From: Natrarchaeobius oligotrophus | GTDB taxonomy: Archaea > Halobacteriota > Halobacteria > Halobacteriales > Natrialbaceae | Direction: 5' to 3' | Assembly: GCF_003841465.1 (NCBI RefSeq) | Contig: NZ_REFZ01000014.1 | Location: 1 to 64,000, forward strand | DNA: 64,000 nt | In this document: in pieces, positions 1-64,000 of the stretch | Numbering within the stretch: the first letter of the stretch is position 1 | Layout: the number at the start of each line of letters is the position of its first letter | Program-made: the position numbers and the translations under genes | Notes under the pieces: model-generated | What the model was told of the DNA's origin: nothing | The model's database searches: none | Seen by the model: only the letters and a program-made list of their open reading frames with translations

Positions 1-2
1 AG

Positions 3-200
3 CAGGCCGCGAAAGCTGGCCTGCTTCTTGAATACCTCCCCTCGTACGCACCGGAAATGAACCCACTCGAACAGTGCTGGCGTCAAGTGAACGAGGGACG
101 TGCCAACAAACTCTATCGAACACTCTCCGAACTGAAAGCGTATCTCACGAGTAAACTCCCAACGCTGCACTCACCGAGGATCTATGAGTATCTCTGCTGA
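3..200 (+). CDS. IS630-family transposase, C-terminal end (cut by window start)
   Basis: The last 65 codons of a DDE transposase; the start lies outside the window. The motif APEMNPLEQCW matches the region around the catalytic Glu of IS630/Tc1-type transposases, which typically read P-x-L-N-P-I-E-x-x-W. The following basic helix-rich tail (RANKLYRTLSELKAYL) is also typical of this family. The N-terminal two Asp residues cannot be seen, so whether the element is intact is unknown. A copy of the dispersed intergenic repeat begins right at the stop codon. No clear terminal inverted repeat could be recognised here. Confidence 0.8.
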   Translation, partial: QAAKAGLLLEYLPSYAPEMNPLEQCWRQVNEGRANKLYRTLSELKAYLTSKLPTLHSPRIYEYLC

Positions 201-270
201 TCCCTATCAGTTCCGGCGCACCCGCGACCCGGGCGGCGGGTGCACCGGTACATCGGTCCAGTAATCCGTA
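198..270 (-). repeat. Dispersed intergenic palindromic repeat, copy 1
   Basis: Core reads, on the minus strand, CCGGTGCACCCGCCGCCCGG followed by TCGCGGGTGCGCCGG, an imperfect inverted repeat. About 60 bases are almost identical to the copy near 48450-48520. The repeat abuts the TGA of the transposase remnant. Confidence 0.7.
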
Positions 271-378
271 TGAGAGACGGCCGCCCCGGCCGTCCGTCGA
301 CGTCCGCCACGTCCGTGCGATCGAGATCGGCCCGTCCCTCGTCGTCGCGTCGTCGGCTCTCGATCGCGACGGCGACCG

Positions 379-666
379 TCACTCCACGGTGAACAGGTGC
401 CCCTCCGTGGGTACGTCGAAAAGACCGACTCGCGCGCCAGCGTCGAGCCAGGCGTGGCCGTAGGAAAACGCCGCCAGCGCGTTGACCGGGTCGTCGCTCT
501 CGCGGAAGTGTCTCCCGTCCTCGAGGTACGACGACGCCATCTCGTAACAGTCGGCGGCGGCGGCGGCCATCGGGGTTCCGTCGGGCGGCGCGACCGTCGC
601 CTCCTCGAGCGCGTCCGCGAGTAACTCGCCGTAGCGATCCGTCTTCTCCTCGAGATCCGCAACCAT
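379..666 (-). CDS. DUF357 family protein
   Basis: A 95-residue cytosolic protein of the archaeal DUF357 family, whose function is unknown. The family signature is visible: a CYEMASSYLEDGRHF helix, a DDPVNALAAFSYGHAWLDAG segment and a GLFDV tail. The length fits the family, which is a small helical protein of about 90 residues. It lies convergent to the transposase remnant and divergent from the glutaredoxin-thioredoxin reductase gene at 827. The start is the only ATG that gives the full family N-terminus. No functional prediction is made. Confidence 0.82.
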   Translation of the reverse strand: MVADLEEKTDRYGELLADALEEATVAPPDGTPMAAAAADCYEMASSYLEDGRHFRESDDPVNALAAFSYGHAWLDAGARVGLFDVPTEGHLFTVE

Positions 667-826
667 ACGCCTGCAACGACGGTCGCGGCCGTAAACGCGT
701 CGACCGCGTCCCGGTTCCGCGTGGACGCGAGCGGCCGAGTGGATCCGGTCGCGTCGTCGGTTCCGGCGGGATTCCGCGGAGAACGCAAGCGGTTTAGGCC
801 GCGTTTCCCTACAGACGTACAGACAA

Positions 827-2149
827 ATGAGCGACCAGCCTCGAGTCGAAATCTACACCAAAGCGGAGTGTCCCTACTGCGAGAAGGCGAAGGATCTCTT
901 CGACGGCAAGGGCGTCGAGTACGAGACCTACAACGTCACCGACGACGACGAACTGTTCGAGGAGATGGTCGAGCGCGCCGGCGGACGCAAGACCGCACCC
1001 GAGGTGTTCATCGACGACGAACTGATCGGCGGCTGGGACGACACCAGCGCGCTCGAGGAGACGGGCGAACTCGACGAGAAGCTCGGCATCGCGAACGATG
1101 ACTCCGCCGACACGGTCGAGCATCGGAAACTCCTCATCGCCGGCACCGGCATCGCCGGTCTGACCGCGGCGATCTACGCCGGCCGAGCGAACAACGAACC
1201 GCTGGTCATCGAGGGAGACGAACCCGGCGGCCAGCTGACGCTGACGACCGACGTGGCGAACTACCCCGGCTTCCCCGAGGGGATCGGCGGTCCGGAGCTC
1301 GTCAACGACATGAAAGAGCAGGCGCGCCGCTTCGGTGCCGACCTGATCAACGGCATCGTCGACTCGGTCGACGCCTCGAGCCGGCCGTTTCGCGTCGAAC
1401 TCACCAACGGCGACGTCTACACCGCCGACGCGATCATCGCGGCGTCGGGAGCCAGCGCCCGCACGCTCGGCGTCCCCGGCGAGGACGAACTCATGGGCTA
1501 CGGGCTGTCGACGTGTGCGACCTGCGACGGCGCGTTCTTCCGCGACGAGGACATGCTCGTCGTCGGCGGCGGCGACGCCGCGATGGAGGAGGCGACGTTT
1601 CTCACGAAGTTCGCCGACACCGTCTACATCGCCCACCGCCGCGAGGAGTTCCGCGCCGAGGACTACTGGGTCGACCGCGTCCACGAGAAAGTCGAGGACG
1701 GCGAGATCGAGATCATGAAAAACACCGAGCTGATCGAGATCCACGGCTCCCAGGCGGACGGCATCGACCGCGTCACGCTCGTCCACAACGAGCAGGGCCA
1801 CCCCACCGACCGACTCGAGGACCCCGAAACCGAGGAGTTCGACTTCGACGTCGGCGCGGTCTTCTTCGCCATCGGCCACACCCCCAATACCGCGTACCTC
1901 GAGGGCACCGGCGTCGAGATGGACGACGAGGGCTACCTCCGAACCCGGGGCGGCGACGGCGGCGGCCAGACCGAGACCGACGTTCCCGGCATCTTCGGCG
2001 CGGGCGACGTCGTCGACTACCACTACCAGCAGGCGGTGACCGCCGCCGGCATGGGCTCGAAAGCCGCGCTCGACGCCGACGAGTACCTGGACGACCTCGA
2101 GCGCGCCGACTCGAGCGGCGAGACCGAAGTCGCCGCGGCCGACGACTGA
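827..2149 (+). CDS. Glutaredoxin-thioredoxin reductase fusion (FAD/NAD(P)-disulfide oxidoreductase)
   Basis: A 440-residue two-domain redox enzyme. Residues about 5-88 are a glutaredoxin fold with active site CPYC and the conserved TAPEVFID cis-Pro segment. Residues about 103-420 are a thioredoxin-reductase-like flavoprotein: an FAD-binding IAGTGIAGLTAA loop, GGQL, the redox CATC pair in the NADPH domain, the nucleotide-binding VVGGGDAAMEEA loop and a C-terminal GAGDV motif. The arrangement suggests direct transfer from NADPH through FAD and CATC to the attached CPYC domain. Haloarchaea use gamma-glutamylcysteine rather than glutathione, so the natural partner is open. The start follows a TATA-like element near 789-796, giving an almost leaderless mRNA. 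An RNA hairpin at 2222-2237 follows the gene. Confidence 0.9.
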   Translation: MSDQPRVEIYTKAECPYCEKAKDLFDGKGVEYETYNVTDDDELFEEMVERAGGRKTAPEVFIDDELIGGWDDTSALEETGELDEKLGIANDDSADTVEHRKLLIAGTGIAGLTAAIYAGRANNEPLVIEGDEPGGQLTLTTDVANYPGFPEGIGGPELVNDMKEQARRFGADLINGIVDSVDASSRPFRVELTNGDVYTADAIIAASGASARTLGVPGEDELMGYGLSTCATCDGAFFRDEDMLVVGGGDAAMEEATFLTKFADTVYIAHRREEFRAEDYWVDRVHEKVEDGEIEIMKNTELIEIHGSQADGIDRVTLVHNEQGHPTDRLEDPETEEFDFDVGAVFFAIGHTPNTAYLEGTGVEMDDEGYLRTRGGDGGGQTETDVPGIFGAGDVVDYHYQQAVTAAGMGSKAALDADEYLDDLERADSSGETEVAAADD

Positions 2150-2221
2150 GTTTCGGCCGATTTGTGGACCGCTCGAGGTCCGTTTTTGGCTCGGCGCTCG
2201 AGAACTGTTCTTCGGTCAGCG

Positions 2222-2237
2222 CGCGAGAAAGCTCGCG
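2222..2237 (+). terminator. Small hairpin after the Grx-TrxR gene
   Basis: CGCGAG, loop AAAG, CTCGCG form a six-pair stem about 70 bases after the stop. No strong T-run follows, so a terminator role is tentative. Confidence 0.3.
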
Positions 2238-2244
2238 GATGGAT

Positions 2245-2330
2245 TGATACTGCTGTACGTCAGTGCCGGTACAATCGCGAGACATCTGCGGTTGCACCGG
2301 AAAATCGGTACAACGGCCCGTCTCAGCCGT
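2245..2330 (+). repeat. Dispersed intergenic palindromic repeat, copy 2
   Basis: Begins TGATACTGCTG and holds CCGGTACAATCGCGAG facing TGCGGTTGCACCGG, the same arms as the other copies. It lies between the Grx-TrxR gene and the small zinc-finger gene. Confidence 0.6.
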
Positions 2331-2535
2331 CGCGACCGATCCTCGACGTGAATCCGGCCGGCGGTTTCCCCAGGACGGCCGGCGAGACGCGACAGCCACA
2401 GGGCATCGCCGTCGCCTCGAGCGGACCGAGCACGGAGACGATCGTCACGCCCTCGCCGCAGGACGGACACGGCGGCAGCGTCGGTTCGCGGCGCTCGTCG
2501 CTCGCCAGCGACGCGGTGCGATCCGCGTTAGGCAC
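2323..2535 (-). CDS. Small CPxCG-type zinc-finger protein
   Basis: A 70-residue protein with two Cys clusters, CPSCGEG and MPCGC, separated by about 20 residues. This is the layout of the many one-domain zinc-finger proteins of haloarchaea. Zinc binding is inferred from the Cys spacing; the role (protein or nucleic-acid binding) is unknown. The flanking codons have haloarchaeal base use. It is convergent with the Grx-TrxR gene and its end overlaps the edge of a dispersed repeat copy. The reading is supported by the Cys pattern, but no partner gene is adjacent. Confidence 0.6.
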   Translation of the reverse strand: MPNADRTASLASDERREPTLPPCPSCGEGVTIVSVLGPLEATAMPCGCRVSPAVLGKPPAGFTSRIGRDG

Positions 2536-2674
2536 TGTCGCCTCCCGCGAGGTCGCTCGCTCGAGTCTTCCGGTCGATCAATACGCGTGGTACCCGGACG
2601 CGCGCCTCGAGTTCCGGTGGCCCGCTCGAGGCGGTCGCTGGTCGCTGCGGGCGATTCGGCGGTCGTGCGGGACG

Positions 2675-2681
2675 TTTATAT
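2675..2681 (+). promoter_or_regulatory. TATA box of an orphan transcript
   Basis: TTTATAT lies 22-28 bases before the ATG at 2703, the normal archaeal TATA-to-start distance. No conventional gene follows on this strand. Confidence 0.5.
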
Positions 2682-2702
2682 CCCGCCAGAATATACGTAA
2701 TC

Positions 2703-2795
2703 ATGCTCCTAACCCTCTCGGGTTGGAAGCCGCGTCTCGGGTGGTCCTAGCACCCGGGGCTTTCTGCGTAGCCCCACTGGAGGGCGACTTCCACT
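2703..2795 (+). ncRNA. Candidate structured RNA or leader with 15-codon mini-ORF
   Basis: Four short hairpins follow each other: CCTAACCC/GGGTTGG (2708-2726), CGGGTG/CACCCG (2738-2756), GGGCT/AGCCC (2757-2774) and TGGAG/TTCCA (2778-2793). The last arm can instead pair TGGAAG at 2724-2729 with CTTCCA at 2788-2793, which would break hairpins 1 and 4. The segment also opens with a mini-ORF, MLLTLSGWKPRLGWS, that ends at 2750 and has two Trp codons. Mutually exclusive pairings recall attenuators, but no + strand gene follows. I do not recognise a known RNA family here. Confidence 0.4.
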
Positions 2796-2799
2796 CTGA

Positions 2800-3087
2800 T
2801 TGTAGACGTTTAGTGACTTATATCTATTGGAAAACTCGTGAAACGACCGTCGGTTTACGGGTTCGATTCGGACGAAAGCGAACGCAGACCACGTCAGCCG
2901 GCAGTTTGGCTTTCCGGGTTACGATCACCGATCGCTCGAGGATACACGGTCGCAGCAACAATTGCTCGAGAACGAACGCGAACCGATCGGCGGTCGGTAA
3001 TCGCTTGAGGAGTACTCCGAATCGCTCTCTTGAGCGAACCGACGCCCGTCGGACGAGCGAAGCGCTGTCGCTGTCCGGTGTAGCGTC
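2800..3087. other. Gene-free stretch between orphan RNA and S-layer terminator
   Basis: No credible gene, tRNA or repeat was seen. A short AT-rich patch (TTAGTGACTTATATCTATTGG region near 2811-2830) could hold another promoter. The rest is ordinary-composition intergenic DNA. Confidence 0.5.
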
Positions 3088-3127
3088 CGAAAAATGAAGG
3101 AAATGTCGCGAAGCCGGCGTGAGCCGG
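3088..3127 (-). terminator. S-layer gene 1 terminator hairpin and T-run
   Basis: CCGGC GTGA GCCGG forms a five-pair stem at 3114-3127, just after the stop codon. On the minus strand it is followed by a T-rich stretch at 3088-3096. The same arrangement follows S-layer genes 2 and 3. Confidence 0.75.
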
Positions 3128-3137
3128 TGGTTAGTAG

Positions 3138-5729
3138 TTAGTTCTGACGGCGGAGCGCGAGCATCGCGGCGGCGAGCAGCGCGACGAGTGCGACTGCGAC
3201 GCCGAAGCCGGGCACGTCGTCGCCCTCTGCGGTGTCGTCAGTCGTGTCGTCGGTCGTGTCGTCGGTCGGCTCTGCTGGCTCGTCGTCGGTCTCCTCAGGC
3301 TCGTCGTCGGTCTCCTCAGGCTCGTCGTCGGTCTCCTCAGGCTCGTCGTCAGTCTCCTCGGGCTCGTCGTCGGTTTCGAGCTCGTCGACGAAGAGCGCGT
3401 CGGCGGAGTCGATCGTGCTTCCACTGATGCGGAAGTCGAGTTCGCCCTCGTCGCCTTCGCTACGGTCGCTCAGGTCGACGGATTCGCTCTCGAAGGTTCC
3501 GTCCGAGTCGATCTCGGTGTCGTCGAGCGTGTGCAGGAAGCTCGGCGTGTCGCCCGCGTTCGTGATGCGGACGCTGGCGTCCGAGCCGGGTGCGACGTTC
3601 GTCTCACCGGTGACGACGAATTCGTCATCGGCCTCGAGCTGGACGTTGTCGTCCTCGTCGAGGTTGTCGAACGTCACGGCGGGGTCGACGATCGTGAACT
3701 CGGTGCTCACGGACTGGTCCGAGTCAGCCTGGAAGTACGGGTACGCATCGTGGTAGACACCGTCGAACGGTCCGCCACCAGTCTGGTACTCGTAGCGTTC
3801 GTCGTCGTGGGTCTCGTACTCGAGCTCAGCGGTGAAGTCCATACCATCCTCGATGGAGCGATCGAACGCGTCGCTGGAGCTCGTGTCGACGATGACGTAG
3901 AGTTCACCAGCGTCGTTGTCGACGAGGATGAAGACATCGTCTTCGTCAGCGCCGAGGTTCAGCGAGGTTGGGTCCTGGTTACCCGTGGCGTCGTCAGCCT
4001 CGACCTCGAAGTTGATACCTTCGTGGTTGTCGGTGATCAGGTCGTCGAGGGTGCCGGCTTCGAAGCCATCATCGAGGGAGTCCCATCCGTCGCTGTCGTG
4101 GTAGGCCAGTGCGCCGTAGAGACCGGTCGCTTCGGCCTTGATAACGAGTCGGTCTTCTTCAGCGACGTCGGTTCGTTCCGTGACGATGTCAGCGACTTCG
4201 TCGAGTTCGTCGTCCTCGTCTGCGTCGTCACCTGGTGCGACCCACGTGCTGATGGAGTCAACACCTGGCGTCGTCAGGTCGAGCGTGGCGAGATCAAGTT
4301 CCTCGTCGAGTTCGGACTCGCCGTCGCCGTCAACGATGAAGTCGCCGTTACCGTTGGCGGCGACGTCGTAGTCGGTCGCCTGCAGCGGTCGAGTCAGCTG
4401 GTAATCGGTACCTGCTCGGTAGTCGGATGCGTCTTCGGAGATCAGACCGAGTTCGTCGAGGTAGTCGGCGAAGTCACTCTGGTCGCCGAGCTGGTCACCG
4501 ACTTCCTCGTCGTGGAAGACGGCACCGGTCGAACCAACACCGTCGTGGACTTCGCTCGTGAGTTCGTCGTCCCCGTCGTAGTAGACGTCCTCGGTGTCAG
4601 CGTCGTGGGCACCGAGCGTACGGGTGTTGACCTTGAAGCTCACTTCGCCTTCGTCGTCGTCGTCTTCGACGTGCACGACGTCGACGAAGCCAGCGTCTTC
4701 GTCACCGATCTGGATCCACGTCTCGTCGGTGTCCTCGAGTTCGACCGTGAACTCGACGATGTCACCGGCGGTCTGCGTGTAGACGCTCTGGTCGAATTCA
4801 CCGTCGACGTCCTCCTCGACGACCTCGATCGATGCAGAGTCTTCAGCCGTCGTGTCGACGACGTCGAAGTCGAATTCGTACTCGTCAGCGTCAACGCCGT
4901 GGAAGTCGACTTCCTCTTCTCGGTCGTTGATGTTGCTGAGGACGATCAGCTCGTCGTAGTCGTCCTCGCTGTCGTCATACAGCGACGCGTTGAACGCACC
5001 GAAGCCATAGTGTTCGTATCCCGAATGGGTTGGCTCGTGATCCTCGTCGATGGTGGATGCGTCAGTATTACTCTGGTTGCGAATTTCGTCGTAGAGATCG
5101 TCAGCGTGATCGACGTGGTCGATGTCGTCCAGCGTGCTCTGGTCGACGCTGTCGTTGTCGACGAAGATGTTGAACAGCTCCTCGTCGTCGAGGTCACCGT
5201 CGGCACCGACGATCACCGAGTAGGAGCCCCGGTTCGAGTCGATGTCGAGGTCGGTGGTGCTGCTGTCACCGTCGTTGACCTGGTCGTCGTCGAATTCAAC
5301 GTCGAGATCCTGCGAGGTGATCTCGAAGTAGGCGTCGCTCGCGTTACCGAGTTCAGCCGTACCATCGTCGAATTCAATGGCCTGGTTACGGTCGTCGGCG
5401 AGCGTGACAACGTAGTCACCCGCTTCCAGATCGTCGGTTTCGACGACAGCGTGACCGCCATCAAGCGAGAACTCGTCCTGGAGGCCGCCGATGTCGTCGT
5501 CACCAGCGTCGTACGAACGGATCTGGAGTTCCTCATCGTCAGCTGGCGGGTTGTCTGCGTCAGTAATGTTCAGTTCCTGTCCTTGCCAGTAAGTCGATCC
5601 CGAATCGAGATCGTCGTCAGTCGCCGCTGCGCCGCCGGCAAATGCGGCGGACATGGCAACTACTGAAAGGACCATGATCGCGGCCAGGAACACTGCGCGT
5701 CCCTTTTCGCGATATGAATTTTCGCTCAT
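3138..5729 (-). CDS. csg: S-layer (cell surface) glycoprotein, paralog 1
   Basis: An 863-residue major cell-surface glycoprotein forming the haloarchaeal S-layer outside the membrane. It has a Sec signal peptide of the haloarchaeal surface-glycoprotein type (residues about 8-36, core VFLAAIMVLSVVAM), then the conserved SGSTYWQGQELNIT mature start. A long acidic ectodomain follows, with the YTQTAGDIVEFTVELEDT segment common to these proteins. N-glycosylation sequons are visible (LNIT, GNAS, NQS, FNAS). A membrane-proximal spacer repeats ETDDEPE and then turns Thr-rich, a likely O-glycan site. The C-terminus is a PGF-CTERM signal: PGF near 840, hydrophobic stretch, RRQN, normally processed by archaeosortase A. 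It resembles paralog 3 more than paralog 2 in the central domain. It has its own promoter and terminator. Confidence 0.93.
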   Translation of the reverse strand: MSENSYREKGRAVFLAAIMVLSVVAMSAAFAGGAAATDDDLDSGSTYWQGQELNITDADNPPADDEELQIRSYDAGDDDIGGLQDEFSLDGGHAVVETDDLEAGDYVVTLADDRNQAIEFDDGTAELGNASDAYFEITSQDLDVEFDDDQVNDGDSSTTDLDIDSNRGSYSVIVGADGDLDDEELFNIFVDNDSVDQSTLDDIDHVDHADDLYDEIRNQSNTDASTIDEDHEPTHSGYEHYGFGAFNASLYDDSEDDYDELIVLSNINDREEEVDFHGVDADEYEFDFDVVDTTAEDSASIEVVEEDVDGEFDQSVYTQTAGDIVEFTVELEDTDETWIQIGDEDAGFVDVVHVEDDDDEGEVSFKVNTRTLGAHDADTEDVYYDGDDELTSEVHDGVGSTGAVFHDEEVGDQLGDQSDFADYLDELGLISEDASDYRAGTDYQLTRPLQATDYDVAANGNGDFIVDGDGESELDEELDLATLDLTTPGVDSISTWVAPGDDADEDDELDEVADIVTERTDVAEEDRLVIKAEATGLYGALAYHDSDGWDSLDDGFEAGTLDDLITDNHEGINFEVEADDATGNQDPTSLNLGADEDDVFILVDNDAGELYVIVDTSSSDAFDRSIEDGMDFTAELEYETHDDERYEYQTGGGPFDGVYHDAYPYFQADSDQSVSTEFTIVDPAVTFDNLDEDDNVQLEADDEFVVTGETNVAPGSDASVRITNAGDTPSFLHTLDDTEIDSDGTFESESVDLSDRSEGDEGELDFRISGSTIDSADALFVDELETDDEPEETDDEPEETDDEPEETDDEPEETDDEPAEPTDDTTDDTTDDTAEGDDVPGFGVAVALVALLAAAMLALRRQN
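3265..3385 (-). repeat. 21-bp tandem repeat encoding ETDDEPE spacer
   Basis: Units of 21 bases (GTCGTCGGTCTCCTCAGGCT type) repeat about five times in the spacer of S-layer gene 1. Paralogs 2 and 3 carry different acidic spacers here, so this repeat is recent and specific to this copy. Confidence 0.8.
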
Positions 5730-5763
5730 GTATTATCTTGTTATGGTTTGTGTTTCGTGTTAG

Positions 5764-5775
5764 TTTGCGTGCGAT
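5764..5775 (-). promoter_or_regulatory. Conserved leader box, S-layer gene 1
   Basis: TTTGCGTGCGAT (plus-strand reading) occurs 30-40 bases before the ATG in all three S-layer leaders, in otherwise diverged sequence. It may be an RNA stability or translation element. Confidence 0.5.
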
Positions 5776-5828
5776 CGTGGAGGCGACCATCAGCCTTCCG
5801 TCGACAACTCGTCTCGTTCCAACGTGGC

Positions 5829-5875
5829 CACCCGGATAGGGGTACTCGAGGTGTCTTTCAAGCTGCGGTATAAGT
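5829..5875 (-). promoter_or_regulatory. S-layer gene 1 promoter and start-site box
   Basis: On the minus strand the TATA element CTTATACC (5867-5875) is followed 25 bases later by TACCCCTATCCGGGTG (5829-5844). The same box sits at the expected transcription start of all three paralogs. It predicts a leader of about 114 bases, unusual in haloarchaea where most mRNAs are leaderless. Confidence 0.65.
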
Positions 5876-5879
5876 CTTG

Positions 5880-6520
5880 TGTTATTATGGATTTTCATAG
5901 ATATGTCGTAAATTACCGATAGGCGGCCTTAATCGGACGTGTAAGCCATAATTGAATCGTTCACAAGGCATTATATGACATGTGTGTATACCTGAATCAG
6001 ATTACAATAGGTAAATTATAATCGGATGCAGGCCAAAATATTTCTCCTGAAATCCGATATTAGTGTATTGAGAGCATCTCTAGACGAAATAGAACGTCGC
6101 GCGACCACAGTAATGAAGAGTAACTATTTTGAATTTCATTTAATCCTAATTCACGTGAAGTTAGTGAGGTCGACGGAGCGATCAGACAGCGACCGCCGAA
6201 CGTACTCGCTACACTCGAGCACCAGAGCGCCACCCTGGACCTCGGAACGCCAAAAACTGATCCCGTCGTGCTGGAACGTCCCTTCTGATCGACTCCGTCG
6301 GCCGCCCGCCGGGCGAACGCAATCAGACACCCAACGATGTTACACACAGCATCGGGCTCGAGGAGACCACGGGAACCGTCACACTCCACACCTCGGGTCA
6401 GGCCCCGATCACCACCGTGACCGACTCGAGTTCCGACGGGAGACGACCGACCGATCCGAACGGGAGCCGGCGCTCGCGGGCGCACACTCGATACCAGTGC
6501 AGCCGCTCTCGAGTGCAGGT
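5880..6520. other. Intergenic region upstream of S-layer gene 1
   Basis: Bases about 5880-6170 are strikingly AT-rich for this genome and probably belong to the strong promoter's upstream region. Bases 6190-6500 return to high GC. Short protein-like stretches occur there in shifting frames (for example around 6360-6430), but with no start, family match or consistent frame. I see no intact gene. Confidence 0.5.
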
Positions 6521-6561
6521 CCCGAAAAATGAAGGTGTGTCGTCGGGCCGGCGTGAGCCGG
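6521..6561 (-). terminator. S-layer gene 2 terminator hairpin and T-run
   Basis: CCGGC GTGA GCCGG at 6548-6561 with a T-run (plus-strand AAAAA, 6525-6529) beyond it, the same design as after gene 1. Confidence 0.75.
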
Positions 6562-6571
6562 TGGTTAGCGT

Positions 6572-9166
6572 TTAGTGCTGACGGCGGAGTGCCAGCATCG
6601 CGGCGGCGAGCAGTGCGACGAGAGCGACCGCGACGCCGAAGCCGGGCACGTCGTCGGACTCGTCGGTCGAGTCGTCGGTCGAGTCGTCCGCATCGACGTG
6701 CTCGTCTGCGTCGTCACCGTTGTCGTCTTCCTCGTCGGTCCGCTCGTCTGCGTCGTCACCGTTGTCGTCTTCTCCTTCGTCGACGTGCTCGTCATTCTCG
6801 TCGCTCGGGATCTCGTCGACGAAGATCGCATCGACGTTGTCGATCGTGCTTCCGCTGATGCGGAACTCGAGCTCGCCCTCGTCGCCGTCGCTGCGGTCGC
6901 TCAGGTCGACGGCTTCCGTCTCGAAGGTTCCGTCCGAGTCGATCTCGGTGTCCTCGAGCGTGTGGAGGAAGCTCGGCGTGTCGCCCGCGTTGCGGATGCG
7001 GACGCTCGCTTCGGAGCCCGGCGCGATGTTCGTCTCGCCGGTGACTTCGAACTCGTCGGAGGTCTCGAGCATGACGTTGTCGTCCTCGTCGAGGTTGTCG
7101 AACGTCACGGCGGGCTCGACGATCGTGAACGAGGCGCTCACGGACTGCGTCGAGTCAGCGCTGAAGTACGGGTAGGCGGCATCGCTCTGCGTGCCATCAG
7201 CTCCGCCGTCCCACGGATCGCTCACGGAGTCGGCGGTGAACTGGTAGCGTTCGTCGTCGTCGGTCTCGTACTCGAGTTCGGCGGTGAAGTCCATGCCGTC
7301 CTCGATGGAGCGGTCGAACGCGCTGCTCGAGCTGGTGTCGACGATGACGTAGAGTTCGCCGGCGTCGTTGTCGGCGAGGACGAAGACGTCGTCGTCGTCA
7401 GCGCCGGCCAGGTCGAGCTCGGTCGCGTCCTGGTTGCCCGTCGCGTCGTCGGCCGACACGTCGAAGTTGATTCCTTCGCCTTCCCAGTCACCGTCGCCGG
7501 CGACCGCGTCGAGCGTGTCTGCGGAGAACCCGCTGTCGAGTGCGCCCCAGTCACCTTCTTCGTAGACCAGCGCGCCGAAGATACCGGAGGCTTCGGCTTT
7601 GATGATCAACTGGTCGTCCTCGGCGATGTCGGTTCGCTGCGTGACGGTGTCGAGAACTTCCTCGAGGTCGTCCTCGTCGTCGGCACTGTTGGACGGTGCG
7701 ACGTAGGTGTCGATCGAGTCGATGCCCGGCGGCTCCAGGTCGAGCGTCGCCAGGTCGTACTCGTTGCCGAGTTCGGATTCGCCGTCGTCGGTGACGACGA
7801 ACTCGAAGTTACCGACCGTGAGGTCGTAGCCCGTCGCCTGCAGCGGTCGGACGAGCTGCTCTTCGGCGTCGTCGCTGATGCCGAGTTCGTCGACGAAGTC
7901 GTCGAGGTGGTGTCCGGTCGCGGTGAGGTCGTCACCGTCTTCGTCGAGGAAGACGACCTCCTCGAACTCGTTGGTGGTGTCGCCGCCCTCGTCGATGATC
8001 ATGCTCTTGACGACGTCGTCGCCGGCGTCGTAGACGTCTTCGGAGTCGGCACTGCTGTCGACGCCGACCGCGCGCGTGTTGACCTGAACGGTCACTTCGC
8101 CGTCGTCTTCGTCGTCCTCGACGTAGAGGATGTCGACGAAGCCGGCGTCCTCGTCACCGAACTGGATGTACGCGCTGTCGGTGTCCTCGAGTTCGACCGT
8201 GAACTCGACGACGTCACCGGCGGTCTGCGTGTAGACGGTCTGGTCGAAGTTGACGTCGACGTCCTCGTCGGCGACTTCGATGGTCACGCTGTCTTCGGCC
8301 GTCGAGTCGTGGCCGCTGAACTCGAGTTCGTACTCGTCGGCGGCGATACCTTCGAAGTCGACGTCGTGCTCGCGGTCGTTGATGTCGTTGAAGACGATGT
8401 ATTCGTCTTCGCCCTCGACGAGCGAGACCTCGAATTCACCGAACGTGTGGTAGGAAGCGCCCGAGTCGATCGCGCTCAGGTTGTCGTAGACGAGCGAGGT
8501 ATCCGAGTGACCGTCGCGGATCTCCTCGTAGAGTTCGTCGACGTCGCTCGCTCCCGTGGCGCTCAGTTCGTTACTGACGCTATCGTTGTCGACGAAGATG
8601 TTGAACAGGTCCTGCGAGCTGAGGTCGCCGTCGGCTTCTTCGACGATCAGCGAGTAGGAGCCGCGGTTCGAGTCGACGTCGACTTCGGTGACGCTGTTGG
8701 CACCGTTGTTGACCTCGCCGTCGGCGATGTCGACGTCGAGGCTCTGTGACGTGATCTCGAAGTAAGCGCTGTCAGCGTCCGACGCGAGCGTTGCTTCGCC
8801 GCTGGACGTGAACTCGATGGCCTGGTTGCGGTCGTCCGCAAGCGTGACGACGTAGTCGGCGTCGTCGAGGCCGTCGGTTTCGATGATTGCTTCGCCGCCC
8901 TCCAGCGAGAACTCGTCCTGGAGGCCGCCGATGTCACCGTCACCGTCGTATTCGCGGATCTGTAACTCCTCGTCCGCGTCGACGTCCGAGGCGTTACCGG
9001 TGATTTCTAGTTCCTGTCCTTGCCAGTAGGTCGAGCCCGAATTGAGCTCGGCGTCAGCAGCCGCTGCGCCACCGATGAATGCGGTGGACATGGCAACTAC
9101 CGAGAGGACCATGATCGCTGCCAGGAACACTGCGCGTCCCTTTTCGCGATATGAAATTTCGCTCAT
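6572..9166 (-). CDS. S-layer (cell surface) glycoprotein, paralog 2
   Basis: An 864-residue surface glycoprotein with the same layout as its neighbours: signal peptide (residues about 8-37), SGSTYWQGQELEIT mature start, acidic ectodomain and C-terminal PGF-CTERM tail ending LRRQH. It is the most diverged of the three in the central region. For example it has VSFxVNTRTLGAHDAD of paralogs 1 and 3 replaced by VTVQVNTRAVGVDSSAD, and a GWDSL loop replaced by WGALDSGFSADTL. The C-terminal third, including the DNLDEDDNV and TPSFLHTLEDTEIDSDGTFE segments, is nearly shared. The spacer before PGF is built from DDNGDDADE units rather than ETDDEPE. Sequons include GNAS and DNLS. Own promoter and terminator argue for independent expression. 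Confidence 0.92.
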   Translation of the reverse strand: MSEISYREKGRAVFLAAIMVLSVVAMSTAFIGGAAAADAELNSGSTYWQGQELEITGNASDVDADEELQIREYDGDGDIGGLQDEFSLEGGEAIIETDGLDDADYVVTLADDRNQAIEFTSSGEATLASDADSAYFEITSQSLDVDIADGEVNNGANSVTEVDVDSNRGSYSLIVEEADGDLSSQDLFNIFVDNDSVSNELSATGASDVDELYEEIRDGHSDTSLVYDNLSAIDSGASYHTFGEFEVSLVEGEDEYIVFNDINDREHDVDFEGIAADEYELEFSGHDSTAEDSVTIEVADEDVDVNFDQTVYTQTAGDVVEFTVELEDTDSAYIQFGDEDAGFVDILYVEDDEDDGEVTVQVNTRAVGVDSSADSEDVYDAGDDVVKSMIIDEGGDTTNEFEEVVFLDEDGDDLTATGHHLDDFVDELGISDDAEEQLVRPLQATGYDLTVGNFEFVVTDDGESELGNEYDLATLDLEPPGIDSIDTYVAPSNSADDEDDLEEVLDTVTQRTDIAEDDQLIIKAEASGIFGALVYEEGDWGALDSGFSADTLDAVAGDGDWEGEGINFDVSADDATGNQDATELDLAGADDDDVFVLADNDAGELYVIVDTSSSSAFDRSIEDGMDFTAELEYETDDDERYQFTADSVSDPWDGGADGTQSDAAYPYFSADSTQSVSASFTIVEPAVTFDNLDEDDNVMLETSDEFEVTGETNIAPGSEASVRIRNAGDTPSFLHTLEDTEIDSDGTFETEAVDLSDRSDGDEGELEFRISGSTIDNVDAIFVDEIPSDENDEHVDEGEDDNGDDADERTDEEDDNGDDADEHVDADDSTDDSTDESDDVPGFGVAVALVALLAAAMLALRRQH

Positions 9167-9204
9167 GTGTTGTGTTGATTATGGATTTCGTCTGTGTTCG
9201 TTCG

Positions 9205-9216
9205 TTTGCGTGCGAT
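9205..9216 (-). promoter_or_regulatory. Conserved leader box, S-layer gene 2
   Basis: TTTGCGTGCGAT, same element and position as in genes 1 and 3. Confidence 0.5.
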
Positions 9217-9273
9217 TCGCGGAGGCGACCATCGACCGCTGTCCGTCGACGACTCGTCGCGATCCGACGTGGC

Positions 9274-9318
9274 CACCCGGATAGGGGTATTTACCGATCA
9301 ATTCACTGTTGGCATAAG
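9274..9318 (-). promoter_or_regulatory. S-layer gene 2 promoter and start-site box
   Basis: Minus-strand TATA CTTATGCC (9311-9318) with TACCCCTATCCGGGTG at 9274-9289, identical to gene 1. The predicted leader is about 123 bases. Confidence 0.65.
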
Positions 9319-9338
9319 TCTTGTGTAATACTGAATTT

Positions 9339-9354
9339 CTAGATTATAATCTAG
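9339..9354. promoter_or_regulatory. Perfect 16-bp palindrome upstream of S-layer gene 2 TATA
   Basis: CTAGATTATAATCTAG is a perfect palindrome about 20 bases upstream of the TATA element. It is absent from the same position in genes 1 and 3. It could be an operator for a dimeric regulator. Confidence 0.5.
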
Positions 9355-9999
9355 GAACAACTGAGTTAGACGTCAAAATACACGATATTGGAGGCTTAGT
9401 TCCACATATAATAGTTTTCTGGCTATACACGTTCGAGAACGTAGCGGGCACAGTCACGGATCACGACCGACTCGTTCGCGACCCCCTTGAAGTAGTGACA
9501 CCGCTTTCTCCGTCGCGTGGCTTCGCGACGCAAATGATTTTCGAGCACGCTCACGAAATAAAAACAGTGTACCGAAACACTCATCTTCGGGAGGTCAATT
9601 GGATGAGATGTGGGTTGTCCCCACACGTGCGTCCACTCGCGACGGACGCTTGTCATGCACCTGTCGGGACGTACTTTCGGGTAGGGCCAAAGTATTCTCC
9701 CCGGCAGGTATCTTCGCGCGCCACCTCGATCGATCCGAGAGCGGCCGCCTTTCGGGTGGGGAATGAACAGTAACGAGTTGTTCCAGTGTCGAGCGTCGGA
9801 CTGCAACGTCCGCACGGGGTGAAAATCGCCTCGGACGAGAAAGGAATCGATTTCTCCGCCCGTTGGTGTCCGTTCGAGAAGCGTCGTCGGTCGCCGCGTA
9901 GCCGATGGACACGGATCGCACCGATGTACGACCGAGCAGTCGTAGAATCGTCGATCGATCCGAACGGACGCGGTACCGTCGCTATCCGGCGTCGGGTCG
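9355..9999. other. Intergenic region between S-layer genes 2 and 3
   Basis: The first 80 bases are AT-rich promoter DNA. The rest is ordinary, with several open frames lacking haloarchaeal codon bias, acidic composition or recognisable motifs. I see no gene that can be supported. Confidence 0.5.
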
Positions 10000-10000
10000 C

Positions 10001-10039
10001 GAAAAATGAAGGAAGTGTCGTTGGGCCGGCGTGAGCCGG
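10001..10039 (-). terminator. S-layer gene 3 terminator hairpin and T-run
   Basis: CCGGC GTGA GCCGG at 10026-10039, T-run (plus-strand AAAAA, 10002-10006) beyond it. Confidence 0.75.
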
Positions 10040-10059
10040 TGGTTCGTTACTGATCGGAC

Positions 10060-12636
10060 TTAGTGCTGACGGCGGAGTGCCAGCATCGCGGCGGCGAGCA
10101 GCGCGACGAGTGCGACTGCGACGCCGAAGCCGGGCACGTCGTCGGAGTCGTCAGTCGTGTCGTCGGACGAGTCGTCGGTCGAGTCGTCCGTGTCGACGGG
10201 CTCGTCGTCAGCGTCGTCGTCGGCCGGCTCGTCGTCGTCAGCGCCGTCGTCGACGGGCTCTTCGTCGTCAGCGTCGTCGTCGATCGGCTCGTCGTCGTCA
10301 GTTGCGAGCTCGTCGACGAAGATCGCGTCGGCGGTGCCGATCGTGCTTCCGCTGATGCGGAACTGGAGCTCGCCCTCGTCGCCTTCGCTGCGGTCGCTCA
10401 GGTCGACGGATTCGCTCTCGAAGGTTCCGTCCGAGGCGATCTCGGTGTCCTCGAGCGTGTGGAGGAAGCTCGGCGTGTCGCCCGCGTTGCGGATGCGGAC
10501 CGTGGCGTCCGAGCCGGGCGCGATGTTCGTCTCGCCGCTGATGGTGAACTCGTCGGAGGTCTCGAGCTGGACGTTGTCGTCCTCGTCGAGGTTGTCGAAC
10601 GCGACTTCGGGTTCGACGATCGTGAACTCGGTGCTCACGGACTGCGTCGAGTCAGCGCTGAAGTACGGGTACGCGTCTTCGGTGGTACCGTCGCCGAAGG
10701 CACCTGCAGGCGAACCTGGCAGGTTGCTAGTATCGTACGCGTATCGTTCGTCGCTATCGGTTTCGTACTCGAGTTCAGCGGTGAAGTCCATACCGTCCTC
10801 GATGGAGCGGTCGAACGCGTCGCTGTCGCTCGTGTCGACGACGACGTAGAGTTCGCCGGCGTCGTTGTCGGCGAGGACGAAGACGGCGTCTTCGTCAGCG
10901 CCGAGGTTCAGCGCGGTCGGGTCCTGGTTACCCGTGGCGTCGTCAGCTTCGACTTCGAAGTTGATTCCTTCGTAGTCGTCATCGACCAGGCTCTCGAGGG
11001 TGCTGGCTTCGAAGCCATCCTCGAGCGAGTCCCAGCCGTCGCTGTCGAAGTCGACGAGCGCGCCGTAGAGACCGGTCGCTTCGGCCTTGATGATCAGTCG
11101 GTCGTCCTCGGCGATGTCGGTTCGCTCGGTGACAATGTCGTTGAGTTCGTCGAGGCCGTCTTCATCAGCGGAGTCGCTCGGAGCAACCCACGTGCTGATG
11201 GAGTCGACGCCGGGCGTCGTCAGGTCGAGCGTGGCGAGGTCGAGTTCGTCGTCGAGTTCGGACTCGCCGTCGCTATCGACGATGAAGTCGCCGTTACCGT
11301 TGGCGGCGACGTCGTAGTCGGTCGCCTGCAGCGGTCGGGTCAGCTGGAATTCCTCGCCGCTGCGGTAGTCAGATGCGCTGCTGACCAAGCCGAGTTCGTC
11401 GAGGTAGTCGGCGAAGTCACCGGTAGTGCCCAGCTGGTCACCGACTTCCTCGTCGTGGAAGTCGGCACCGGTCGAACCGATTCCGTCGTGGACTTCGCTC
11501 GTGAGTTCGTCGTCACCAGCGTCGTAGACGTCCTCGGCGTCAGCGTCGTGGGCACCGAGCGTACGGGTGTTGACCTTGAAGCTCACTTCACCGGTGTCGT
11601 CGTCGTCTTCGACGTGAACGATGTCGATGAAGCCAGCGTCCTCGTCACCGATCTGGATCCACGTCTCGTCGGTGTCCTCGAGTTCGACCGTGAACTCGAC
11701 GATGTCACCGGCGGTCTGCGTGTAGACGCTCTGGTCGAAGGCGCCGTCAACGTCCTCTTCGACGACTTCGATCGTCGCCGTGTCTTCGGCCGTCGAGTCG
11801 ACGACGTCGAATTCGAGTTCGTACTCGCCGGCGTCGATGCCGTGGAAGTCGACTTCCTCTTCTCGGTCGTTGATGCCGATGAGGACGATCTGTTCGTCGG
11901 AGTCGTCCTCGCCATCAGCGAACACAGCGGCGTTGAACTCGCCGAACGTCGCGTCAGCGATCGTGCCCGAAGTTGGGTTCAGGTCTTCATCAACGGAGGT
12001 GTTGCCGGTGTTCGGGTCGTCTCGAATGTCGTCGTAGATGTCCTGGGCGTTAGGATCGTCGACGAAGATGTTGAACAGCTCTTCGTCGCTGAGGTCGCCG
12101 TCAGCGCTGACGATCACCGAGTAAGTGCCTCGGTTCGAGTCGATGTCGAGGTCGGTGGTGCTGCTGTCACCGTCGTTGACCTGGTCGTCGTCGAACTCGA
12201 CGTCGAGGTTCTGCGTGGTGATCTCGAAGACCGCGTCGCTCGGACTGGACGCTTGCGACGCCACACCATTGCTGTCGAACTCGATGGCCTGGCTGCGGTT
12301 ATCCGCTTCGGTGATGACGTAGTCGCCGGACTCCAGTCCGTCAGTTTCGACAACGGCCTGGTCGTTCTCGAGCGAGAACTCGTTGACGAGACTACCGATG
12401 TCGCCATCGCCGTCGTACTCACGGATCTGCAAGTCTGCGTCGTGATCAACAGTTCCGTCAGTGTTTGTAATATTCAGTTCCTGTCCCTGCCAGTAAGTCG
12501 ATCCCGAACTGAGATCTTCGTCGGTCGCCGCCCCCGCGCCTGCAAACGCGGCGGACATGGCGACTACTGATAGGACCATAAGCGCGGCAAGGAACACTGC
12601 ACGTCCCTTCTCGCGAAGCGAAGTTTCGCTTGTCAT
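10060..12636 (-). CDS. S-layer (cell surface) glycoprotein, paralog 3
   Basis: An 858-residue surface glycoprotein. It has the haloarchaeal signal peptide (GRAVFLAALMVLSVVAM), the SGSTYWQGQELNIT mature start, an acidic ectodomain and the PGF-CTERM tail ending LRRQH. Long stretches match paralog 1 almost residue for residue, such as FKVNTRTLGAHDADAEDVY and TRPLQATDYDVAANGNGDF. The regions around residues 185-235 and the pre-PGF spacer differ; the spacer here is DDDADDEEPVDDGADD-like. This mosaic suggests recombination or gene conversion between copies. N-glycosylation sequons include LNIT, DNRS and GNTS. It is the first gene of the array in transcription order and lies next to the TetR gene, with about 460 bases between them. 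Confidence 0.93.
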   Translation of the reverse strand: MTSETSLREKGRAVFLAALMVLSVVAMSAAFAGAGAATDEDLSSGSTYWQGQELNITNTDGTVDHDADLQIREYDGDGDIGSLVNEFSLENDQAVVETDGLESGDYVITEADNRSQAIEFDSNGVASQASSPSDAVFEITTQNLDVEFDDDQVNDGDSSTTDLDIDSNRGTYSVIVSADGDLSDEELFNIFVDDPNAQDIYDDIRDDPNTGNTSVDEDLNPTSGTIADATFGEFNAAVFADGEDDSDEQIVLIGINDREEEVDFHGIDAGEYELEFDVVDSTAEDTATIEVVEEDVDGAFDQSVYTQTAGDIVEFTVELEDTDETWIQIGDEDAGFIDIVHVEDDDDTGEVSFKVNTRTLGAHDADAEDVYDAGDDELTSEVHDGIGSTGADFHDEEVGDQLGTTGDFADYLDELGLVSSASDYRSGEEFQLTRPLQATDYDVAANGNGDFIVDSDGESELDDELDLATLDLTTPGVDSISTWVAPSDSADEDGLDELNDIVTERTDIAEDDRLIIKAEATGLYGALVDFDSDGWDSLEDGFEASTLESLVDDDYEGINFEVEADDATGNQDPTALNLGADEDAVFVLADNDAGELYVVVDTSDSDAFDRSIEDGMDFTAELEYETDSDERYAYDTSNLPGSPAGAFGDGTTEDAYPYFSADSTQSVSTEFTIVEPEVAFDNLDEDDNVQLETSDEFTISGETNIAPGSDATVRIRNAGDTPSFLHTLEDTEIASDGTFESESVDLSDRSEGDEGELQFRISGSTIGTADAIFVDELATDDDEPIDDDADDEEPVDDGADDDEPADDDADDEPVDTDDSTDDSSDDTTDDSDDVPGFGVAVALVALLAAAMLALRRQH

Positions 12637-12666
12637 GTATTGTCTGTGTTATCTGTGTTGGGTTGG

Positions 12667-12678
12667 TTTGCGTGCGAT
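12667..12678 (-). promoter_or_regulatory. Conserved leader box, S-layer gene 3
   Basis: TTTGCGTGCGAT, as in genes 1 and 2, 30 bases before the ATG. Confidence 0.5.
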
Positions 12679-12740
12679 ACAGCGGAGGCAATGACGGCTT
12701 ACCTGCTACGTGACTCGGTGGTAACCGACACCGATCTTTC

Positions 12741-12780
12741 GGGTAGGGGTACTGCTGGCTACCGACCGTCCTGGCATAAG
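12741..12780 (-). promoter_or_regulatory. S-layer gene 3 promoter and start-site box
   Basis: Minus-strand TATA CTTATGCC (12773-12780) followed by TACCCCTACCCG, a variant of the box in genes 1 and 2, at the expected start near 12751. The predicted leader is about 115 bases. Confidence 0.6.
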
Positions 12781-12864
12781 CTTTCTGATCAACGTTACAC
12801 TCTGATTATGTGTGGTAGTGGCGTATTACTGATTCAGATTTCAGGAGCTTCAGTTATCGACTGT

Positions 12865-12897
12865 CGAAATTAGTCACTAATCTCGAATCTAATTTCG
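12865..12897. promoter_or_regulatory. Inverted repeat upstream of S-layer gene 3
   Basis: CGAAATTAG (12865-12873) faces CTAATTTCG (12889-12897), a perfect nine-pair inverted repeat in AT-rich DNA about 90 bases upstream of the TATA element. It differs from the palindrome at gene 2. A regulator site is possible. Confidence 0.4.
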
Positions 12898-13020
12898 AGA
12901 CAAATGTCAAGTTTAGATGACTGGTCACATATTCTGAATGATAGTACTGTTCGAATCGACAATCAGTTCCGAGAGCCGGGGAAGGACGTAAATCGGCAGG
13001 GAGGCGGTTACGGGACTGAA

Positions 13021-13033
13021 CTCGCTACGCGAG
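13021..13033 (-). terminator. Hairpin after the TetR gene
   Basis: CTCGC TAC GCGAG forms a tight stem about 60 bases past the TetR stop on the minus strand. Confidence 0.35.
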
Positions 13034-13094
13034 CTGAACTCGAGAACCGATGATGGCCAGAGCTCGACGGCGGTAAAACGTCGTTTCCGGCGAC

Positions 13095-13697
13095 TCAGTC
13101 GCGGTAAAGCGTCGCTTCTAGGTAGGTCTCGATTTCGATACGAACGTCCTCGAGCCAGGCCTCGGTGTCGTGGGTCGACCATCGAAAGAGGACGCCCGTG
13201 AGCATCGTGACGAGCGTCGCCGCCACGCGGTCGGGGTCGCACTCGCGGAACACTCCCTGGTCGATCCCCGAGCGGACGATGTCCGCGACGTGAGCCTCGA
13301 ACACCTCGTCGCTTTTCGTGAAGTGATCGGCGTACTCGCCGTCGTGGATCGCTCGAGATCGGAGCTCGATCAACGTCGACACCATTCGCCGTCGAGCGGG
13401 CGGCATCTCCTCGTCGAGTCCCCACTCGACGAACGCCTCGAGCCGGCGGCGGGGGTCGGAGATGTCGTCGTCGGTCATCCGCGCCTCGAAGCGCTCGAGC
13501 ATAAACGAGAGGCAATCGAGCACGAGCTCGTCTTTGCCGTCGTAGTGGCGATAGACCAGCGACGGGCTCTTTTCGAACTCGTCGCCGATCGCACTGATCG
13601 TGAGGTCCGCGTACCCGTGCGTTCGCAGCGCGCGATACGTGGCCGCGAGAATTTCCTCCCGTGTGCCGGCGGGGTTCGCGAACGGATCGTCGGTCAC
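13095..13697 (-). CDS. TetR/AcrR family transcriptional regulator
   Basis: A 200-residue DNA-binding repressor with the TetR layout. The N-terminal helix-turn-helix (residues about 9-55) contains REEILAATYRALRTHGYADLTISAIGDEFEKSPSLVYRHY, split here only as the family pattern. An all-helical ligand and dimer domain follows. The GTG start giving MTDDPFANPAGT was chosen because it places the first helix at the usual distance; an earlier GTG at 13727 would add ten unusual residues. It is divergent from a surface protein and an RND exporter, with a near-perfect palindrome between them. The simplest reading is a local repressor that responds to an exported compound. The ligand is unknown. Confidence 0.85.
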   Translation of the reverse strand: MTDDPFANPAGTREEILAATYRALRTHGYADLTISAIGDEFEKSPSLVYRHYDGKDELVLDCLSFMLERFEARMTDDDISDPRRRLEAFVEWGLDEEMPPARRRMVSTLIELRSRAIHDGEYADHFTKSDEVFEAHVADIVRSGIDQGVFRECDPDRVAATLVTMLTGVLFRWSTHDTEAWLEDVRIEIETYLEATLYRD

Positions 13698-13835
13698 GAG
13701 CCAATCACCCGTCGTGACGGAACGCACGACTCGAAACGAACGCAGCCGTCGGTCTCGAGTGCGCCTCGAGTCAATCGAGCGTTACGGGCGCGGTCGGTCA
13801 TCGACCCGAACGTTGCGACGGGTGAAGATAAATGG

Positions 13836-13857
13836 TGTGAATGAACGTTCAATCACA
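13836..13857. promoter_or_regulatory. Palindromic TetR-type operator
   Basis: A 22-bp near-perfect palindrome: TGTGA, one base, TGAACGTTCA, one base, TCACA. It lies between the divergent TetR and exporter genes and directly upstream of the TATA element at 13860-13867. This is the form and position expected for the TetR operator. Confidence 0.75.
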
Positions 13858-13859
13858 AA

Positions 13860-13867
13860 AGCTATAT
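13860..13867 (+). promoter_or_regulatory. TATA box of the exporter operon
   Basis: GCTATATG is 24-31 bases upstream of the ATG at 13891 and adjoins the operator palindrome, so bound repressor would block TBP/TFB. Confidence 0.6.
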
Positions 13868-13890
13868 GCTCGTTGACGAATCGTCCCGTA

Positions 13891-13995
13891 ATGAGCGCTT
13901 ACGCCCTCCACGCATCCCGTGCTCGAGATGGATCGTCCGTACTAGTCGATTACGACGCAAACGGGAGCTCGCGGTCGACGGAGGGCGACGGATGA
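13891..13995 (+). CDS. Leaderless 34-residue upstream ORF coupled to the exporter gene
   Basis: A short ORF starting at the predicted transcription start (24 bases after the TATA element) with sequence beginning MSAYALHASRARDG. Its TGA overlaps the ATG of the next gene as ATGA (13992-13995), a classic translational-coupling arrangement. The peptide has no recognisable domain or signal. It could be a true microprotein or a device that loads ribosomes onto the downstream start, which has no leader of its own. Support comes only from the promoter spacing and the overlap. Confidence 0.45.
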   Translation: MSAYALHASRARDGSSVLVDYDANGSSRSTEGDG

Positions 13996-15593
13996 GCCGT
14001 CGGCCGATCGCCTCGCTTCTGATCGTCGCGCTCGTGGCGGTCGGACTGGCCGTGGCCGCGGCGGCCCCCATCGCAGCCCAGGGCGTCGAGCGGGGTGAAC
14101 CGAACCTCGAGGTCTACCTGCCGGACAACGAGGTAGAGACGGGGACGACCGAAACGATCGAGGTGAGCGTCGGGAACGACGCGACCGTTCGATCGGGCGG
14201 AGGCGAGCAGGTTTCGACCGCACGCGGCGTGAGCGTCGAACTCAGAGACGCCGGACCGTTCGAGGCGAAAAGCGGAGAGACGCCGATCGGCCCGATCCAG
14301 GACGGACAGGTCGCCTCGGCTCCGCTGCAGATCGACGTTCCGCGAGACGTCGAGCCCGGCGAGCACACCGTCACCGTACAGGTTCGGTACGCCTACACCA
14401 ACCGCGTCTCCGGCGGCGACCCACAGCGGCTGACCGCGAGCAAAACCCACCGGATCGACGTCGTCGTTCCGGACGAGCCGCGCTTCGAGATCACGGACGT
14501 GAAAACCGACGTCGAGCCGGGCGGAAGCGGCGACGCGACGTTCACCGTTCGTAACACCGGGACCGAAACGGCGAGCAACCTCAGGGCGGCCATGACCGGC
14601 GGCACCGGCGTCTCGATCGACGGGGCCACGGCAGAAGCGCCGGCCGAAGAGCTGCTCGGCGAGCTCGATCCGGGAACGTCGACGGACGTGACCGCGGACG
14701 TCGCGATCGAAGAGACCGTAAGCGCCGGCGAAAAGCCCGTCGAGTTCGAGTTCACCTACCGGGACGAGTCGGACATCGAGCGTCAGTCGGGTCCCGAAAC
14801 GGCGAGCCTCGTTCCCGCCGCCGAGCAGTCGTTCTCGATCTCGAACGTCGAGGATACGCTCTCGGTGGGCTACGACGGCGTCGTCACCGGCCAGCTCGCG
14901 AACGACGGACCGCGAACGGTCGACGACGCGGTCTTGATCGTCGAGCCGATGAGCGACTCGCTGTACGTCGAGGACACGAGGTACGCGCTGCCGGAACTCG
15001 AACCCGGTGAGTCCACCGAGTTTCGCTATCCGACGGACGTGAGCGGCCAGGCGGACGACGGACCGCGTCAGCTGCGGTTTACGGTCGAGTACTCGAGCGG
15101 CGATCGCACGACGGCGACCGACGGACCGATCTCCGAGCGCGTCGTCGTCGATCCGAAGCGAGACGAGTTCTCGATCGAGAGCGTCGCGACGACGGTCGGT
15201 CAGGGAGAGACCGCGGACCTCGTCCTCGAGATCACGAACGAGCGCCCTGAAACGCTCTCGAACGTCGACGCGAGGCTCTACACCGACAGCCCGCTGGACT
15301 CGAACAACGACGAGGCGTTCGTTCCGGAACTCGAACCGGGCGAATCGGCCCAGATCGCGTTCGACGTCTCCGCCGAGGGCGACGCCTCGCCCGAGACGCA
15401 TCCGGTCGAACTCGACTTCGAGTACGACACCGAGCGCGGCGACTCGGTCGTCTCCGATACGTACGTCCACCCGGTCGACGTTCAGGCGGTCGACGACGAC
15501 GGCGGAACCAGTCTGGGAACGATCGTCGTCCGCGCCATGGTGGTGCTCACCGTCGCCGGACTCGGCATCGGCCTCTGGTGGCGACAGCGGTAA
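13992..15593 (+). CDS. COG1361-type surface protein, exporter partner
   Basis: A 533-residue exported protein. It has a signal peptide (residues about 8-28, LIVALVAVGLAVAAAAPIAAQ) and four or so Ig-like CARDB/COG1361 domains, each with a pattern of the type EPGGSGDATFTVRNTGTE or LEPGESAQIAFDV. One C-terminal membrane helix (IVVRAMVVLTVAGLGIGLWW) is followed by RQR. It would sit outside the cell, anchored by its C-terminus. Nine bases separate it from the RND exporter gene, so the two are cotranscribed and probably form a complex. The ATG at 13992 gives a clean signal peptide; an in-frame extension to 13866 would begin upstream of the predicted transcription start. Confidence 0.82.
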   Translation: MSRRPIASLLIVALVAVGLAVAAAAPIAAQGVERGEPNLEVYLPDNEVETGTTETIEVSVGNDATVRSGGGEQVSTARGVSVELRDAGPFEAKSGETPIGPIQDGQVASAPLQIDVPRDVEPGEHTVTVQVRYAYTNRVSGGDPQRLTASKTHRIDVVVPDEPRFEITDVKTDVEPGGSGDATFTVRNTGTETASNLRAAMTGGTGVSIDGATAEAPAEELLGELDPGTSTDVTADVAIEETVSAGEKPVEFEFTYRDESDIERQSGPETASLVPAAEQSFSISNVEDTLSVGYDGVVTGQLANDGPRTVDDAVLIVEPMSDSLYVEDTRYALPELEPGESTEFRYPTDVSGQADDGPRQLRFTVEYSSGDRTTATDGPISERVVVDPKRDEFSIESVATTVGQGETADLVLEITNERPETLSNVDARLYTDSPLDSNNDEAFVPELEPGESAQIAFDVSAEGDASPETHPVELDFEYDTERGDSVVSDTYVHPVDVQAVDDDGGTSLGTIVVRAMVVLTVAGLGIGLWWRQR

Positions 15594-15602
15594 TCCGAAC
15601 CG

Positions 15603-18362
15603 ATGACCGACTTCGACCGCAGCGGTGACGAGGACGATACCGGCGACCCGGACGTGAGTTCGCCGGCCTCGAGCGACGGTACCGATCCGCAGAGCCCGAG
15701 CGGCGACGACGCCGCTCCGTCGAACGACGGGACCGGACCGCTGCCCTGGAGCAGCGGCGACGGCTCGTCAGCCTCGAGCGACCGGAACGGTTCCTCGGCG
15801 TCGAGCCACTCCCCGCCAGCCGAACGCGACGAGACCGGGCGACGGTTCAGCCTCTCTGATCGCCTCGGTCGCTCGAGCGGGGGCTCCGATCAGGGCGACG
15901 ATCCGTTCACCCGGCGGGTCAACCCGCTGATCACGAATCGACCCTGGACCGTCGTCGTCGTGTTTCTCCTGCTGACGGGCGTCTTCCTCGGCGGAGCGAT
16001 GTTCGGCGGCGGCGGCCAGGAAGCGGGTTCCGACCAGTTCACCGAGGAGACCGAAGCACAGCAGGCGTTCGACGACATGCAGGAGAACTTCGGCGACAAC
16101 GGTCGCGAAAGCGGCGGCACGACCGCGCAGCTGTTCGTCGAGGACGATCGGAACGTTCTCTCGAAACCGAACCTCCTGCGGATGCTCGAGTTCCAGGATC
16201 GGATCGAAACCGAGAACGGATTGCGGGTCGAGTCGTCGACGAGCCCGGCGTCGCTGATCGCCCAGCAGCTCGACCCCAGCGCGGAGACCGCCGAAGAGCA
16301 GTACCGGGTCGTCGACCGCGCGAACCAGCGGGAGATCGACCGGGCGATCGCGGACGCCGACGAAGAGGCGGGACTGCCGGTGAGCACCGATTTCACCCGT
16401 GAATCGGCGTCGGCGAACGTCGCCCAGATCGCGATCACGTACGACACGCCGCCGAGGGCCGATTCGAGCGACAACGCTCGCCTCCAGTTTCGAACGCAGG
16501 AAGTCGCCAACGAGATCGACGGCTTCGATACGGACGAGAACGTCGTCATCTTCGGCGACGCGATCTTAGACGAGGAGGTGCTGCAGTTGCTGGGCGACAC
16601 CGCGATCGTCGTCTTTCCCGCCGCGATCGTCCTGATCATGATCTTCCTGACGATTGCCTACCGGGATCCGATCGACCTCGGACTCGGGCTCGTGGCACTC
16701 GTGATGACCTTGATCTGGACGTTCGGTTTCATGGGATTCGCAAACATTCCGTTTTCGGACTCGCTGCTCACGGTGTTTCCGCTGTTGCTCGCGGTCGGCA
16801 TCGACTTCGGAATCCACATCATCAATCGCTACCGCGAAGAGCGGACGACGGGTGCGGCGATCGGCGACGCGATGGAGATCACCACCGGACAGCTCACGAC
16901 GGCCCTGCTGATCGTCACCATCACGACCGTCTTCAGCTTCGCCGCGAACGTCGTCAGCGAGATAACTCGCGACTTCGGCATCGTGGCCGCCTTCGGCATT
17001 ATCTTCACGTTCCTCATCTTCGGCGTCTTCCTGCCGGCGGGCAAGGTCGGATTCGATCGCCTCCGCGAGGGAACGCGGTTCCCCCAGTTCGGAACCAGTC
17101 CGCTCGGCAAGGAGGAGTCGGTCCTCGGTCGCGTTCTCCCGATCGGCGTCGAGATCGCGCGCGTCGCGCCCGTGATCTTCCTCGTCGCCGTGCTCGTCGG
17201 CGGTGCGAGCGTCGCCGCCTACGGCACGGGCGTCGACACCGAGTTCGACGACGAGGCGTTCTTCCCAGACCAGGATCGGATCGACCAGTACGAGTCTCTC
17301 CCGGGCCCGCTCGCGCCGGGCGAGTACACCTTCATGCAGGTGCTCGACTACATGGAAGAGGACTTCGAACAGGGGATGGAGGGGACGGTGACGATCTACG
17401 TCGACGATCCGAACCTCCGGTCCGACGGCGCGCTTCGGGAGATCGATCGGTCGCTGAAAAATCCCGACGACGCGTTCGAGTCGGACGGACGGCGGGCGGA
17501 TGCGGACTCCATTCTGGACGTGATCGAGTCCCAGAAAGCGGCCGATCCGCAGTTCGCCGGCACCGTCGACAGGTACGACTCGAGCGGCGACGGAATCCCT
17601 GATCGCAACGTCGACGTCGTCTACGACGAACTGTTCGATTCCGAGGCGAGCGACGAGGCCGAGGGCCGACTGACGACCGACCGAAGTGCGACGCGGATCG
17701 ACGTGCAGGTCGACGTCGACGCCGACCAGGACGAAGCGGTCGCCGCCGCCAGGGCGCTGGCGGATTCGATGCGCCTCGACGCGACGGCGACCGGCCAGCT
17801 CGTCATCTTCGAGTCCGTCGTCGAGGAAATCAGCGAGTCGGCGCTTTCGAGTCTGTTCGCCGCGTTCGTGCTCACGGCGATCTTCCTCGTGCTCTCGTAC
17901 TGGTGGCTCGAGGGGCGGGCAATCTACGGCGTGCTCAACCTCGTGCCCGTCCTGCTCTCGGTGGCGCTTCTTGCGGGCTCGATGCGGTACTTCGGCGTGC
18001 CGCTCAGCCCGATCAACGCGCCGATCCTCTCCGTGTCGATCGGCCTCGGCGTCGACTACACGGTACATTTCATGCACCGCTTCGTCGACGAGTACGAGTC
18101 CGGAAAGGAGGTTCACGACGCCCTGCTCGTCACCGTCCGCGGAACCGGCGGAGCGCTGACCGGCAGCATGATGACGACGGTGTGCGGACTCGGCGTGCTG
18201 TATCTCGCGCTGATCCCGCTGATCATGGAGTTCGGTCTGTTGCTCGCGCTCGGCGTCTTCTACGCCTGGTTCACGTCGATCGTAGTGCTCCCGTCGGCGA
18301 TCGTCGTCTGGGACCGCCTCGAAAACCGCGCCGACGTCAGCCACCGCCTCTCCAGGGCGTGA
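15603..18362 (+). CDS. RND superfamily (MMPL/HAE3-type) exporter
   Basis: A 919-residue membrane transporter with the duplicated RND architecture. A disordered Ser/Asp/Gly-rich cytosolic N-terminus (about 100 residues) precedes TM1 (PWTVVVVFLLLTGVFLGGAM). A large external loop and a five-helix bundle follow, with the sterol-sensing-like segment FPLLLAVGIDFGIHIINRY. The second half repeats this: a helix at RVAPVIFLVAVLVGG, a loop and a bundle with ILSVSIGLGVDYTVHFMHRF. The paired GIDFGIH and GVDYTVH motifs hold the proton-relay Asp residues of HAE3/MMPL exporters. Substrate is unknown; TetR control suggests toxic hydrophobic compounds or lipids. Confidence 0.9.
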   Translation: MTDFDRSGDEDDTGDPDVSSPASSDGTDPQSPSGDDAAPSNDGTGPLPWSSGDGSSASSDRNGSSASSHSPPAERDETGRRFSLSDRLGRSSGGSDQGDDPFTRRVNPLITNRPWTVVVVFLLLTGVFLGGAMFGGGGQEAGSDQFTEETEAQQAFDDMQENFGDNGRESGGTTAQLFVEDDRNVLSKPNLLRMLEFQDRIETENGLRVESSTSPASLIAQQLDPSAETAEEQYRVVDRANQREIDRAIADADEEAGLPVSTDFTRESASANVAQIAITYDTPPRADSSDNARLQFRTQEVANEIDGFDTDENVVIFGDAILDEEVLQLLGDTAIVVFPAAIVLIMIFLTIAYRDPIDLGLGLVALVMTLIWTFGFMGFANIPFSDSLLTVFPLLLAVGIDFGIHIINRYREERTTGAAIGDAMEITTGQLTTALLIVTITTVFSFAANVVSEITRDFGIVAAFGIIFTFLIFGVFLPAGKVGFDRLREGTRFPQFGTSPLGKEESVLGRVLPIGVEIARVAPVIFLVAVLVGGASVAAYGTGVDTEFDDEAFFPDQDRIDQYESLPGPLAPGEYTFMQVLDYMEEDFEQGMEGTVTIYVDDPNLRSDGALREIDRSLKNPDDAFESDGRRADADSILDVIESQKAADPQFAGTVDRYDSSGDGIPDRNVDVVYDELFDSEASDEAEGRLTTDRSATRIDVQVDVDADQDEAVAAARALADSMRLDATATGQLVIFESVVEEISESALSSLFAAFVLTAIFLVLSYWWLEGRAIYGVLNLVPVLLSVALLAGSMRYFGVPLSPINAPILSVSIGLGVDYTVHFMHRFVDEYESGKEVHDALLVTVRGTGGALTGSMMTTVCGLGVLYLALIPLIMEFGLLLALGVFYAWFTSIVVLPSAIVVWDRLENRADVSHRLSRA

Positions 18363-18381
18363 TCTCGAGGTGCTCCACAGA

Positions 18382-18398
18382 CCGCCGTGTAACGGCGG
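18382..18398 (+). terminator. Hairpin after the RND exporter
   Basis: CCGCCGT, loop GTA, ACGGCGG: a seven-pair perfect stem 20 bases after the stop codon. Confidence 0.5.
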
Positions 18399-18492
18399 AC
18401 CGAACGAAGCCGAATCGATCACTCGAGGAAAACGACGGCGGCGAAACGAACCGTTATTACCGGGCGGACGCAACGAGTGCAACGACTTTTGA

Positions 18493-19707
18493 ATGGACGC
18501 CGGAGGGGCACTCAAGCGGGAAGTACGAGCGCTGTGGGGCGGTGGAACCGGGCTGTCGCTGCTGGCCGTCGCGGTCGCGTGGGGACTGCTGGTCGGGACG
18601 CGAATGATCTACCCGATCGTCCTCCCGTCGCTCCAGGAGTCGTTCGACCTGAGCCTGACGGTCGCCGGTCTCCTCGTGACGGTGCTGTGGCTCGGCGGCG
18701 CGATCGGCCAGCTTCCGGGCGGCATGCTGGCGGACAGATACGACGAACGGGCGCTCATGGCGACGAGCACGTTCGTCGTCGCGGCCGCGCTGGTGGTGGT
18801 CGTCGTCGCTCCGTCGGCGGCCGTCCTGTTCGCCGCGACGGCGGTGTGGGGACTGGGCCACTCGCTGTACCCGATCGCACGCATCACGCTGCTTTCGAAC
18901 CTCTACGCCGACCGTCTCGGGAGCGCCCTCGGCGTGACGATGGCGACTGGCGACGTCGGACAGACCGTCCTCCCGCCCATCGGAGCCGTGCTCACGGTCG
19001 CGATCGCCTGGCAGGCCGGGCTCGGCTTCGTGATTCCGCTTCTCGTCGTACTGGGGCTGTTCATCCTGGCGATCGTGCCGAAAACGTCGTCCGGCGGCGG
19101 GGGAGCCGGACAGTCGCTCGAGGGCGTGCGGACGGTCGCGGCCGAGCTTCGCGCGCCGTCGATGGGATTCATCACGCTGATCCTCTTTCTCTACATCTTC
19201 ATCTGGCAGTCGTTCACCGCGTTCTATCCGACGTACCTGATCACCGTCAAGGAGCTTCCGGCGGCCACCGCGAGCGTGCTGTTCGGGTTCTTTTTCGCCG
19301 TCGGCGTCGTCGTCAAGCCGATCGCGGGTGGCGCGTACGATCGCGTCGGCATCCGCGGCTCGCTCGTCGGCGTTCTCGCTGCACCGGTCGCCGGCTTCGT
19401 CCTGCTCCCGTTCGTCGATAGCCTGTGGGGGCTCGCCGTCCTCACCGCGTTCGTGAGTACGATGCTCGGCTCGGGTGCGATCACCCAGTCGTACCTGGCG
19501 GAGTCGTTCACCGAGGAGCTTCGTGGGACGGGACTCGGCGTGATTCGAACGCTGACGGCGACGGTGGGTGCCGCCGGTCCCGTCGCCTTCGGCGTGATCG
19601 GCGATTACGGCTACTTCGACGAGGGCTACTGGGCGCTGGCGGCGATCATGGCGGTCGTCATCCTCCTGACGCTCAGAATGCCGACGACGTCGGCGATCCA
19701 AACCTGA
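18493..19707 (+). CDS. Major facilitator superfamily transporter
   Basis: A 404-residue polytopic membrane protein with about 12 predicted helices. The MFS signature between TM2 and TM3 is visible (GGMLADRYDERALM), with the matching loop in the second half (GGAYDRVGIRGSLVG). Helices alternate with short loops and the protein has a central cytoplasmic linker at PKTSSGGGGAGQSLEGV. The family moves small solutes by proton symport or antiport; the substrate cannot be read from the sequence. It has its own TATA-like element (GTTATTA near 18451) and follows the RND gene after a hairpin, so it is probably a separate transcript. Confidence 0.85.
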   Translation: MDAGGALKREVRALWGGGTGLSLLAVAVAWGLLVGTRMIYPIVLPSLQESFDLSLTVAGLLVTVLWLGGAIGQLPGGMLADRYDERALMATSTFVVAAALVVVVVAPSAAVLFAATAVWGLGHSLYPIARITLLSNLYADRLGSALGVTMATGDVGQTVLPPIGAVLTVAIAWQAGLGFVIPLLVVLGLFILAIVPKTSSGGGGAGQSLEGVRTVAAELRAPSMGFITLILFLYIFIWQSFTAFYPTYLITVKELPAATASVLFGFFFAVGVVVKPIAGGAYDRVGIRGSLVGVLAAPVAGFVLLPFVDSLWGLAVLTAFVSTMLGSGAITQSYLAESFTEELRGTGLGVIRTLTATVGAAGPVAFGVIGDYGYFDEGYWALAAIMAVVILLTLRMPTTSAIQT

Positions 19708-19724
19708 AACGCAGATCGACGCGA

Positions 19725-19840
19725 CTCGTACGGTCTGCTGTGACGATTGCCGGTGTAACCGTCGGACGGTCGCGGGTGCGCCAATGTAACCGTCGGGCGG
19801 TCGCAGATGCGCCGGCACCGACGGACGGCAGTCCGTATCA
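19725..19840 (-). repeat. Dispersed intergenic palindromic repeat, copy 3 (double core)
   Basis: On the minus strand it begins with the VOC gene's own stop: TGATACGGACTGCCGTCCGT. Two tandem cores follow, each of the form CGCGACCG-CCGACGGTTACA-CCGG, and the element ends in CAGCAGACCGTACGA, the complement of its start. It fills the gap between convergent MFS and VOC genes. Confidence 0.8.
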
Positions 19841-20635
19841 GAACGGGAACAACGAATCGGCCTCGGGGTCGCGCTCCAGTAGTTCGATCTCGTGGCCGTC
19901 CTGATCTTTCGTGAACGCGTACATGTCGTCGTTGCTCTCGGGGTCGCGGTAGTCCGTCGCTTCCCGCTCCATCAGTTGCTCCCAGTCCGCTCCGAGCTCG
20001 TCGACGCGGACGCAGAGGTGCCCCCAGGCGTCGCCCATCTCGTAGCTGCGACCGTCGTAGTTGTAGGTGAGTTCGACGGCCATCGCCTCGTCGGCCGCGT
20101 TCCGTGGTTCGACGAAGTAGTTGGCGAAGGTGTCTGCCTCCCAGCGGCCGACCTCGTCGTACTCGAACTTGCGCGTCCAGAAGCCAAGCGCCTCGTCGGC
20201 GTCCTCGACGCGGATCATGGTGTGGTCGATCGACCACAGCGCGCCCTCGTCGGGGTCGCGCTGGACGATCTCGATCTCGTGGCCGTCGGGATCCTCGACG
20301 AACGCGTACCGACCGCCGCAGGACTCCGGGTCGCGGTAGTCCTCGACGCCCTCGTCCATCAGCTGCTCGTAGTACTCTTCGAGTTCGCCCTCGGGAACTC
20401 GGACCGCGATATGCCCCCAGGCGTCGCCGACCTCGAGGTCGTCGGTGCCCTCGTTGTGGGTCAGCTCGAGCATCGCGCCCTCCTCGTGGACGTCCTCGGG
20501 ACCGAGGTAGACGATGGAGAAGCCGTCGCCCTCGTAGCGATCTTTTTCCTCGTACTCGAGATGACTCTCGTACCACTCGAGTGATTCCTCGAGGTTCGAG
20601 ACACGAAGCATCACGTGGTCGAGCGTTCCGTCCAT
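19838..20635 (-). CDS. VOC superfamily (glyoxalase/dioxygenase-like) two-domain protein
   Basis: A 265-residue protein made of two tandem vicinal-oxygen-chelate domains (about 1-130 and 135-262). Each carries the metal-ligand pattern His...Glu...His...Glu: LDHVMLRVSN, MLELTHN, WGHIAVRVP, GHEIEIVQRD, and again IDHTMIRVED, AVELTYN, WGHLCVRVDE, GHEIELLERD. This fits lactoylglutathione-lyase-like or related metalloenzymes. Haloarchaea lack glutathione, so the substrate is uncertain. The ATG giving MDGTLDHVML was chosen because it sits just before the first strand; an ATG at 20662 would add nine residues. The stop codon lies inside a dispersed repeat copy. Confidence 0.82.
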   Translation of the reverse strand: MDGTLDHVMLRVSNLEESLEWYESHLEYEEKDRYEGDGFSIVYLGPEDVHEEGAMLELTHNEGTDDLEVGDAWGHIAVRVPEGELEEYYEQLMDEGVEDYRDPESCGGRYAFVEDPDGHEIEIVQRDPDEGALWSIDHTMIRVEDADEALGFWTRKFEYDEVGRWEADTFANYFVEPRNAADEAMAVELTYNYDGRSYEMGDAWGHLCVRVDELGADWEQLMEREATDYRDPESNDDMYAFTKDQDGHEIELLERDPEADSLFPF

Positions 20636-20763
20636 GGGCGTGTCCACGGGAACTCGAATCAAAAGCGTGGCGGAGCCGGGTATCTCAACCTGAACCGGAT
20701 CCGTCCAACTCGAGTCGCTCGACGGCGACGGCTTCTACGGTATCGAGGCGGCACTCGAGTCCG

Positions 20764-21792
20764 TCAGCGCGGCTCGAGTCCGACGCCCTCGGCCAGAAGT
20801 TCGTGCGACCGAAGCGCGTGGTCGTGATCTCCAACGACGTGCTTGATCATTACCTCGTCGACGCCGACGCGGTCGGCGAGTTGCGCTAACAGCCCCGCGA
20901 GCGTGTCCGGGTCTCCGGAGATCGTCTGGGGCCATTCATCGGAGTCGAGGGTAGCGGGCGTCGGCTCGGGAACGCCACCGAGTTCGGCGACGGCCTCCTC
21001 GACGGACGGAATGGCCTCGAGAACGCCGCGTCCCAACCGCCTGTAGAACACCTCGGAAACCGCCCGTCGCCGCGCGGCCTCCTCGTCGGTCTCCGCACAG
21101 ATCGCGTCAACCGCGATCATTCCGCGGGGTTCGTCGACGCTGCCCCCCAGCTCCGTCCGCTGGAACTGATCACGGTATTCCTCGAAGGCTTGCGTGGCGA
21201 GCTGCGGCCGGATAAACGCCGCAAAACAGTACCGCAAGCCGAGCTTGCCTGCGATCGCGGCGCTCGACGGTCCCGATCCGAGCACCCACGGGACCGGCAC
21301 GGACTCGCCCGAGCACGGAATCTCCAGGTCGCTGTAGTCGTGGTCGTCGGGGTAATCGTCGAAGAGGTGATTCACGACCGCCGTGATTTTCTCGGCGTGG
21401 TCCTCGTCGGGGTTCTGAGCGTGACGATCCGTCTGGAGGGCTCGATCGGCGGCCGGCGATCCGTTTGCCCGGCCGAGTCCTGCGTCGATTCGACCGGGTG
21501 CGAGTGCGTCCAGCGCGCCGAACACCTCTGCGACCTTGAACGGACTGTAGTGATTGAGCAGGACGGCCCCCGAGCCGAGTCGGATCGAGTCGGTTTCGGC
21601 GGCGAGGTGTCCGAGCAGTACCTCGGGCGTCGTTCCGGCGTTGATGTCCGCCGTGCCGTGGTGCTCGGCCACCCAGAATCGGGAGTAGCCGAGGCGTTCG
21701 GCCTGTTGTGCGGTCTCGACGGTGTTCGCGTAGGCATCGGCTCCGGTACCGTCGTCTGGAACCGGCGAAAGGTCGACAGCAGAGAGCTTCAT
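20764..21792 (-). CDS. LLM-class flavin-dependent oxidoreductase (luciferase-like)
   Basis: A 342-residue TIM-barrel flavin enzyme of the luciferase-like monooxygenase group, close to the single-component MsnO8-type branch. Visible family motifs are the N-terminal LSAVDLSPVPDDG, the ERLGYSRFWVAEHHG strand-helix, IRLGSGAVLLNHYSPFKVAE and PGRIDAGLGRANG. It would use reduced flavin (FMN or F420) with oxygen or another acceptor; the substrate is unknown. The ATG at 21792 starts directly at the first barrel strand; one at 21813 would add seven residues. It is convergent to nothing and stands apart from the VOC gene by about 130 bases, so joint transcription is possible. Confidence 0.85.
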   Translation of the reverse strand: MKLSAVDLSPVPDDGTGADAYANTVETAQQAERLGYSRFWVAEHHGTADINAGTTPEVLLGHLAAETDSIRLGSGAVLLNHYSPFKVAEVFGALDALAPGRIDAGLGRANGSPAADRALQTDRHAQNPDEDHAEKITAVVNHLFDDYPDDHDYSDLEIPCSGESVPVPWVLGSGPSSAAIAGKLGLRYCFAAFIRPQLATQAFEEYRDQFQRTELGGSVDEPRGMIAVDAICAETDEEAARRRAVSEVFYRRLGRGVLEAIPSVEEAVAELGGVPEPTPATLDSDEWPQTISGDPDTLAGLLAQLADRVGVDEVMIKHVVGDHDHALRSHELLAEGVGLEPR

Positions 21793-21956
21793 GCCCGATA
21801 ATGAAGATTGCAAACGATAATAGTTCGGCTCTGCCGTCCGGGGTACCGTCGTGGTCGGCTGTCAGGAACACCGAACTGGCGTGTCGGTGGCCACGGCGGA
21901 TGGACCAGACGATCGACCGGGACTCGTGAGCGTTCAGCGAAGCCACCCGCCGGTGA

Positions 21957-23066
21957 TTAGCGACGGAGAATCAGCTTCAGCACGTCCTCGTCCTCGAGCA
22001 CGTGGTCGGTGCCGACCTGCTGTTCGTCGTGGGTTGCGCTGGGGCCGGTGATGCGGGCGAATCTGAACCGCTCTTCCATCTCGCCGCCGAGCTTCTCGAT
22101 CGCCTCGCCGACGGTCGATCCCTTCTCGATGACCAGCGGCTCCTCCCAGTCGATCCCCCGGCCCGGTTTGTTCATGTAGACCCGGATGAGCCCGAGATTG
22201 TCCCAGATTCGGTCTTTGAGCGCCTCGAGTCCGCGCTCCTGTTCGGCGCTGATGAAGGTGACCTCCTCGGGGTCGAGGTCGCGCGCTCGCAGCTGCTCGT
22301 CGACCGTCTCCTTGTAGTCGGGATCGATCAGGTCGACCTTGTTGACGCAGGTGATCGAGGGGATGTACTCGCGGTTGTCCATCAGGCCGTCGATCAGCCG
22401 GTCGATGGTGACGTTCTCCTGCAGGTTGAGGTCGGCGTTGACGTACCCCTGGTCGCGTAGGACGTCCGTGATCGTCTCCTCGTCTAAATCCTGGTCTGTG
22501 CTCGAGGTGATCTTGATCCCGTCTTTGATCTTCGGGCGGACGGTGACGCCCGGCGGCTCGCGGTCGACGCGGATGTTGATGTCGTACAGCTCTTCCTGCA
22601 GGCGATCGTACTGGTCGATCTCGAACACCGAGAGGACGAAGACGATCAGATCGGCGTTGCGCACGACCGCGAGCACCTGCTGGCCGTCGCCCCGCCCCGT
22701 AGCGGCCCCCTCGATGAGACCGGGAACGTCGAGCATCTGGATGTTCGCACCGCGGTGCTGGAGCATGCCCGGATTGACGTCGAGCGTCGTGAACTCGTAG
22801 GAGCCGATTTCGCTCTCGGCGTTCGTCAGCGAGTTCAACAGCGACGACTTGCCGACGCTCGGAAAGCCGACCAGCGCGACGGTCGCGTCGCCGTGTTTCT
22901 CGACGGAGTAGCCCGTTCCGCCGCCGGCCGAGCTCTGATTCTCGAGTTTCTCCTTTTTCTCCGCGAGCTTGGATTTCAGCCGGCCGATGTGGGCCTCGGT
23001 CGACTTGTTGTAGGGCGTGTTGGCGATTTCTTCCTCGATTGCCTCGATCTCCTCCTCGAGCCCCAT
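21957..23066 (-). CDS. DRG/OBG-type GTP-binding protein with TGS domain
   Basis: A 369-residue ribosome-associated GTPase of the archaeal DRG family. It has an N-terminal coiled coil (MGLEEEIEAIEEEI region) and a G domain with Walker A GFPSVGKSS, G2/G3 around TTLDVNPGML and DVPGLIEGA, and NKVD near 250. A C-terminal TGS domain (residues about 290-368) ends at VLKLILRR. DRG proteins bind RNA and ribosomes and act in translation. The ATG at 23066 was chosen because it opens the coiled coil exactly as in the family; upstream codons are low-quality sequence. It is transcribed in the same direction as the histidine kinase, 127 bases downstream of it. Confidence 0.92.
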   Translation of the reverse strand: MGLEEEIEAIEEEIANTPYNKSTEAHIGRLKSKLAEKKEKLENQSSAGGGTGYSVEKHGDATVALVGFPSVGKSSLLNSLTNAESEIGSYEFTTLDVNPGMLQHRGANIQMLDVPGLIEGAATGRGDGQQVLAVVRNADLIVFVLSVFEIDQYDRLQEELYDINIRVDREPPGVTVRPKIKDGIKITSSTDQDLDEETITDVLRDQGYVNADLNLQENVTIDRLIDGLMDNREYIPSITCVNKVDLIDPDYKETVDEQLRARDLDPEEVTFISAEQERGLEALKDRIWDNLGLIRVYMNKPGRGIDWEEPLVIEKGSTVGEAIEKLGGEMEERFRFARITGPSATHDEQQVGTDHVLEDEDVLKLILRR

Positions 23067-23193
23067 TTGACTGTATCCAGCCGTCGGGGCGGAAAAACAC
23101 TTTCCATGCGACGTCGCGGGCGGCCCGTGTGTGGTGGCGATCGAACCCTCGTCGAGGCGGATCCGATTCGGCGGTCCGGCGACGGGTTCGGGT

Positions 23194-25998
23194 TCACGGG
23201 TCGGTCGCAATCTCGAGGCGAAGGCCACCGTCCCCGCTCTCGCCGGCGGCAACGTCCCAGCCGTGAGCGTCGACGACCTCGCGGACGATCGCCAGCCCGA
23301 AGCCGGTTCCGTCGGTCGCGGAGCTGTATCCCGACTCGAAGATCGCCTCGCGCTTGTCGGGATCGATTCCGGGTCCGTCGTCGTCGACCGCGAACCCGTC
23401 GTCGGTCGCGGTCACGGTGACGGTCGCGTCTTCACCTGCGTGCTCGCGTGCGTTCCGGAACACGTTTTCGAAGAGTACGACGAGCCGGTCCGCGTCCGCC
23501 TCGACGGTCGGTAACGAGTCGTCCCGAACGACCTCGAGGTCGGGGTCGACCGTTCGCCGGGCGCGGTCGACGACCGACTCGAGGGCGACCGGTTCCCTTC
23601 CGGAGAGGCGCTTGCCGCTTCGGGCGAGGGTCAGAACGTTCTCGACGAGGTCGTCCATGCGATCCAGCGCCCACTCGACCTCCTCGAGGTGGGTGTCGAT
23701 CGGCGCGTCGATCTCCCGGCCGTGATCCGAGACGATCGCGTCGACGGCCTCGAGGTGGCCGCTCGCGAGGGTCAGCGGGTTCCGGAGATCGTGGGACACG
23801 GTTCCCGCGAACTGCTCGAGACGCTCGTTCTGGCGCTCGAGCTCGCGACTTCGGCGGGCGAGTTGTGCCTCGCGCTGGGCGCGCTCGAGGGCGGCTTCGA
23901 CGTTGGATGCGAGGATCTTCGCGAACGTGAGAACCTCGGCGTCGAAGTCGTTCGGTTCCGTCGAGGCGACGATGAAGACGCCGTGGTCGTCGAGCGGGAT
24001 GAAGATCTCGCTTCGGATCGGCGTATCGGGGTTTCGGACGCTGGGATCGCGTCGAACGTCGCCGTGGGCGATCAGTTCGGTCGATTCGTAAGCGTCCCAG
24101 GCGATTCCGCCGTCGGGTTCGATCGTCGGAATCGAGCCGAGCAGCTCCCGGGTCTCCGCGGTGGTGGCCGCCGGCGCGAGGCCGCCGGCGTCCTCGTCGT
24201 AGAGGTGAACCGAGTTGAGTTCGAGTCCGAGCGCGTCGCGTGCGATCTCCGTCGCGACGGTTGCGACGTCGCCGGCTCCCTCGGCGGCCATCAGCCGCCG
24301 CGTTCCGTCGTGGAGGTCGTGGATGCGTCGCTCGCGCTCCTTTCGGTCGCTGACGTCCCGGATGACCCCGGCGCTGCCGACGAACGAGCCGTCCTCGTCG
24401 AGCAGCGGTGCGAGATTGTTCTCCGCGACGTAGGGGTCGTCCGACGCGGGCTCGACGGTCATCTCGAAGGCACCCCACTGTCGCTCGTCGTCCGCGAGCA
24501 GTTCGGCGATGAGGTCAGTTCCACGCTCGACGTCCTCGCGTGGCATGTAGTCGGTCGCGTGGCGGCCGACGATCGTCTCGCGCTCTTCGCCGAGCGTTCG
24601 AGCCATCGCCTCGTTTATCATCTGGATCCAGCCGTCCGGATCGAGGACGTACATCGGGTCGCCGACCGTCTCGACGAGCGTCCGATACCGCTCGAGGTCG
24701 CGTTCGCGGCGCTTGCGCTCGGTGATGTCCGTGTAGATCGCGTACTCGTGGACGTCGGTTCCCGCGTCGACGGCGAATCCTCGGGCGAGAAACTCCCGCG
24801 GGCCGTCCGCGGTGAGCCGTTCGACGTCGTCCGAGACGACCGTCCCCTCGCGGACGCCGATCGGCTCCCTCCCGTCCGGAACGATTTGCTCGGCCACCGG
24901 GGTGCCGACGACGTCGGTGCGATCGAAGCCGAACAGGTCCTCGAATGCCGGATTGACGTCGAGGATTCGGTTCGGCTCCTCGGCTTCGGTGAGCACGATC
25001 GCGTCGGGGACGCTCTCGAACAGCGCGACGAACCGATCGCGCTCGCTACGAAGCGCCCGCTCCGTTCTGATCCGGTCGATCGCCGACGCGACGTGCGTCG
25101 CGACGAACTCGAGCAGGTAGAGATCCGAATCGGCGAACGCGGCGACCTCGGTCGAGGTGGCCAGAACGACGCCTTCGTCCCCGACGGGAACGGCTGCGAC
25201 GGATCTGATCGCGGACGCATCCTCGTCGATCCGGGCCCCGTCACCGCCCTCGGTTGTCACCGACTCGCCTGGCGGTTCGTCGAGTCGATCCGGCTCGTCG
25301 CTTCGGAACACTCTCTCGGCGAATTCGTGAACGTCAGGCCGGTCGAAGGCCGTCTCGGCACGGCGACTGGACGTCGTGACTGCTACCAGTTCGGCTGACG
25401 ATTCTCCGCGATCCGCGTGAAGGTCCACCAGCAGGGCCGTCGATCCGGCGTCGAGCAGCCGATCCGTCGTATCGACCGCGAGCTGATACGTCTCCGCGAT
25501 CGTCTCGCAGGAGTCGAACGCCAGCGCGACCTCGTGGAGGTCGTCGTCGCGGCCCCGCCCGTCGGAATCGGACGTCACCGTCAGCACTTGCTCGAGCAGT
25601 CGATCGACCGGATCCGGGCCCGTTTTCGGGACGTACCCGGACGCGCCGGCGGCGAGAACGTCGCTCGCGATCGTCTCGTCGCCGTCGGTGTAGACGACCG
25701 TCGGGACGCGATCGGTCGGCAGCGCCTCGAGTACAGAACGGTCGTTGCCCTCGGCAGGTCCGTCGGTACCGTCGAGAGGATTTCCGTCGGACTCGAGGTC
25801 GCACTCTGTGATCAGACAATCGTACCGACCGTTCGCCTCCGCGAGCGTCGATCGAAGGTCGTCGCCGGTCGACACGGTGTCGACGTCGTCGATCGCGGCG
25901 TGGCCCTCGAGCTCGCGGACGATTCGTCTCCGGCTCTCCTCGTCTCGATCGGCGTAGAGAACGGAGATCGAACGGTTCCCGGCTCCCGGTTCCGCCAT
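23194..25998 (-). CDS. Multi-sensor histidine kinase with atypical receiver domain
   Basis: A 934-residue cytosolic signal kinase. In order: receiver-like domain (about 10-145), GAF (about 155-310), PAS (about 320-430), PAS with PAC (about 440-565), GAF (about 575-710), HisKA (about 725-800) with SHDLRNPL, and HATPase (about 820-930) with NVFRNAREHAG, DDGPGI and GTGFGLAI boxes. No transmembrane helix is visible, so it senses intracellular signals. The receiver is odd: the usual phospho-acceptor Asp in the C-x-x-S/T-D motif is Glu (CLITECDL), while the conserved Lys (YVPK) is kept. No response regulator gene is adjacent. The gene is divergent from carB. Confidence 0.88.
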   Translation of the reverse strand: MAEPGAGNRSISVLYADRDEESRRRIVRELEGHAAIDDVDTVSTGDDLRSTLAEANGRYDCLITECDLESDGNPLDGTDGPAEGNDRSVLEALPTDRVPTVVYTDGDETIASDVLAAGASGYVPKTGPDPVDRLLEQVLTVTSDSDGRGRDDDLHEVALAFDSCETIAETYQLAVDTTDRLLDAGSTALLVDLHADRGESSAELVAVTTSSRRAETAFDRPDVHEFAERVFRSDEPDRLDEPPGESVTTEGGDGARIDEDASAIRSVAAVPVGDEGVVLATSTEVAAFADSDLYLLEFVATHVASAIDRIRTERALRSERDRFVALFESVPDAIVLTEAEEPNRILDVNPAFEDLFGFDRTDVVGTPVAEQIVPDGREPIGVREGTVVSDDVERLTADGPREFLARGFAVDAGTDVHEYAIYTDITERKRRERDLERYRTLVETVGDPMYVLDPDGWIQMINEAMARTLGEERETIVGRHATDYMPREDVERGTDLIAELLADDERQWGAFEMTVEPASDDPYVAENNLAPLLDEDGSFVGSAGVIRDVSDRKERERRIHDLHDGTRRLMAAEGAGDVATVATEIARDALGLELNSVHLYDEDAGGLAPAATTAETRELLGSIPTIEPDGGIAWDAYESTELIAHGDVRRDPSVRNPDTPIRSEIFIPLDDHGVFIVASTEPNDFDAEVLTFAKILASNVEAALERAQREAQLARRSRELERQNERLEQFAGTVSHDLRNPLTLASGHLEAVDAIVSDHGREIDAPIDTHLEEVEWALDRMDDLVENVLTLARSGKRLSGREPVALESVVDRARRTVDPDLEVVRDDSLPTVEADADRLVVLFENVFRNAREHAGEDATVTVTATDDGFAVDDDGPGIDPDKREAIFESGYSSATDGTGFGLAIVREVVDAHGWDVAAGESGDGGLRLEIATDP

Positions 25999-26214
25999 TT
26001 CGTCGTCGGAACGATGCGACGGATCGGTATAAGCCGTTTGGCCACGCCGGAGCTGCGACGAGCGCGCTCGGGCATCGAACGGCGTGCCGGAGACCGGATC
26101 GTCGTCGGCCGAGCGCGTTCACTCGCCGGAGTTCGAAATTCGAAAAGTGGTTTCGAGAATCGTATCGTTTCGTGGGGCTTATTACGATGTACGAACTCCG
26201 GACGAACAAGACCA

Positions 26215-29200
26215 ATGAGCACGGACCACGACGGGAGCTCGACCGGGGACGGACGCACGATCTTGCTCATCGGGAGCGGCCCGATCCAGATCGGACAGGC
26301 CGCCGAGTTCGATTACTCGGGCGCACAGGCGTGTCGCGCCCTCCAGGAGGAGGGAGCGCGCGTCGTCCTCGTCAACTCGAATCCCGCGACGATCATGACC
26401 GATCCGGAGATGGCGGATCAGGTCTACATCGAGCCGATCACGACCGAGGCGATCGCCGAGATCATTCGCAAGGAAAATCCCGACGGCGTCATCGCCGGGC
26501 TGGGCGGCCAGACCGGACTCAACGTCACCGCCGAACTCGCCGAAGCAGGCGTCCTGGAGGAGTACGACGTCGAGATCATGGGAACGCCGCTGGATACGAT
26601 CTACGCGACGGAGGACCGAGACCTCTTTCGCCAGCGCATGGAGAAGATCGGCCAGCCGGTTCCCAGGTCGACTACCATCGCACTCGATGAGGACGAGGAG
26701 GTTTCGGAGCTTACCGAAGCGGATCTCGAAGAACGCGTTCAGGCCGCCGTCGACGAGGTCGGCGGACTCCCGGTAATCGCGCGTACGACCTACACGTTGG
26801 GCGGGTCCGGCTCGGGTGTCGTCCACGAGTTCGACGAACTCCTCGCCCGCGTCCGCAAGGGGCTTCGCCTCTCGCGCAACAGCGAGGTGCTCATCACCGA
26901 ATCCATCGCGGGCTGGGTCGAGTACGAGTACGAGGTGATGCGCGACGCCGACGACTCCTGTATCATCATCTGCAACATGGAAAACATCGATCCGATGGGA
27001 ATCCACACCGGGGAGTCGACGGTCGTCACGCCCTCCCAGATCGTTCCCGACGAGGGCCACCAGGAGATGCGCACCGCGGCGCTCGACGTCATCCGCGAAC
27101 TCGGCATTCAGGGCGGCTGTAACATCCAGTTCGCCTGGCGCGACGACGGCACGCCCGGCGGCGAGTACCGCGTCGTCGAGGTGAACCCCCGCGTCTCTCG
27201 CTCCTCCGCGCTGGCCTCGAAGGCGACCGGCTACCCGATCGCCCGCGTCACCGCGAAGGTCGCGCTGGGCAAGCGCCTCCACGAGATCGAAAACGAGATC
27301 ACCGGCGAGACGACCGCGGCGTTCGAGCCCGCGATCGACTACGTCGTGACCAAGGTGCCGCGGTGGCCCAAGGACAAGTTCGACGACGTCGACTTCGAGC
27401 TCACCACCGCGATGAAGTCGACCGGCGAGGCGATGGCGATCGGACGCACCTTCGAGGAGAGCCTGCTGAAGGCGCTTCGCTCCTCGGAGTACGACCCCGA
27501 CGTCGACTGGGACGACGTGAGCGACGAGGAACTCGAGGAACGCTACCTCGCGCGTCCGTCGCCGGACCGACCGTACGCGATGTTCGAGGCGTTCGATCGC
27601 GGCTACACGGTCGAGGAGGTCGTCGACCTCACGGGCATCTTCGAGTGGTACGTCGAACGCTACGCGCGCATCGCGAACTCCGTGCGCGCCGCCGCCGAGG
27701 GCGATTTCACCGAGGCCGCGATCGCCGGCCACACGAACGCCACGATCGCCGCGGCCGCCGGAACCGACGTCGACGCGGTCGAACAGGACGTCCCCGGACG
27801 CACCTACAAACAGGTCGACACCTGCGCCGGCGAGTTCGAGGCCGAGACGCCGTACTACTACTCCGCGCGCAAGACGGAGTTCGAGTCCGGTCCGCTGATT
27901 GGCGACGCCGCTGCCGGCGAACTCGAGGTCTCCCGAGACGTCGAGAGCGTCGTCGTGGTCGGCGGCGGTCCGATCCGCATCGGGCAGGGCGTCGAGTTCG
28001 ACTACTGCTCGGTCCACGCGATCCAGGCGCTTCGCGAACTCGGCATCGACGCTCACGTCGTCAACAACAACCCCGAAACGGTCTCGACGGACTACGACAC
28101 CTCCGACGGGCTGTTCTTCGAGCCGATCACGGCCGAGGAGGTCGCGGACGTCGCCGAGGCGGCCGACGCCGACGGCGTGATGGTCCAGTTCGGCGGCCAG
28201 ACTTCCGTCAACATCGCCGAACCGCTCGCCGAGGAGATCGACCGCCGCGGCCTCGACTGCGAGGTGATGGGCACCTCCGTCGAAGCGATGGACTTAGCGG
28301 AGGACCGCGACCGGTTCAACGCGCTCATGGACGAACTCGAGATCGCCCAACCCGAGGGCGGAACGGCGTACTCGAAAGAGGAGGCGCTCGAACTCGCCCA
28401 CGAGATCGGTTACCCCGTCCTCGTCCGCCCCTCCTACGTCCTCGGCGGTCGCGCGATGGACGTCGTCTACGACGACGACGAACTCGAGACGTACATCGAG
28501 GAGGCCGTCCGCGTCTCCCCGGATAAGCCGATCCTCGTGGACGACTTCCTCGAGGACGCGATCGAACTCGACGTCGACGCCGTCTCCGACGGCCGCTCGG
28601 TGCTGATCGGCGGCATCATGGAACACGTCGAGACCGCGGGCGTCCACTCCGGCGACTCCGCCTGCATGATCCCGCCGCGCTCGCTCGACGAGGACACCCT
28701 GGAGCGCGTCCGCGAGGTCACCGAGGACATCGCGGCGGCGCTGAAGACCAAGGGGCTGTTGAACGTACAACTCGCCGTTCGCGACGGTGAGAGCGAGGCG
28801 CAAGGCGCCTCGGAGAACGCGAGCGGTGAAACCGCGAGCGAGGTCTACGTCCTCGAGGCCAACCCGCGCTCTTCTCGCACCGTGCCGTTCATCTCGAAGG
28901 CGACCGGCGTGCCGATCGCAAAGCTCGCCGCGAAGGTGATGGCCGGCGAGACGCTCGCCAGCCTCGAGGCCGAAGAGCAGATTCCGGAACACACCTCGAT
29001 CAAAGAGGTCGTCCTCCCGTTCGACCGCCTGCCGGGGTCGGACCCGCGCCTGGGTCCGGAGATGAAGTCGACCGGCGAGGTGATGGGGACGGCCAGCGAG
29101 TTCGGCATGGCCTACTGGAAGGCCCAGCAGGCCGCCTCGAATGCGGTCAGCGAGGGAACCGCCGTGATCGACCTCGACGTGGACGGCTTCGAGAACCACT

Positions 29201-29439
29201 TCGACGTGCGGGAGTTCGACGACGTGCCGGCGGCCATCCGCGAGGGCACGGTCGATTTCGTCGTCAGCCGCGACCGCGACACCCTCGAGATGGCCGTCGA
29301 AGAGGAGATTCCCTACCTCTCGACGGAAGCCAGCGCCGAAGCGTACGTCGAGGCGCTCGAGGCCGCCGACGGCGACCTCGAGGTCGCGTCGGTGACCGAC
29401 CGACCGAAGCGCGCGGCGACGTGGGGCGCGCCGGAGTAG
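26215..29439 (+). CDS. carB: Carbamoyl-phosphate synthase large subunit
   Basis: A 1074-residue enzyme that makes carbamoyl phosphate from bicarbonate, ammonia (from the CarA glutaminase) and two ATP, for pyrimidine and arginine synthesis. Two homologous ATP-grasp halves are visible. The first begins ILLIGSGPIQIGQAAEFDYS and the second begins VVVVGGGPIRIGQGVEFDY; each has its ATP-grasp NPR motif (VEVNPRVSRSS, LEANPRSSRTVPF). The C-terminal allosteric MGS-like domain follows. Length matches the family. The ATG at 26215 was chosen; longer in-frame extensions cross the promoter and the divergent kinase start. carA is not in the window next to it. Confidence 0.96.
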   Translation: MSTDHDGSSTGDGRTILLIGSGPIQIGQAAEFDYSGAQACRALQEEGARVVLVNSNPATIMTDPEMADQVYIEPITTEAIAEIIRKENPDGVIAGLGGQTGLNVTAELAEAGVLEEYDVEIMGTPLDTIYATEDRDLFRQRMEKIGQPVPRSTTIALDEDEEVSELTEADLEERVQAAVDEVGGLPVIARTTYTLGGSGSGVVHEFDELLARVRKGLRLSRNSEVLITESIAGWVEYEYEVMRDADDSCIIICNMENIDPMGIHTGESTVVTPSQIVPDEGHQEMRTAALDVIRELGIQGGCNIQFAWRDDGTPGGEYRVVEVNPRVSRSSALASKATGYPIARVTAKVALGKRLHEIENEITGETTAAFEPAIDYVVTKVPRWPKDKFDDVDFELTTAMKSTGEAMAIGRTFEESLLKALRSSEYDPDVDWDDVSDEELEERYLARPSPDRPYAMFEAFDRGYTVEEVVDLTGIFEWYVERYARIANSVRAAAEGDFTEAAIAGHTNATIAAAAGTDVDAVEQDVPGRTYKQVDTCAGEFEAETPYYYSARKTEFESGPLIGDAAAGELEVSRDVESVVVVGGGPIRIGQGVEFDYCSVHAIQALRELGIDAHVVNNNPETVSTDYDTSDGLFFEPITAEEVADVAEAADADGVMVQFGGQTSVNIAEPLAEEIDRRGLDCEVMGTSVEAMDLAEDRDRFNALMDELEIAQPEGGTAYSKEEALELAHEIGYPVLVRPSYVLGGRAMDVVYDDDELETYIEEAVRVSPDKPILVDDFLEDAIELDVDAVSDGRSVLIGGIMEHVETAGVHSGDSACMIPPRSLDEDTLERVREVTEDIAAALKTKGLLNVQLAVRDGESEAQGASENASGETASEVYVLEANPRSSRTVPFISKATGVPIAKLAAKVMAGETLASLEAEEQIPEHTSIKEVVLPFDRLPGSDPRLGPEMKSTGEVMGTASEFGMAYWKAQQAASNAVSEGTAVIDLDVDGFENHFDVREFDDVPAAIREGTVDFVVSRDRDTLEMAVEEEIPYLSTEASAEAYVEALEAADGDLEVASVTDRPKRAATWGAPE

Positions 29440-29590
29440 TCCCGCGACCGAGACCGAGAGCGCGGTCGGCGTCCAACTCCCGGGCCGTTTTCGACTTGGC
29501 GTATACAGATTTCCGGATAGAGGGACGTTTCCTCGTAGACGCGATCTTTCGGAGCTCGACGCCACGTCCGGGTGATCGGAGCGCGGTCGC

Positions 29591-30778
29591 TCACCGCGCG
29601 ACGGGCTCGAGCGACACCGGGTACTCGGTCAGGTTCTCGTAGCCGTCCTCGGTGACGACCACCAGATCCTCGATTCGGACGCCGCCGACCGTCGGCTCGT
29701 AGATTCCCGGTTCGATCGTCAGCACGTGACCGGGCTCGAGTTCGCCGCCCGCGGGCGAGACGCTCGGCTCCTCGTGGATGTCCAAGCCGACGCCGTGGCC
29801 CGTGCTGTGGATGAAGCCGGTCTCCGTACTCGGGTCGCTACGGAGCGTCTCGTAGCCCGCGTCCTCGATCACGTCGCAGGCCACGTCGTGGACCGCAGCG
29901 CCCGTGACGCCGGGTTCGACCGCCTCGAGGGCCGCCCGGTAGGCCCGTTCGGTCACCTCGTACCGTCGGCGGGCCTCCTCGCCGGGATCGCCGCGGGCGA
30001 ACGTCCGCGTGAGGTCGCCGAAGTAGCCGGATTCCTTGTCCCGCGGAAAGATGTCGATCACGATCAGTTCGTTCGCACGAAGCGGGCCGCTCCCCCGGTC
30101 GTGGGGGTCGGCACCGTCGGCACCGCAGACGACGATAGTCTCGTCGAGCCCGCAGCCGTGCCGGAGGAGTGTGACCTCGATCTCCTCTTTGACGCGCTCG
30201 CTCGTGAGGGGTTCGCCGCCGTGGACGAGCACGCCGTCGTCGATGTCGGCGCTCGCGATCAGTTCCTCCGCGGTCGCCATCGCGGCCTCGTTCGCCCGCT
30301 GGCTCGCCGCGATCCGGTCGATCTCCCACTCGGTTTTGGTCGCGCGAATCCCCTCGACGATCCCCTCCGGTTCGACCGTCACGGAGACCCCACGATCGCG
30401 GAGCCCGTCGGCGGTTCCCGTCGGAAAGTTCCGCGGAACCGCGACCGACTCGACCCCGTGGTCGGTGAGAAACGCCTCGAGCGCGCGGACCTTCCCCTCG
30501 TGGCGACCGTGTTCGGCGACCAGCGCCTGGTAGTCGTAGGCGGCCCGGCGGGAGACCGAATCCGCGTTCGCGTCGGCGCTCGCCCGGCCGTACTCGAGCC
30601 CCGAGACGAGCAGGTGGACGCCCTCGTCCGTGACGAGCGTCTGGTACGGATCGGGCGCGGTGAACCCGGAGACGTACCGCTGGTCGGAGTCCGACCCGTC
30701 GGCGTCGATGCAGTAGCCGTCGATCCCCTCCGACTCGAGGAACGCCCGAAGCGGCGAGAGATCGGCTTCCACGTTCAT
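29591..30778 (-). CDS. M24-family Xaa-Pro peptidase
   Basis: A 395-residue metallopeptidase with the pita-bread fold, predicted to cleave N-terminal residues before proline. The N-terminal creatinase-like domain covers about 1-140 and the catalytic domain 150-395. The five metal ligands can be seen in order: Asp in VIDIFPRD, Asp in YFGDLTRTF, His in STGHGVGLDIHE, Glu in TIEPGIY and Glu in RIEDLVVV. These bind two divalent metals. The gene is convergent with carB and divergent from aroA. Length and motifs match the family closely. Confidence 0.9.
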   Translation of the reverse strand: MNVEADLSPLRAFLESEGIDGYCIDADGSDSDQRYVSGFTAPDPYQTLVTDEGVHLLVSGLEYGRASADANADSVSRRAAYDYQALVAEHGRHEGKVRALEAFLTDHGVESVAVPRNFPTGTADGLRDRGVSVTVEPEGIVEGIRATKTEWEIDRIAASQRANEAAMATAEELIASADIDDGVLVHGGEPLTSERVKEEIEVTLLRHGCGLDETIVVCGADGADPHDRGSGPLRANELIVIDIFPRDKESGYFGDLTRTFARGDPGEEARRRYEVTERAYRAALEAVEPGVTGAAVHDVACDVIEDAGYETLRSDPSTETGFIHSTGHGVGLDIHEEPSVSPAGGELEPGHVLTIEPGIYEPTVGGVRIEDLVVVTEDGYENLTEYPVSLEPVAR

Positions 30779-30830
30779 ACCCCGGTTTGGGGCCGGCGGC
30801 TACATAGCAACTGCGGAGACGAAACGGTAC

Positions 30831-30903
30831 GATTCGGACGCGATACTACCGAGTAACGCGATCCGGACGCGATGGCGACGAACGAACGGAATCCGGACGC
30901 GAT
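30831..30903. repeat. Three direct repeats upstream of aroA
   Basis: The 14-mer GATCCGGACGCGAT (with one or two changes) occurs at 30831, 30860 and 30890, spaced 29 and 30 bases. It lies between the divergent M24 peptidase and aroA. Regular spacing of nearly three helical turns could suit cooperative protein binding. Confidence 0.6.
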
Positions 30904-30986
30904 GACGACGGACCGACTCGACCCGACCCGGTCGGGATACCGACCGGATCGGTATCGGTATAGGGCGGCCACGCCACAGACCGACC

Positions 30987-32279
30987 ATGAACGTCACGAT
31001 CTTTCCCTCGAGCGTCGAGGGGACGGTTCGGGCACCGCCGTCGAAGAGCTACACCCACCGAGCGATCCTCGCCGCCGGCTACGCCGAGCGGGCGACCGTC
31101 GAGGACGGGCTGTGGAGTGCTGACACGCGGGCGACTGCCCGCGCCGTGGGACTATTCGGCGGCGCGGTGAGTCGACGCGACGACGGCACGCTCGAGATCG
31201 AGGGCTTCGACGGCGCGCCGGACGTTCCGGCGGACGTCATCGACTGTGAGAACAGCGGGACGACGATGCGACTCGTCACGGCGACGGCCGCCCTCGCCGA
31301 CGGGACCTCGGTGCTCACCGGCGACGAGTCGCTTCGATCGCGTCCCCAGGGTCCGCTTCTCGAGGCGATCACCGATCTCGGCGCGAGCGCCGAGAGCACC
31401 CGCGGAAACGGCCGGGCACCGCTGGTCGTCACCGGCCCCCTCTCCGGAACTGCGGTGTCGATCCCCGGCGACGTCTCCTCGCAGTACGTGACGGCCCTGC
31501 TGATGGCGGGTGCTGTCACCGACGACGGAATCGAGATCAGCCTCGAGACGGAGCTCAAGTCTGCACCGTACGTCGAGATCACGATCGAACTGCTGTCGGC
31601 GTTCGGCGTCGACGTCCGCCGAACCGAGGACGGGTTCGCCGTCGACGGCGGCCAGCGGTACGACCCTGAGGGCGGCGAGTACGCCGTTCCCGGTGACTTC
31701 TCGTCGATCTCCTATCCCCTCGCGGCCGGCGCGATCGCGGGTGAGGAGGGCGTCCGAATCGAAGGTGCCCACCCGAGCGCACAGGGCGACAGCGCGATCG
31801 TCGAGATCGTCGACCGGATGGGTGCGAACGTCGACTGGGACCGCAAAGCGGGAACGATCGACGTCTCCGCCGACTCGCTCGAGGGCGTCGAGGTCTCCGT
31901 CGAGGATACGCCGGACCTGTTGCCGACGATCGCCTCCCTGGGTGCCGTCGCCGACGGCGACACCCGGATCGTCGACGCCGAGCACGTCCGCTACAAGGAG
32001 ACCGATCGCGTGAGCGCGATGGCCGACGAACTCGGGAAACTCGGTGTCGAGACGACCGAAGAACACGACTCGCTGACGGTTCACGGACGCGAATCCGACC
32101 TCGTGGGTGCGAACGTCGACGGTCGTGGCGACCACCGGATCGTCATGGCCCTCGCGCTCGCGGGCCTGGTCGCCGACGGCGAGACGACGATCGCCGGGGC
32201 CGAACACGTCGACGTCTCATTTCCGGGCTTCTTCGACGCGCTCGAGGAACTGGGCGCGACGCTCGAGCGCCACGAGTAG
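30987..32279 (+). CDS. aroA: 3-phosphoshikimate 1-carboxyvinyltransferase (EPSP synthase)
   Basis: A 430-residue enzyme of the shikimate pathway that joins phosphoenolpyruvate to shikimate 3-phosphate. Family motifs are clear: [17 protein letters not shown] near the N-terminus, [11 protein letters not shown] (the LGNAGT-like motif), [12 protein letters not shown], and the C-terminal [15 protein letters not shown] followed by [13 protein letters not shown]. Length fits the family. A TATA element (GGTATAGG near 30957) about 28 bases before the ATG predicts a leaderless mRNA. aroC, a later step of the same pathway, is at 42146 but is not linked as an operon. Confidence 0.96.
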
Positions 32280-32439
32280 GCGGCGGTCACCCGGCTGCAG
32301 GCGCGAAGACCGAGGGAGACGCGGGTCCGGGACGCGACCCGCCCGAAGCGAGCAAGCTCCTATTTAACTGTGGGGGCCGTATTGTCGGCCCGCCAGTCCA
32401 TCGTGCGGGTACAGGGTGGAAGGGGCCGTTCATCCAACC

Positions 32440-33270
32440 ATGCCACAGGACTTGACCAGACGACGACTCCTCGGCGGCCTCTCGGCCGCCGGCGTGGCAA
32501 CGCTTGCTGGCTGTACCGGCTCGACGCCCTTCGTCGGGCGTCGCATCGAAGACTCGAAAGAGTTCGATCCGGACGGAGCCGAGACCATCGCGATCGTCGA
32601 ATCCACCGGCGACGTCTCGGTCGCGGGCGACGATCGCGACACCGTGGCGATGGACGTGGTCAAGCAGGCCAGTTCGGTTCGAACCGATCTCGAGGCGCTC
32701 GAACTCACGCGAGAGCGGGTGGACGACGTCCTCGAGTTCAGATCGGAGTACCGATCGGAGACGGGCTGGTTCGAGAGCGAGCCGGCGATGAACCTGGACG
32801 TGGCCGTGCCCGAGGAGCTGGCCGTAGACCGGCTACGAACCAGCACGGGTCGAATCACGGCCCGGAACGTTCGGGGCGACCTCGCCGCCGAATCGAGCAC
32901 CGGCACCGTCCGGATCGAGAGCGTCGACGGAACCGTCGCCGCGGAGACGAGCACCGGCTCCATCGAGATCCGCGACGTCGCGGCCGTCGGTTCGGCGTTC
33001 GCGAGCACGGGCAGCATCGACGCGGAGATTCCGGCCATCGACGGGGATACCGACGTGCGAACGAGCACCGGCGGCGTCGACGCCGCGCTCTCCCCGGATC
33101 TCGACGCGGAGCTCGAGGTCTCGACCTCCACCGGGTCGATCGACGTCGGCGACCTCGAGCTGGACGACGCCCACCGGGACGGCGACTTCCTGCGGGCGAC
33201 GCTCGGGGATGGCGGCCCGCGACTCAGGGTCGAGACGAGCACGGGCAGCATCGCGCTCTCGACGCTGTAG
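32440..33270 (+). CDS. DUF4097-like Tat lipoprotein with repeated STGSI motifs
   Basis: A 276-residue exported protein. It has a twin-arginine signal (TRRRLLGGLSAAGVATLAGC) with a lipobox Cys at residue 23, so it is probably a membrane-anchored lipoprotein outside the cell. The mature part is a repetitive beta-strand array in which each rung carries a T-S-T-G-S-I or S-S-T-G-T-V motif. This is the pattern of the DUF4097 putative-adhesin fold, a beta-helix-like structure. Its ligand is unknown. The ATG at 32440 opens the Tat signal; an ATG at 32416 would put eight residues before it. The gene stands alone between aroA and the sensor cluster. Confidence 0.8.
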   Translation: MPQDLTRRRLLGGLSAAGVATLAGCTGSTPFVGRRIEDSKEFDPDGAETIAIVESTGDVSVAGDDRDTVAMDVVKQASSVRTDLEALELTRERVDDVLEFRSEYRSETGWFESEPAMNLDVAVPEELAVDRLRTSTGRITARNVRGDLAAESSTGTVRIESVDGTVAAETSTGSIEIRDVAAVGSAFASTGSIDAEIPAIDGDTDVRTSTGGVDAALSPDLDAELEVSTSTGSIDVGDLELDDAHRDGDFLRATLGDGGPRLRVETSTGSIALSTL

Positions 33271-33462
33271 CACCTGGCGTGAGGTGTAGGGGAACCGATC
33301 ACGATCGATCGATTCATTTTGTAGACCGGCGATACGGAGGGCAGTCGGTACGGGGACGAACGGCCCGACCGCGACTCGTCGAACTCCAGCGAAGAGACGA
33401 CGCGGCGGCAGGTTTCGTCGGAAGCCGTCTCGAAAAAGAGGATTCGTTGCGGGCCGTCTCGA

Positions 33463-34125
33463 TCAAGCCTCGTCGAGCAACGCCACTGCAACGGCGGCCG
33501 ACGCGCGACCCAGCAGGTTCGAAAGGTACAGCGTCGCGAGGGCGACGATCACGCCGACGCCGGCCGCTCCGAGCGCTCGCGGAAGCGTATCGATCGCGTA
33601 CGGCTCGGAGATCCCGGTGAAAATCACGAGATCGCTCCCGTAGACGAACGGCGTCGCGAGCAGGCTCGTCGTAACCGAGACGGCGACCACGAGGACGACG
33701 AAGCCGACGATTCCCAGCAGGATCTTCCACAGGACGTAGACGCCCCCGAGCCACGTCCGCCGACCCAGCGCGAGTTCTTTCAGGAACGGGACGAGACCGT
33801 CGCCCGTCTCCGGGAGGGACGGCTTCACGTCGACGTCGAGGATCGCACGGGTGACGGTCCCGTCCAGCCACGCGAAGGCGACGATCGTCAACAGCGTGAC
33901 GACCAGCGCGACCGGACCGAGAAGCGTCAGGCTCAGTCCCAGGGTGAGCGACACGCCGGTCGTAACCGCGACCAGGTAGGCGATCCCCAGCGGGAACGCG
34001 AGTAACACGTACGCCAGCGAACGATACGTCCAGGGATCGACGGGTGCGGCGAGCACCGATCGATCGCTTCCGCCGTCGGCTCGCGTACCGTCCGTGACGG
34101 TGCCAGTGGATGGGTTCGTCGTCAT
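33463..34125 (-). CDS. Four-helix 'sensor' domain membrane protein A
   Basis: A 220-residue membrane protein with about four helices in two pairs. It matches the stand-alone sensor domain known from the N-terminus of some bacterial histidine kinases. Core segments are TYRSLAYVLLAFPLGIAYLV, then RRTWLGGVYVLWKILLGIVG, and a C-terminal helix ending LLDEA. A paralog with the same RTYLNLAYLLLAFPLG opening lies at 35382 on the opposite strand. The ATG at 34125 was chosen because upstream residues are unlike the family. It is about 80 bases downstream of the DUF7521-like pair and may belong to that operon. Confidence 0.75.
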   Translation of the reverse strand: MTTNPSTGTVTDGTRADGGSDRSVLAAPVDPWTYRSLAYVLLAFPLGIAYLVAVTTGVSLTLGLSLTLLGPVALVVTLLTIVAFAWLDGTVTRAILDVDVKPSLPETGDGLVPFLKELALGRRTWLGGVYVLWKILLGIVGFVVLVVAVSVTTSLLATPFVYGSDLVIFTGISEPYAIDTLPRALGAAGVGVIVALATLYLSNLLGRASAAVAVALLDEA

Positions 34126-34205
34126 ACGTGGTATCCGTCGACCCCGAACCCGGTAAAACGCGATCGCGAACTGGCGGCTCGGCCACCGTGCGAAACAGTT
34201 ATTAG

Positions 34206-34490
34206 TCAGGTTCCTTCGAGCGAGTAGAGGATCGATACGAGCCCGGCGATGGTGACCCACAGCACGCCGAGCAGGCTGACCGCGTCGGACCACGAAAACA
34301 GCGGTGCGAGCCCGTAGCTGACGACGACGGGGCCGACCGCGATCAGCGCGATTCCGATCGAGAGGTAGAACATGACGGCGCTGTCGTTGCGCTGGTAGCC
34401 ACGGTAGGCGTACCCGGCGACGACGACGCCCGCCACCGCCGTCAGGAGGGCCGTCACGAACAGTGCAACGGCGGGGTCAACGGCGACCAT
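34206..34490 (-). CDS. DUF7521-like small membrane protein 1
   Basis: A 94-residue protein with three predicted membrane helices and a short loop RGYQRNDSAVMF between the first two. The pattern 'Y-R-G-Y-x-R...M-x-x-x-G-I-x-L' is shared with the neighbour at 34477. This pairs the two as members of the uncharacterised haloarchaeal family found next to winged-helix regulators. Its start overlaps the end of the upstream gene by 14 bases, which indicates tight operon structure. No function is known. Confidence 0.7.
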   Translation of the reverse strand: MVAVDPAVALFVTALLTAVAGVVVAGYAYRGYQRNDSAVMFYLSIGIALIAVGPVVVSYGLAPLFSWSDAVSLLGVLWVTIAGLVSILYSLEGT

Positions 34491-34848
34491 GGATCACCCC
34501 CAGGATGAGCAAGAGCCCGAGCAGCTGACTCGCGGCGACGATCGTCTCCTGCCACGCCGTCTCGATCGCCGGAACGTTCGACAGAACGAGCCGAAGCACC
34601 ATCGGGACGGTCGTCAACAGGACCAGTCCGATCCCGAGCAAAAGCATGCCTCGACCGCCGCCCGTACGGTATCCTCGATACAGTCGAACCGCCAGGTAGA
34701 TCGAGAGGACGGTCGCGAGGACGAGCGAGGCAAAGACCAGCGCGACGAGTTCCGGAGCGCCGCCGACCGTGCTGGTGAACCGGCCGATCGGTCCGGACTG
34801 TACCGCGGCTGCGACCTCCACACCGATCGTGGCTGGTTCTCCGCTCAT
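34477..34848 (-). CDS. DUF7521-like small membrane protein 2
   Basis: A 123-residue three-helix membrane protein. An external N-terminus of about 35 residues precedes the first helix (LVALVFASLVLATVLSIYLA). The cytosolic loop RLYRGYRTGGGRGMLLLGIG parallels the loop of its shorter neighbour. Its ATG overlaps the stop of the winged-helix gene as ATGA (34845-34848), so the three are translationally coupled. A regulator plus two small membrane proteins suggests membrane-linked control of the regulator, but this is inference. Confidence 0.7.
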   Translation of the reverse strand: MSGEPATIGVEVAAAVQSGPIGRFTSTVGGAPELVALVFASLVLATVLSIYLAVRLYRGYRTGGGRGMLLLGIGLVLLTTVPMVLRLVLSNVPAIETAWQETIVAASQLLGLLLILGVIHGRR

Positions 34849-35186
34849 TTGAATCCCTCGTAGAGCCGGGTAAAGCGGTCGGCGGCGGGTTCGCTGCGAT
34901 CGATCTCGACGACGTACCCGTCGTCGCCCAGCCGGATCCGCACCTCCTGGAGCTGCGTGGCGTAGACCTTGTGGTGGTGGCCGTCCGGGTCGAGATGCTG
35001 GTGGTCCGTCAGGAGATCGGCTTCGGTGAGCCGCTCGACGCGTCGGTAGATCGTCGACGGGTCCGCCTCGCAGGCGTCGCTCAGCGCCTGAACCGACTTC
35101 GGTTCCTCGCGTGCGTGTACGAGGATCGTCTTGGCGTAGTCGTCGCCGAGGATGTCGACCACGTCGACGTCGTCCCCGTCGGCCAT
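34845..35186 (-). CDS. Winged-helix (ArsR-like) transcriptional regulator
   Basis: A 113-residue DNA-binding protein. Residues about 8-60 form a helix-turn-helix with DDYAKTILVHAREEPKSVQ and DPSTIYRRVERLTEADLL. A wing follows at HQHLDPDGHHHKVYATQ, and a C-terminal strand RIRLGDDGYVVEI completes the fold. It is the first gene of an operon with two DUF7521-like membrane proteins. The same domain type appears at 49304. The ATG at 35186 gives the standard family start. The His-rich wing (DGHHHK) could bind metal, though this is only suggestive. Confidence 0.82.
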   Translation of the reverse strand: MADGDDVDVVDILGDDYAKTILVHAREEPKSVQALSDACEADPSTIYRRVERLTEADLLTDHQHLDPDGHHHKVYATQLQEVRIRLGDDGYVVEIDRSEPAADRFTRLYEGFK

Positions 35187-35345
35187 TGGTTCGTGATGTC
35201 GGCGAATCGGTAAAAGTGTGATCCCCTTGCGAATCGGTACCCATCGATGACAGAGCGTCGATCTGGATACGGAAAGACGAGGAAAACCGGCTCTTCGAGC
35301 GAAGTGGCCGTCAATTCGAGCTGTCGGATCGCCAACCCGAGCCGA

Positions 35346-35353
35346 ACGTTTAT
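35346..35353 (+). promoter_or_regulatory. TATA box of sensor protein B
   Basis: GTTTATCC, 29-36 bases before the ATG at 35382, predicts a short-leader or leaderless transcript. Confidence 0.5.
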
Positions 35354-35381
35354 CCCCTTCCGTCCGGCACTCTCTCACACG

Positions 35382-36152
35382 ATGGGCGGCACCTCGAGCG
35401 AGTCAGTCACCGCGCTTGCCCACCGGGTCGGCGACGGTCTCCGGTGGTTCGCGGGCGTGGCGCTCCGGCGTCGAACCTACCTGAATCTCGCGTATCTGTT
35501 GCTCGCGTTCCCGCTCGGGATGGTCTACTTCGTCGGGCTAACCGTCGCTCTCTCGGTCGGGATCGGTCTCACCATCGTCCTGATCGGGATACCGATCCTG
35601 CTCCTCGCGTTCTTGCTCGCACAGCTCGGCGCGCAGTTCGAACGGTGGCTGACGTCGCAGCTCCTGCCCGTCGAGCTCGAGGCGCGACGCGAACTCGAGG
35701 GCGAGAGTCGCCGCGAACGGGCGACGGATCTGCTCCTCGATCGTTCGACCTGGACGGCGGTTCTCTACCTGCCGTCGGTCTTTCTCGTCGGCGTGTTCTC
35801 GTTCGTCGTCGCGACGACGGCGCTGTCGACCGCGTTCGCGATGCTCACGGTTCCCTTTTACTACGATCGGCCGGGGCTGTACGTCGGCGTCGTCTCCGAG
35901 CGCGCGCCCGAGTTCCACCAGACGATCTACCTCGCGTGGAACCAGCTGCTCGTCGGCTTCGAGGCCGTGCTCACGATCGGCTACTGGGAGATCACCACGC
36001 TGTCTCAGGCCCTCGTCGTCGCCCTCGGCGGCGTCGTGCTCGCGCTCGCGACGCTGCACGTGCTCAACGGGATCGCCGCCCTCTTCGCCCGGTGGGCCCG
36101 CGCGACGCTCGACGGCGGGTACGACGTCACCGCGCTGATCGAGACGTCCTGA
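35382..36152 (+). CDS. Four-helix 'sensor' domain membrane protein B
   Basis: A 256-residue paralog of the protein at 33463. The opening RRTYLNLAYLLLAFPLGMVY and the later DRSTWTAVLYLPSVFLVG line up with it, as does the long extracytoplasmic segment TVPFYYDRPGLYVGVVSERAPEFHQT. The last helix ends in ARWARATLDGGYDV. No kinase or output domain is attached, so any signal must pass to another protein. It is divergent from the winged-helix/DUF7521 operon, and the two sensor paralogs bracket that operon. The arrangement suggests one functional unit. Confidence 0.75.
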   Translation: MGGTSSESVTALAHRVGDGLRWFAGVALRRRTYLNLAYLLLAFPLGMVYFVGLTVALSVGIGLTIVLIGIPILLLAFLLAQLGAQFERWLTSQLLPVELEARRELEGESRRERATDLLLDRSTWTAVLYLPSVFLVGVFSFVVATTALSTAFAMLTVPFYYDRPGLYVGVVSERAPEFHQTIYLAWNQLLVGFEAVLTIGYWEITTLSQALVVALGGVVLALATLHVLNGIAALFARWARATLDGGYDVTALIETS

Positions 36153-36173
36153 ACCGCGATCTCCCCCGAATTT

Positions 36174-36190
36174 CCCCTAACCGGGAGGGG
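36174..36190 (+). terminator. Hairpin after sensor protein B
   Basis: CCCCT and AGGGG arms with a seven-base loop, 20 bases past the stop codon, between convergent genes. Confidence 0.4.
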
Positions 36191-36281
36191 CAAGTGCGGC
36201 GAGTCCGAGTCGCGTCTCCGACGATCTCGAGCGGGTGCGAAATGTTCTCGACGGAGCCCGAGACGGTCCGGCGTCCGTCAG

Positions 36282-36335
36282 GGTCGGTGCACCCGCGACC
36301 CGTCCGCGATTGCACCGGTCCGTCTGGAAGCAATC
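36282..36335 (-). repeat. Dispersed intergenic palindromic repeat, copy 4
   Basis: Minus-strand CCGGTGCAATCGCGGACGGG then TCGCGGGTGCACC, an imperfect palindrome matching copies 1 and 8. It lies just beyond the 3' end of the GNAT gene. Confidence 0.7.
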
Positions 36336-36366
36336 CCCGCGCGTCGACGTCGGTCCGTCGGCGCGG

Positions 36367-37098
36367 TCAGATTCGGTACGCCATCAGCACCTCGTCGACG
36401 TGGTCGCCGTCGATCGTGTAGTGATTCTTGCGAATTCCTTCGGTGTTCCAGCCGTGCGCCTCGAGAAACGACAGCGCCACGTCGTTGATCGCCGGAACGC
36501 TGTTGTACACCTTCCGGTAGCCGTTGGCCTCCGCCCACTCGAGTCCCCTGGTCAACAGGGTGCCCCCGATACCCCGTCCCCGGTAGTCGGGACGGACGCC
36601 GACGGTCAGCTGTGCGGTATCCTGCAGTTTCTCGACGTGAGGGAGATCGAGGTGCGTCCAGCCGATCACGGAGCCGTCGACCGTCGCGACGAAGAAGACG
36701 CGCGACTCGACGGTGTTGTGACGCGAGACCGAATCGTCGTACAGCAACTGCTCGGCGACGGTTTCGGCGACGACGTACGATTCCGTCGACGTCACGTCCC
36801 GGATCGTCTCGACGAGCCCCTCGAAGTCCGCATGTCGGGCGGGTCGGATCGTGACCGTCCCCTCGTCGGTCGCGTACTCCTCGATCGAGCCGACGTCGAG
36901 TGCGATCCGGAGCGTCCCGCCGTCTTCCTCGAGATACCCCTTCGTCTTCAGCTCCTCGAGCGTCTCTTCGAACTCCGCCGGGGAGACCGACGCGGCGTCT
37001 CGAACCCGGTGGCGAGCGGCCGTACCGTGGCGCTCGATGTACTGATAGATCTCCTTGTTCACCTCGCTGTCGAACGTCGGTCGCTCGGGAGCGCGCAT
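36367..37098 (-). CDS. Winged-helix and GNAT acetyltransferase fusion
   Basis: A 243-residue two-domain protein. Residues about 6-60 look like a winged helix (SEVNKEIYQYIERHGTAARH, SPAEFEETLEELKTKGYLEE). Residues about 85-243 are an N-acetyltransferase of the GNAT fold, with the acetyl-CoA loop VRPDYRGRGIGGTLL and the following ANGYRKVYNSV and FLEAHGW segments. It would move an acetyl group from acetyl-CoA to an amine on a protein or small molecule. The DNA-binding-like domain raises the chance of a regulatory role. The ATG at 37098 was preferred because the ten residues before it are unlike the family. Confidence 0.85.
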   Translation of the reverse strand: MRAPERPTFDSEVNKEIYQYIERHGTAARHRVRDAASVSPAEFEETLEELKTKGYLEEDGGTLRIALDVGSIEEYATDEGTVTIRPARHADFEGLVETIRDVTSTESYVVAETVAEQLLYDDSVSRHNTVESRVFFVATVDGSVIGWTHLDLPHVEKLQDTAQLTVGVRPDYRGRGIGGTLLTRGLEWAEANGYRKVYNSVPAINDVALSFLEAHGWNTEGIRKNHYTIDGDHVDEVLMAYRI

Positions 37099-37235
37099 GT
37101 CCGTCCTGAGAAACCGGGACGAGGGCAATAGGTCTTGTCGCTAGCTACCAACAGACACGGTTCGGTCGCCGTCGTCGAACGGGTAGCTCGAGGAGTCACC
37201 GAACGGGTAACTGGAAAATCGGACCGTTCTCCGGG

Positions 37236-37889
37236 CTAGTCGGACCGGGCGTCCTCGACGGCCTCGACGAACGACGCCGCGCTCTCTCGCACCCGGTCCA
37301 TGTCGCCGTCGGCGATCGCCTCGTAATCGACGAGCGCGCTACCCGCGCCGACGGCGAGCGCCCCGGCGTCGAAGTAATCCGCGACGTTGTCGCGCGAGAC
37401 GCCGCCGGTCGGGATGACGTCGACGTCGCCGAGGGGGCCCCGAAGTGCCCCGATGTGCGACGGGCCGACGGTCTTCGCGGGGAACATCTTGAGGACGTCC
37501 GCGCCGGCTTCCATGGCGGTGACCGCCTCGGTCGGGGTCACGACGCCCGGCGCGACGAAGACGCCGTGGCGGTTGCAGGTCCGGATCACGTCCACGTCGA
37601 CGTGCGGCGAGACGACGAACGACGCGCCGGCGTCGATCACGGACTCGGCGGACGCGGCGTCGAGGACGGTCCCAGCGCCGACGACCGTCCCCGTCCCCGC
37701 GAGTTCGCGGTCGACGGCCGCGATCTTCTCCGCCGCGCGAACGTCGTCGGCCGTCACCTCGAGCGCGCCGACGCCGCCCTCGTGCATCGCTCGCGCGACG
37801 GGGACGATCGAGTCCTCGTCGATTCCGCGCAGGACAGCGAGGACGCCGCTTTCGACGATCCGGTCCTCGACCGCCCGTCTGTCGGTCAT
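37236..37889 (-). CDS. 2-keto-3-deoxy-6-phosphogluconate aldolase
   Basis: A 217-residue class I aldolase of the Eda/KHG-KDPG family. It splits KDPG into pyruvate and glyceraldehyde 3-phosphate. The Schiff-base Lys is in VLKMFPAK (Lys134) and the catalytic Glu in GALEVTADD (Glu44); the phosphate-binding IPTGGV loop follows. The ATG at 37889 gives the normal start MTDRRAVEDR. It follows gluconate dehydratase and glucose dehydrogenase on the same strand, so the three form the semi-phosphorylative Entner-Doudoroff route used by haloarchaea. The KDG kinase needed between dehydratase and aldolase is not in the window. A 290-base gap before it suggests its own promoter. Confidence 0.92.
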   Translation of the reverse strand: MTDRRAVEDRIVESGVLAVLRGIDEDSIVPVARAMHEGGVGALEVTADDVRAAEKIAAVDRELAGTGTVVGAGTVLDAASAESVIDAGASFVVSPHVDVDVIRTCNRHGVFVAPGVVTPTEAVTAMEAGADVLKMFPAKTVGPSHIGALRGPLGDVDVIPTGGVSRDNVADYFDAGALAVGAGSALVDYEAIADGDMDRVRESAASFVEAVEDARSD

Positions 37890-38179
37890 CGGACGCCCCC
37901 TTCCGTTTCCGTCTCCGTCGTGTTCCGGCGATCCCGTCGAACCGCGAGCGGGCGGCCCGCGGCCGGCCGTCGCGATGTGGCGTGTGCACGCGTCATCACC
38001 GGTCCGTTCGCCGCGCCCACGCAAGAAATTTACTCATTATCGAAAAATGACCCGCAGCCAACTCGAGCGCGCAATTCGAATTCGGCGTGTTCGACGTCGC
38101 GCCGCACAGATCGAACGACGAACATCGGGGGGTTTCGAGCTCGACGACGCAAATCGAAGATTCGCTGGCTCGACGACGT

Positions 38180-39418
38180 TTACGCCTCGTCGAACAGCTC
38201 CTCGCCGTCGATCATGTGTTCGGCGACGGCGTCCATGTCGAGGGTGACGCCGAGTCCCGGTTCTTCGGGGACTTCGATGTAGCCGTCCTCGATGACGTCC
38301 TCCTCGACGAGGTCCCCCCACCAGCCGAGTTCGTAGGAGTGGTACTCGACGGCAAGCGAGTTCGGGATCGCGGCACCGACGTGGGCGCTCGCCATCGTCG
38401 CCACCGGAGAGGAGACGTTGTGCATCGCCACCGGCATGTAGTACATGTCGGCTTTGTCCGCGATCTTCGCCGTCTCGCGCATGCCGCCGACCTTCGGCAT
38501 GTCGGGTGCGATGATGTCGACGGCCTGCTCTTCGATGAGTCGGCGCTGGCCGTGCTTGCGATAGACGTTCTCGCCGGCCGCGATCGGCGTACTCGACGAC
38601 TGGGTGACGGCCCGCTGCACGTCGTGGTTCTCCGGCGGGACCGGGTCCTCGAGCCACCAGACGTCGTACTCCTCGAGCGCCGCGGCGAGGCGTTTCGCGC
38701 TGCCGCCGGAGAACGTCCAGTGACAGTCGAAGGCGACGTCCGCGCGGGAGCCGACCGCCTCCGTGACGGCTTCGACGATGCTTACCTTGTGGGCGATCTC
38801 CGGCTCGCGGAGGTGGCGGTTCGCGCGATCCTTCTCGTGACCCGAGGGGACGTCGAGGTCGAACTTGAGGGCGTCGTAGCCGAGCTCCTCGACGACGCGT
38901 TCGGCCTCCTCGGCGCAGGCGATCGGGTTGGCTTCCTCCTCGGTGTGACAGTCGCAGTAGACGCGCACCTCGTCGCGGTACTTGCCCCCGAGCAGCTGGT
39001 AGGCGGGGAGGTCGAGGATCTTGCCCGCGAGGTCGTGGAGCGCGACCTCGATGCCGGAGATCGCCGTGACGGTGACGCCGCCGATGGAGCCCTCCCCGGA
39101 CATCTTCTGGGTGAGGTGCTCGGTCAGCCGGTCGATGTCGAGCGGGTTTTCGCCCCGGAGGAAGGGACCCATCCGCTCGATGAGCTCGGGCGCGCCCGCG
39201 CCCCAGTAGGCCTCGCCGGTGCCGACGATTCCGGCGTCGGTGTAGACGCGGACGAGCGTCCACGGGAAGTTGCCGTCGACCATCGTCGTCTGGACGTCGG
39301 TGATCTCGACGTCCCGTCCGCCGCCGCGCTCTCGCGTGACGTTCATCGTCTCCGCCGAGAGATCCCGCATCGTGTACTCGGCGTTTGGATCGTGCAGTGT
39401 GGAGTAATCGACGCCCAT
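38180..39418 (-). CDS. Sugar-acid dehydratase of the enolase superfamily (gluconate dehydratase)
   Basis: A 412-residue enzyme that most likely dehydrates gluconate to 2-keto-3-deoxygluconate. It belongs to the mandelate racemase/enolase superfamily. An N-terminal capping domain (about 35-150) contains the GTGEAYWGAG loop. The barrel shows a LKFDLDVP Lys-x-Asp motif, three Mg ligands in AFDCHW, WLEDPV and AGENVY, and a catalytic His in MPVAMHN. Related haloarchaeal enzymes act on xylonate, so xylonate cannot be excluded. Location between glucose dehydrogenase and KDPG aldolase favours gluconate. It shares strand with both. Confidence 0.88.
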   Translation of the reverse strand: MGVDYSTLHDPNAEYTMRDLSAETMNVTRERGGGRDVEITDVQTTMVDGNFPWTLVRVYTDAGIVGTGEAYWGAGAPELIERMGPFLRGENPLDIDRLTEHLTQKMSGEGSIGGVTVTAISGIEVALHDLAGKILDLPAYQLLGGKYRDEVRVYCDCHTEEEANPIACAEEAERVVEELGYDALKFDLDVPSGHEKDRANRHLREPEIAHKVSIVEAVTEAVGSRADVAFDCHWTFSGGSAKRLAAALEEYDVWWLEDPVPPENHDVQRAVTQSSSTPIAAGENVYRKHGQRRLIEEQAVDIIAPDMPKVGGMRETAKIADKADMYYMPVAMHNVSSPVATMASAHVGAAIPNSLAVEYHSYELGWWGDLVEEDVIEDGYIEVPEEPGLGVTLDMDAVAEHMIDGEELFDEA

Positions 39419-39483
39419 GGCCTAGGTGGAGACACCGACGCTAGTAATAGTTGCCATCCCGCTCCCGTCGCGGGGGGTGTCGT

Positions 39484-39551
39484 GAATCGGCACCGGACCA
39501 TCCACGGGCGCATCGTGGCTGCATCGGTACATCGGTACAACGCACCTCTCA
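39484..39551 (-). repeat. Dispersed intergenic palindromic repeat, copy 5 (weak)
   Basis: CGGTACATCGGTACAAC and GGCACCGG arms match the family tails, and the element reaches the TGA of glucose dehydrogenase. It is a diverged copy. Confidence 0.45.
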
Positions 39552-40619
39552 GATTTTGTCGAACGCGACGGCCGTCTTCACGACGTCGTCGCCGGTCTCG
39601 AACGCCGCCTCGAAGTTCTCGAGGTCGTAGACGCCGGTGACGAGGTCGTCCAGGAACTCCTCGGGGAGCTGGGCGAGCGTGTCGACGGCGGACTCGAAGT
39701 GACCGCGGTGGGAGTTGACGGAGCCGACGAGCGCCTTGTTGTGAAGCACCAGCTCCCGGTGGAGCCGGCCGCCGTCGATCTCGAACTCCCAGGGCTCGGG
39801 GACGCCGAGCAGGACGCCGACGCCGTTGGGTGCGAGGGCGTCGATCGTCTCGAAGGCGTGTTTCGGGTAGCCGGTAGCCTCGTAGACCAGGTCGACCGGT
39901 TCGTGGACGTCGGCGAACTCGGAGACGGGAGTCTCCCGGGAGTCGACGTACGTCGCGCCGAGTCCGTCGATGAGATCGATCGTGGGATCGGGACGGTCGC
40001 GACGGCCGAGACAGTACGTCCGGTCGACGTCGTAGACGTCCGCGAACATCGCGAGCGTGAGCAGGCCCAGCGAGCCGTTTCCGAGGACGAGGGCCGACTC
40101 GAGACGCCAGTCGAACGCCGATCGGGCTGCGACGGCGTGTTCGACGGCCTTCTCGGTGACGCTGATCGGTTCGACGAGAAAGCCAAGCGGCGCGAGCGCG
40201 TCGGGGACGGGAACCAGATACTCCGCCGGACTGGTGACGTACTCCGCCATGAAGCCGTGTGCGCCGGCGATTCCCCGTTCGACGTACTCGCCCGCCGGAG
40301 CCATGTCGGGTTCCGCGCGATCGAAGAACTCGTTCGACGTCCCGTTCGGCGGTCGTCGCACCGTCGGAACCACGTACTGGCCCTCCACCAGATCGGTGTC
40401 GTTCGCGTCCTCGACGACGCCGACGGCCTCGTGACCGAGCACGAGCCGGTCGTCGCCGGGCGGTACGTCGCCGTGTGCGCCCGCGATGACTTCGTGGTCC
40501 GTTCCGTCGACGCCGACGCGCAGCGTGCGAACGAGCGCTTCGCCCGGCGTTGGCTCCGGTCGGGGGACGTCCACGAGAGCCGGTTCTCCGGTCCCCGGTT
40601 CGACGACGATCGCTTTCAT
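39549..40619 (-). CDS. gdh: Glucose 1-dehydrogenase (zinc, medium-chain)
   Basis: A 356-residue NAD(P)-dependent enzyme that oxidises glucose to gluconolactone, the first step of the haloarchaeal Entner-Doudoroff route. The zinc ligands known from Haloferax glucose dehydrogenase fall at the same positions here: Asp38 (VGVDGTD), His63 (LGHEAVG) and Glu150 (FLVEPIS). A Rossmann domain begins at SALVLGNGSLGLL, and YCLGRRDRPDP suggests an Arg-lined cofactor pocket as in NADP users. It heads the group gdh, gluconate dehydratase, KDPG aldolase on the minus strand. A possible TrmB-like site lies just upstream. Confidence 0.93.
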   Translation of the reverse strand: MKAIVVEPGTGEPALVDVPRPEPTPGEALVRTLRVGVDGTDHEVIAGAHGDVPPGDDRLVLGHEAVGVVEDANDTDLVEGQYVVPTVRRPPNGTSNEFFDRAEPDMAPAGEYVERGIAGAHGFMAEYVTSPAEYLVPVPDALAPLGFLVEPISVTEKAVEHAVAARSAFDWRLESALVLGNGSLGLLTLAMFADVYDVDRTYCLGRRDRPDPTIDLIDGLGATYVDSRETPVSEFADVHEPVDLVYEATGYPKHAFETIDALAPNGVGVLLGVPEPWEFEIDGGRLHRELVLHNKALVGSVNSHRGHFESAVDTLAQLPEEFLDDLVTGVYDLENFEAAFETGDDVVKTAVAFDKI

Positions 40620-40648
40620 ACGCCGACTAGCGGCGCGGCGTACTAAAG

Positions 40649-40670
40649 ATTTACCATATTTGTAGTAAAT
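40649..40670. promoter_or_regulatory. Inverted repeat and TrmB-like site upstream of gdh
   Basis: ATTTAC (40649-40654) faces GTAAAT (40665-40670). Inside it, TACC-N7-TAGTA (40652-40667) resembles the sugar-regulator TrmB site TACT-N7/8-GAGTA, with one mismatch in each half. It is about 30 bases upstream of the gdh start, close to its TATA element. Confidence 0.4.
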
Positions 40671-40804
40671 AACTGAACTTCTCGCTCACCGGCGTACCAC
40701 CCGACGTTCCGAACGGCCGGTCCGGCGAGACGGGTGCGCCGTGACGACGATCGTCTAGGAACGCGAAAGAAAGTATCAAATACTAATGTCAATAACCTAA
40801 TCGT

Positions 40805-41350
40805 ATGGTCCCCGAACGCGACGTAACGCGCCGCGGCGTCCTCGCCCTCGCCGCGGCGACCTCGCTGTCAGGCTGTCTCGGCATCGCGACCAACGCGCTC
40901 GGCTCGATGGGGAACAACGTCCCCTCGAGCGTCCCCGCCGATTTGGCACACCCGGGCCTCGGCGTCGCCGACGGAAGCGAAACGATCGACTTCGTGGCCG
41001 ACGCCGACCTGACGCTGGTGTACTTCTTTGCGACCTGGTGTGGTCCGTGCGAGCCCCAGCTCGAGTACCTCCACGAGGTTCGCGAGGAGTACGACCGTGA
41101 GACGCTGGCGATGCGGGCGGTGTCGCCGGAAGACGACGAGGAGCTCGTCGCCGACTACTGGGACGACAACGAGGTCGACTGGCCCGCCGCGATCGATCCC
41201 GACGCCGACGTCCACGCCGAGTTCGGAGTCAGCGTCTACCCCTCGCTCGTGCTCGTCGACCCCGATGGGAACGTCCGCTGGGATACGAGCGGCGTCGCCG
41301 ACGCCGACGAGATCACCGCACGCGTCGACGAGGAACTCGAATCGGAGTGA
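40805..41350 (+). CDS. TlpA-like thioredoxin lipoprotein
   Basis: A 181-residue exported thiol-disulfide protein. The N-terminus is a Tat lipoprotein signal (TRRGVLALAAATSLSGC) with a lipobox Cys at residue 24. The thioredoxin fold carries active site WCGPC (Cys79, Cys82) and the cis-Pro loop VYPSLVLVD. It would act on the outer membrane face. The next gene, one base downstream, encodes a CcdA-type electron carrier that can reduce it, as in cytochrome c maturation or extracellular thiol repair. No cytochrome c gene is nearby. The AT-rich region before it (40770-40804) is a good promoter. Confidence 0.88.
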   Translation: MVPERDVTRRGVLALAAATSLSGCLGIATNALGSMGNNVPSSVPADLAHPGLGVADGSETIDFVADADLTLVYFFATWCGPCEPQLEYLHEVREEYDRETLAMRAVSPEDDEELVADYWDDNEVDWPAAIDPDADVHAEFGVSVYPSLVLVDPDGNVRWDTSGVADADEITARVDEELESE

Positions 41351-41351
41351 G

Positions 41352-42050
41352 ATGGTGCTTCCGGAACTACGCCTCTGGTTCGCGTTCACCGCCGGAGCGA
41401 TGACGTTCTTCGCCCCCTGTGCGTACCCGATGCTGCCCGGCTACGTCGCCTACTACCTGGGAGACGACGTCGGTGCGACCAGACGCGGAACGCTCGGACA
41501 GGCGGCGACCGTGAGCCTCGTCGCCAGCCTCGGAATGTTCGCGGTGTACCTCGGACTGGTCGGCATCGCGGTCAGCGTCGGCGCGCACTACCTCGAGCGG
41601 CTGGTGTTGCTGGGTGCCGGCGTCGGTCTCGCCCTGATCGTCCTCGGCATCGCCACGTTCGGCGGCGTCGCGAAGGGGCGGACGTTCACGATCGCGCTGC
41701 CGGAGCGCGAGCGGAGCTACCGCGGCTACTTCGGCTTCGGCGTCGCTTACGCCGTTGCCTCCACCGGCTGTACCGCCCCGCTGTTCGTCGCCGTCGTGCT
41801 CTCGAGTCTGACGGTCGGAGCCGCGGCGGCGCTGGTAACGGTGGCCACCTACGCCGGCGGGATGGCTGCGATGCTCGTCGTCGTGACGCTCGTGACGGCC
41901 GTCGGCCGCGACTCGATCCTCCGGCGCGTCGTGCCCCGCGGACCGCTGCTCCAGCGCGCAGCCGGCGCGTTGCTGGTCGTCGCCGGGGTCGCCCAACTGT
42001 ACCTCTTTCTGTTCCCGTACGGCGGACTCGGACAGCTCGGGATCGGCTGA
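41352..42050 (+). CDS. CcdA/DsbD-type transmembrane electron transfer protein
   Basis: A 232-residue membrane protein with six predicted helices that passes electrons from cytosolic thioredoxin to exported thiol proteins. Two conserved Cys, in FFAPCAYPMLPGY and STGCTAPLF, form the redox pair; the Pro residues around the first are typical of the family. It begins one base after the stop of the TlpA-like gene, so the two are cotranscribed and likely partners. Length and helix layout fit the short CcdA branch. Confidence 0.9.
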   Translation: MVLPELRLWFAFTAGAMTFFAPCAYPMLPGYVAYYLGDDVGATRRGTLGQAATVSLVASLGMFAVYLGLVGIAVSVGAHYLERLVLLGAGVGLALIVLGIATFGGVAKGRTFTIALPERERSYRGYFGFGVAYAVASTGCTAPLFVAVVLSSLTVGAAAALVTVATYAGGMAAMLVVVTLVTAVGRDSILRRVVPRGPLLQRAAGALLVVAGVAQLYLFLFPYGGLGQLGIG

Positions 42051-42145
42051 TCCATGCGTCGAGTCGTCGCGGCGTCCACCGGGCGAACGAGTCGATCGGC
42101 GACGAACCTGCAGGGCTAAGTGTCCACGTCCCAGATGGAGGGATA

Positions 42146-43300
42146 ATGAACGGGAATCGGTTCGGTCGCCTGTTCCAGGTGACCACGTTCGGCGAGAGTC
42201 ACGGGAAGGCGATGGGTTGTACCGTCTCCGGCTGTCCGGCCGGCCTCGAGCTCTCGGAATCGGACGTACAGAAGGACCTGGACCGGCGAAAACCGGGCCA
42301 GTCGATGATCACGACCAGCCGCGGCGAACCCGACGACGTGACGATCAACTCCGGCGTCCAGGACGGCTACACGACCGGGACGCCGATCGGGATGGTCATC
42401 CAGAACAAAGACGCCCGGTCCGGCAAGTACGAGCCGTTCATCACCGCGCCGCGTCCCAGTCACGGCGACTTCACGTACTCCGCGAAGTTCGGGACGCGAA
42501 ACTGGGGCGGCGGCGGCCGGTCGTCGGCCCGGGAAACCGTCAACTGGGTCGCCGCGGGCGCGATCGCGAAGAAGCTGCTCGCGCTCGAGGGAATCGAGCT
42601 CAAAGCCCACGTCAACCAGATCGGCGACGTGTCGGCCCCCGACGTGAGCTTCGAGGAGATGCTCGAGCACTCCGAGGAGAACGACGTCCGCTGTGCCCAC
42701 CCCGAGACCGCGGCCGAGATGCAGGAGTTGATCGAACGCTACCAGGACGAGGGGGACTCGATCGGCGGCAGCGTCTACTTCCAGGCGCGGGGCGTACCGG
42801 CCGGACTCGGCGCGCCGCGGTTCGACTCGCTGTCGGCGCGACTCGGCCAGGCGATGATGGCGATTCCGGCCGCGACGGCCTTCGAGTTCGGGCTCGGCCG
42901 CGAGGCCCGCGAGTGGACCGGCAAGGATCGAAACGACGACTGGGAGTTCGGCGAGGACGACGACCCGACGCCGGTCGAGAACGACCACGGCGGCATCCAG
43001 GGCGGCATCTCGAGCGGCGAGCCGATCTACGGCGAAGTGACCCTACACGCGCCGACGTCGATCCCCAAAGAACAGCAGACCGTCGACTGGGAGACCGGCG
43101 AGGTCGTCGACGACGCGCAGGTAATCGGCCGTCACGACCCGGTGTTGCCGCCGCGTGGCGTTCCCGTCGTCGAGGCGATGCTCGCGCTGACGCTCGTCGA
43201 CTTCATGCTTCTTTCGGGTCGGATCAACCCGGATCGGGTCGACGGCGAGCCGGGACGCTACGATACCGAATACCACCCGAGTAACCCCAGAAACGAGTAG
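42146..43300 (+). CDS. aroC: Chorismate synthase
   Basis: A 384-residue enzyme that turns 5-enolpyruvylshikimate 3-phosphate into chorismate, the last common step of aromatic amino-acid synthesis. It requires reduced flavin. Family motifs are clear: GNRFGRLFQVTTFGESHGKAMGC at the start (only the first residues shown as the pattern), RRKPGQS-like RRKPGQSMITT, GTRNWGGGGRSSARET, and DHGGIQGGISSGEPI. Length matches archaeal and bacterial aroC. It follows the CcdA gene by about 95 bases and is on the same strand. Confidence 0.96.
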   Translation: MNGNRFGRLFQVTTFGESHGKAMGCTVSGCPAGLELSESDVQKDLDRRKPGQSMITTSRGEPDDVTINSGVQDGYTTGTPIGMVIQNKDARSGKYEPFITAPRPSHGDFTYSAKFGTRNWGGGGRSSARETVNWVAAGAIAKKLLALEGIELKAHVNQIGDVSAPDVSFEEMLEHSEENDVRCAHPETAAEMQELIERYQDEGDSIGGSVYFQARGVPAGLGAPRFDSLSARLGQAMMAIPAATAFEFGLGREAREWTGKDRNDDWEFGEDDDPTPVENDHGGIQGGISSGEPIYGEVTLHAPTSIPKEQQTVDWETGEVVDDAQVIGRHDPVLPPRGVPVVEAMLALTLVDFMLLSGRINPDRVDGEPGRYDTEYHPSNPRNE

Positions 43301-43335
43301 CCGTCGACGAACTCGCCGTTCGCGCACGCCGATCG

Positions 43336-43524
43336 TCACAGACGCAGTTCCCTGGTCTCGACGGCGTGACAGGACGAACAGACGAACTGGTAGCGAACCC
43401 GACTCCCCGACGTCGTGACGCGCCAGCCGCTGTCGGAATCTCGGAATCCGCACCGGCGACACTCGAGTTCGGAGCTGTCGAACTTCTCTCGGAGCTGCTC
43501 GAACGGTGAGCTGTGCGGCGACAT
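43336..43524 (-). CDS. HVO_0649-type small zinc-finger protein
   Basis: A 62-residue protein with two Cys pairs, CRRCG and CSSC, about 24 residues apart, and a basic beta-strand region between them (WRVTTSGSRVRYQFV). This is the layout of the small zinc-finger proteins common in haloarchaea. It is convergent with aroC. Zinc binding is inferred from the Cys spacing; function is unknown. The start ATG is followed by a Ser/Pro-rich short tail. Confidence 0.75.
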   Translation of the reverse strand: MSPHSSPFEQLREKFDSSELECRRCGFRDSDSGWRVTTSGSRVRYQFVCSSCHAVETRELRL

Positions 43525-43578
43525 ATATCATTATAGATCGTGGCAGTTAATAACGTTCAGGGGTACGTGCCGGTCGGC

Positions 43579-43666
43579 TGATACGGATCCCGTCCGTCAG
43601 TTCCGGAGGGGCCGCAGACGGTTCGCGATTACACGGTAATTCGTTGCGCCAGACCGTCTGACAGCA
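43579..43666 (+). repeat. Dispersed intergenic palindromic repeat, copy 6
   Basis: Begins CTGATACGGATCCCGTCCGT, contains a GCAGACGGTTCGCGATTACA core and ends CCAGACCGTCTGACAGC. It is between the divergent zinc-finger and LOV-regulator genes, the one copy clearly at 5' ends. Confidence 0.65.
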
Positions 43667-43727
43667 GCCCGGACGAGCCGTCGTCGGGACGCAATGGTTC
43701 TTTGACCGTCCCGACGAACGAACGGAT

Positions 43728-45590
43728 ATGAACGACGTCGGAGAAAGCGGACACGGCTACCCGAACGGTGGCGGATCCGCAGCGGCGACACTCGAGAACG
43801 TCGTCGACCCGGTCGTCGGCGTCGACGACGGGACGGTCACGTACGCCAACGAGGCGGCGAGGGACGCCTTCGATCTCGCGGGAGAGCGTCCGTGGGAGAC
43901 GGAACCGATCGAGGGCTGGGAGCGACTCGAGCCTGCGGTCGACGAGACGACGGTGGGGACGGCGAGACGGGTCGACCTGGGCGACGAGTGGAGTGCGCGA
44001 GTTCACCGCGGTCCCGACGGGGCGACGATCACGTTCGAAGCGCGAGCGCACGAGTCGCCGTCGGTCGACGACCGCGCGGTAAAAGAGCGCGCGATCAACG
44101 AGGCACCGGTCGGGATCGCGATCACGGATCCGGATCGCGAGGACAACCCGCTCGTCTACGTCAACGACGCTTTCCGACGGGTCACGGGATACGAGTACGA
44201 CGACGTCGTCGGCCGGAACTGTCGGTTCCTGCAGGGTGAAGAGTCGAACGAGGACGCGATCGCCGAGATGAGGGCCGCCGTCGACGAGGAACGGCCCGTC
44301 ACCGTCGAGGTGACGAACTACCGCAAGGACGGGACCCCGTTCTGGAACGAGGTGACGATCGCGCCGGTTCGAAACGAACGCGGCGAGGTCACGAACTACG
44401 TCGGCTTTCAGAACGACGTGACGGCCCGAAAGGAGGCCGAACTGGCGCTCGAGCGTCGAACCGACGAACTGGAGTACATCCTCGAGCGGGTCGAAGGGCT
44501 CGTCCAGGACGTCACGACGGCCGTCACCGGATCGACCAGCCGAGGCGAACTCGAAGACGCGGTCTGTGAGCGCGTCGTCGAGGAACCGACGTACGAGGCC
44601 GTCTGGATCGGCGAACGCAACCCCGCCACGGGGCAGGTCGCGGTTCGGACCGCCGCGGGTAGCGCGGTCGCCACCGATTCGGCCCCCATCTCGGCGGACG
44701 GCCACCCGGCGACCGAGGCGCTCGCGAACGGTTCGGTCGTCGTCGAACCCGTCGACGGTCGAACCAACGCGGCGTTTCCGCTCTCGTTCAACGGGGTGGA
44801 GTACGGCGTGATGACGGTCGAACTCGACGACGATCGGTCGGTCGACGACCGCGAAGAGGTCATCCTCTCGTCGCTCGCGCGCGCAGTCGCGAGCGGGATC
44901 AACGCCCGCGAGACGAGCAAAGTGCTCGAGACCGACGCCGTCGTCGCCGTCGAGATCGAACTCTCCGATCGGACGGTCGCGCCCGTCGCGCTCTCGTTCG
45001 AGGCGGACTGTCGACTCGAATACCGCCGCTCCGTCCACCGGACCGGCGACGAAACGGCGTCGCTGTACAGCGTCGTCGGGACGGACGCCGAGTCCCTCGA
45101 AGCGGCGGCCGACCGACTGGACGGCGTCGACTGTCGCGTCGTCGTCGAACGCGAGGAGTCCTGTCTGATCGAACTGCTCGGCGACGAGGACCCCGTCTCC
45201 TGGTTCGCCGACCGCGGCGTTCGCGTTCGAACCGTCGAAAGCGACCGCGGAACGGCCCGGATAACGCTCGAAATCCCGCGATCGGCGAACGTTCGATCGA
45301 TCGTCGAAGCGCTCGAGAATCGATACGACCGCACCGACGTCATCTCGTTTCGCCAGCACGACCGGAACGAGCGAACGCAACAGGAGTTCGCAGCCCGACT
45401 CGAGGCGGAACTCACCGACCGCCAGTTCGCCGTCTTACAGCGAGCCTACCTCGGCGGCTACTTCAAGTGGCCCCGTCCAGCCACGGGCGAGGAACTCGCC
45501 CAGTCGCTCGACGTCTCGCGTCCGACCTTTCACGAACACCTGCGAGCCGCGGAGGCGAAGCTGTGCCGGGCGTTCTTCGACGACGAGTGA
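43728..45590 (+). CDS. LOV-domain Bat-like transcription regulator
   Basis: A 620-residue cytosolic regulator related to the bacterio-opsin activator group. An N-terminal PAS-like segment (about 20-105) is followed by a LOV domain (about 120-232). The LOV domain has GRNCRFLQG with photoactive Cys at 165, and the flavin-binding NYRKDGTPFWNEV and YVGFQNDVT motifs. A coiled helix leads to a GAF-like domain (about 245-400), then a Bat-type central domain. The C-terminal HTH_10 helix-turn-helix (about 555-615) shows LTDRQFAVLQRAYLGGYF and SRPTFHEHLRAAE. The intact LOV motif predicts blue-light control of transcription. No rhodopsin or photolyase gene is adjacent. A repeat copy begins at its stop codon. 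Confidence 0.88.
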   Translation: MNDVGESGHGYPNGGGSAAATLENVVDPVVGVDDGTVTYANEAARDAFDLAGERPWETEPIEGWERLEPAVDETTVGTARRVDLGDEWSARVHRGPDGATITFEARAHESPSVDDRAVKERAINEAPVGIAITDPDREDNPLVYVNDAFRRVTGYEYDDVVGRNCRFLQGEESNEDAIAEMRAAVDEERPVTVEVTNYRKDGTPFWNEVTIAPVRNERGEVTNYVGFQNDVTARKEAELALERRTDELEYILERVEGLVQDVTTAVTGSTSRGELEDAVCERVVEEPTYEAVWIGERNPATGQVAVRTAAGSAVATDSAPISADGHPATEALANGSVVVEPVDGRTNAAFPLSFNGVEYGVMTVELDDDRSVDDREEVILSSLARAVASGINARETSKVLETDAVVAVEIELSDRTVAPVALSFEADCRLEYRRSVHRTGDETASLYSVVGTDAESLEAAADRLDGVDCRVVVEREESCLIELLGDEDPVSWFADRGVRVRTVESDRGTARITLEIPRSANVRSIVEALENRYDRTDVISFRQHDRNERTQQEFAARLEAELTDRQFAVLQRAYLGGYFKWPRPATGEELAQSLDVSRPTFHEHLRAAEAKLCRAFFDDE

Positions 45591-45668
45591 GACGATCCGT
45601 CGTGGCGACGTACCGGCAATCGTGGGACGGTCGCGGTTCACCGGTACCTGCGTCCGGCGGTCCGTCTG
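45588..45668 (+). repeat. Dispersed intergenic palindromic repeat, copy 7
   Basis: Begins at the LOV-regulator stop as TGAGACGATCCGTCG and holds GTACCGGCAATCGTGGGACG then GTCGCGGTTCACCGG, ending in CGGTCCGTCTGCG. Confidence 0.7.
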
Positions 45669-45775
45669 CGTCGCCCGCGAGAGGAAAGCCGAGTGACACG
45701 TAGCCCGTGATTATGGCCACGAACTGCGTACGACGGTCGCAGGCGTTTATGTGATCCGTCGTGGTAGCCGCCGGT

Positions 45776-45964
45776 ATGTTCGAGTTCACGACTCCGATCC
45801 AGATCGGCGGCGGCGGATTCCTGTACTGGGCGATCGTCTTTTTCGTGCTCGCGATCATCGCCGCCGCCGTCGGCGCACGCGGCGTCGCCGGGATTTCGAT
45901 GGAGATCGCGCGGATCTTCGTGTTGATCTTCATCGTTCTCGCGATCGTGGCGTTGTTACTGTAG
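45776..45964 (+). CDS. DUF1328-type small membrane protein
   Basis: A 62-residue protein with two membrane helices ([18 protein letters not shown] and [19 protein letters not shown]) separated by a short GARGVAGIS loop. This is the DUF1328 layout, found across bacteria and archaea with unknown function. The ATG at 45776 follows a TATA element (GTTTATGT near 45745) by about 25-30 bases, giving a leaderless mRNA. An in-frame start five codons upstream would precede the transcription start. Confidence 0.8.
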
Positions 45965-46291
45965 CGGCCGCCCCGTCGTCCGCAAATCGACGCTGCCGAC
46001 CGGACGCGATCGGTGGCGGCTCCGGTCGTCGCCCGGTAGCTGGACTTGCAGCTCGAGGTCGATCGCCGTTCGCGACCGTAACGTCGGCGGTTCGTCCCAC
46101 CGCGTCGAACGAACAACTGAGTCCTCGACGGTAATTTTCACCGACCCACAATCGACATCGCCCGGCCGCGATCGAGAGACGACGATTCGACGAGCGCTCG
46201 AGACTGCCGAGCGTGACGGAACCACATCCGGTTACGTCTGATTGGGAACGCCTAACACGATGGACGTACAATCCAACGGTAGCGGATTACC
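45965..46291. other. Gene-free stretch before the AOR gene
   Basis: About 330 bases with no credible gene and no clear copy of the dispersed repeat. AATTTTC near 46133 and the stretch up to 46291 presumably hold the promoter of the oxidoreductase gene. Confidence 0.45.
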
Positions 46292-48217
46292 ATGACAGAA
46301 CTCGGCGGATTTCAAGACAGGGTCGCTCGCATCGACCTCTCCGAGGAGTCGGTCGCCTTCGAGCCGATCGACGACGAGGACGCCCGCAAGTACATCGGTG
46401 CGCGCGGCCTCGGGGTAAAGTACGTGTTCGAACAGGGTGCAGACGTCGATCCGCTGGGCCCGGACAACCTGCTCGCGTTCGTGAACGGGCCGCTGTCGGG
46501 CACGCAAGTCACCATGAGCGGGCGGATCGCGGTCTGTACTAAATCGCCGCTGACCGGAACCGTCACCGACAGTCACCACGGCGGCTGGTCGGGCGCCCGC
46601 CTGAAGTGGGCCGGCTTCGACGGACTGCTGTTCGAGGGGGAAGCCGACGAGCCGGTCTACGCCTACGTCGAGGACGGCGAGGTCGAACTCCGCGACGCCT
46701 CGCATCTGTGGGGTTCGGGCGTCCACGAGACTCGCGATCGGCTCGAACAGGAGGTAGACGGTTCCTACGGCAAGAACCTCTCGCTGATGGCGATCGGTCC
46801 CGGCGGCGAGAACGGGGTCAAGTACGCCTGCATCGTCAACGAGGACGACCGCGCCTCGGGTCGTGGCGGTACGGGCTGTGTCATGGGGTCGAAGAACCTC
46901 AAGGCCATCGTCGTCAAATCGAACACGAAGATGCCACAGCCTGCGGACCAGGAGACGTTCAAAGAAGGTCACCAGCAGGCGATGCGAGCGATTCAGGAGT
47001 CCGACGTCACCGCACCCAACGAGGGCGGGCTCTCGCAGTTCGGCACCAACGTCCTGATGAACATCACCGAGGAGATGGACGGGTTGCCGACGCGCAACGC
47101 GAAGTACACCTCGACCCGGAGCATGCGCGAGGCGGAGGGCGCGGACGTCGACTCCGAGCGCGTCTCCGGTGAGAACGTCCGCGAGAACATCCTCGTCGAC
47201 GAGCCGACCTGTCACTCCTGTCCGGTCGCCTGCAAGAAGGAAGTCGAGGTCCAGACGATGCACAAGGGCGAGGAGATGAACGTTCGGACGGAGTCCTACG
47301 AGTACGAGTCGGCGTTCGCACTCGGACCGAACTCCGGCCACACCGACCGCGACGACGTCGCGCTCATGATCGACCGCTGTAACGACATGGGCGTCGACAC
47401 CATCGAGGTCGGCAACATGATGGCGATGGCGATGGAGATGACCGAGGAGGGCAAACTCGAGGGCGTCGGGGAACTCGACTGGGGCGACTCGGAGACGATG
47501 GTCGAGATGATCGAACGCATCGCCCGCCGCGAGGACGACCTCGCGGACCTGCTGGCCGAGGGCGCACGCCGCGTCGCCGAGCGCCGGGACGCCGAGGAGA
47601 ACTCGCTGGCGGTGAAAGGCCAGACGATCCCCGCGTACGATCCGCGCTGTATGAAGGGGATGGGCATCGGCTACGCCACCTCGAACCGCGGCGCGTGCCA
47701 CCTGCGCGGATACACGCCGGCCGCCGAAATTCTCGGCATTCCCGAGAAGGTCGACCCCTACGAGTGGGAGGGCAAGGGCGAACTGACCGCGGCCTTCCAG
47801 GACCTCCACGCCATCTCCGACAGCTTCGACATCTGCAAGTTCAACGCCTTCGCCGAGGGGATCGAGGAGTACGTCCTGCAGTACAACGGCATGACCGGCC
47901 TGGACGTGACCGAAGACGACCTGCTCGAGGCGGGCGAGCGCATCTACAACTTAGAGCGGTACTACAACAACCTCGCCGGCTTCGACGGCGACGACGACTC
48001 GCTGCCCGAGCGCTTCCTCGAAGACGGCATCCCCGGCCAGGGAGCCAGTGAGGGCGAGTACTGCGAACTCGAGGAGATGAAAGAGGAGTACTACGACCAC
48101 CGCGGCTGGGTCGACGGCGTCGTCCCCGAGGAGAAACTCGAGGAACTCGAGATCGAGGTCGGCCCCGGTACCGGCATCAGCAGCGACGGCGGCGCGGCGG
48201 CCCCGGGAGACGACTGA
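46292..48217 (+). CDS. Aldehyde ferredoxin oxidoreductase (tungsten, AOR family)
   Basis: A 641-residue tungstopterin enzyme that oxidises aldehydes to acids with ferredoxin. Domain 1 (about 1-215) binds the two pterins: RGLGVKYVF, GPLSGTQVTMSGR, HHGGWSGARLKWAGFDGL and GRGGTGCVMGSKNLKAI. The [4Fe-4S] cluster ligands are Cys307, Cys310 and Cys314 (CHSCPVAC) and Cys515 (FDICKFNAF). The YATSNRGACHLRGYTP motif and the Glu-rich C-terminus also match the family. Aldehyde specificity cannot be read from the sequence. Pterin synthesis and sulfur transfer involve MoaD-type proteins; SAMP1 at 53657 is one, but it is not linked in an operon. Confidence 0.93.
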   Translation: MTELGGFQDRVARIDLSEESVAFEPIDDEDARKYIGARGLGVKYVFEQGADVDPLGPDNLLAFVNGPLSGTQVTMSGRIAVCTKSPLTGTVTDSHHGGWSGARLKWAGFDGLLFEGEADEPVYAYVEDGEVELRDASHLWGSGVHETRDRLEQEVDGSYGKNLSLMAIGPGGENGVKYACIVNEDDRASGRGGTGCVMGSKNLKAIVVKSNTKMPQPADQETFKEGHQQAMRAIQESDVTAPNEGGLSQFGTNVLMNITEEMDGLPTRNAKYTSTRSMREAEGADVDSERVSGENVRENILVDEPTCHSCPVACKKEVEVQTMHKGEEMNVRTESYEYESAFALGPNSGHTDRDDVALMIDRCNDMGVDTIEVGNMMAMAMEMTEEGKLEGVGELDWGDSETMVEMIERIARREDDLADLLAEGARRVAERRDAEENSLAVKGQTIPAYDPRCMKGMGIGYATSNRGACHLRGYTPAAEILGIPEKVDPYEWEGKGELTAAFQDLHAISDSFDICKFNAFAEGIEEYVLQYNGMTGLDVTEDDLLEAGERIYNLERYYNNLAGFDGDDDSLPERFLEDGIPGQGASEGEYCELEEMKEEYYDHRGWVDGVVPEEKLEELEIEVGPGTGISSDGGAAAPGDD

Positions 48218-48304
48218 TACTCAGTCGTCGCCGATTCGATCGCGAACGGTTTACGATCCCGTCGGGACACGGTAACAGCGTTCCGTGCGAGTCGACGAGC
48301 CCCG

Positions 48305-48358
48305 CCGTTGTGGGGCGAACAAGCGCAAAACCCCACTTAGGGCGTGGGAATATCAACT
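48305..48358. mobile_element. Possible end of an IS200/IS605-type element (remnant)
   Basis: Two alternative hairpins share one arm: GTGGGG (48310-48315) with CCCCAC (48331-48336), or CCCAC (48332-48336) with GTGGG (48344-48348). The second is followed by AATATCAAC. Subterminal hairpins next to such AT-rich tails occur at ends of haloarchaeal IS200/IS605 elements. No transposase or tnpB is present. It may instead be the terminator of the upstream oxidoreductase gene. Confidence 0.3.
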
Positions 48359-48439
48359 CGAGAACCGTCCACCGCGTTTCGCTCGAGCGACGTACCGATC
48401 ACCAGCGATCGAAGAGCGCGTCCGGTCGGCCTCGCACGG

Positions 48440-48520
48440 ATTACTGTCCCGATGTCCCGGTGCACCCGCCGCCCGTGTCGCGGGTGGGCCGGAACTGACG
48501 GACAGTAAACCGTATCGGGG
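48440..48520 (-). repeat. Dispersed intergenic palindromic repeat, copy 8
   Basis: Nearly identical over about 60 bases to copy 1 at the window start, including the GTGCACCCGCCGCCCG core and the tail CAGTAATCCGT on the minus strand. It lies in the 350-base gene-free gap before the membrane hydrolase gene. Confidence 0.75.
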
Positions 48521-48569
48521 GCGGTTTCGACGGACATATGCGGTCGCCGTTCGTCGTTTCGCTACCGTG

Positions 48570-49211
48570 ATGGCCACGACCCACGTTCTCTCGGGACTCG
48601 TACTCGCGGCCGCCGTGGCGACCGTCGAACCGGCGTTCGCGGGCGTCGCAGCGGTCGCCGCGATCGGCGGCGGCCTCGTTCCGGATCTCGACGTGATCGC
48701 GTCCCACCGGAAGACGCTTCACTTTCCCGTCTACTACTCGGCGCTTGCCGTTCCGGCGACGCTGTTCGCGCTCGTCGCACCGTCGGTCGCGACCGTCGGC
48801 CTCGCCGTCTTCGTCTGTACCGCCGCGCTCCACGCCGTCGCCGACTGGTTCGGGGGCGGCCTCGAGTTGAAGCCCTGGCAGGGCGAGTCGAACCGGGCGG
48901 TCTACAGCCACTACCACGGCCGCTGGCTCGAGCCTCGTCCGCTGATCGGTTACGACGGATCGCCGGGCGATCTCGCGCTCGCGGCGGTGCTCTCGGTCCC
49001 CGTCCTGTTCGTCTTCGACGGCGCGATCCGCACGGTCGTCGTCGCGCTGCTCGTCGTCTCGATCGGGTACGCGACGCTTCGAAAGCCGGTCGCAACGGTC
49101 CTCGAACGGATCGCCGAAGGCGGCGCGAAGTTCGTCGGCGGCCGGCCACCGGCCGGCCGCACTTCGGACGCGAGCGACGACCGCGAGCAACGCAGCGGCG
49201 GCGGACGGTAA
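48570..49211 (+). CDS. YdjM-type membrane-bound metal-dependent hydrolase
   Basis: A 213-residue membrane protein of the YdjM/LexA-regulated hydrolase family. The conserved start TTHVLSGLVLAA is followed by GGGLVPDLDVIASHRKTLHF, where Asp and His residues lie in the metal-binding pattern, then HAVADWFGGG and SHYHGRWLEPRP. About five helices are predicted. Members are predicted metal-dependent hydrolases, possibly phospholipases, but the substrate is not established. The ATG at 48570 gives the family start; upstream sequence is a repeat copy. A low-complexity basic tail ends the protein. Confidence 0.85.
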   Translation: MATTHVLSGLVLAAAVATVEPAFAGVAAVAAIGGGLVPDLDVIASHRKTLHFPVYYSALAVPATLFALVAPSVATVGLAVFVCTAALHAVADWFGGGLELKPWQGESNRAVYSHYHGRWLEPRPLIGYDGSPGDLALAAVLSVPVLFVFDGAIRTVVVALLVVSIGYATLRKPVATVLERIAEGGAKFVGGRPPAGRTSDASDDREQRSGGGR

Positions 49212-49245
49212 CGCTCGCGCCATCGTACGGATCGCTGTCACCGTG

Positions 49246-49306
49246 TGCCGGCGTACTCGCGTCCCGTCGCGATGGTACCGAAACTGACGGCCGCCAAACC
49301 GTATCA
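49246..49306 (-). repeat. Dispersed intergenic palindromic repeat, copy 9
   Basis: On the minus strand it begins TGATACGGTTTGGCGGCCGT, where TGA is the stop of the regulator at 49304, then has TCGGTACCATCGCGACGG and a TACGCCGGCACACGG tail. Confidence 0.65.
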
Positions 49307-49693
49307 GTCGTCCGCGACAGCCGAGTGAGACGACGCAGAAGACGTCGAATCGGGTTTCGTCATCTCGATCTCGATTCGGCCCTCGTCCGCGACGGAGACG
49401 ACGACGTCGTCGAAGCACTTCCGGTACTCCGTGGCGTGCTTTCCCGTCGTGTTGATGCGTATCCGCTCGTCGACGAGGTCCGCGTCGGCCAGCTTCTCGA
49501 CTTTTCGGTAGGCGGTCGAGGTCGGGATGTCACACCGTTCGGAGAGTTCGGTCGCCGTCAGCGACTCGTCGCTCGTCGCCTCGAGGATGGCGCGGCAGGC
49601 GTCGTCGTCGAGCGCACCGAGCACCGCCTGTGGATCGATCTGTTGGTCTTCGGCCGGCCATCCTCGCGTCGCGGAGGGGTTCGAAATGGACAT
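49304..49693 (-). CDS. Winged-helix transcriptional regulator
   Basis: A 129-residue DNA-binding protein of the same type as the one at 34845. It has ALDDDACRAILEATSDESL, the helix-turn-helix TATELSERCDIPTSTAYRKV, EKLADADLV and a C-terminal beta region (HATEYRKCFDDVVVSV). It has no neighbouring DUF7521-like gene; it is convergent with the membrane hydrolase and divergent from a Bat-like HTH gene. A TATA element at 49737-49746 (minus strand TATTTAT) would serve it. Target genes are unknown. Its stop codon is inside a repeat copy. Confidence 0.8.
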   Translation of the reverse strand: MSISNPSATRGWPAEDQQIDPQAVLGALDDDACRAILEATSDESLTATELSERCDIPTSTAYRKVEKLADADLVDERIRINTTGKHATEYRKCFDDVVVSVADEGRIEIEMTKPDSTSSASSHSAVADD

Positions 49694-49889
49694 CGTTCAC
49701 TCTCTAGTACCGCCCGGTTGCCCTCCAAATGAGTCCCAATAAATACAGGGTGCTTTATATGGGGTGTCGCGTTTGGAGACTCGGTCGACGCGTTGTCCAC
49801 CGCGAGCGCGACGCACCGGGGCGATTCGGGTTCTGACAGAGCACGATGGACGGAGGGTTTACCTGCCCGTAGCCGCCATCGTCTAGGCG

Positions 49890-50552
49890 ATGCCTTCGGG
49901 GATCCGTGCGGAGATCAAGATCGACGACCCGCCAGACTGCGTAGTGACCCGGGTCGCCGAGGAGGCGGGCGGTCGAATCCACTCGCTCTCGAAGAGCACC
50001 AATCCGACCGAATGCGAACGCGTCACCGAGGAGTTCGTCCTCGAGGCGGACGAGTACCCCGACGAGTTCGACCTCGACGTGGACCTCTCACCCGTCTTCT
50101 CGTACGGGTCCGGCTCGGTCTATCGATTTAGTCGCGAACTCGGCCGCGGCTGCCCCTGCGAGACGATCGAACGGTTCGATAGCCCCGTCGTCGACGTACG
50201 CGCACAGGGAACCTCGCTGTACCTGACGTTTCACGCTGCGGATATGGAGGGGCTCCAGGCGATCATCGGCGAACTCAGGGACGCGTACGCGAACCTCGAC
50301 GTCAAACGCCTGCTCCAGTCCGAGCAGGAACACACGGACGGAAATCTCGTCTTCGTCGACCGAAGTACGCTGACCGATCGCCAGCGGGAGGTCCTCGAGA
50401 CGGCCCACCGGATGGGGTACTTCGAGCATCCGAAGCAGGCCAACGCCGGCGAGGTCGCGAGCGAACTGGGAATTACGGGAACGACTTTCACCGAGCACCT
50501 CGCCGCGGCCCAGTCGAAACTGCTCGACGCGATCCTGGACGACGAGGGGTGA
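49890..50552 (+). CDS. Bat-like HTH_10 transcriptional regulator
   Basis: A 220-residue regulator whose C-terminal domain (about 165-218) is the bacterio-opsin-activator helix-turn-helix: LTDRQREVLETAHRMGYFEH and GITGTTFTEHLAAAQSKLLD. The N-terminal 155 residues are an acidic sensor-like region with a Cys pair GCPCET. There is no PAS, GAF or receiver domain. Such short Bat-like proteins are common in haloarchaea and their ligands are mostly unknown. A TATA element (GGTTTACC near 49856) about 30 bases before the ATG gives a leaderless mRNA. Confidence 0.85.
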   Translation: MPSGIRAEIKIDDPPDCVVTRVAEEAGGRIHSLSKSTNPTECERVTEEFVLEADEYPDEFDLDVDLSPVFSYGSGSVYRFSRELGRGCPCETIERFDSPVVDVRAQGTSLYLTFHAADMEGLQAIIGELRDAYANLDVKRLLQSEQEHTDGNLVFVDRSTLTDRQREVLETAHRMGYFEHPKQANAGEVASELGITGTTFTEHLAAAQSKLLDAILDDEG

Positions 50553-50611
50553 GACGAATGCGAACGCAAGAACCCTTCGGTACCTACTGCGAACCGGAAT
50601 CGAACAGCAAC

Positions 50612-50622
50612 CCTATATATAG
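50612..50622 (+). promoter_or_regulatory. TATA box of the small zinc-ribbon gene
   Basis: CCTATATATAG is a strong archaeal TATA element about 60 bases upstream of the ATG at 50680, predicting a leader of roughly 35 bases. Confidence 0.55.
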
Positions 50623-50679
50623 TGGACGTACAGCTAGTATCCAGGAACCCGTCACGCGAGACGAGAGCGATCCACCGAC

Positions 50680-50829
50680 ATGAGTAGATTCCAATTCACG
50701 TGCCCCGAGTGTGGGCAGGAGATCGAGATCAACGACACGATGCGCGAAGCGATGCTTTCACACGGCTGTCCGGTCTGTGGTGCATCGGTTACGTCGGCGG
50801 CGTTCGCACCGGAGCAGTCGACGAACTGA
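50680..50829 (+). CDS. Small zinc-ribbon protein (DUF7560-like)
   Basis: A 49-residue protein, MSRFQFTCPECG..., with two zinc-knuckle pairs CPECG and CPVCG about 22 residues apart, the form of a one-domain zinc ribbon. It was found by reading the strand after the TATA element at 50612, since it is short. Similar small ribbons in haloarchaea have roles in biofilm and swarming, but this one is uncharacterised. Codon use is normal for the genome and the promoter is strong, which favours a real, well-expressed gene. Confidence 0.75.
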   Translation: MSRFQFTCPECGQEIEINDTMREAMLSHGCPVCGASVTSAAFAPEQSTN

Positions 50830-50885
50830 GTCGACGTAGCGACAGAGGTTGGTGTCGGTCGGCGGACTCTTCCGTGAGAATCGCG

Positions 50886-51338
50886 TCACTCGCTCCGGTC
50901 GACTTCGGTGCGTCGACCGTCGATCGACTCCGGCGTGAGCCGGTACAGCTCGATGTCGAGTTCGTCCTTCCCTTGCGCCCAGATTTCGAACAGCGGTCGC
51001 TTCGCTCGCCCGTACTGTGCGATTTCGTCGGGCGAGAGCTTCGACGGCGGAATGTTCTCGAGCGCCCCCGTCGCGATCACGCTTCGGTAAACGGAGTCGG
51101 CTTCGTCGTAGACGACGAGACGGGCGTCCGGTCGGGAGTCGAGAAAATCGCGTTTCTCGCTTTCGGCCGTCGAGACGAGTCGCAGATACATCTCCCGCTC
51201 GCCGTCGTCGTACCCGTACGAGATCGGTATCGCGTACGGCACGTCCGCCCGCGCGAGCGACAACACCCCCGTCTCGTGCCGAGCGAGGAAATCGTCGATC
51301 TCCGCGTCGGTCATTTCGACTTCCTGATTGATAGCCAT
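50886..51338 (-). CDS. Pyridoxamine 5'-phosphate oxidase-family flavoprotein
   Basis: A 150-residue split-barrel flavin-binding protein. Family features include the opening MTDAEIDDFLARHETGVLSLA, AIPISYGYDDGEREMYLRL, KRDFLDSRPDARLVVYDE and a W in FEIWAQGKDELD. It may bind FMN, F420 or heme; the true substrate is unknown. Many haloarchaea hold several such small proteins, often linked to redox stress. It is convergent with the zinc-ribbon gene and stands alone. Confidence 0.85.
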   Translation of the reverse strand: MAINQEVEMTDAEIDDFLARHETGVLSLARADVPYAIPISYGYDDGEREMYLRLVSTAESEKRDFLDSRPDARLVVYDEADSVYRSVIATGALENIPPSKLSPDEIAQYGRAKRPLFEIWAQGKDELDIELYRLTPESIDGRRTEVDRSE

Positions 51339-51465
51339 CGTCTCAGTGGATCAGAGAAGGGGAAACAGTCTCTTTATAGTTGTCATCGCCCGCGGCCGCC
51401 GACGGCTACCGCCCGCTTCGGACGGACCTCTCCCACCGGGCGGTCGTCTGGACGACCGGCCCGGC

Positions 51466-51825
51466 TCAGTCGCGGCCGACGAGCAGCGGGCTCCGAATCT
51501 CGAGGGTGCGTTCGAACTCGGTTTCCCGATCGGTTCGACGTCCGATCCGGCGAAATTGCGCCTCGTGGGCGCGACGCACCGCGGACAGTTCGCGATCGGA
51601 CAGTCCCACGTCCGCTGCGAGTTCGTCCCACTGGTCGTCCGCGACCAGGAACGCCTCGAGGTCCTCGTCGTCGTGAATTCGCTCGTACGCCTGACGGTAT
51701 CGGTCGCGGTTGGATTCGGCCGTCGCCTGCACTCGCTCGAGGAGGTCCGGCAGCCGGATGGGCGGCACGCTCGCTTTCGCCGCGGTGAGCAAGAGTATCT
51801 GTCCGTCGATCGGATCGTCGGCCAT
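51466..51825 (-). CDS. Uncharacterised helical protein
   Basis: A 119-residue acidic, mostly helical protein with no recognised domain. Segments such as LPDLLERVQATAESNRDRY and LSDRELSAVRRAHEAQFRRI suggest a helical bundle. It begins directly at the base before the stop codon of the upstream gene (51826), with no spacing, so the two are cotranscribed and probably work together. I cannot assign a function. Codon use is typical of the genome. Confidence 0.6.
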   Translation of the reverse strand: MADDPIDGQILLLTAAKASVPPIRLPDLLERVQATAESNRDRYRQAYERIHDDEDLEAFLVADDQWDELAADVGLSDRELSAVRRAHEAQFRRIGRRTDRETEFERTLEIRSPLLVGRD

Positions 51826-52092
51826 CTAGCCACCCGCTCGCATCGCCTTTCGCGCGAACTGCTCGACGAGCGACTCGAGGCGATCCTCGCCGCCCTCGAA
51901 GACGACGGTCACTTCGGTCAGCGAGAGGGTGGGGCCCACGCCGACCTGCTCGGAGTCGACGCTCGCCGACCAGCCGTCACCCTCGACGACGTCTTCGGCG
52001 GTTCGTTCGCCGCCCAGGTTCGTCAGGTACCGCACCGCGAGTCGTTCGGAGATGCCCCGAAAGGAGCGTTCGATTCGTACCGTCGCTGCCAT
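51826..52092 (-). CDS. Conserved small protein, possibly MoaD-related C-terminal type
   Basis: An 88-residue protein with alternating strands and helices. Motifs are ERSFRGISERLAVRYLTNLG, EGDGWSAS, VGVGPTLSLTEVTVVFEG and a C-terminal FARKAMRAGG. The pattern recalls the small haloarchaeal proteins linked by name to MoaD-related C-terminal domains, but I could not confirm it. It is the first gene of a two-gene unit with the helical protein at 51466. The ending GG could suggest a conjugation tail, though many proteins end so by chance. Confidence 0.5.
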   Translation of the reverse strand: MAATVRIERSFRGISERLAVRYLTNLGGERTAEDVVEGDGWSASVDSEQVGVGPTLSLTEVTVVFEGGEDRLESLVEQFARKAMRAGG

Positions 52093-52132
52093 ACGTCCGA
52101 TTGGCGCGCTGGACCGATAAAAGCGCGCCCGG

Positions 52133-52453
52133 TCAGACGGACAGAATGGACCGAAGGAGTACGACGCCCGCCACCCCGGCACACAACGCCAGCAGGATGC
52201 TCTCGGTTCGCCACATCACGACCAGCACGACCGCGCCGGCACCCCACTCGGCCGGACCGCCCGCCGCGAGTTCGGGCCCCAGCACGGCGATCACGATCGC
52301 ACCCGGTAGCACCGAGAAGCCGGCCTCGAGGCGCTCGCTCAACTCGACGTGACGGACGAGCCAGATGCCGCCGACTTTCGTGACCACCGTCACGGCGGCC
52401 ATTGCCAGAATCACGGCAACGACGAACGGATCGAGCGACAGCGGTTCACGCAT
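52133..52453 (-). CDS. azlD: AzlD-type branched-chain amino-acid exporter subunit
   Basis: A 106-residue protein with four membrane helices, the small subunit of AzlCD exporters. Family features are AAVTVVTKVGGIWLVR and LPGAIVIAVLGPELA, followed by VVMWRTESILLALCAGV. It overlaps the end of azlC by eight bases and needs it for export of branched-chain or related amino acids. The final strand ends RSILSV. No regulator is adjacent. Confidence 0.87.
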   Translation of the reverse strand: MREPLSLDPFVVAVILAMAAVTVVTKVGGIWLVRHVELSERLEAGFSVLPGAIVIAVLGPELAAGGPAEWGAGAVVLVVMWRTESILLALCAGVAGVVLLRSILSV

Positions 52454-53288
52454 CGTATCGGATCACCTCGACGACGGCGGCGGCGACGCCGCCGAGCAGG
52501 ATGTACCACCGGCCCGCCACCAGTTCCGCCGCGACGACGGCGACCGCCAGCGCCACGAGCCAGGGGACGAGCGACGACCGTCCCTCCCAGAGTTCGACCG
52601 CGAGCGCGACGAAGACGGCCGCGAAGACGAAGTCGAACCCGTAGCGGGCCGGGTCGCCGACGACGCCGCCGGCGATCGCGCCGACGATCGTCGACCCTAC
52701 CCAGAAGAGCCACATCGCGATGCCGCTCCCCAGCAGGAACGCACCCCGGCCGCTGCCGGAGGTGAGCTCCCGCATCGTCAGCGCCCAGTTCTCGTCGGCC
52801 ATGAAAAAGAGGCTCCCGTAGATCTGCTTCGGCGTGAGCCGCCGGAACCAGGGCTGTAACGCCGCCCCCATCAGCGAGTACCGGAGGTTGATCGCGAAGA
52901 CCGTGACGAGGATCGCGGCGACCGGAATCGGATCGGTCCACAGCTCGACGGCGACGATCTGCGACGCGCCGGCGAGAACGGTGGCGCTCATCAGCGCGGC
53001 CTCCGCGACGCTCAATCCGGCCCGATTTGCGAGGACGCCGAACGCGACGCCGTAGCCGCCGACGCCGATCGCGACCGGGACGGTCGTGAGAAACCCCACG
53101 CGAATTCCCTCGCGACCGAACGTGATCGCTTCGCGGTCGGTCCCGGCGGACTCGACGCGCCGCTTTCGATCCGCGTCGGCAGTGCGAGCGTCTCGGTTCC
53201 GGCCTCTCGCTCGAGCGTCGGGCTCTCTATCCTCGATCGTTCGGGCGCGTGCGTCGGGCTCGCCGTCGCGTTCGGTTCCGTCGACCAC
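52446..53288 (-). CDS. azlC: AzlC-type branched-chain amino-acid exporter subunit
   Basis: A 280-residue membrane protein with about six or seven helices. The core FLTTVPVAIGVGGYGVAFGVLA, ALMSATVLAGASQIVAVELW, RYSLMGAALQPWF and MADENWALTM motifs are AzlC hallmarks (here listed as short patterns). The first 60 residues are a charged, repetitive tail (EPDARAR occurs twice), unusual for the family and probably disordered; it may result from a start called too early, but no better start codon is in frame near the first helix. It works with the overlapping azlD. Confidence 0.85.
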   Translation of the reverse strand: MVDGTERDGEPDARARTIEDREPDARARGRNRDARTADADRKRRVESAGTDREAITFGREGIRVGFLTTVPVAIGVGGYGVAFGVLANRAGLSVAEAALMSATVLAGASQIVAVELWTDPIPVAAILVTVFAINLRYSLMGAALQPWFRRLTPKQIYGSLFFMADENWALTMRELTSGSGRGAFLLGSGIAMWLFWVGSTIVGAIAGGVVGDPARYGFDFVFAAVFVALAVELWEGRSSLVPWLVALAVAVVAAELVAGRWYILLGGVAAAVVEVIRYDA

Positions 53289-53406
53289 AGCGGCCTTCAG
53301 ACGGACGAAGGCTAAATCGGTCTCGAAGTTGCGCCGTAGTGACGAACGGTAGCACGCGACCGATCGACACGGCGGATCTCCGCAGCGGTACCCGAAAAGA
53401 GCACGT

Positions 53407-53456
53407 CTCGAGCGACGGTTTCCGATCGTCGCCGTTTCCGGAAACCGTCGCTCGAG
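53407..53456. terminator. Perfect 18-bp inverted repeat (long hairpin)
   Basis: CTCGAGCGACGGTTTCCG at 53407-53424 and its exact complement at 53439-53456 flank a 14-base loop. On the minus strand it is followed by TTTT at 53395-53398. It lies between the SAMP1 gene and azlC. It is much stronger than the other hairpins in the window. Confidence 0.6.
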
Positions 53457-53582
53457 GATGGTTTCGAGCGCTCACTCGCCGCCAAATAGAGTATCAACCG
53501 AAACCGTTTGCACACCGATCGCACCGGTGTCGCGCGGCGAATGCGTACTGGCGTTCGGTGGCTACTGTCGGAGGCGACTCAT

Positions 53583-53659
53583 CCGATCGTACCGACGTAC
53601 CGGTGCAAACGTGATACGGGTGTGGATCCATCGGGACCGATGGACGACGGTCCGTATCA
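53583..53659 (-). repeat. Dispersed intergenic palindromic repeat, copy 10
   Basis: On the minus strand it begins TGATACGGACCGTCGTCCAT, where TGA is the SAMP1 stop codon. The core is diverged (CCACACCCGTATCACG) and the tail TTTGCACCGGTACGTCGG fits the family. Confidence 0.65.
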
Positions 53660-53935
53660 GCCGCCGGCGACGGGGGGAAACACCGAGAGCACGTCGCCGT
53701 CGTCGAGGATCGTCTCGGCACCGTCCGCGTGGACCACGTCGCGACCGTTTTTCAACACGCTCAACTGGTCGCGAAGTTCCCCGTCCTCGAGTAACTGCCC
53801 GTCGAGACCCTCGTACTCGCGCTCGAGGGTCGCGAGCACGTCGCCGACAGTCGTTTCGTCGTCGACGACGTGCGTCCGTTCTTTCTGCCCGACTGCGTCC
53901 CGAAAGGTCGCGAAGAACCGAAGCTCGAGTTCCAT
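53657..53935 (-). CDS. samp1: Ubiquitin-like small archaeal modifier protein 1 (MoaD family)
   Basis: A 92-residue beta-grasp protein ending in Gly-Gly (PPVAGG), the C-terminus needed for adenylation and transfer by the E1-like UbaA enzyme. It can be conjugated to proteins (sampylation) and also gives sulfur to molybdopterin as MoaD. Strand and helix order: ELELRFFATFRDAVG, THVVDDETTVGDVLATLE, then GAETILDDGDVLSVFPP. Length is close to Haloferax SAMP1. The stop codon lies in a repeat copy and a strong hairpin follows, so its transcript probably ends before azlC. Confidence 0.92.
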   Translation of the reverse strand: MELELRFFATFRDAVGQKERTHVVDDETTVGDVLATLEREYEGLDGQLLEDGELRDQLSVLKNGRDVVHADGAETILDDGDVLSVFPPVAGG

Positions 53936-53978
53936 ACCTCGGCATCGTCGCGGAGCGCCATAAGTCCGGGCGACCCGC

Positions 53979-54329
53979 TCAGGCGGCCGACGTCGCCGGT
54001 TGCGAGGTGTACGTTACGCCGTCGACACCGGCGTTCGCGAGTGCGTCGTCGATGGCGTCCGTTCCGACCGCCGCCGCCCGGTCGGCGTCGTCGACGTCGA
54101 CGACGACCGACACCGCGAATCCGACTTCGATCGTGTACGGCTCGAACGGAGCCGTCGGATGTTCGTACACGTCGGCGTCGTCGATCGCCCAGTCCGAAAT
54201 CTCGCCTTCCGAGACGAGCGACTCGAGGACGGTCGCGAGTTCGGCCGTCGCCTCGTCTCGAGCGGTCGTATCCGTCCCCTCGTGGAGCGTCACGAGCGTT
54301 TGGCCGTCGCGCGACACGGTAAACGTCAT
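53979..54329 (-). CDS. Uncharacterised haloarchaeal protein
   Basis: A 116-residue acidic protein with a beta-hairpin start (TFTVSRDGQTLVTLHEG), helices at ARDEATAELATVLESL and a final strand-helix GTDAIDDALANAGVDGVTY. No known domain was recognised. The ATG at 54329 is the likely start, since the sequence before it is poor. It is 43 bases upstream of SAMP1 on the same strand and could be in one transcript with it, giving a weak link to the SAMP or pterin pathway. Confidence 0.6.
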   Translation of the reverse strand: MTFTVSRDGQTLVTLHEGTDTTARDEATAELATVLESLVSEGEISDWAIDDADVYEHPTAPFEPYTIEVGFAVSVVVDVDDADRAAAVGTDAIDDALANAGVDGVTYTSQPATSAA

Positions 54330-54503
54330 ACGATCCCGTATCGACCGGGACGATATGAACCCTCTGGTGGCACGTGGCGACGGATCTGTCGCTCCGACGT
54401 GACCGTTCGTCCGGTCGAACCGTCCGAAATCGGTCGATTTCACGGGCCGCTACCACGCAGATGTCGGCTTTCGGTTTATACATCTCGAGGGTGGACCGTG
54501 GGT

Positions 54504-54725
54504 ATGGATCGGAACACTCGCAAGACGCGCCGTCGAATGCTCGGAATGGCAGGAGCGACCGTCTCGACGATGCTCGTCGCCGGCTGTGGCGGCCCCGGCG
54601 AAGATGACAACGGTGCCGACCCCGAAGAGGACCCGGTCGAAGAACCCGACGATCCCGAAGACGACCCCGACGCCGAGGAGGGGACGGGGAACGGACAGGA
54701 GATGAACGACGAAGAAGAGCCGTAG
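54504..54725 (+). CDS. Small acidic Tat lipoprotein
   Basis: A 73-residue exported protein. It has a twin-arginine lipoprotein signal (RRRMLGMAGATVSTMLVAGC) with lipobox Cys at about residue 28. The mature tail is only 45 residues, almost all Asp, Glu, Pro and Gly (EEDPVEEPDDPEDDPD pattern). Such a chain is disordered and could act as a surface polyanion. A TATA-like element (GGTTTATAC, 54473-54481) precedes it. No partner gene is apparent. Confidence 0.7.
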   Translation: MDRNTRKTRRRMLGMAGATVSTMLVAGCGGPGEDDNGADPEEDPVEEPDDPEDDPDAEEGTGNGQEMNDEEEP

Positions 54726-54955
54726 TCCTGGTTCTCCACGGATTGTGGCGTGATCCGTCCAACCAGCGACGGGTACGTTCGCCCTTCGGCCGACGCTCGC
54801 CGCAGACGCCGCGATCACTCGGTCCGGCGAATCCGACGCGGAGCCATCTCAGCCGGTGAACCCGCCGGCCGTGTCGTCGGCATCCCTCGAGTCGCGGATA
54901 CCGCTCCGCGAACGCAACCGTTACTCGGTTTCGCCTCCTCCCTCGAGTGAGAACG

Positions 54956-55678
54956 ATGACGGACGAACTCGAGGATCCGGTCGACGGGCTGGGGGAGATC
55001 GCACAGCAGCGCGACGAGGTTGCGAGACGCGTTCGAACGCACGCGGGCGAAATCGCGCGGGAGCTCGCACTCTTGCAGGGCGGGGATTACGGTCAGGAGA
55101 CGTTCGAAACGGACGCTGGACGCTGGACGCTCAAGTACGAGGCGGGCGACGTCCAGTACCTCCGGTTCGATCCGAGATCCGGCGCGGAGACCTACGTCGT
55201 CTCGAGCAAACAGCCGCCCGAACCGGCGGCGCTCGAGTCGGCGATGGCCGACTACGGAGCGTTCGTCGCGGCGTACAACGAGTACGTCGCGTCCTTCGAA
55301 GGGATGTTCGCGGACGTATCGACGGAGTTTCCCCCGGTCTCGTCGACGGCCGAACTCGTCGCCGAGCGCGATCGCATCGTCGATCGGATTCGCGAGGTCG
55401 CGAACGCGATGGCGAGCGAACTCTATCGCTACGACGGCGAGTACGGGACGTACGCGGCGACCATCTCCGGAACGCGCTGGGAGCTGAAGTGGGACGGCGA
55501 CGTCGCCTCGTACCTCCGGGTCGGCGGCTCGGACGGAACCTACCTCGTCTCGCAGTACGGCCCGCCCGCCGCGGACGAAGTTCGTCGGCTCGTCGACGAC
55601 GTCGACGCCTTCGTCGACGCGTTCAACGACCACGTCGAGGAGCTCGAGGCCGACCTCTCGACGGTTTCGTTCGACTGA
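54956..55678 (+). CDS. Haloarchaeal protein with internal duplication
   Basis: A 240-residue protein of unknown function with two similar halves. The first has DAGRWTLKYEAGDVQYLRF and the second ISGTRWELKWDGDVASYLRV, each followed by a short strand (YVVSSKQPP, YLVSQYGPP) and a helical hairpin. A leading coiled coil (EIAQQRDEVARRVRTHAGEI) precedes each repeat. The repeat looks like a small alpha-beta domain resembling a profilin-like fold, but this is only a visual impression. The ATG at 54956 was preferred over a GTG at 54947. A dispersed repeat starts at its stop codon. Confidence 0.65.
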   Translation: MTDELEDPVDGLGEIAQQRDEVARRVRTHAGEIARELALLQGGDYGQETFETDAGRWTLKYEAGDVQYLRFDPRSGAETYVVSSKQPPEPAALESAMADYGAFVAAYNEYVASFEGMFADVSTEFPPVSSTAELVAERDRIVDRIREVANAMASELYRYDGEYGTYAATISGTRWELKWDGDVASYLRVGGSDGTYLVSQYGPPAADEVRRLVDDVDAFVDAFNDHVEELEADLSTVSFD

Positions 55679-55765
55679 GACGGTCTGTCGTACCGGTGGG
55701 ACCGCCGGACGGTCGCGATTACATCGGCAACGACGGACGGCAGTCCGTACGAAACTGCCAGACTT
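55676..55765 (+). repeat. Dispersed intergenic palindromic repeat, copy 11
   Basis: Begins at the stop codon as TGAGACGGTCTGTCG, holds CCGGTGGGACCGCCGGACGG and GTCGCGATTACATCGG, and ends GACGGACGGCAGTCCGTACG, complementary to its own start. Confidence 0.8.
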
Positions 55766-55940
55766 CGACTCGTCCCACCGAAGTGTGACGACGCGGTTCA
55801 GGCGGTGTGAACGGACGTGTACGCAGTGCCTTCCAGGCGGTACGCACCGGTTACGAACGACCGCTTCGCGTAACCGCGAGGACGATACTGGGAACGGACT
55901 ATCGGTTGTCCTCGATCGGCGGCCCAAAAATTGACGGAGT

Positions 55941-56358
55941 ATGACACCAACGCGGCGCGAGTCGCTCAAAGCGATCGGTATCGTCGGTGCGAGCGCTTCG
56001 TTCTCCGGAACGGTGCTCGCCGGCGCGAGCGCGACGACAAACGAAGCGAGAAGGCTACGGTCGACGACGAGACGGCAGAGCTGTCCGGGTCGCACACGCG
56101 TCGCCGGACGCACCGGCTGTCGACGTCTACGTGGATGGCCAGCCGGTTCTCGAGGACGTCGCGTTCGGAGACGTTTCGCCGTATCTCGAACTCGCACCCG
56201 GAACGCACACCGTGACGGTGACGGCCGCCGGTGATCCGGAGACCGCCGCCATCGAGGAGGAACTCGCCGTCGAGTCGGCGGCGTACACGGTCACCTCGAT
56301 CGGCGAGCGCGGCGCGGCCCCGGCCTCGTCAGTCCTGCGGGCGGAACGTGCCGGATAG
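55941..56358 (+). pseudogene. Frameshifted and truncated DUF4397-type exported protein
   Basis: The first 33 codons give a Tat-like signal (TRRESLKAIGIVGASASF, ending VLAGASA). The frame then shifts twice: EKATVDDETAEL is in a second frame and the DUF4397 hallmark VRVAHASPDAPAVDVYVDG is in a third, continuing to YTVTSIGERG before an early stop at 56358. In intact relatives these parts run in one frame and the domain is longer. At least two small indels and a 3' loss are needed to explain it. It is most likely inactive, unless sequencing errors are involved. Confidence 0.7.
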
Positions 56359-56392
56359 AAACAGCCTGTCGGTCCTCGAGCGATGTCAGGAG

Positions 56393-56668
56393 CTAGACGT
56401 CGACGTACTGGTCGACCCACTCCTGACGGCGCTGTAAAACGCGTTGGCCCTTCGGGGTCAGGGCGTAGTAGTTCGTCCGTCGGTCGAGCTGTCCTTTTTC
56501 CACGAGTTCCCTGTCGACGAGCGTATCGAGGTTCGGATACAGCCGGCCGTGAGTGACCGGTTGATCGATGTATCGATTGATGTCGTCGAGGATCTCCTGG
56601 CCGGACGGACGATCTTTTCCTGCGATGACGTACAGCAAGTCACGCTGAAACCCAGTGAGTTGATCCAT
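56393..56668 (-). CDS. PadR-family transcriptional regulator
   Basis: A 91-residue winged-helix regulator. It has the PadR pattern: TGFQRDLLYVIAG, SGQEILDDINRYID, then THGRLYPNLDTLVDRELVEKG and RRTNYYALTPKGQRVL. The short form lacks the C-terminal dimer helix, as in many archaeal PadR proteins. It may respond to stress or metabolites. It is divergent from the Nudix gene; whether it controls it is unknown. The upstream region 56669-56855 has an AT-rich patch near 56700. Confidence 0.85.
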   Translation of the reverse strand: MDQLTGFQRDLLYVIAGKDRPSGQEILDDINRYIDQPVTHGRLYPNLDTLVDRELVEKGQLDRRTNYYALTPKGQRVLQRRQEWVDQYVDV

Positions 56669-56855
56669 GGATCATCCTCTGAGTCCCGACGTTCATTGAT
56701 TCGTGGCTTTGTTATAGTGCAGGTACGTGTCCGAACTATCCGATAACGGTCGACGTAGAAACGTACACCGCCGCCTTCCCGCAGTTCTCACGAGGGGCGG
56801 TCGCACAGTCGTCGATGACGGGAGGCTTTTTGATACCGTAGCCGTACCGGGCCGT

Positions 56856-57416
56856 ATGACCGCAGATCCGCTCGCCTGGGAAACCCTCGACCGGCGGGTA
56901 GCGTACTCCTGTCCCGGCTTCGACGTCGTTAACGAGTCCGTTCGGCTCCCCGACGGAGCCGAAACCGAATTCGATTACCTCTCCGAGCCGGCGAGCGTCT
57001 GCATCCTCCCGTTTACCCCCAGCGGCGACGTCGTCTGCATCGAGGAGTGGCGACAGGCCGTCGACCGAATCAACCGGGGACTGCCGGTCGGCGGCACCGA
57101 ACCGCACGACGCCGACCTCGAGGCAGCCGCCCGGCGCGAACTCGGGGAAGAGACCGGCCACGAAGCCGACCGGCTCGAGCCGCTGGTGACCGTCGAACCG
57201 GCGAACGGCGTCGCGGACGCGGTGTTGCACGTCTTCGCGGCATACGACTGTCGCCCGACGGCCGAACAGGAACTCGATCACGACGAGAGCATTCGCGTGA
57301 CCACGACGGAGTTCGAGACGCTGATCGACCAGATCGGTTCGGGCGAAATCCGCGACGGACGGACGGTGCTCGCGATCTCGTACTACCGACTGTTCGCGGA
57401 CGGCGACGCGCCCTGA
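56856..57416 (+). CDS. Nudix hydrolase (ADP-ribose pyrophosphatase-like)
   Basis: A 186-residue Nudix protein. The Nudix box reads GGTEPHDADLEAAARRELGE then ETGHE; the REL-EET catalytic Glu residues are present, while the first Glu of the consensus (G-x5-E) is Ala here, with Asp beside it. Upstream ILPFTPSGDVVCIEEWRQAV and GLPVGG match ADP-ribose pyrophosphatase-type enzymes, which cleave nucleoside diphosphates linked to another group. The ATG at 56856 is preferred; an earlier start would include the promoter. A repeat copy begins at its stop codon. Confidence 0.88.
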   Translation: MTADPLAWETLDRRVAYSCPGFDVVNESVRLPDGAETEFDYLSEPASVCILPFTPSGDVVCIEEWRQAVDRINRGLPVGGTEPHDADLEAAARRELGEETGHEADRLEPLVTVEPANGVADAVLHVFAAYDCRPTAEQELDHDESIRVTTTEFETLIDQIGSGEIRDGRTVLAISYYRLFADGDAP

Positions 57417-57500
57417 TACGGTCTGTCGTCCGTCGTCGACGGCGGGACAGCGAACCGTCCCCGGTCGCAGCGGTACGCCGGTACAGCAATTCGTGTGAGC
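57414..57500 (+). repeat. Dispersed intergenic palindromic repeat, copy 12
   Basis: Begins at the Nudix stop as TGATACGGTCTGTCGTCCGT, holds GGCGGGACAGCGAACCGTCC then CCGGTCGCAGCGGTAC, and ends CGCCGGTACAGCAATTCG. Confidence 0.75.
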
Positions 57501-57614
57501 GCGCGGCCGCTCGAAGAGATGGTTCGCAGTGGATCCCTCGAGTGTCGGTTCGCACGAGCGCCGACTCGAGCGGAACCGAGGAGTCGAGGCGCTATCGGAG
57601 TCGTGAGCCCGGCG

Positions 57615-57625
57615 TGTGAAAAAGG
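57615..57625 (-). terminator. T-run after acidic protein 1
   Basis: Plus-strand AAAAA at 57619-57623, about 60 bases past the stop on the minus strand, gives a T-run typical of archaeal termination. Confidence 0.4.
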
Positions 57626-57681
57626 AACGTCGAACTGCCGATTGCGGGTACGGCTCGGAAGCCGTGGCGAGTGGGTGACGA

Positions 57682-59037
57682 TCAGTTCGCGACGGCGATC
57701 GAGGGCTGCTCGTCGGCGTCAGCGTCCTCGTCGGCCTCATCGTCGTCGACCTCATTTTCGTCGTCCTCCTCGTCGAGTGCTTCGAGGTCCTGTGCGTCGC
57801 CGATCGTCACGGTTTCGGCGTTCACGTTGTCGATGGACATCGACGTGGCGGATGCCTGTGAGACGGTTTCGGTCTCGGCGACGTCGTTCTCGTCGTCAGC
57901 GTCGTCGTCCTCTCCGTTGACGATGCCGTCGTCGTCGTCAGCCTCGTCCTCGCCGTCTTCGTCGTTGGCGATGCCGTCGTCAGCCTCGTCCTCGTCGTCG
58001 GCCACGTCGTTTTCGTCGTCGTCCATTTCGTCGTCTTCCTCGTCAGCCTCCTCGAGCGACTCGATGCTCATCGAATCGATGGAGACCGACTCGACGTCGA
58101 ACTGTTCGATGGTGAGTTCGTCGAACTCCTGGGTGGTCACTTCGTCGTTCTCGTCGTTCTCATCGTTGACGATGCCGTCGTCGTCGACAGCGTCGTTCTC
58201 GTCTTCGCCGTCGGCCTCGTCCTCGTCGTCATCGTTGAACAGTCCCTCGAACCAGTCACCGATCTGGTCGATCAGGCCGTCGTCCTCGACGGTCAGTTCG
58301 GTGATGGTCATCTGCTCGACGTTCATCTCCTCGATCGTGAGCTCCTCGATCGTGAGCTCGTCAGCGTCCTCGTCGATCAGATCCTGCTCGTCGCCAACGT
58401 CGTTCTCGTCGGCCTCATCGTCTTCGAGACCGTTCTCGTCGGCCTCATCGTCGTCGACGCCGTTATCTTCCATCTCGTCATCATCTTCCATCTCCTCGTC
58501 GAGGGCGTCATCTTCCTCGTCCATCTCGTCGCCGTCGTCCTCGTCGATCTCGAGGTCCTCGATCGAGACGTCCTCGAGTTCGAGCTGTTCGATCTCGATG
58601 TCCGAGATCGTCACGTCCTCGGCCTGAGCGAGGTCGTCCTCGTCATCCTGTGCGTTCTCGTCGTCCTGGGCAGCGGCGCCGTCATCCTCCGCGTTCGGAT
58701 CGTCATCGGCTTCGACTTCCTCGTTGTCAGCGACGCCAGTGTCTTCCTCTTGCGCTTCGACGTCGTCATTTTCGTCGGCCTCGTCGTCATCCTCGAGCTC
58801 CTCCTCGAGTTCGTCTTCCTCAGCCTCGAGCGAATCGACGCTCAACTCCTCGATCGTCGCGTTTTCGACGGTGACGTCGTCGAGTTCGAGTTCGCCCACC
58901 TGTACGTTCTCGAGTGTTGCGCTCACGTCTCCGGCGTCGTCCGCGCCCGACGTCGCACCGGCGAGGGCAGGACCCCCCGACATCGCGACCAGCAGGGCAA
59001 CGAACACGACACCGAGTTTCTGCGGTCGTGAAACCAT
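57682..59037 (-). CDS. Secreted polyacidic protein with five pentad-repeat modules, paralog 1
   Basis: A 451-residue exported protein with a Sec signal peptide ([16 protein letters not shown], cut near ALAGA). The mature part alternates five short modules of repeating pentads with disordered Asp/Glu/Asn linkers. The pentads follow [L/V/I/M]-x-[I/V/L]-[E/D]-x: [15 protein letters not shown] in module 1; [15 protein letters not shown] in 2; [15 protein letters not shown] in 3; FDVES VSIDS MSIES in 4; a weaker fifth near the C-terminus. Such pentads resemble pentapeptide-repeat beta-helix rungs with branched residues inside. A Trp-containing amphipathic helix (GLIDQIGDWFEGLF) follows module 3. 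There is no PGF-CTERM or C-terminal membrane helix, so it may be released. No known family was recognised. Confidence 0.8.
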   Translation of the reverse strand: MVSRPQKLGVVFVALLVAMSGGPALAGATSGADDAGDVSATLENVQVGELELDDVTVENATIEELSVDSLEAEEDELEEELEDDDEADENDDVEAQEEDTGVADNEEVEADDDPNAEDDGAAAQDDENAQDDEDDLAQAEDVTISDIEIEQLELEDVSIEDLEIDEDDGDEMDEEDDALDEEMEDDDEMEDNGVDDDEADENGLEDDEADENDVGDEQDLIDEDADELTIEELTIEEMNVEQMTITELTVEDDGLIDQIGDWFEGLFNDDDEDEADGEDENDAVDDDGIVNDENDENDEVTTQEFDELTIEQFDVESVSIDSMSIESLEEADEEDDEMDDDENDVADDEDEADDGIANDEDGEDEADDDDGIVNGEDDDADDENDVAETETVSQASATSMSIDNVNAETVTIGDAQDLEALDEEDDENEVDDDEADEDADADEQPSIAVAN

Positions 59038-59044
59038 TGCGCTC

Positions 59045-59095
59045 CGCCCTACGGCGCTTTGCGGGCTAAAACGAACCGACTGTTACGAAATTATC
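59045..59095 (-). promoter_or_regulatory. Promoter of acidic protein 1
   Basis: On the minus strand, CGTTTTAGCCC (TATA-like) lies about 30 bases before the ATG. The block from 59063 to 59095 is almost identical to the block before acidic protein 2, with shared GATAAT, GTAACAGTCGG and TCGTTTTAGC. Confidence 0.6.
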
Positions 59096-59465
59096 TCGAC
59101 GAAAACGGAAGTTGGTGTTCGCTCGCCGACCGCTAATCCGTCGTTCATTCCGTTGGCTTCGACGGGTGTCTCGATCGGCTAGCTCGGGACGATATTCGAC
59201 GGGAAATTCGGTTTGGCTTGCACGCGCTACCGCGTTATTGTGAATGTCGGAGAACGGAACGTTACCGACGAACCCGTCGGCGGAAACGACTGTCTCCGAA
59301 CGACGACCATCTGCCACGGAAGACCGTCCAAACTCGAGGGGTGGGGAAGTTCGACGGGCCGACGTCTCGGTGGGTCCGAATCCAACGAGCGCCGGTCGCG
59401 CTCCGACGACGGTCGATCGAAAGCGCCGTTCGTCACCGCGAGTGCAACGGCTACTCGTTCGGCGT
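59096..59465. other. Gene-free stretch between the acidic-protein genes
   Basis: About 370 bases with several open frames on both strands but no motif, signal or codon pattern of a real gene. No dispersed repeat copy was seen. It separates the two paralogs and is not similar to the sequence upstream of paralog 2 beyond the promoter block. Confidence 0.5.
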
Positions 59466-59475
59466 CGAAAAAAGA
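59466..59475 (-). terminator. T-run after acidic protein 2
   Basis: Plus-strand AAAAAA at 59468-59473, about 50 bases past the stop on the minus strand. Confidence 0.4.
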
Positions 59476-59525
59476 TCGCCCGCGATCGTTCGGAACGCGG
59501 TCAGTACCGTTCGCCCTCGCGTCGA

Positions 59526-60875
59526 TCAGCCCAGGACCGAAATCGATGGCTGATCGTCTTCGGTGTCATCGAGGCCGTCGTCAGCGTCGTCGTCGAAGTC
59601 GTCGTCCTCGTCCGCGTCGTCATCGTCGACGTCCTCGAGGTCGTCGGCGTCGCCGAGGGTCACGGAGTCCGCCGTCGCGTCACCGATCGTGATCGAGGAG
59701 GCGGAGACCTCGGAGACGGTTTCGCCGTCGTCTGCGTCGACGTCATCGTCAGCGTCGTCGGCCTCATCGTCGTCGAGACCGTTCTCGTCGTCGGCATCGT
59801 CGAGGCCGTTCTCGTCGTCGGCCTCATCGTCGTCGAGGCCGTTCTCGTCGTCGGCATCGTCGAGGCCGTTCTCGTCGTCAGCGTCGTCGACGGCGTCGTC
59901 ATCTTCCTCGAGCGATTCGATGGTCATCGATTCGACGGTGACGTCGTCGACGTCGAACTGTTCGATGGTGAGTTCGTCGATCTCCTCGGCGGCGTCGACG
60001 TCGTCATCCTCCTCATCGACGCCGTTCTCGTCGTCGGCATCGTCGAGGCCGTTCTCGTCGTCGGCATCGTCGAGACCGTTCTCGTCGTCAGCGTCGTCGA
60101 CGGCGTCGTCATCTTCCTCGCCGAGGTCGTCAGCCTCGTCGTCCTCGACGGTTAGCTCCTCGATCGACAGCTGCTCGACGTTCATCTCCTCGATCGTGAG
60201 CTCCTCGATCGTGAGTTCGTCAGCGTCCTCGTCGATCAGATCGAGCCCGTCATCAGCGTCGTCGACGCCGTTGTCGTCGGCCTCATCGTCGTCGAGGCCG
60301 TTCTCGTCGTCAGCGTCGTCGAGACCGTCGTCGGCGTCATCGACGCCGTTATCGTTCGCGTCGTCATCCAGACCGTTCGCGTCGTCATCGAGTTCGTCGT
60401 CTTCGTCGACCTCGAGGTCTTCGATCGAGACGTCCTCGAGCTCGAGCTGTTCGATCTCGATGTCCGAGATGGTCACTTCGTCGTCTTCGGTATCGTCGTC
60501 AGCGTCGACGTCGTTATCGGCCGCATCGTCAGCGTCGTCGACGCCGTTGTCGTCGGCCTCGTCGTCGAGTCCGTCGTCATCTGTGACGCCGTTATCGTCC
60601 GCGTCGTCCGCGTCGGCATCGTCGTCCTCGTCGAGGGCGTCCTCGAGTTCGTCTTCATCCACGTCGAGGTCCTCGACGGTCAGCTCCTCGATCGTCGCGT
60701 TCTCGACGGTGACGTCGTCGAGTTCTAGCGTGTCTACCTGTGCGTCTTCGAGTGTTGCGCTCATGTCTCCGGCGTCGTCCGCGGTCGACAGCGCACCCGC
60801 GAAGGCAGGGCCTCCGGAGAGTGCGACCATCAACGCAACGAACACGACACCGAGTTTCTGCGGTCGTGAAACCAT
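59526..60875 (-). CDS. Secreted polyacidic protein with five pentad-repeat modules, paralog 2
   Basis: A 449-residue paralog of the protein at 57682 with the same signal peptide ([16 protein letters not shown]) and the same five modules in the same order: [60 protein letters not shown]; and ITIGD. The linkers differ strongly. Here they are tandem nine-residue units DDADDENGL, which recall degenerate thrombospondin-type-3 or dockerin-like calcium loops. Modules are conserved while linkers expand, so the modules are likely the functional part. There is no membrane anchor. It ends PSISVLG, matching PSIAVAN of paralog 1. It is not assigned to a known family. Confidence 0.8.
59755..60110 (-). repeat. 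27-bp tandem repeats encoding DDADDENGL linkers
   Basis: Units of the type TTCTCGTCGTCGGCATCGTC plus GAGGCCG recur in runs at about 59770-59890 and 60020-60095. They keep the reading frame. Such arrays can expand and contract, changing linker length. Confidence 0.75.
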
Positions 60876-60894
60876 GCGCTCCGGTCTACAGGCT

Positions 60895-60932
60895 TTTCGG
60901 GGCTAAAACGAGCCGACTGTTACGAGATTATC
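60895..60932 (-). promoter_or_regulatory. Promoter of acidic protein 2
   Basis: Minus-strand CGTTTTAGCCCCG (TATA-like) about 30 bases before the ATG, preceded by GATAATCTCGTAACAGTCGG. The block matches the promoter of acidic protein 1, showing that promoter and gene were duplicated together. Confidence 0.6.
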
Positions 60933-61127
60933 CGAACGAAAACCAAAATTGAGCGTTTTGCCGACGGGCATAATCGACTTTTCACCGGCCTCGACGCCGA
61001 TAGACTGTCGTTCGCCGAAATCGATCGGCCGTCCGAAAGCGGGTCCTCGTTGTGCTTGCGTTCGCCGCCACGGATGTCTCTGTCGGAGAACGGAATCCTT
61101 ACCGCTGCGCCCGCCAACACACGGTCG

Positions 61128-62603
61128 ATGCGTGAGTGCTTCGAAGTCCGGGACACCGACGTGGGCGGACGAATCGGGAGCCTCACCGTGCCGAGCGCCG
61201 GCGTAACCGTCGAAACGCCCGCGCTCCTGCCGGTGATTAATCCGAATTTAGATACGATCAGCCCCCGCCGCCTCGCCGAGGAGTTCGGGGCCGAGATCCT
61301 CATCACGAACTCGTACATCATCTACGGAACCGACGACGTCCGGGAGCGCGCGCTCGAGGTCGGACTCCACGAGTTGCTCGAGTTCCCGGGCGCGATCATG
61401 ACCGACTCCGGCTCCTTCCAGCTGGCCGAGTACGGCGAAATCGACGTCACGACCGAAGAGATCCTCGAGTTCCAGCGCGCGATCGGCTCCGACATCGGAA
61501 CGCCGGTCGACATTCCCACGCCGCCCGACGTCTCGCGCGAGCGGGCCGAAGACGAACTCGAGACGACCCAGCGCCGACTCGAAGCCGCGCAAGACGTCGA
61601 GACGGGAGACATGCTCGTCAACGCACCCGTCCAGGGATCGACCTACCCGGACCTGCGCGAGTCGGCCGGCCGCCACGCCGACGCGACCGACCTCGACGTC
61701 TTTCCCGTCGGCGCGGTGGTGCCGCTGATGAACGACTACCGTTACGACGACGTGGTCGACGTCGTCGCCGCCGCAAAACGCGGCCTGGGTGCCGACGCGC
61801 CCGTCCACCTCTTCGGCGCCGGCCACCCGATGATGTTCGCGCTCGGCGTCGCGATGGGGTGTGACCTGTTCGACTCCGCGGCGTACGCACTCTACGCCCG
61901 CGACGACCGGTACCTCACCGTCAGCGGCACCCGACAGCTCGAGGACCTCGAGTACCTCCCCTGTCCGTGTCCCGTCTGCGCCGAGCACTCGCCGGACGAC
62001 CTGCGGTCGTTACCCGACGACAGACGCGAGACGGAACTCGCGGCCCACAACCTCCACGTCACTTTCGCGGAGATTCGGCGGATCAAGCAGGCCGTCCGGT
62101 CGGGGGACCTGCTCGAACTGGTCGAACAGCGCGCTCGGGCGCATCCAGCGATGCTCGACGGCTACCGAGCGCTGCTCGACCACGCCGAACAGCTCGAGCG
62201 GTCGGATCCGGTCTCCAAAGGTGCGTTCTTCTACACGTCCCACGAGAGCGCGCGTCGTCCCGAGGTACTGCGTCACCACCGGCGCCTCGAGCGGCTGTCG
62301 GTTCCGGACTCGCTCTTTCTCACCGAGGGCGAATCGGCCCGAACCGACGAGTTCGACGAATCGTGGCGCGTCGAGCCGCCGTTTGGCCCCTTCCCGCGGG
62401 CGCTCTCGAAGAGCTACCCGCTGACGGCGGAGGTGCCGGATCGGACGGATCGCGCGGCGCTCGAAGCCGCCGCCGACGGGATCAGCCGGCTCGTCGAGGC
62501 GAACCCGAAGACGGAGTTCACGCTCGGTCACCGTAGCTGGCCCGCGACGGCGCTCGAGCGAGTTCCGGAGCGGGTCCGCGTAACCGATCTGAACGACGGC
62601 TAG
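61128..62603 (+). CDS. tgtA: tRNA-guanine(15) transglycosylase
   Basis: A 491-residue enzyme that swaps guanine 15 of archaeal tRNA for preQ0, the first step to archaeosine. The catalytic Asp motif is [13 protein letters not shown], the base-binding region [14 protein letters not shown], and the zinc ligands CPCPVC with a following His (AEH). The TIM barrel covers about 1-330 and a C-terminal extension follows. The ATG at 61128 gives the family start MRECFEVRD; earlier in-frame ATGs would precede the promoter. It is divergent from the acidic protein pair. Confidence 0.95.
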
Positions 62604-62730
62604 TCTCGGTACTACAGACGGCTAGTCTCGACGCTACCGGCTGAGACGGTCGCCGAAGGCGATACGAACGACCACCTCGGCACACCGCTGGATCGTCGGC
62701 CGGCGCCGGGTCCGAATCGACCGGGATCGG

Positions 62731-63036
62731 TTACGCCGCCTGATCGGCACTTCCGGACGAGTCCGCTGCGGGCGTCGCCATCCCGTCGACGACGACGGTC
62801 AGCTCGTCGGTGCGCTCGACGAGGACGACGTGTCCGGCGTACTCGAACTCGAGTCGAACGTTCCGATCGGTTCGTTGGTCCTCGGCCAAGAGCGCGTCGA
62901 GCGCGTCGGGCTCGATCCACTCGTACAGCGGCGGGAGGGAGACGGGATCGACGTCGCGCTGGCGTGCAACCGCGTCGACGACGGCGAGGCTAACGTCGTC
63001 AGCGCCTTCGCGGAGGTCAGTAACGGCGTGATTCAC
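62731..63036 (-). CDS. HalOD1 output-domain protein
   Basis: A 101-residue protein made of one HalOD1 domain, a small haloarchaeal module found alone or at the end of signal proteins. The family pattern is VSLAVVDAVARQRDVDPVSLPPLYEWIEPDALDALL (given as short parts: LAVVDAVA, LPPLYEWI, PDALDALL) and a final strand FEYAGHVVLVE. The GTG at 63036 was chosen because a TATA-like TTTTTA at 63061-63066 lies about 25 bases before it, giving a leaderless mRNA; a GTG at 63084 would be upstream of the TATA. Function is unknown. Confidence 0.75.
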   Translation of the reverse strand: MNHAVTDLREGADDVSLAVVDAVARQRDVDPVSLPPLYEWIEPDALDALLAEDQRTDRNVRLEFEYAGHVVLVERTDELTVVVDGMATPAADSSGSADQAA

Positions 63037-63146
63037 GATCGAGTGGAGTCGTCGGATGCGTAAAAAGGTGCTGTCGGTTCCCACCGGTTCGCCGGAGCCC
63101 GAGTCGGATCAGAACACCAAAGAGGTGAGCGCCGTCCAGTTTCAGT

Positions 63147-63509
63147 ATGCTCGGGGCAGCGTCGCTCGTGCTGGGCGTGATCGTCGTCGTCGCGTTCGCG
63201 TCGTGGGTGAGGCGTCGGACCAGCGGCGGGAGCCGGTCGTCGGACCGGGCGGAATCCCGGCAGCGCCACAGAAACGCACAGAAACGCGAGCCGCCGGTCG
63301 ACGTCGGGGACGTACACGCGGCAGCGATCTACGAGTTTAGCGACCACCACACGGGCGAGCGCCACGCCGTCTGCAAGGTCGAGGGGTTCGTCGTCTTCGT
63401 CGAAGACGTTCCCGACGACCTCGAGGCGACCGACGTGATCGAGTTCAAGGTACTCTCGTTCAACCGAGGGTACACGTCTGCGACCGCGACGTACGCCGGC
63501 CGGTCGTAG
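63147..63509 (+). CDS. Membrane-anchored TRAM-domain protein
   Basis: A 120-residue protein. One N-terminal helix (LVLGVIVVVAFASWV) is followed by a basic linker and a TRAM-like beta-barrel (about 50-118) with GDVHAAAIYEFSDHHTGE, HAVCKVEGFVVFVEDV and VIEFKVLSFNRGYTSATA. TRAM domains bind RNA or tRNA in single-domain archaeal proteins; here the anchor may place it at the membrane. It has no operon partner in view: the HalOD1 gene is divergent and the EamA gene convergent. Confidence 0.75.
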   Translation: MLGAASLVLGVIVVVAFASWVRRRTSGGSRSSDRAESRQRHRNAQKREPPVDVGDVHAAAIYEFSDHHTGERHAVCKVEGFVVFVEDVPDDLEATDVIEFKVLSFNRGYTSATATYAGRS

Positions 63510-63574
63510 CCTGTCGTCTCCCGTCACGTCGATACCGCCACTCTGATCGGTCCCGCCGGTTCGTTTCGTCGCGT

Positions 63575-64000
63575 TCATCCCGACAGCGAGACGAGCGTCG
63601 CTCCGATCACGACGATCAGCGCAGACGCGCCGACGCGCCAGGTGACTCGCTCCAATCGCTGGGGGAGAAACACCATCGAGAGGCCGGCGACGATCAGGGG
63701 CGTAAGCTGAAGCAGCGGCATCACGATGACGACGGGCGCGACCTCGAGCGCCGCGAAGTACGCGAGGAAGCCGGCCGTCGTGGAGACGCCAGCGCCGACG
63801 TACCACGCCGTCGCCCTGGTCCTGATCGGAAACGGACGCAGCGATCCGGTGATCGCGAGGTAGCCGACGAATCCGATCGTGCCCGCGATCGCCATGATCG
63901 TGAGTCCGGGGAGGATCGCCGTTCCCTCGGCCAGCCCGATCGAGACGAAAATCGGTTCCATCCCGATGCAGACGGCGGCGGCCAGCGGCAATACGAGCGT
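63575..64000 (-). CDS. EamA/DMT-family transporter, C-terminal part (cut by window end)
   Basis: The last 141 codons of a drug/metabolite transporter; the start lies beyond the window. The visible part is the second EamA repeat with about five helices, including AILPGLTIMAIAGTIGFVGY, AWYVGAGVSTTAGFLAYF and VVIVMPLLQLTPLIVAGLSM, ending VVIGATLVSLSG. DMT transporters move small metabolites; the substrate cannot be told from this half. It is convergent with the TRAM-domain gene. Confidence 0.8.
   Translation of the reverse strand, partial: TLVLPLAAAVCIGMEPIFVSIGLAEGTAILPGLTIMAIAGTIGFVGYLAITGSLRPFPIRTRATAWYVGAGVSTTAGFLAYFAALEVAPVVIVMPLLQLTPLIVAGLSMVFLPQRLERVTWRVGASALIVVIGATLVSLSG

Follow-up and report, generated by a model that had tools for sequence, protein, structure and literature searches.

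Twin secreted haloarchaeal proteins with five conserved pentad modules: a possible split beta-solenoid whose loops differ with habitat

INTRODUCTION

Are short conserved modules, strung out between long acidic linkers, so many beads on a chain, or are they coils of one folded body from which the linkers emerge as loops? The question is raised by two neighbouring genes, here termed A and B, in the window, i.e. the whole 64,000-nucleotide stretch of Natrarchaeobius oligotrophus DNA that was analysed.

57682..59037, minus strand: paralog A, a 451 aa secreted protein of A-type, with an amphipathic segment after module 3
59526..60875, minus strand: paralog B, a 449 aa secreted protein of B-type, without the amphipathic segment

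THE LOCUS AND ITS TWO PRODUCTS

tgtA (61050-62603) runs divergently from the two genes and a NUDIX gene (56727-57416) convergently with them, and this neighbourhood recurs: of the loci compared, 27 have tgtA and 26 the NUDIX gene. A plasmid or phage origin was considered and rejected: the locus is syntenic, and neither the two relatives compared with plasmid records nor the one compared with phage records gave a match. The two products have the following features outside their modules.

58954..59037, minus strand: signal peptide of A, residues 1-28, ending ALAGA, conserved in the 41-row alignment; cleavage site putative
60792..60875, minus strand: signal peptide of B, residues 1-28; cleavage site putative
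58237..58272, minus strand: amphipathic, helix-like segment of A (the IDQIGDWFEGLF region), modelled by AF2 as a helix at residues 256-267 with low pLDDT
57685..57705, minus strand: aliphatic C-terminal tail of A, PSIAVAN, residues 445-451
59529..59549, minus strand: aliphatic C-terminal tail of B, PSISVLG, residues 443-449

An aliphatic C-terminal tail is present in 71 of 110 family members, as against 6.5% of linker 6-mers. The amphipathic segment after module 3 is found in 51 of 110 sequences, being conserved in A-type members and present also in short-linker members of another family. Asp and Glu make up about half of the mature chains of A and B, which have not a single Lys, Arg, His or Cys. 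In 27 of 43 family members Lys and Arg are absent past residue 30. With mature chains so often free of both residues, ordinary tryptic proteomics would largely miss most members, and this may be one reason for the family having gone unnoticed. The amphipathic segment, the aliphatic tail, the absence of these four amino acids and the promoter-like element shared by the two genes (see below) had all escaped the initial annotation.

FIVE MODULES WITH FIXED PLACES

That annotation, made from the DNA sequence, described two secreted paralogs with five modules of pentads in the same order, and in this it was right: the pattern hydrophobic-x-hydrophobic-x-x fits all 10 modules of A and B.

58816..58911, minus strand: A module 1, residues 43-74; pentad fit, AF2 beta
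58540..58617, minus strand: A module 2, residues 141-166; pentad fit, AF2 beta
58282..58362, minus strand: A module 3, residues 226-252; pentad fit, AF2 beta
58045..58128, minus strand: A module 4, residues 304-331; pentad fit, AF2 beta
57778..57876, minus strand: A module 5, residues 388-420; pentad fit, AF2 beta
60654..60749, minus strand: B module 1, residues 43-74; pentad fit
60402..60479, minus strand: B module 2, residues 133-158; pentad fit
60141..60221, minus strand: B module 3, residues 219-245; pentad fit
59901..59984, minus strand: B module 4, residues 298-325; pentad fit
59631..59729, minus strand: B module 5, residues 383-415; pentad fit

Hydrophobic residues occupy 77-100% of the phi positions of these modules versus 0-6% elsewhere, and for no A or B module was the observed fit reached by more than 2 of 5000 shuffles. 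Across the family the five modules come in the same order in 110 of 129 distinct ORFs, and their lengths are steady, near 26-33 residues. Identity between A and B ranges from 0.52 to 0.92 per module. Family-wide, modules of the same index share 0.55 identity and those of different index 0.28, so these are modules with fixed places rather than interchangeable repeats.

A WIDESPREAD FAMILY

A and B are members of a genuine, widespread, unnamed family of secreted haloarchaeal proteins, with matches in 120 of 391 sampled haloarchaeal genomes (81 from Natrialbaceae and 39 from other families of the order). It is common in Natrialbaceae and occurs in other families of the order too, yet over the modules it lies below the cut-offs of Pfam and NCBIfam, which no scanned member reaches there; in the Pfam scan A gave nothing, and B only an unrelated YjbT match under its cut-off. 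No PDB chain matched the family profile, and the family was not described in any of the literature that our searches turned up, in keeping with the earlier failure to recognise a known one. In the module tree, A-type members of Natrialbaceae, distinguished by the LDQIGDFFEGLF-like amphipathic segment that follows module 3, fall largely apart from those of B-type, and the duplication within Natrialbaceae that gave rise to the two is old.

ONE DOMAIN OR FIVE?

Do the modules fold and, if so, together? AF2, run on window A with 41 sequences and on a homolog fragment, L190 (320 residues), with 45, makes the modules beta rather than disordered. In the model of A this holds for all five, the best blocks having pLDDT 77-89, with a pTM of 0.45 and 209 of 451 residues at a pLDDT of at least 50; in that of L190 the modules are mostly at 88-97, pTM is 0.59 and 121 of the 320 residues are under 50. 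Continuous beta ladders are assigned in the models. For independent modules a pTM of roughly 0.15-0.25 would be expected (our own estimate from the pTM formula), and the higher values obtained, taken with DSSP, point to nearly all ordered residues having been placed together. A trace of homology goes in the same direction: Pentapeptide_4 matches L190 below threshold (E = 2.4e-4; 21.5 bits against a cut-off of 38) and, weakly, 3 of 41 family members (best 2.3e-4). Together with the beta modules of AF2 this makes the pentapeptide-type beta fold that had been supposed from the pentads a likely one.

Could the solenoid nevertheless be an artefact of pentad repetition, and the modules in vivo be for the most part disordered, or ordered just in part? 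AF2 has a documented tendency to over-predict beta-solenoids for perfect repeats (PMC11795689), and structural comparison gave no solved or predicted match: the L190 model had no usable one in Foldseek searches of PDB, in VIA or in BFVD, and that of window A drew mostly beta-helices, at E 4-10 only. In our judgement repetitive solenoids are hard for such searches, and the missing match is weak evidence either way. That the modules are imperfect repeats (28% identity between indices) and that the runs were based on alignments lessens the bias of AF2 and does not remove it. Set against an artefact, however, are the pentad hydrophobic positions and the identity of each module, kept into other families of the order as disorder would not need, and the inward positions, which are aliphatic, not charged; we consider largely disordered modules improbable.

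Beads on a string, the picture first drawn of these proteins, is a rival of another kind: the modules would be separate elements that bind or stack with the modules of other molecules, as in a polymer, matrix or adhesin, with acidic linkers as no more than spacers. Long, variable linkers between conserved modules are what it would lead one to expect, and a strand for a neighbour could come from the aliphatic C-terminal tail. A lone module of about 20-28 residues, however, has little to pair with, yet beta ladders are assigned and both pTM values are well above the estimate for independent modules; nor does the index-specific character of the modules suit interchangeable beads. There are also relatives in which the string is short or missing. 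In distant homologs modules 1 and 2 are only 3-16 residues apart and, in some, modules 2 and 3 are 13-16 apart, with up to about 12 nearly contiguous pentads, while the L201, L203 and L202 proteins have the same pentad run without long linkers, that of L201 aligning to modules 1 and 2 as a single stretch (hhalign E = 2e-4). From module 2 to module 3 the register of the pentads is kept in 11 of 11 short-gap homologs from four clades and is evenly spread where the linker is long; that between modules 1 and 2 varies among short-gap homologs, with offsets of 0, 1 or 2 according to clade. Such short-linker and linker-less relatives argue for one domain made from all five modules with loops emerging between them, and we think beads on a string unlikely. 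A single beta domain is thus supported by prediction and homology, and the modules probably pack jointly within it instead of standing as separate beads.

COMPARISON WITH KNOWN SYSTEMS

How close does this come to the pentapeptide repeat proteins (PF00805/PF13599; Rfr fold), of which MfpA, QnrB1 and AlbG are examples? Shared are the period of five, the inward-facing positions i-2 and i, and the predicted beta structure. Loops, too, may project from a pentapeptide coil, of 8 and 12 residues in QnrB1 and of 13 in AlbG (PMC8145042), whereas those between most coils of the present family are 14-229 aa, and the proteins in the window run for only some 5-6 contiguous pentads before a linker intervenes. 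In the pentapeptide consensus the centre position i is Leu or Phe, and i-2 is for the most part a small residue (the 2019 version permits Leu and Val at the latter, as quoted in PMC8145042); the family departs from it, with Ile (37%) and Val (33%) ahead of Leu (15%) and Phe (4%) at i, and at i-2 mostly large residues (Leu 42%, Val 22%, Met 12%, Ala 6%). Profile comparison with two canonical pentapeptide repeat proteins of the same genome gave no match. The fold of the superfamily is a right-handed quadrilateral beta-helix with four pentads per coil; the AF2 modules are confidently beta and appear packed together, and structural comparison matched no pentapeptide repeat protein with confidence. 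Since it falls outside the superfamily in contiguity of repeats, in consensus and in Pfam score, we have not filed the family there; it probably resembles a pentapeptide repeat protein in look.

Other likenesses are looser. The secreted YjbI-type pentapeptide repeat protein of Caulobacter crescentus forms a beta-helix at the cell surface (PMC12864828), a precedent for an envelope role by analogy only. Its setting is a Gram-negative outer membrane, and the likeness is not based on sequence relationship. We know of no long acidic disordered loops in proteins of that type. Knotted Solenoid proteins (PMC13123833) also have a beta-solenoid with a long linker, of about 25 residues, joining coils, but they are bacterial and of about 115 residues, whereas here there are four linkers of low complexity, the longest reaching 229 aa. 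Like haloarchaeal S-layer and PGF-CTERM proteins, A and B are secreted, acidic and potentially N-glycosylated. Three other proteins of the window have PGF-CTERM; in A and B neither it nor DUF7827 came up in scans with Pfam and NCBIfam, and their sequences have no C-terminal transmembrane segment or other anchor or localisation signal that we could find. Lastly, in distant homologs from other families of the order module 5 is followed by a CARDB-like domain (weak Pfam support), reminiscent of CARDB-domain secreted proteins; A, B and the other Natrialbaceae copies looked at have no such domain, most of them finishing with the short aliphatic tail.

THE LINKERS AND THEIR CHEMISTRY

Linkers, predicted to be disordered (pLDDT mostly under 50 in the AF2 model of A), range from 3 to 229 aa across the family and from 50 to 65 aa in the window, and such variability beside modules of constant length is as expected of loops. 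The statement in the initial annotation that the linkers of the two paralogs share almost no alignment stands for linkers 1, 3 and 4, which score 0.5-3.8 SD above shuffled linkers, and fails for linker 2 at 5.8 SD, probably because a conserved edge before module 3, the clearest conserved stretch of the linkers, falls within it. Within linkers the DNA contains tandem arrays, e.g. 60 bp x 2.1 at 98% and 27 bp x 3.1 at 93%, and one linker consists mostly of such repeats.

59730..59900, minus strand: linker 4 of B, a polyacidic loop, mostly near-perfect 27/60 bp DNA repeats encoding ENGLDDADD units

Recent tandem repeats of this kind would account for quick linker change.

Is acidity, then, what the linkers are for? 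Linker chemistry was compared between 25 sequences from soda-lake hosts and 20 from neutral-brine hosts, drawn from named genome records, the habitats being presumed and that of Halostagnicola A-GB9-2, counted as neutral, being uncertain. In soda-lake linkers, of D/E/N type, the median is 0.0 N-glycosylation sequons per 100 residues (0-1.0), with 60% acid; in neutral-brine linkers it is 9.8 (0.5-12.9), with 35% acid. A Mann-Whitney p of 1e-9 for the split overstates its significance because related sequences are counted as independent; the split does recur, being present in either paralog clade and inside a single genus (Halobiforma nitratireducens 0.0, H. haloterrestris about 4). Lowest among the neutral sequences are two from Halorussus (0.5 and 0.9) with Glu/Thr linkers; the switch to sequons thus marks neutral Natrialbaceae, where values are about 4-13, and not every neutral-brine relative. 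Linkers in other families are Glu/Thr- or Thr/Pro-rich. A and B themselves have one sequon each, in module 1, and none in their linkers, even though AglB is present.

Loss of the N-glycosylation machinery was rejected as the cause of sequon-free linkers, AglB being present in 50 of 50 high-quality genomes searched. Rejected too was linker chemistry as a trait of this family alone: an unrelated secreted neighbour, a DUF4397-like protein, covaries with it (rho 0.68, n = 17). Sequons are scarce, too, in the three S-layer-like PGF-CTERM proteins of the window, at 0.35-0.58 per 100 residues.

These observations bear on the proposal that the polyaspartate/glutamate linkers are the working part, capturing Ca, Mg or other metals, perhaps as mineral, with the modules as mere holders. 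The abundance of Asp and Glu in mature chains lacking Lys, Arg and His, and the enlargement of acidic linkers by DNA repeat expansion, would suit it. Many relatives, however, have linkers with about half as much acid and, per 100 residues, 8-13 sequons, or else have linkers of Glu/Thr type, and with the DUF4397-like neighbour showing the same trend, linker acidity looks like mainly host adaptation of a hydrophilic loop. Acidity is not a conserved property of linkers across the family, and the idea of conserved cation-binding chains finds no support in the linkers of neutral-brine Natrialbaceae, sequon-rich and with roughly half as much acid, or in the Glu/Thr and Thr/Pro linkers of others. Capture of cations or mineral by the linkers we regard as improbable.

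A POSSIBLE ARRANGEMENT AND ROLE

What might such a protein look like in place? The reading to which we lean, with restrained confidence, is a single pentapeptide-type beta-solenoid per chain, bearing disordered brush loops and serving in the envelope as spacer, coat or matrix. After secretion by what appears to be a Sec-like signal, the five modules of one chain would collapse into a single beta stack, presumably of right-handed coil geometry, each module making up slightly more than one coil and turning the aliphatic side chains of its pentads inward. The four linkers, whose disorder and freedom of length suggest exposure on the side, would project sideways between successive coils as disordered loops, giving a rigid rod clothed in a dense hydrophilic brush. 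In soda-lake hosts that brush would be polycarboxylate, and in neutral-brine Natrialbaceae it would bear N-glycans if the sequons are used; as carboxylates or as glycans, the loops, going by their composition, would keep the surface hydrated and charged. Speculatively, points of attachment or assembly might be provided by the amphipathic segment of A or by the aliphatic C-terminal tails. The proteins would most likely do their work on the cell envelope or close outside it, as a spacer that is hydrated and charged or a component of surface coat or matrix; the glycosylation, the location and the function of the brush are things that we infer.

If the solenoid fold is right, a beta-solenoid tolerates very long disordered insertions between its coils, and Nature has supplied a series in which one scaffold has acidic or glycosylatable loops by habitat. 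Hydration of secreted protein at pH 7 versus pH 10 in saturated brine would then become directly testable.

A SHARED UPSTREAM ELEMENT

The twin genes have in common more than their products, as the DNA upstream of each contains the same promoter-like element.

60901..60923, minus strand: promoter-like element GTAACAGTCGGCTCGTTTTAGCC upstream of B, ending 25 bp before the ATG
59064..59086, minus strand: the same element with 1 mismatch, upstream of A, ending 26 bp before the ATG
59474..59487, minus strand: terminator-like hairpin with TTTTTT after it, roughly 40 nt past the stop of B

The hairpin, from a scan near background, weakly suggests that B and A are transcribed separately. In all 43 copies compared GTAACAGTC-N2-CTCGTTTTAGCC, or a recognisable variant of it (14-21 of 21 positions), ends 25-26 bp before the ATG in upstream DNA that is otherwise drifting. 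Its position would, in our reading, suit a leaderless archaeal promoter to which an upstream half-site has been added. A genome-wide motif search for a regulon found the element at 0-2 mismatches only at A and B, with one further site at 3 mismatches. The fuller proposal, of a beta-solenoid split into five segments, its brush loops polycarboxylate in some hosts and N-glycan in others according to habitat pH, and its genes served by a promoter element dedicated to the family, is offered tentatively, as a possibility of which we are less than persuaded. Upstream of many distant homologs a weaker version of the element, AACGGT..CCGTTTA, can be discerned.

Regulation and architecture of the A/B family

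The secreted paralogs A and B are each preceded by the same conserved promoter-like element:
60901-60923, minus strand, GTAACAGTC-N2-CTCGTTTTAGCC
59064-59086, minus strand, GTAACAGTC-N2-CTCGTTTTAGCC
It also precedes 41 homologs and is dedicated to this family; in distant homologs it takes the variant form AACGGT..CCGTTTA, which has an inverted-repeat-like appearance.

Where other members have a linker from module 4 to module 5, L143, L144, L145 and L198, all of one family, have a stretch of ~100 residues, probably helical, a replacement that fits the loops being insertion sites. Directly C-terminal to module 5, distant homologs L140, L142, L143-L145, L147, L059 and L184-L190 carry a CARDB-like domain. 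Its first strand is similar to the aliphatic tail in which A and B end, and the tail may be a relic of this domain.

Cousins lacking the long linkers come from a different family of the same order as the window:
L201, 1410-2156, pentad run
L203, 1245-1979, pentad run
L202, 1365-2063, pentad run
At ~240 aa, with the run almost unbroken, they are suited to structural study.

The window's own genome further encodes a canonical pentapeptide-repeat protein, possibly surface-exposed, with a twin-arginine-like and lipobox-like N-terminal segment:
L204 (contig C7), 868-1764, 298 aa

Other genes of the window

55941-56358, plus strand, gene broken across two frames
3138-5729, 6572-9166 and 10060-12636, minus strand, tandem large secreted proteins (858-864 aa), DUF7827 plus PGF-CTERM anchor
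62731-63084, minus strand, HalOD1 protein

The broken gene, far shorter than its homologs, is related to a secreted protein conserved in the neighbourhood, whose domain we take to be DUF4397-like; it is a probable pseudogene or sequencing error. The tandem trio is S-layer-like, and the HalOD1 protein scores slightly under the cut-off of NCBIfam DdfA, a disk-determining factor.
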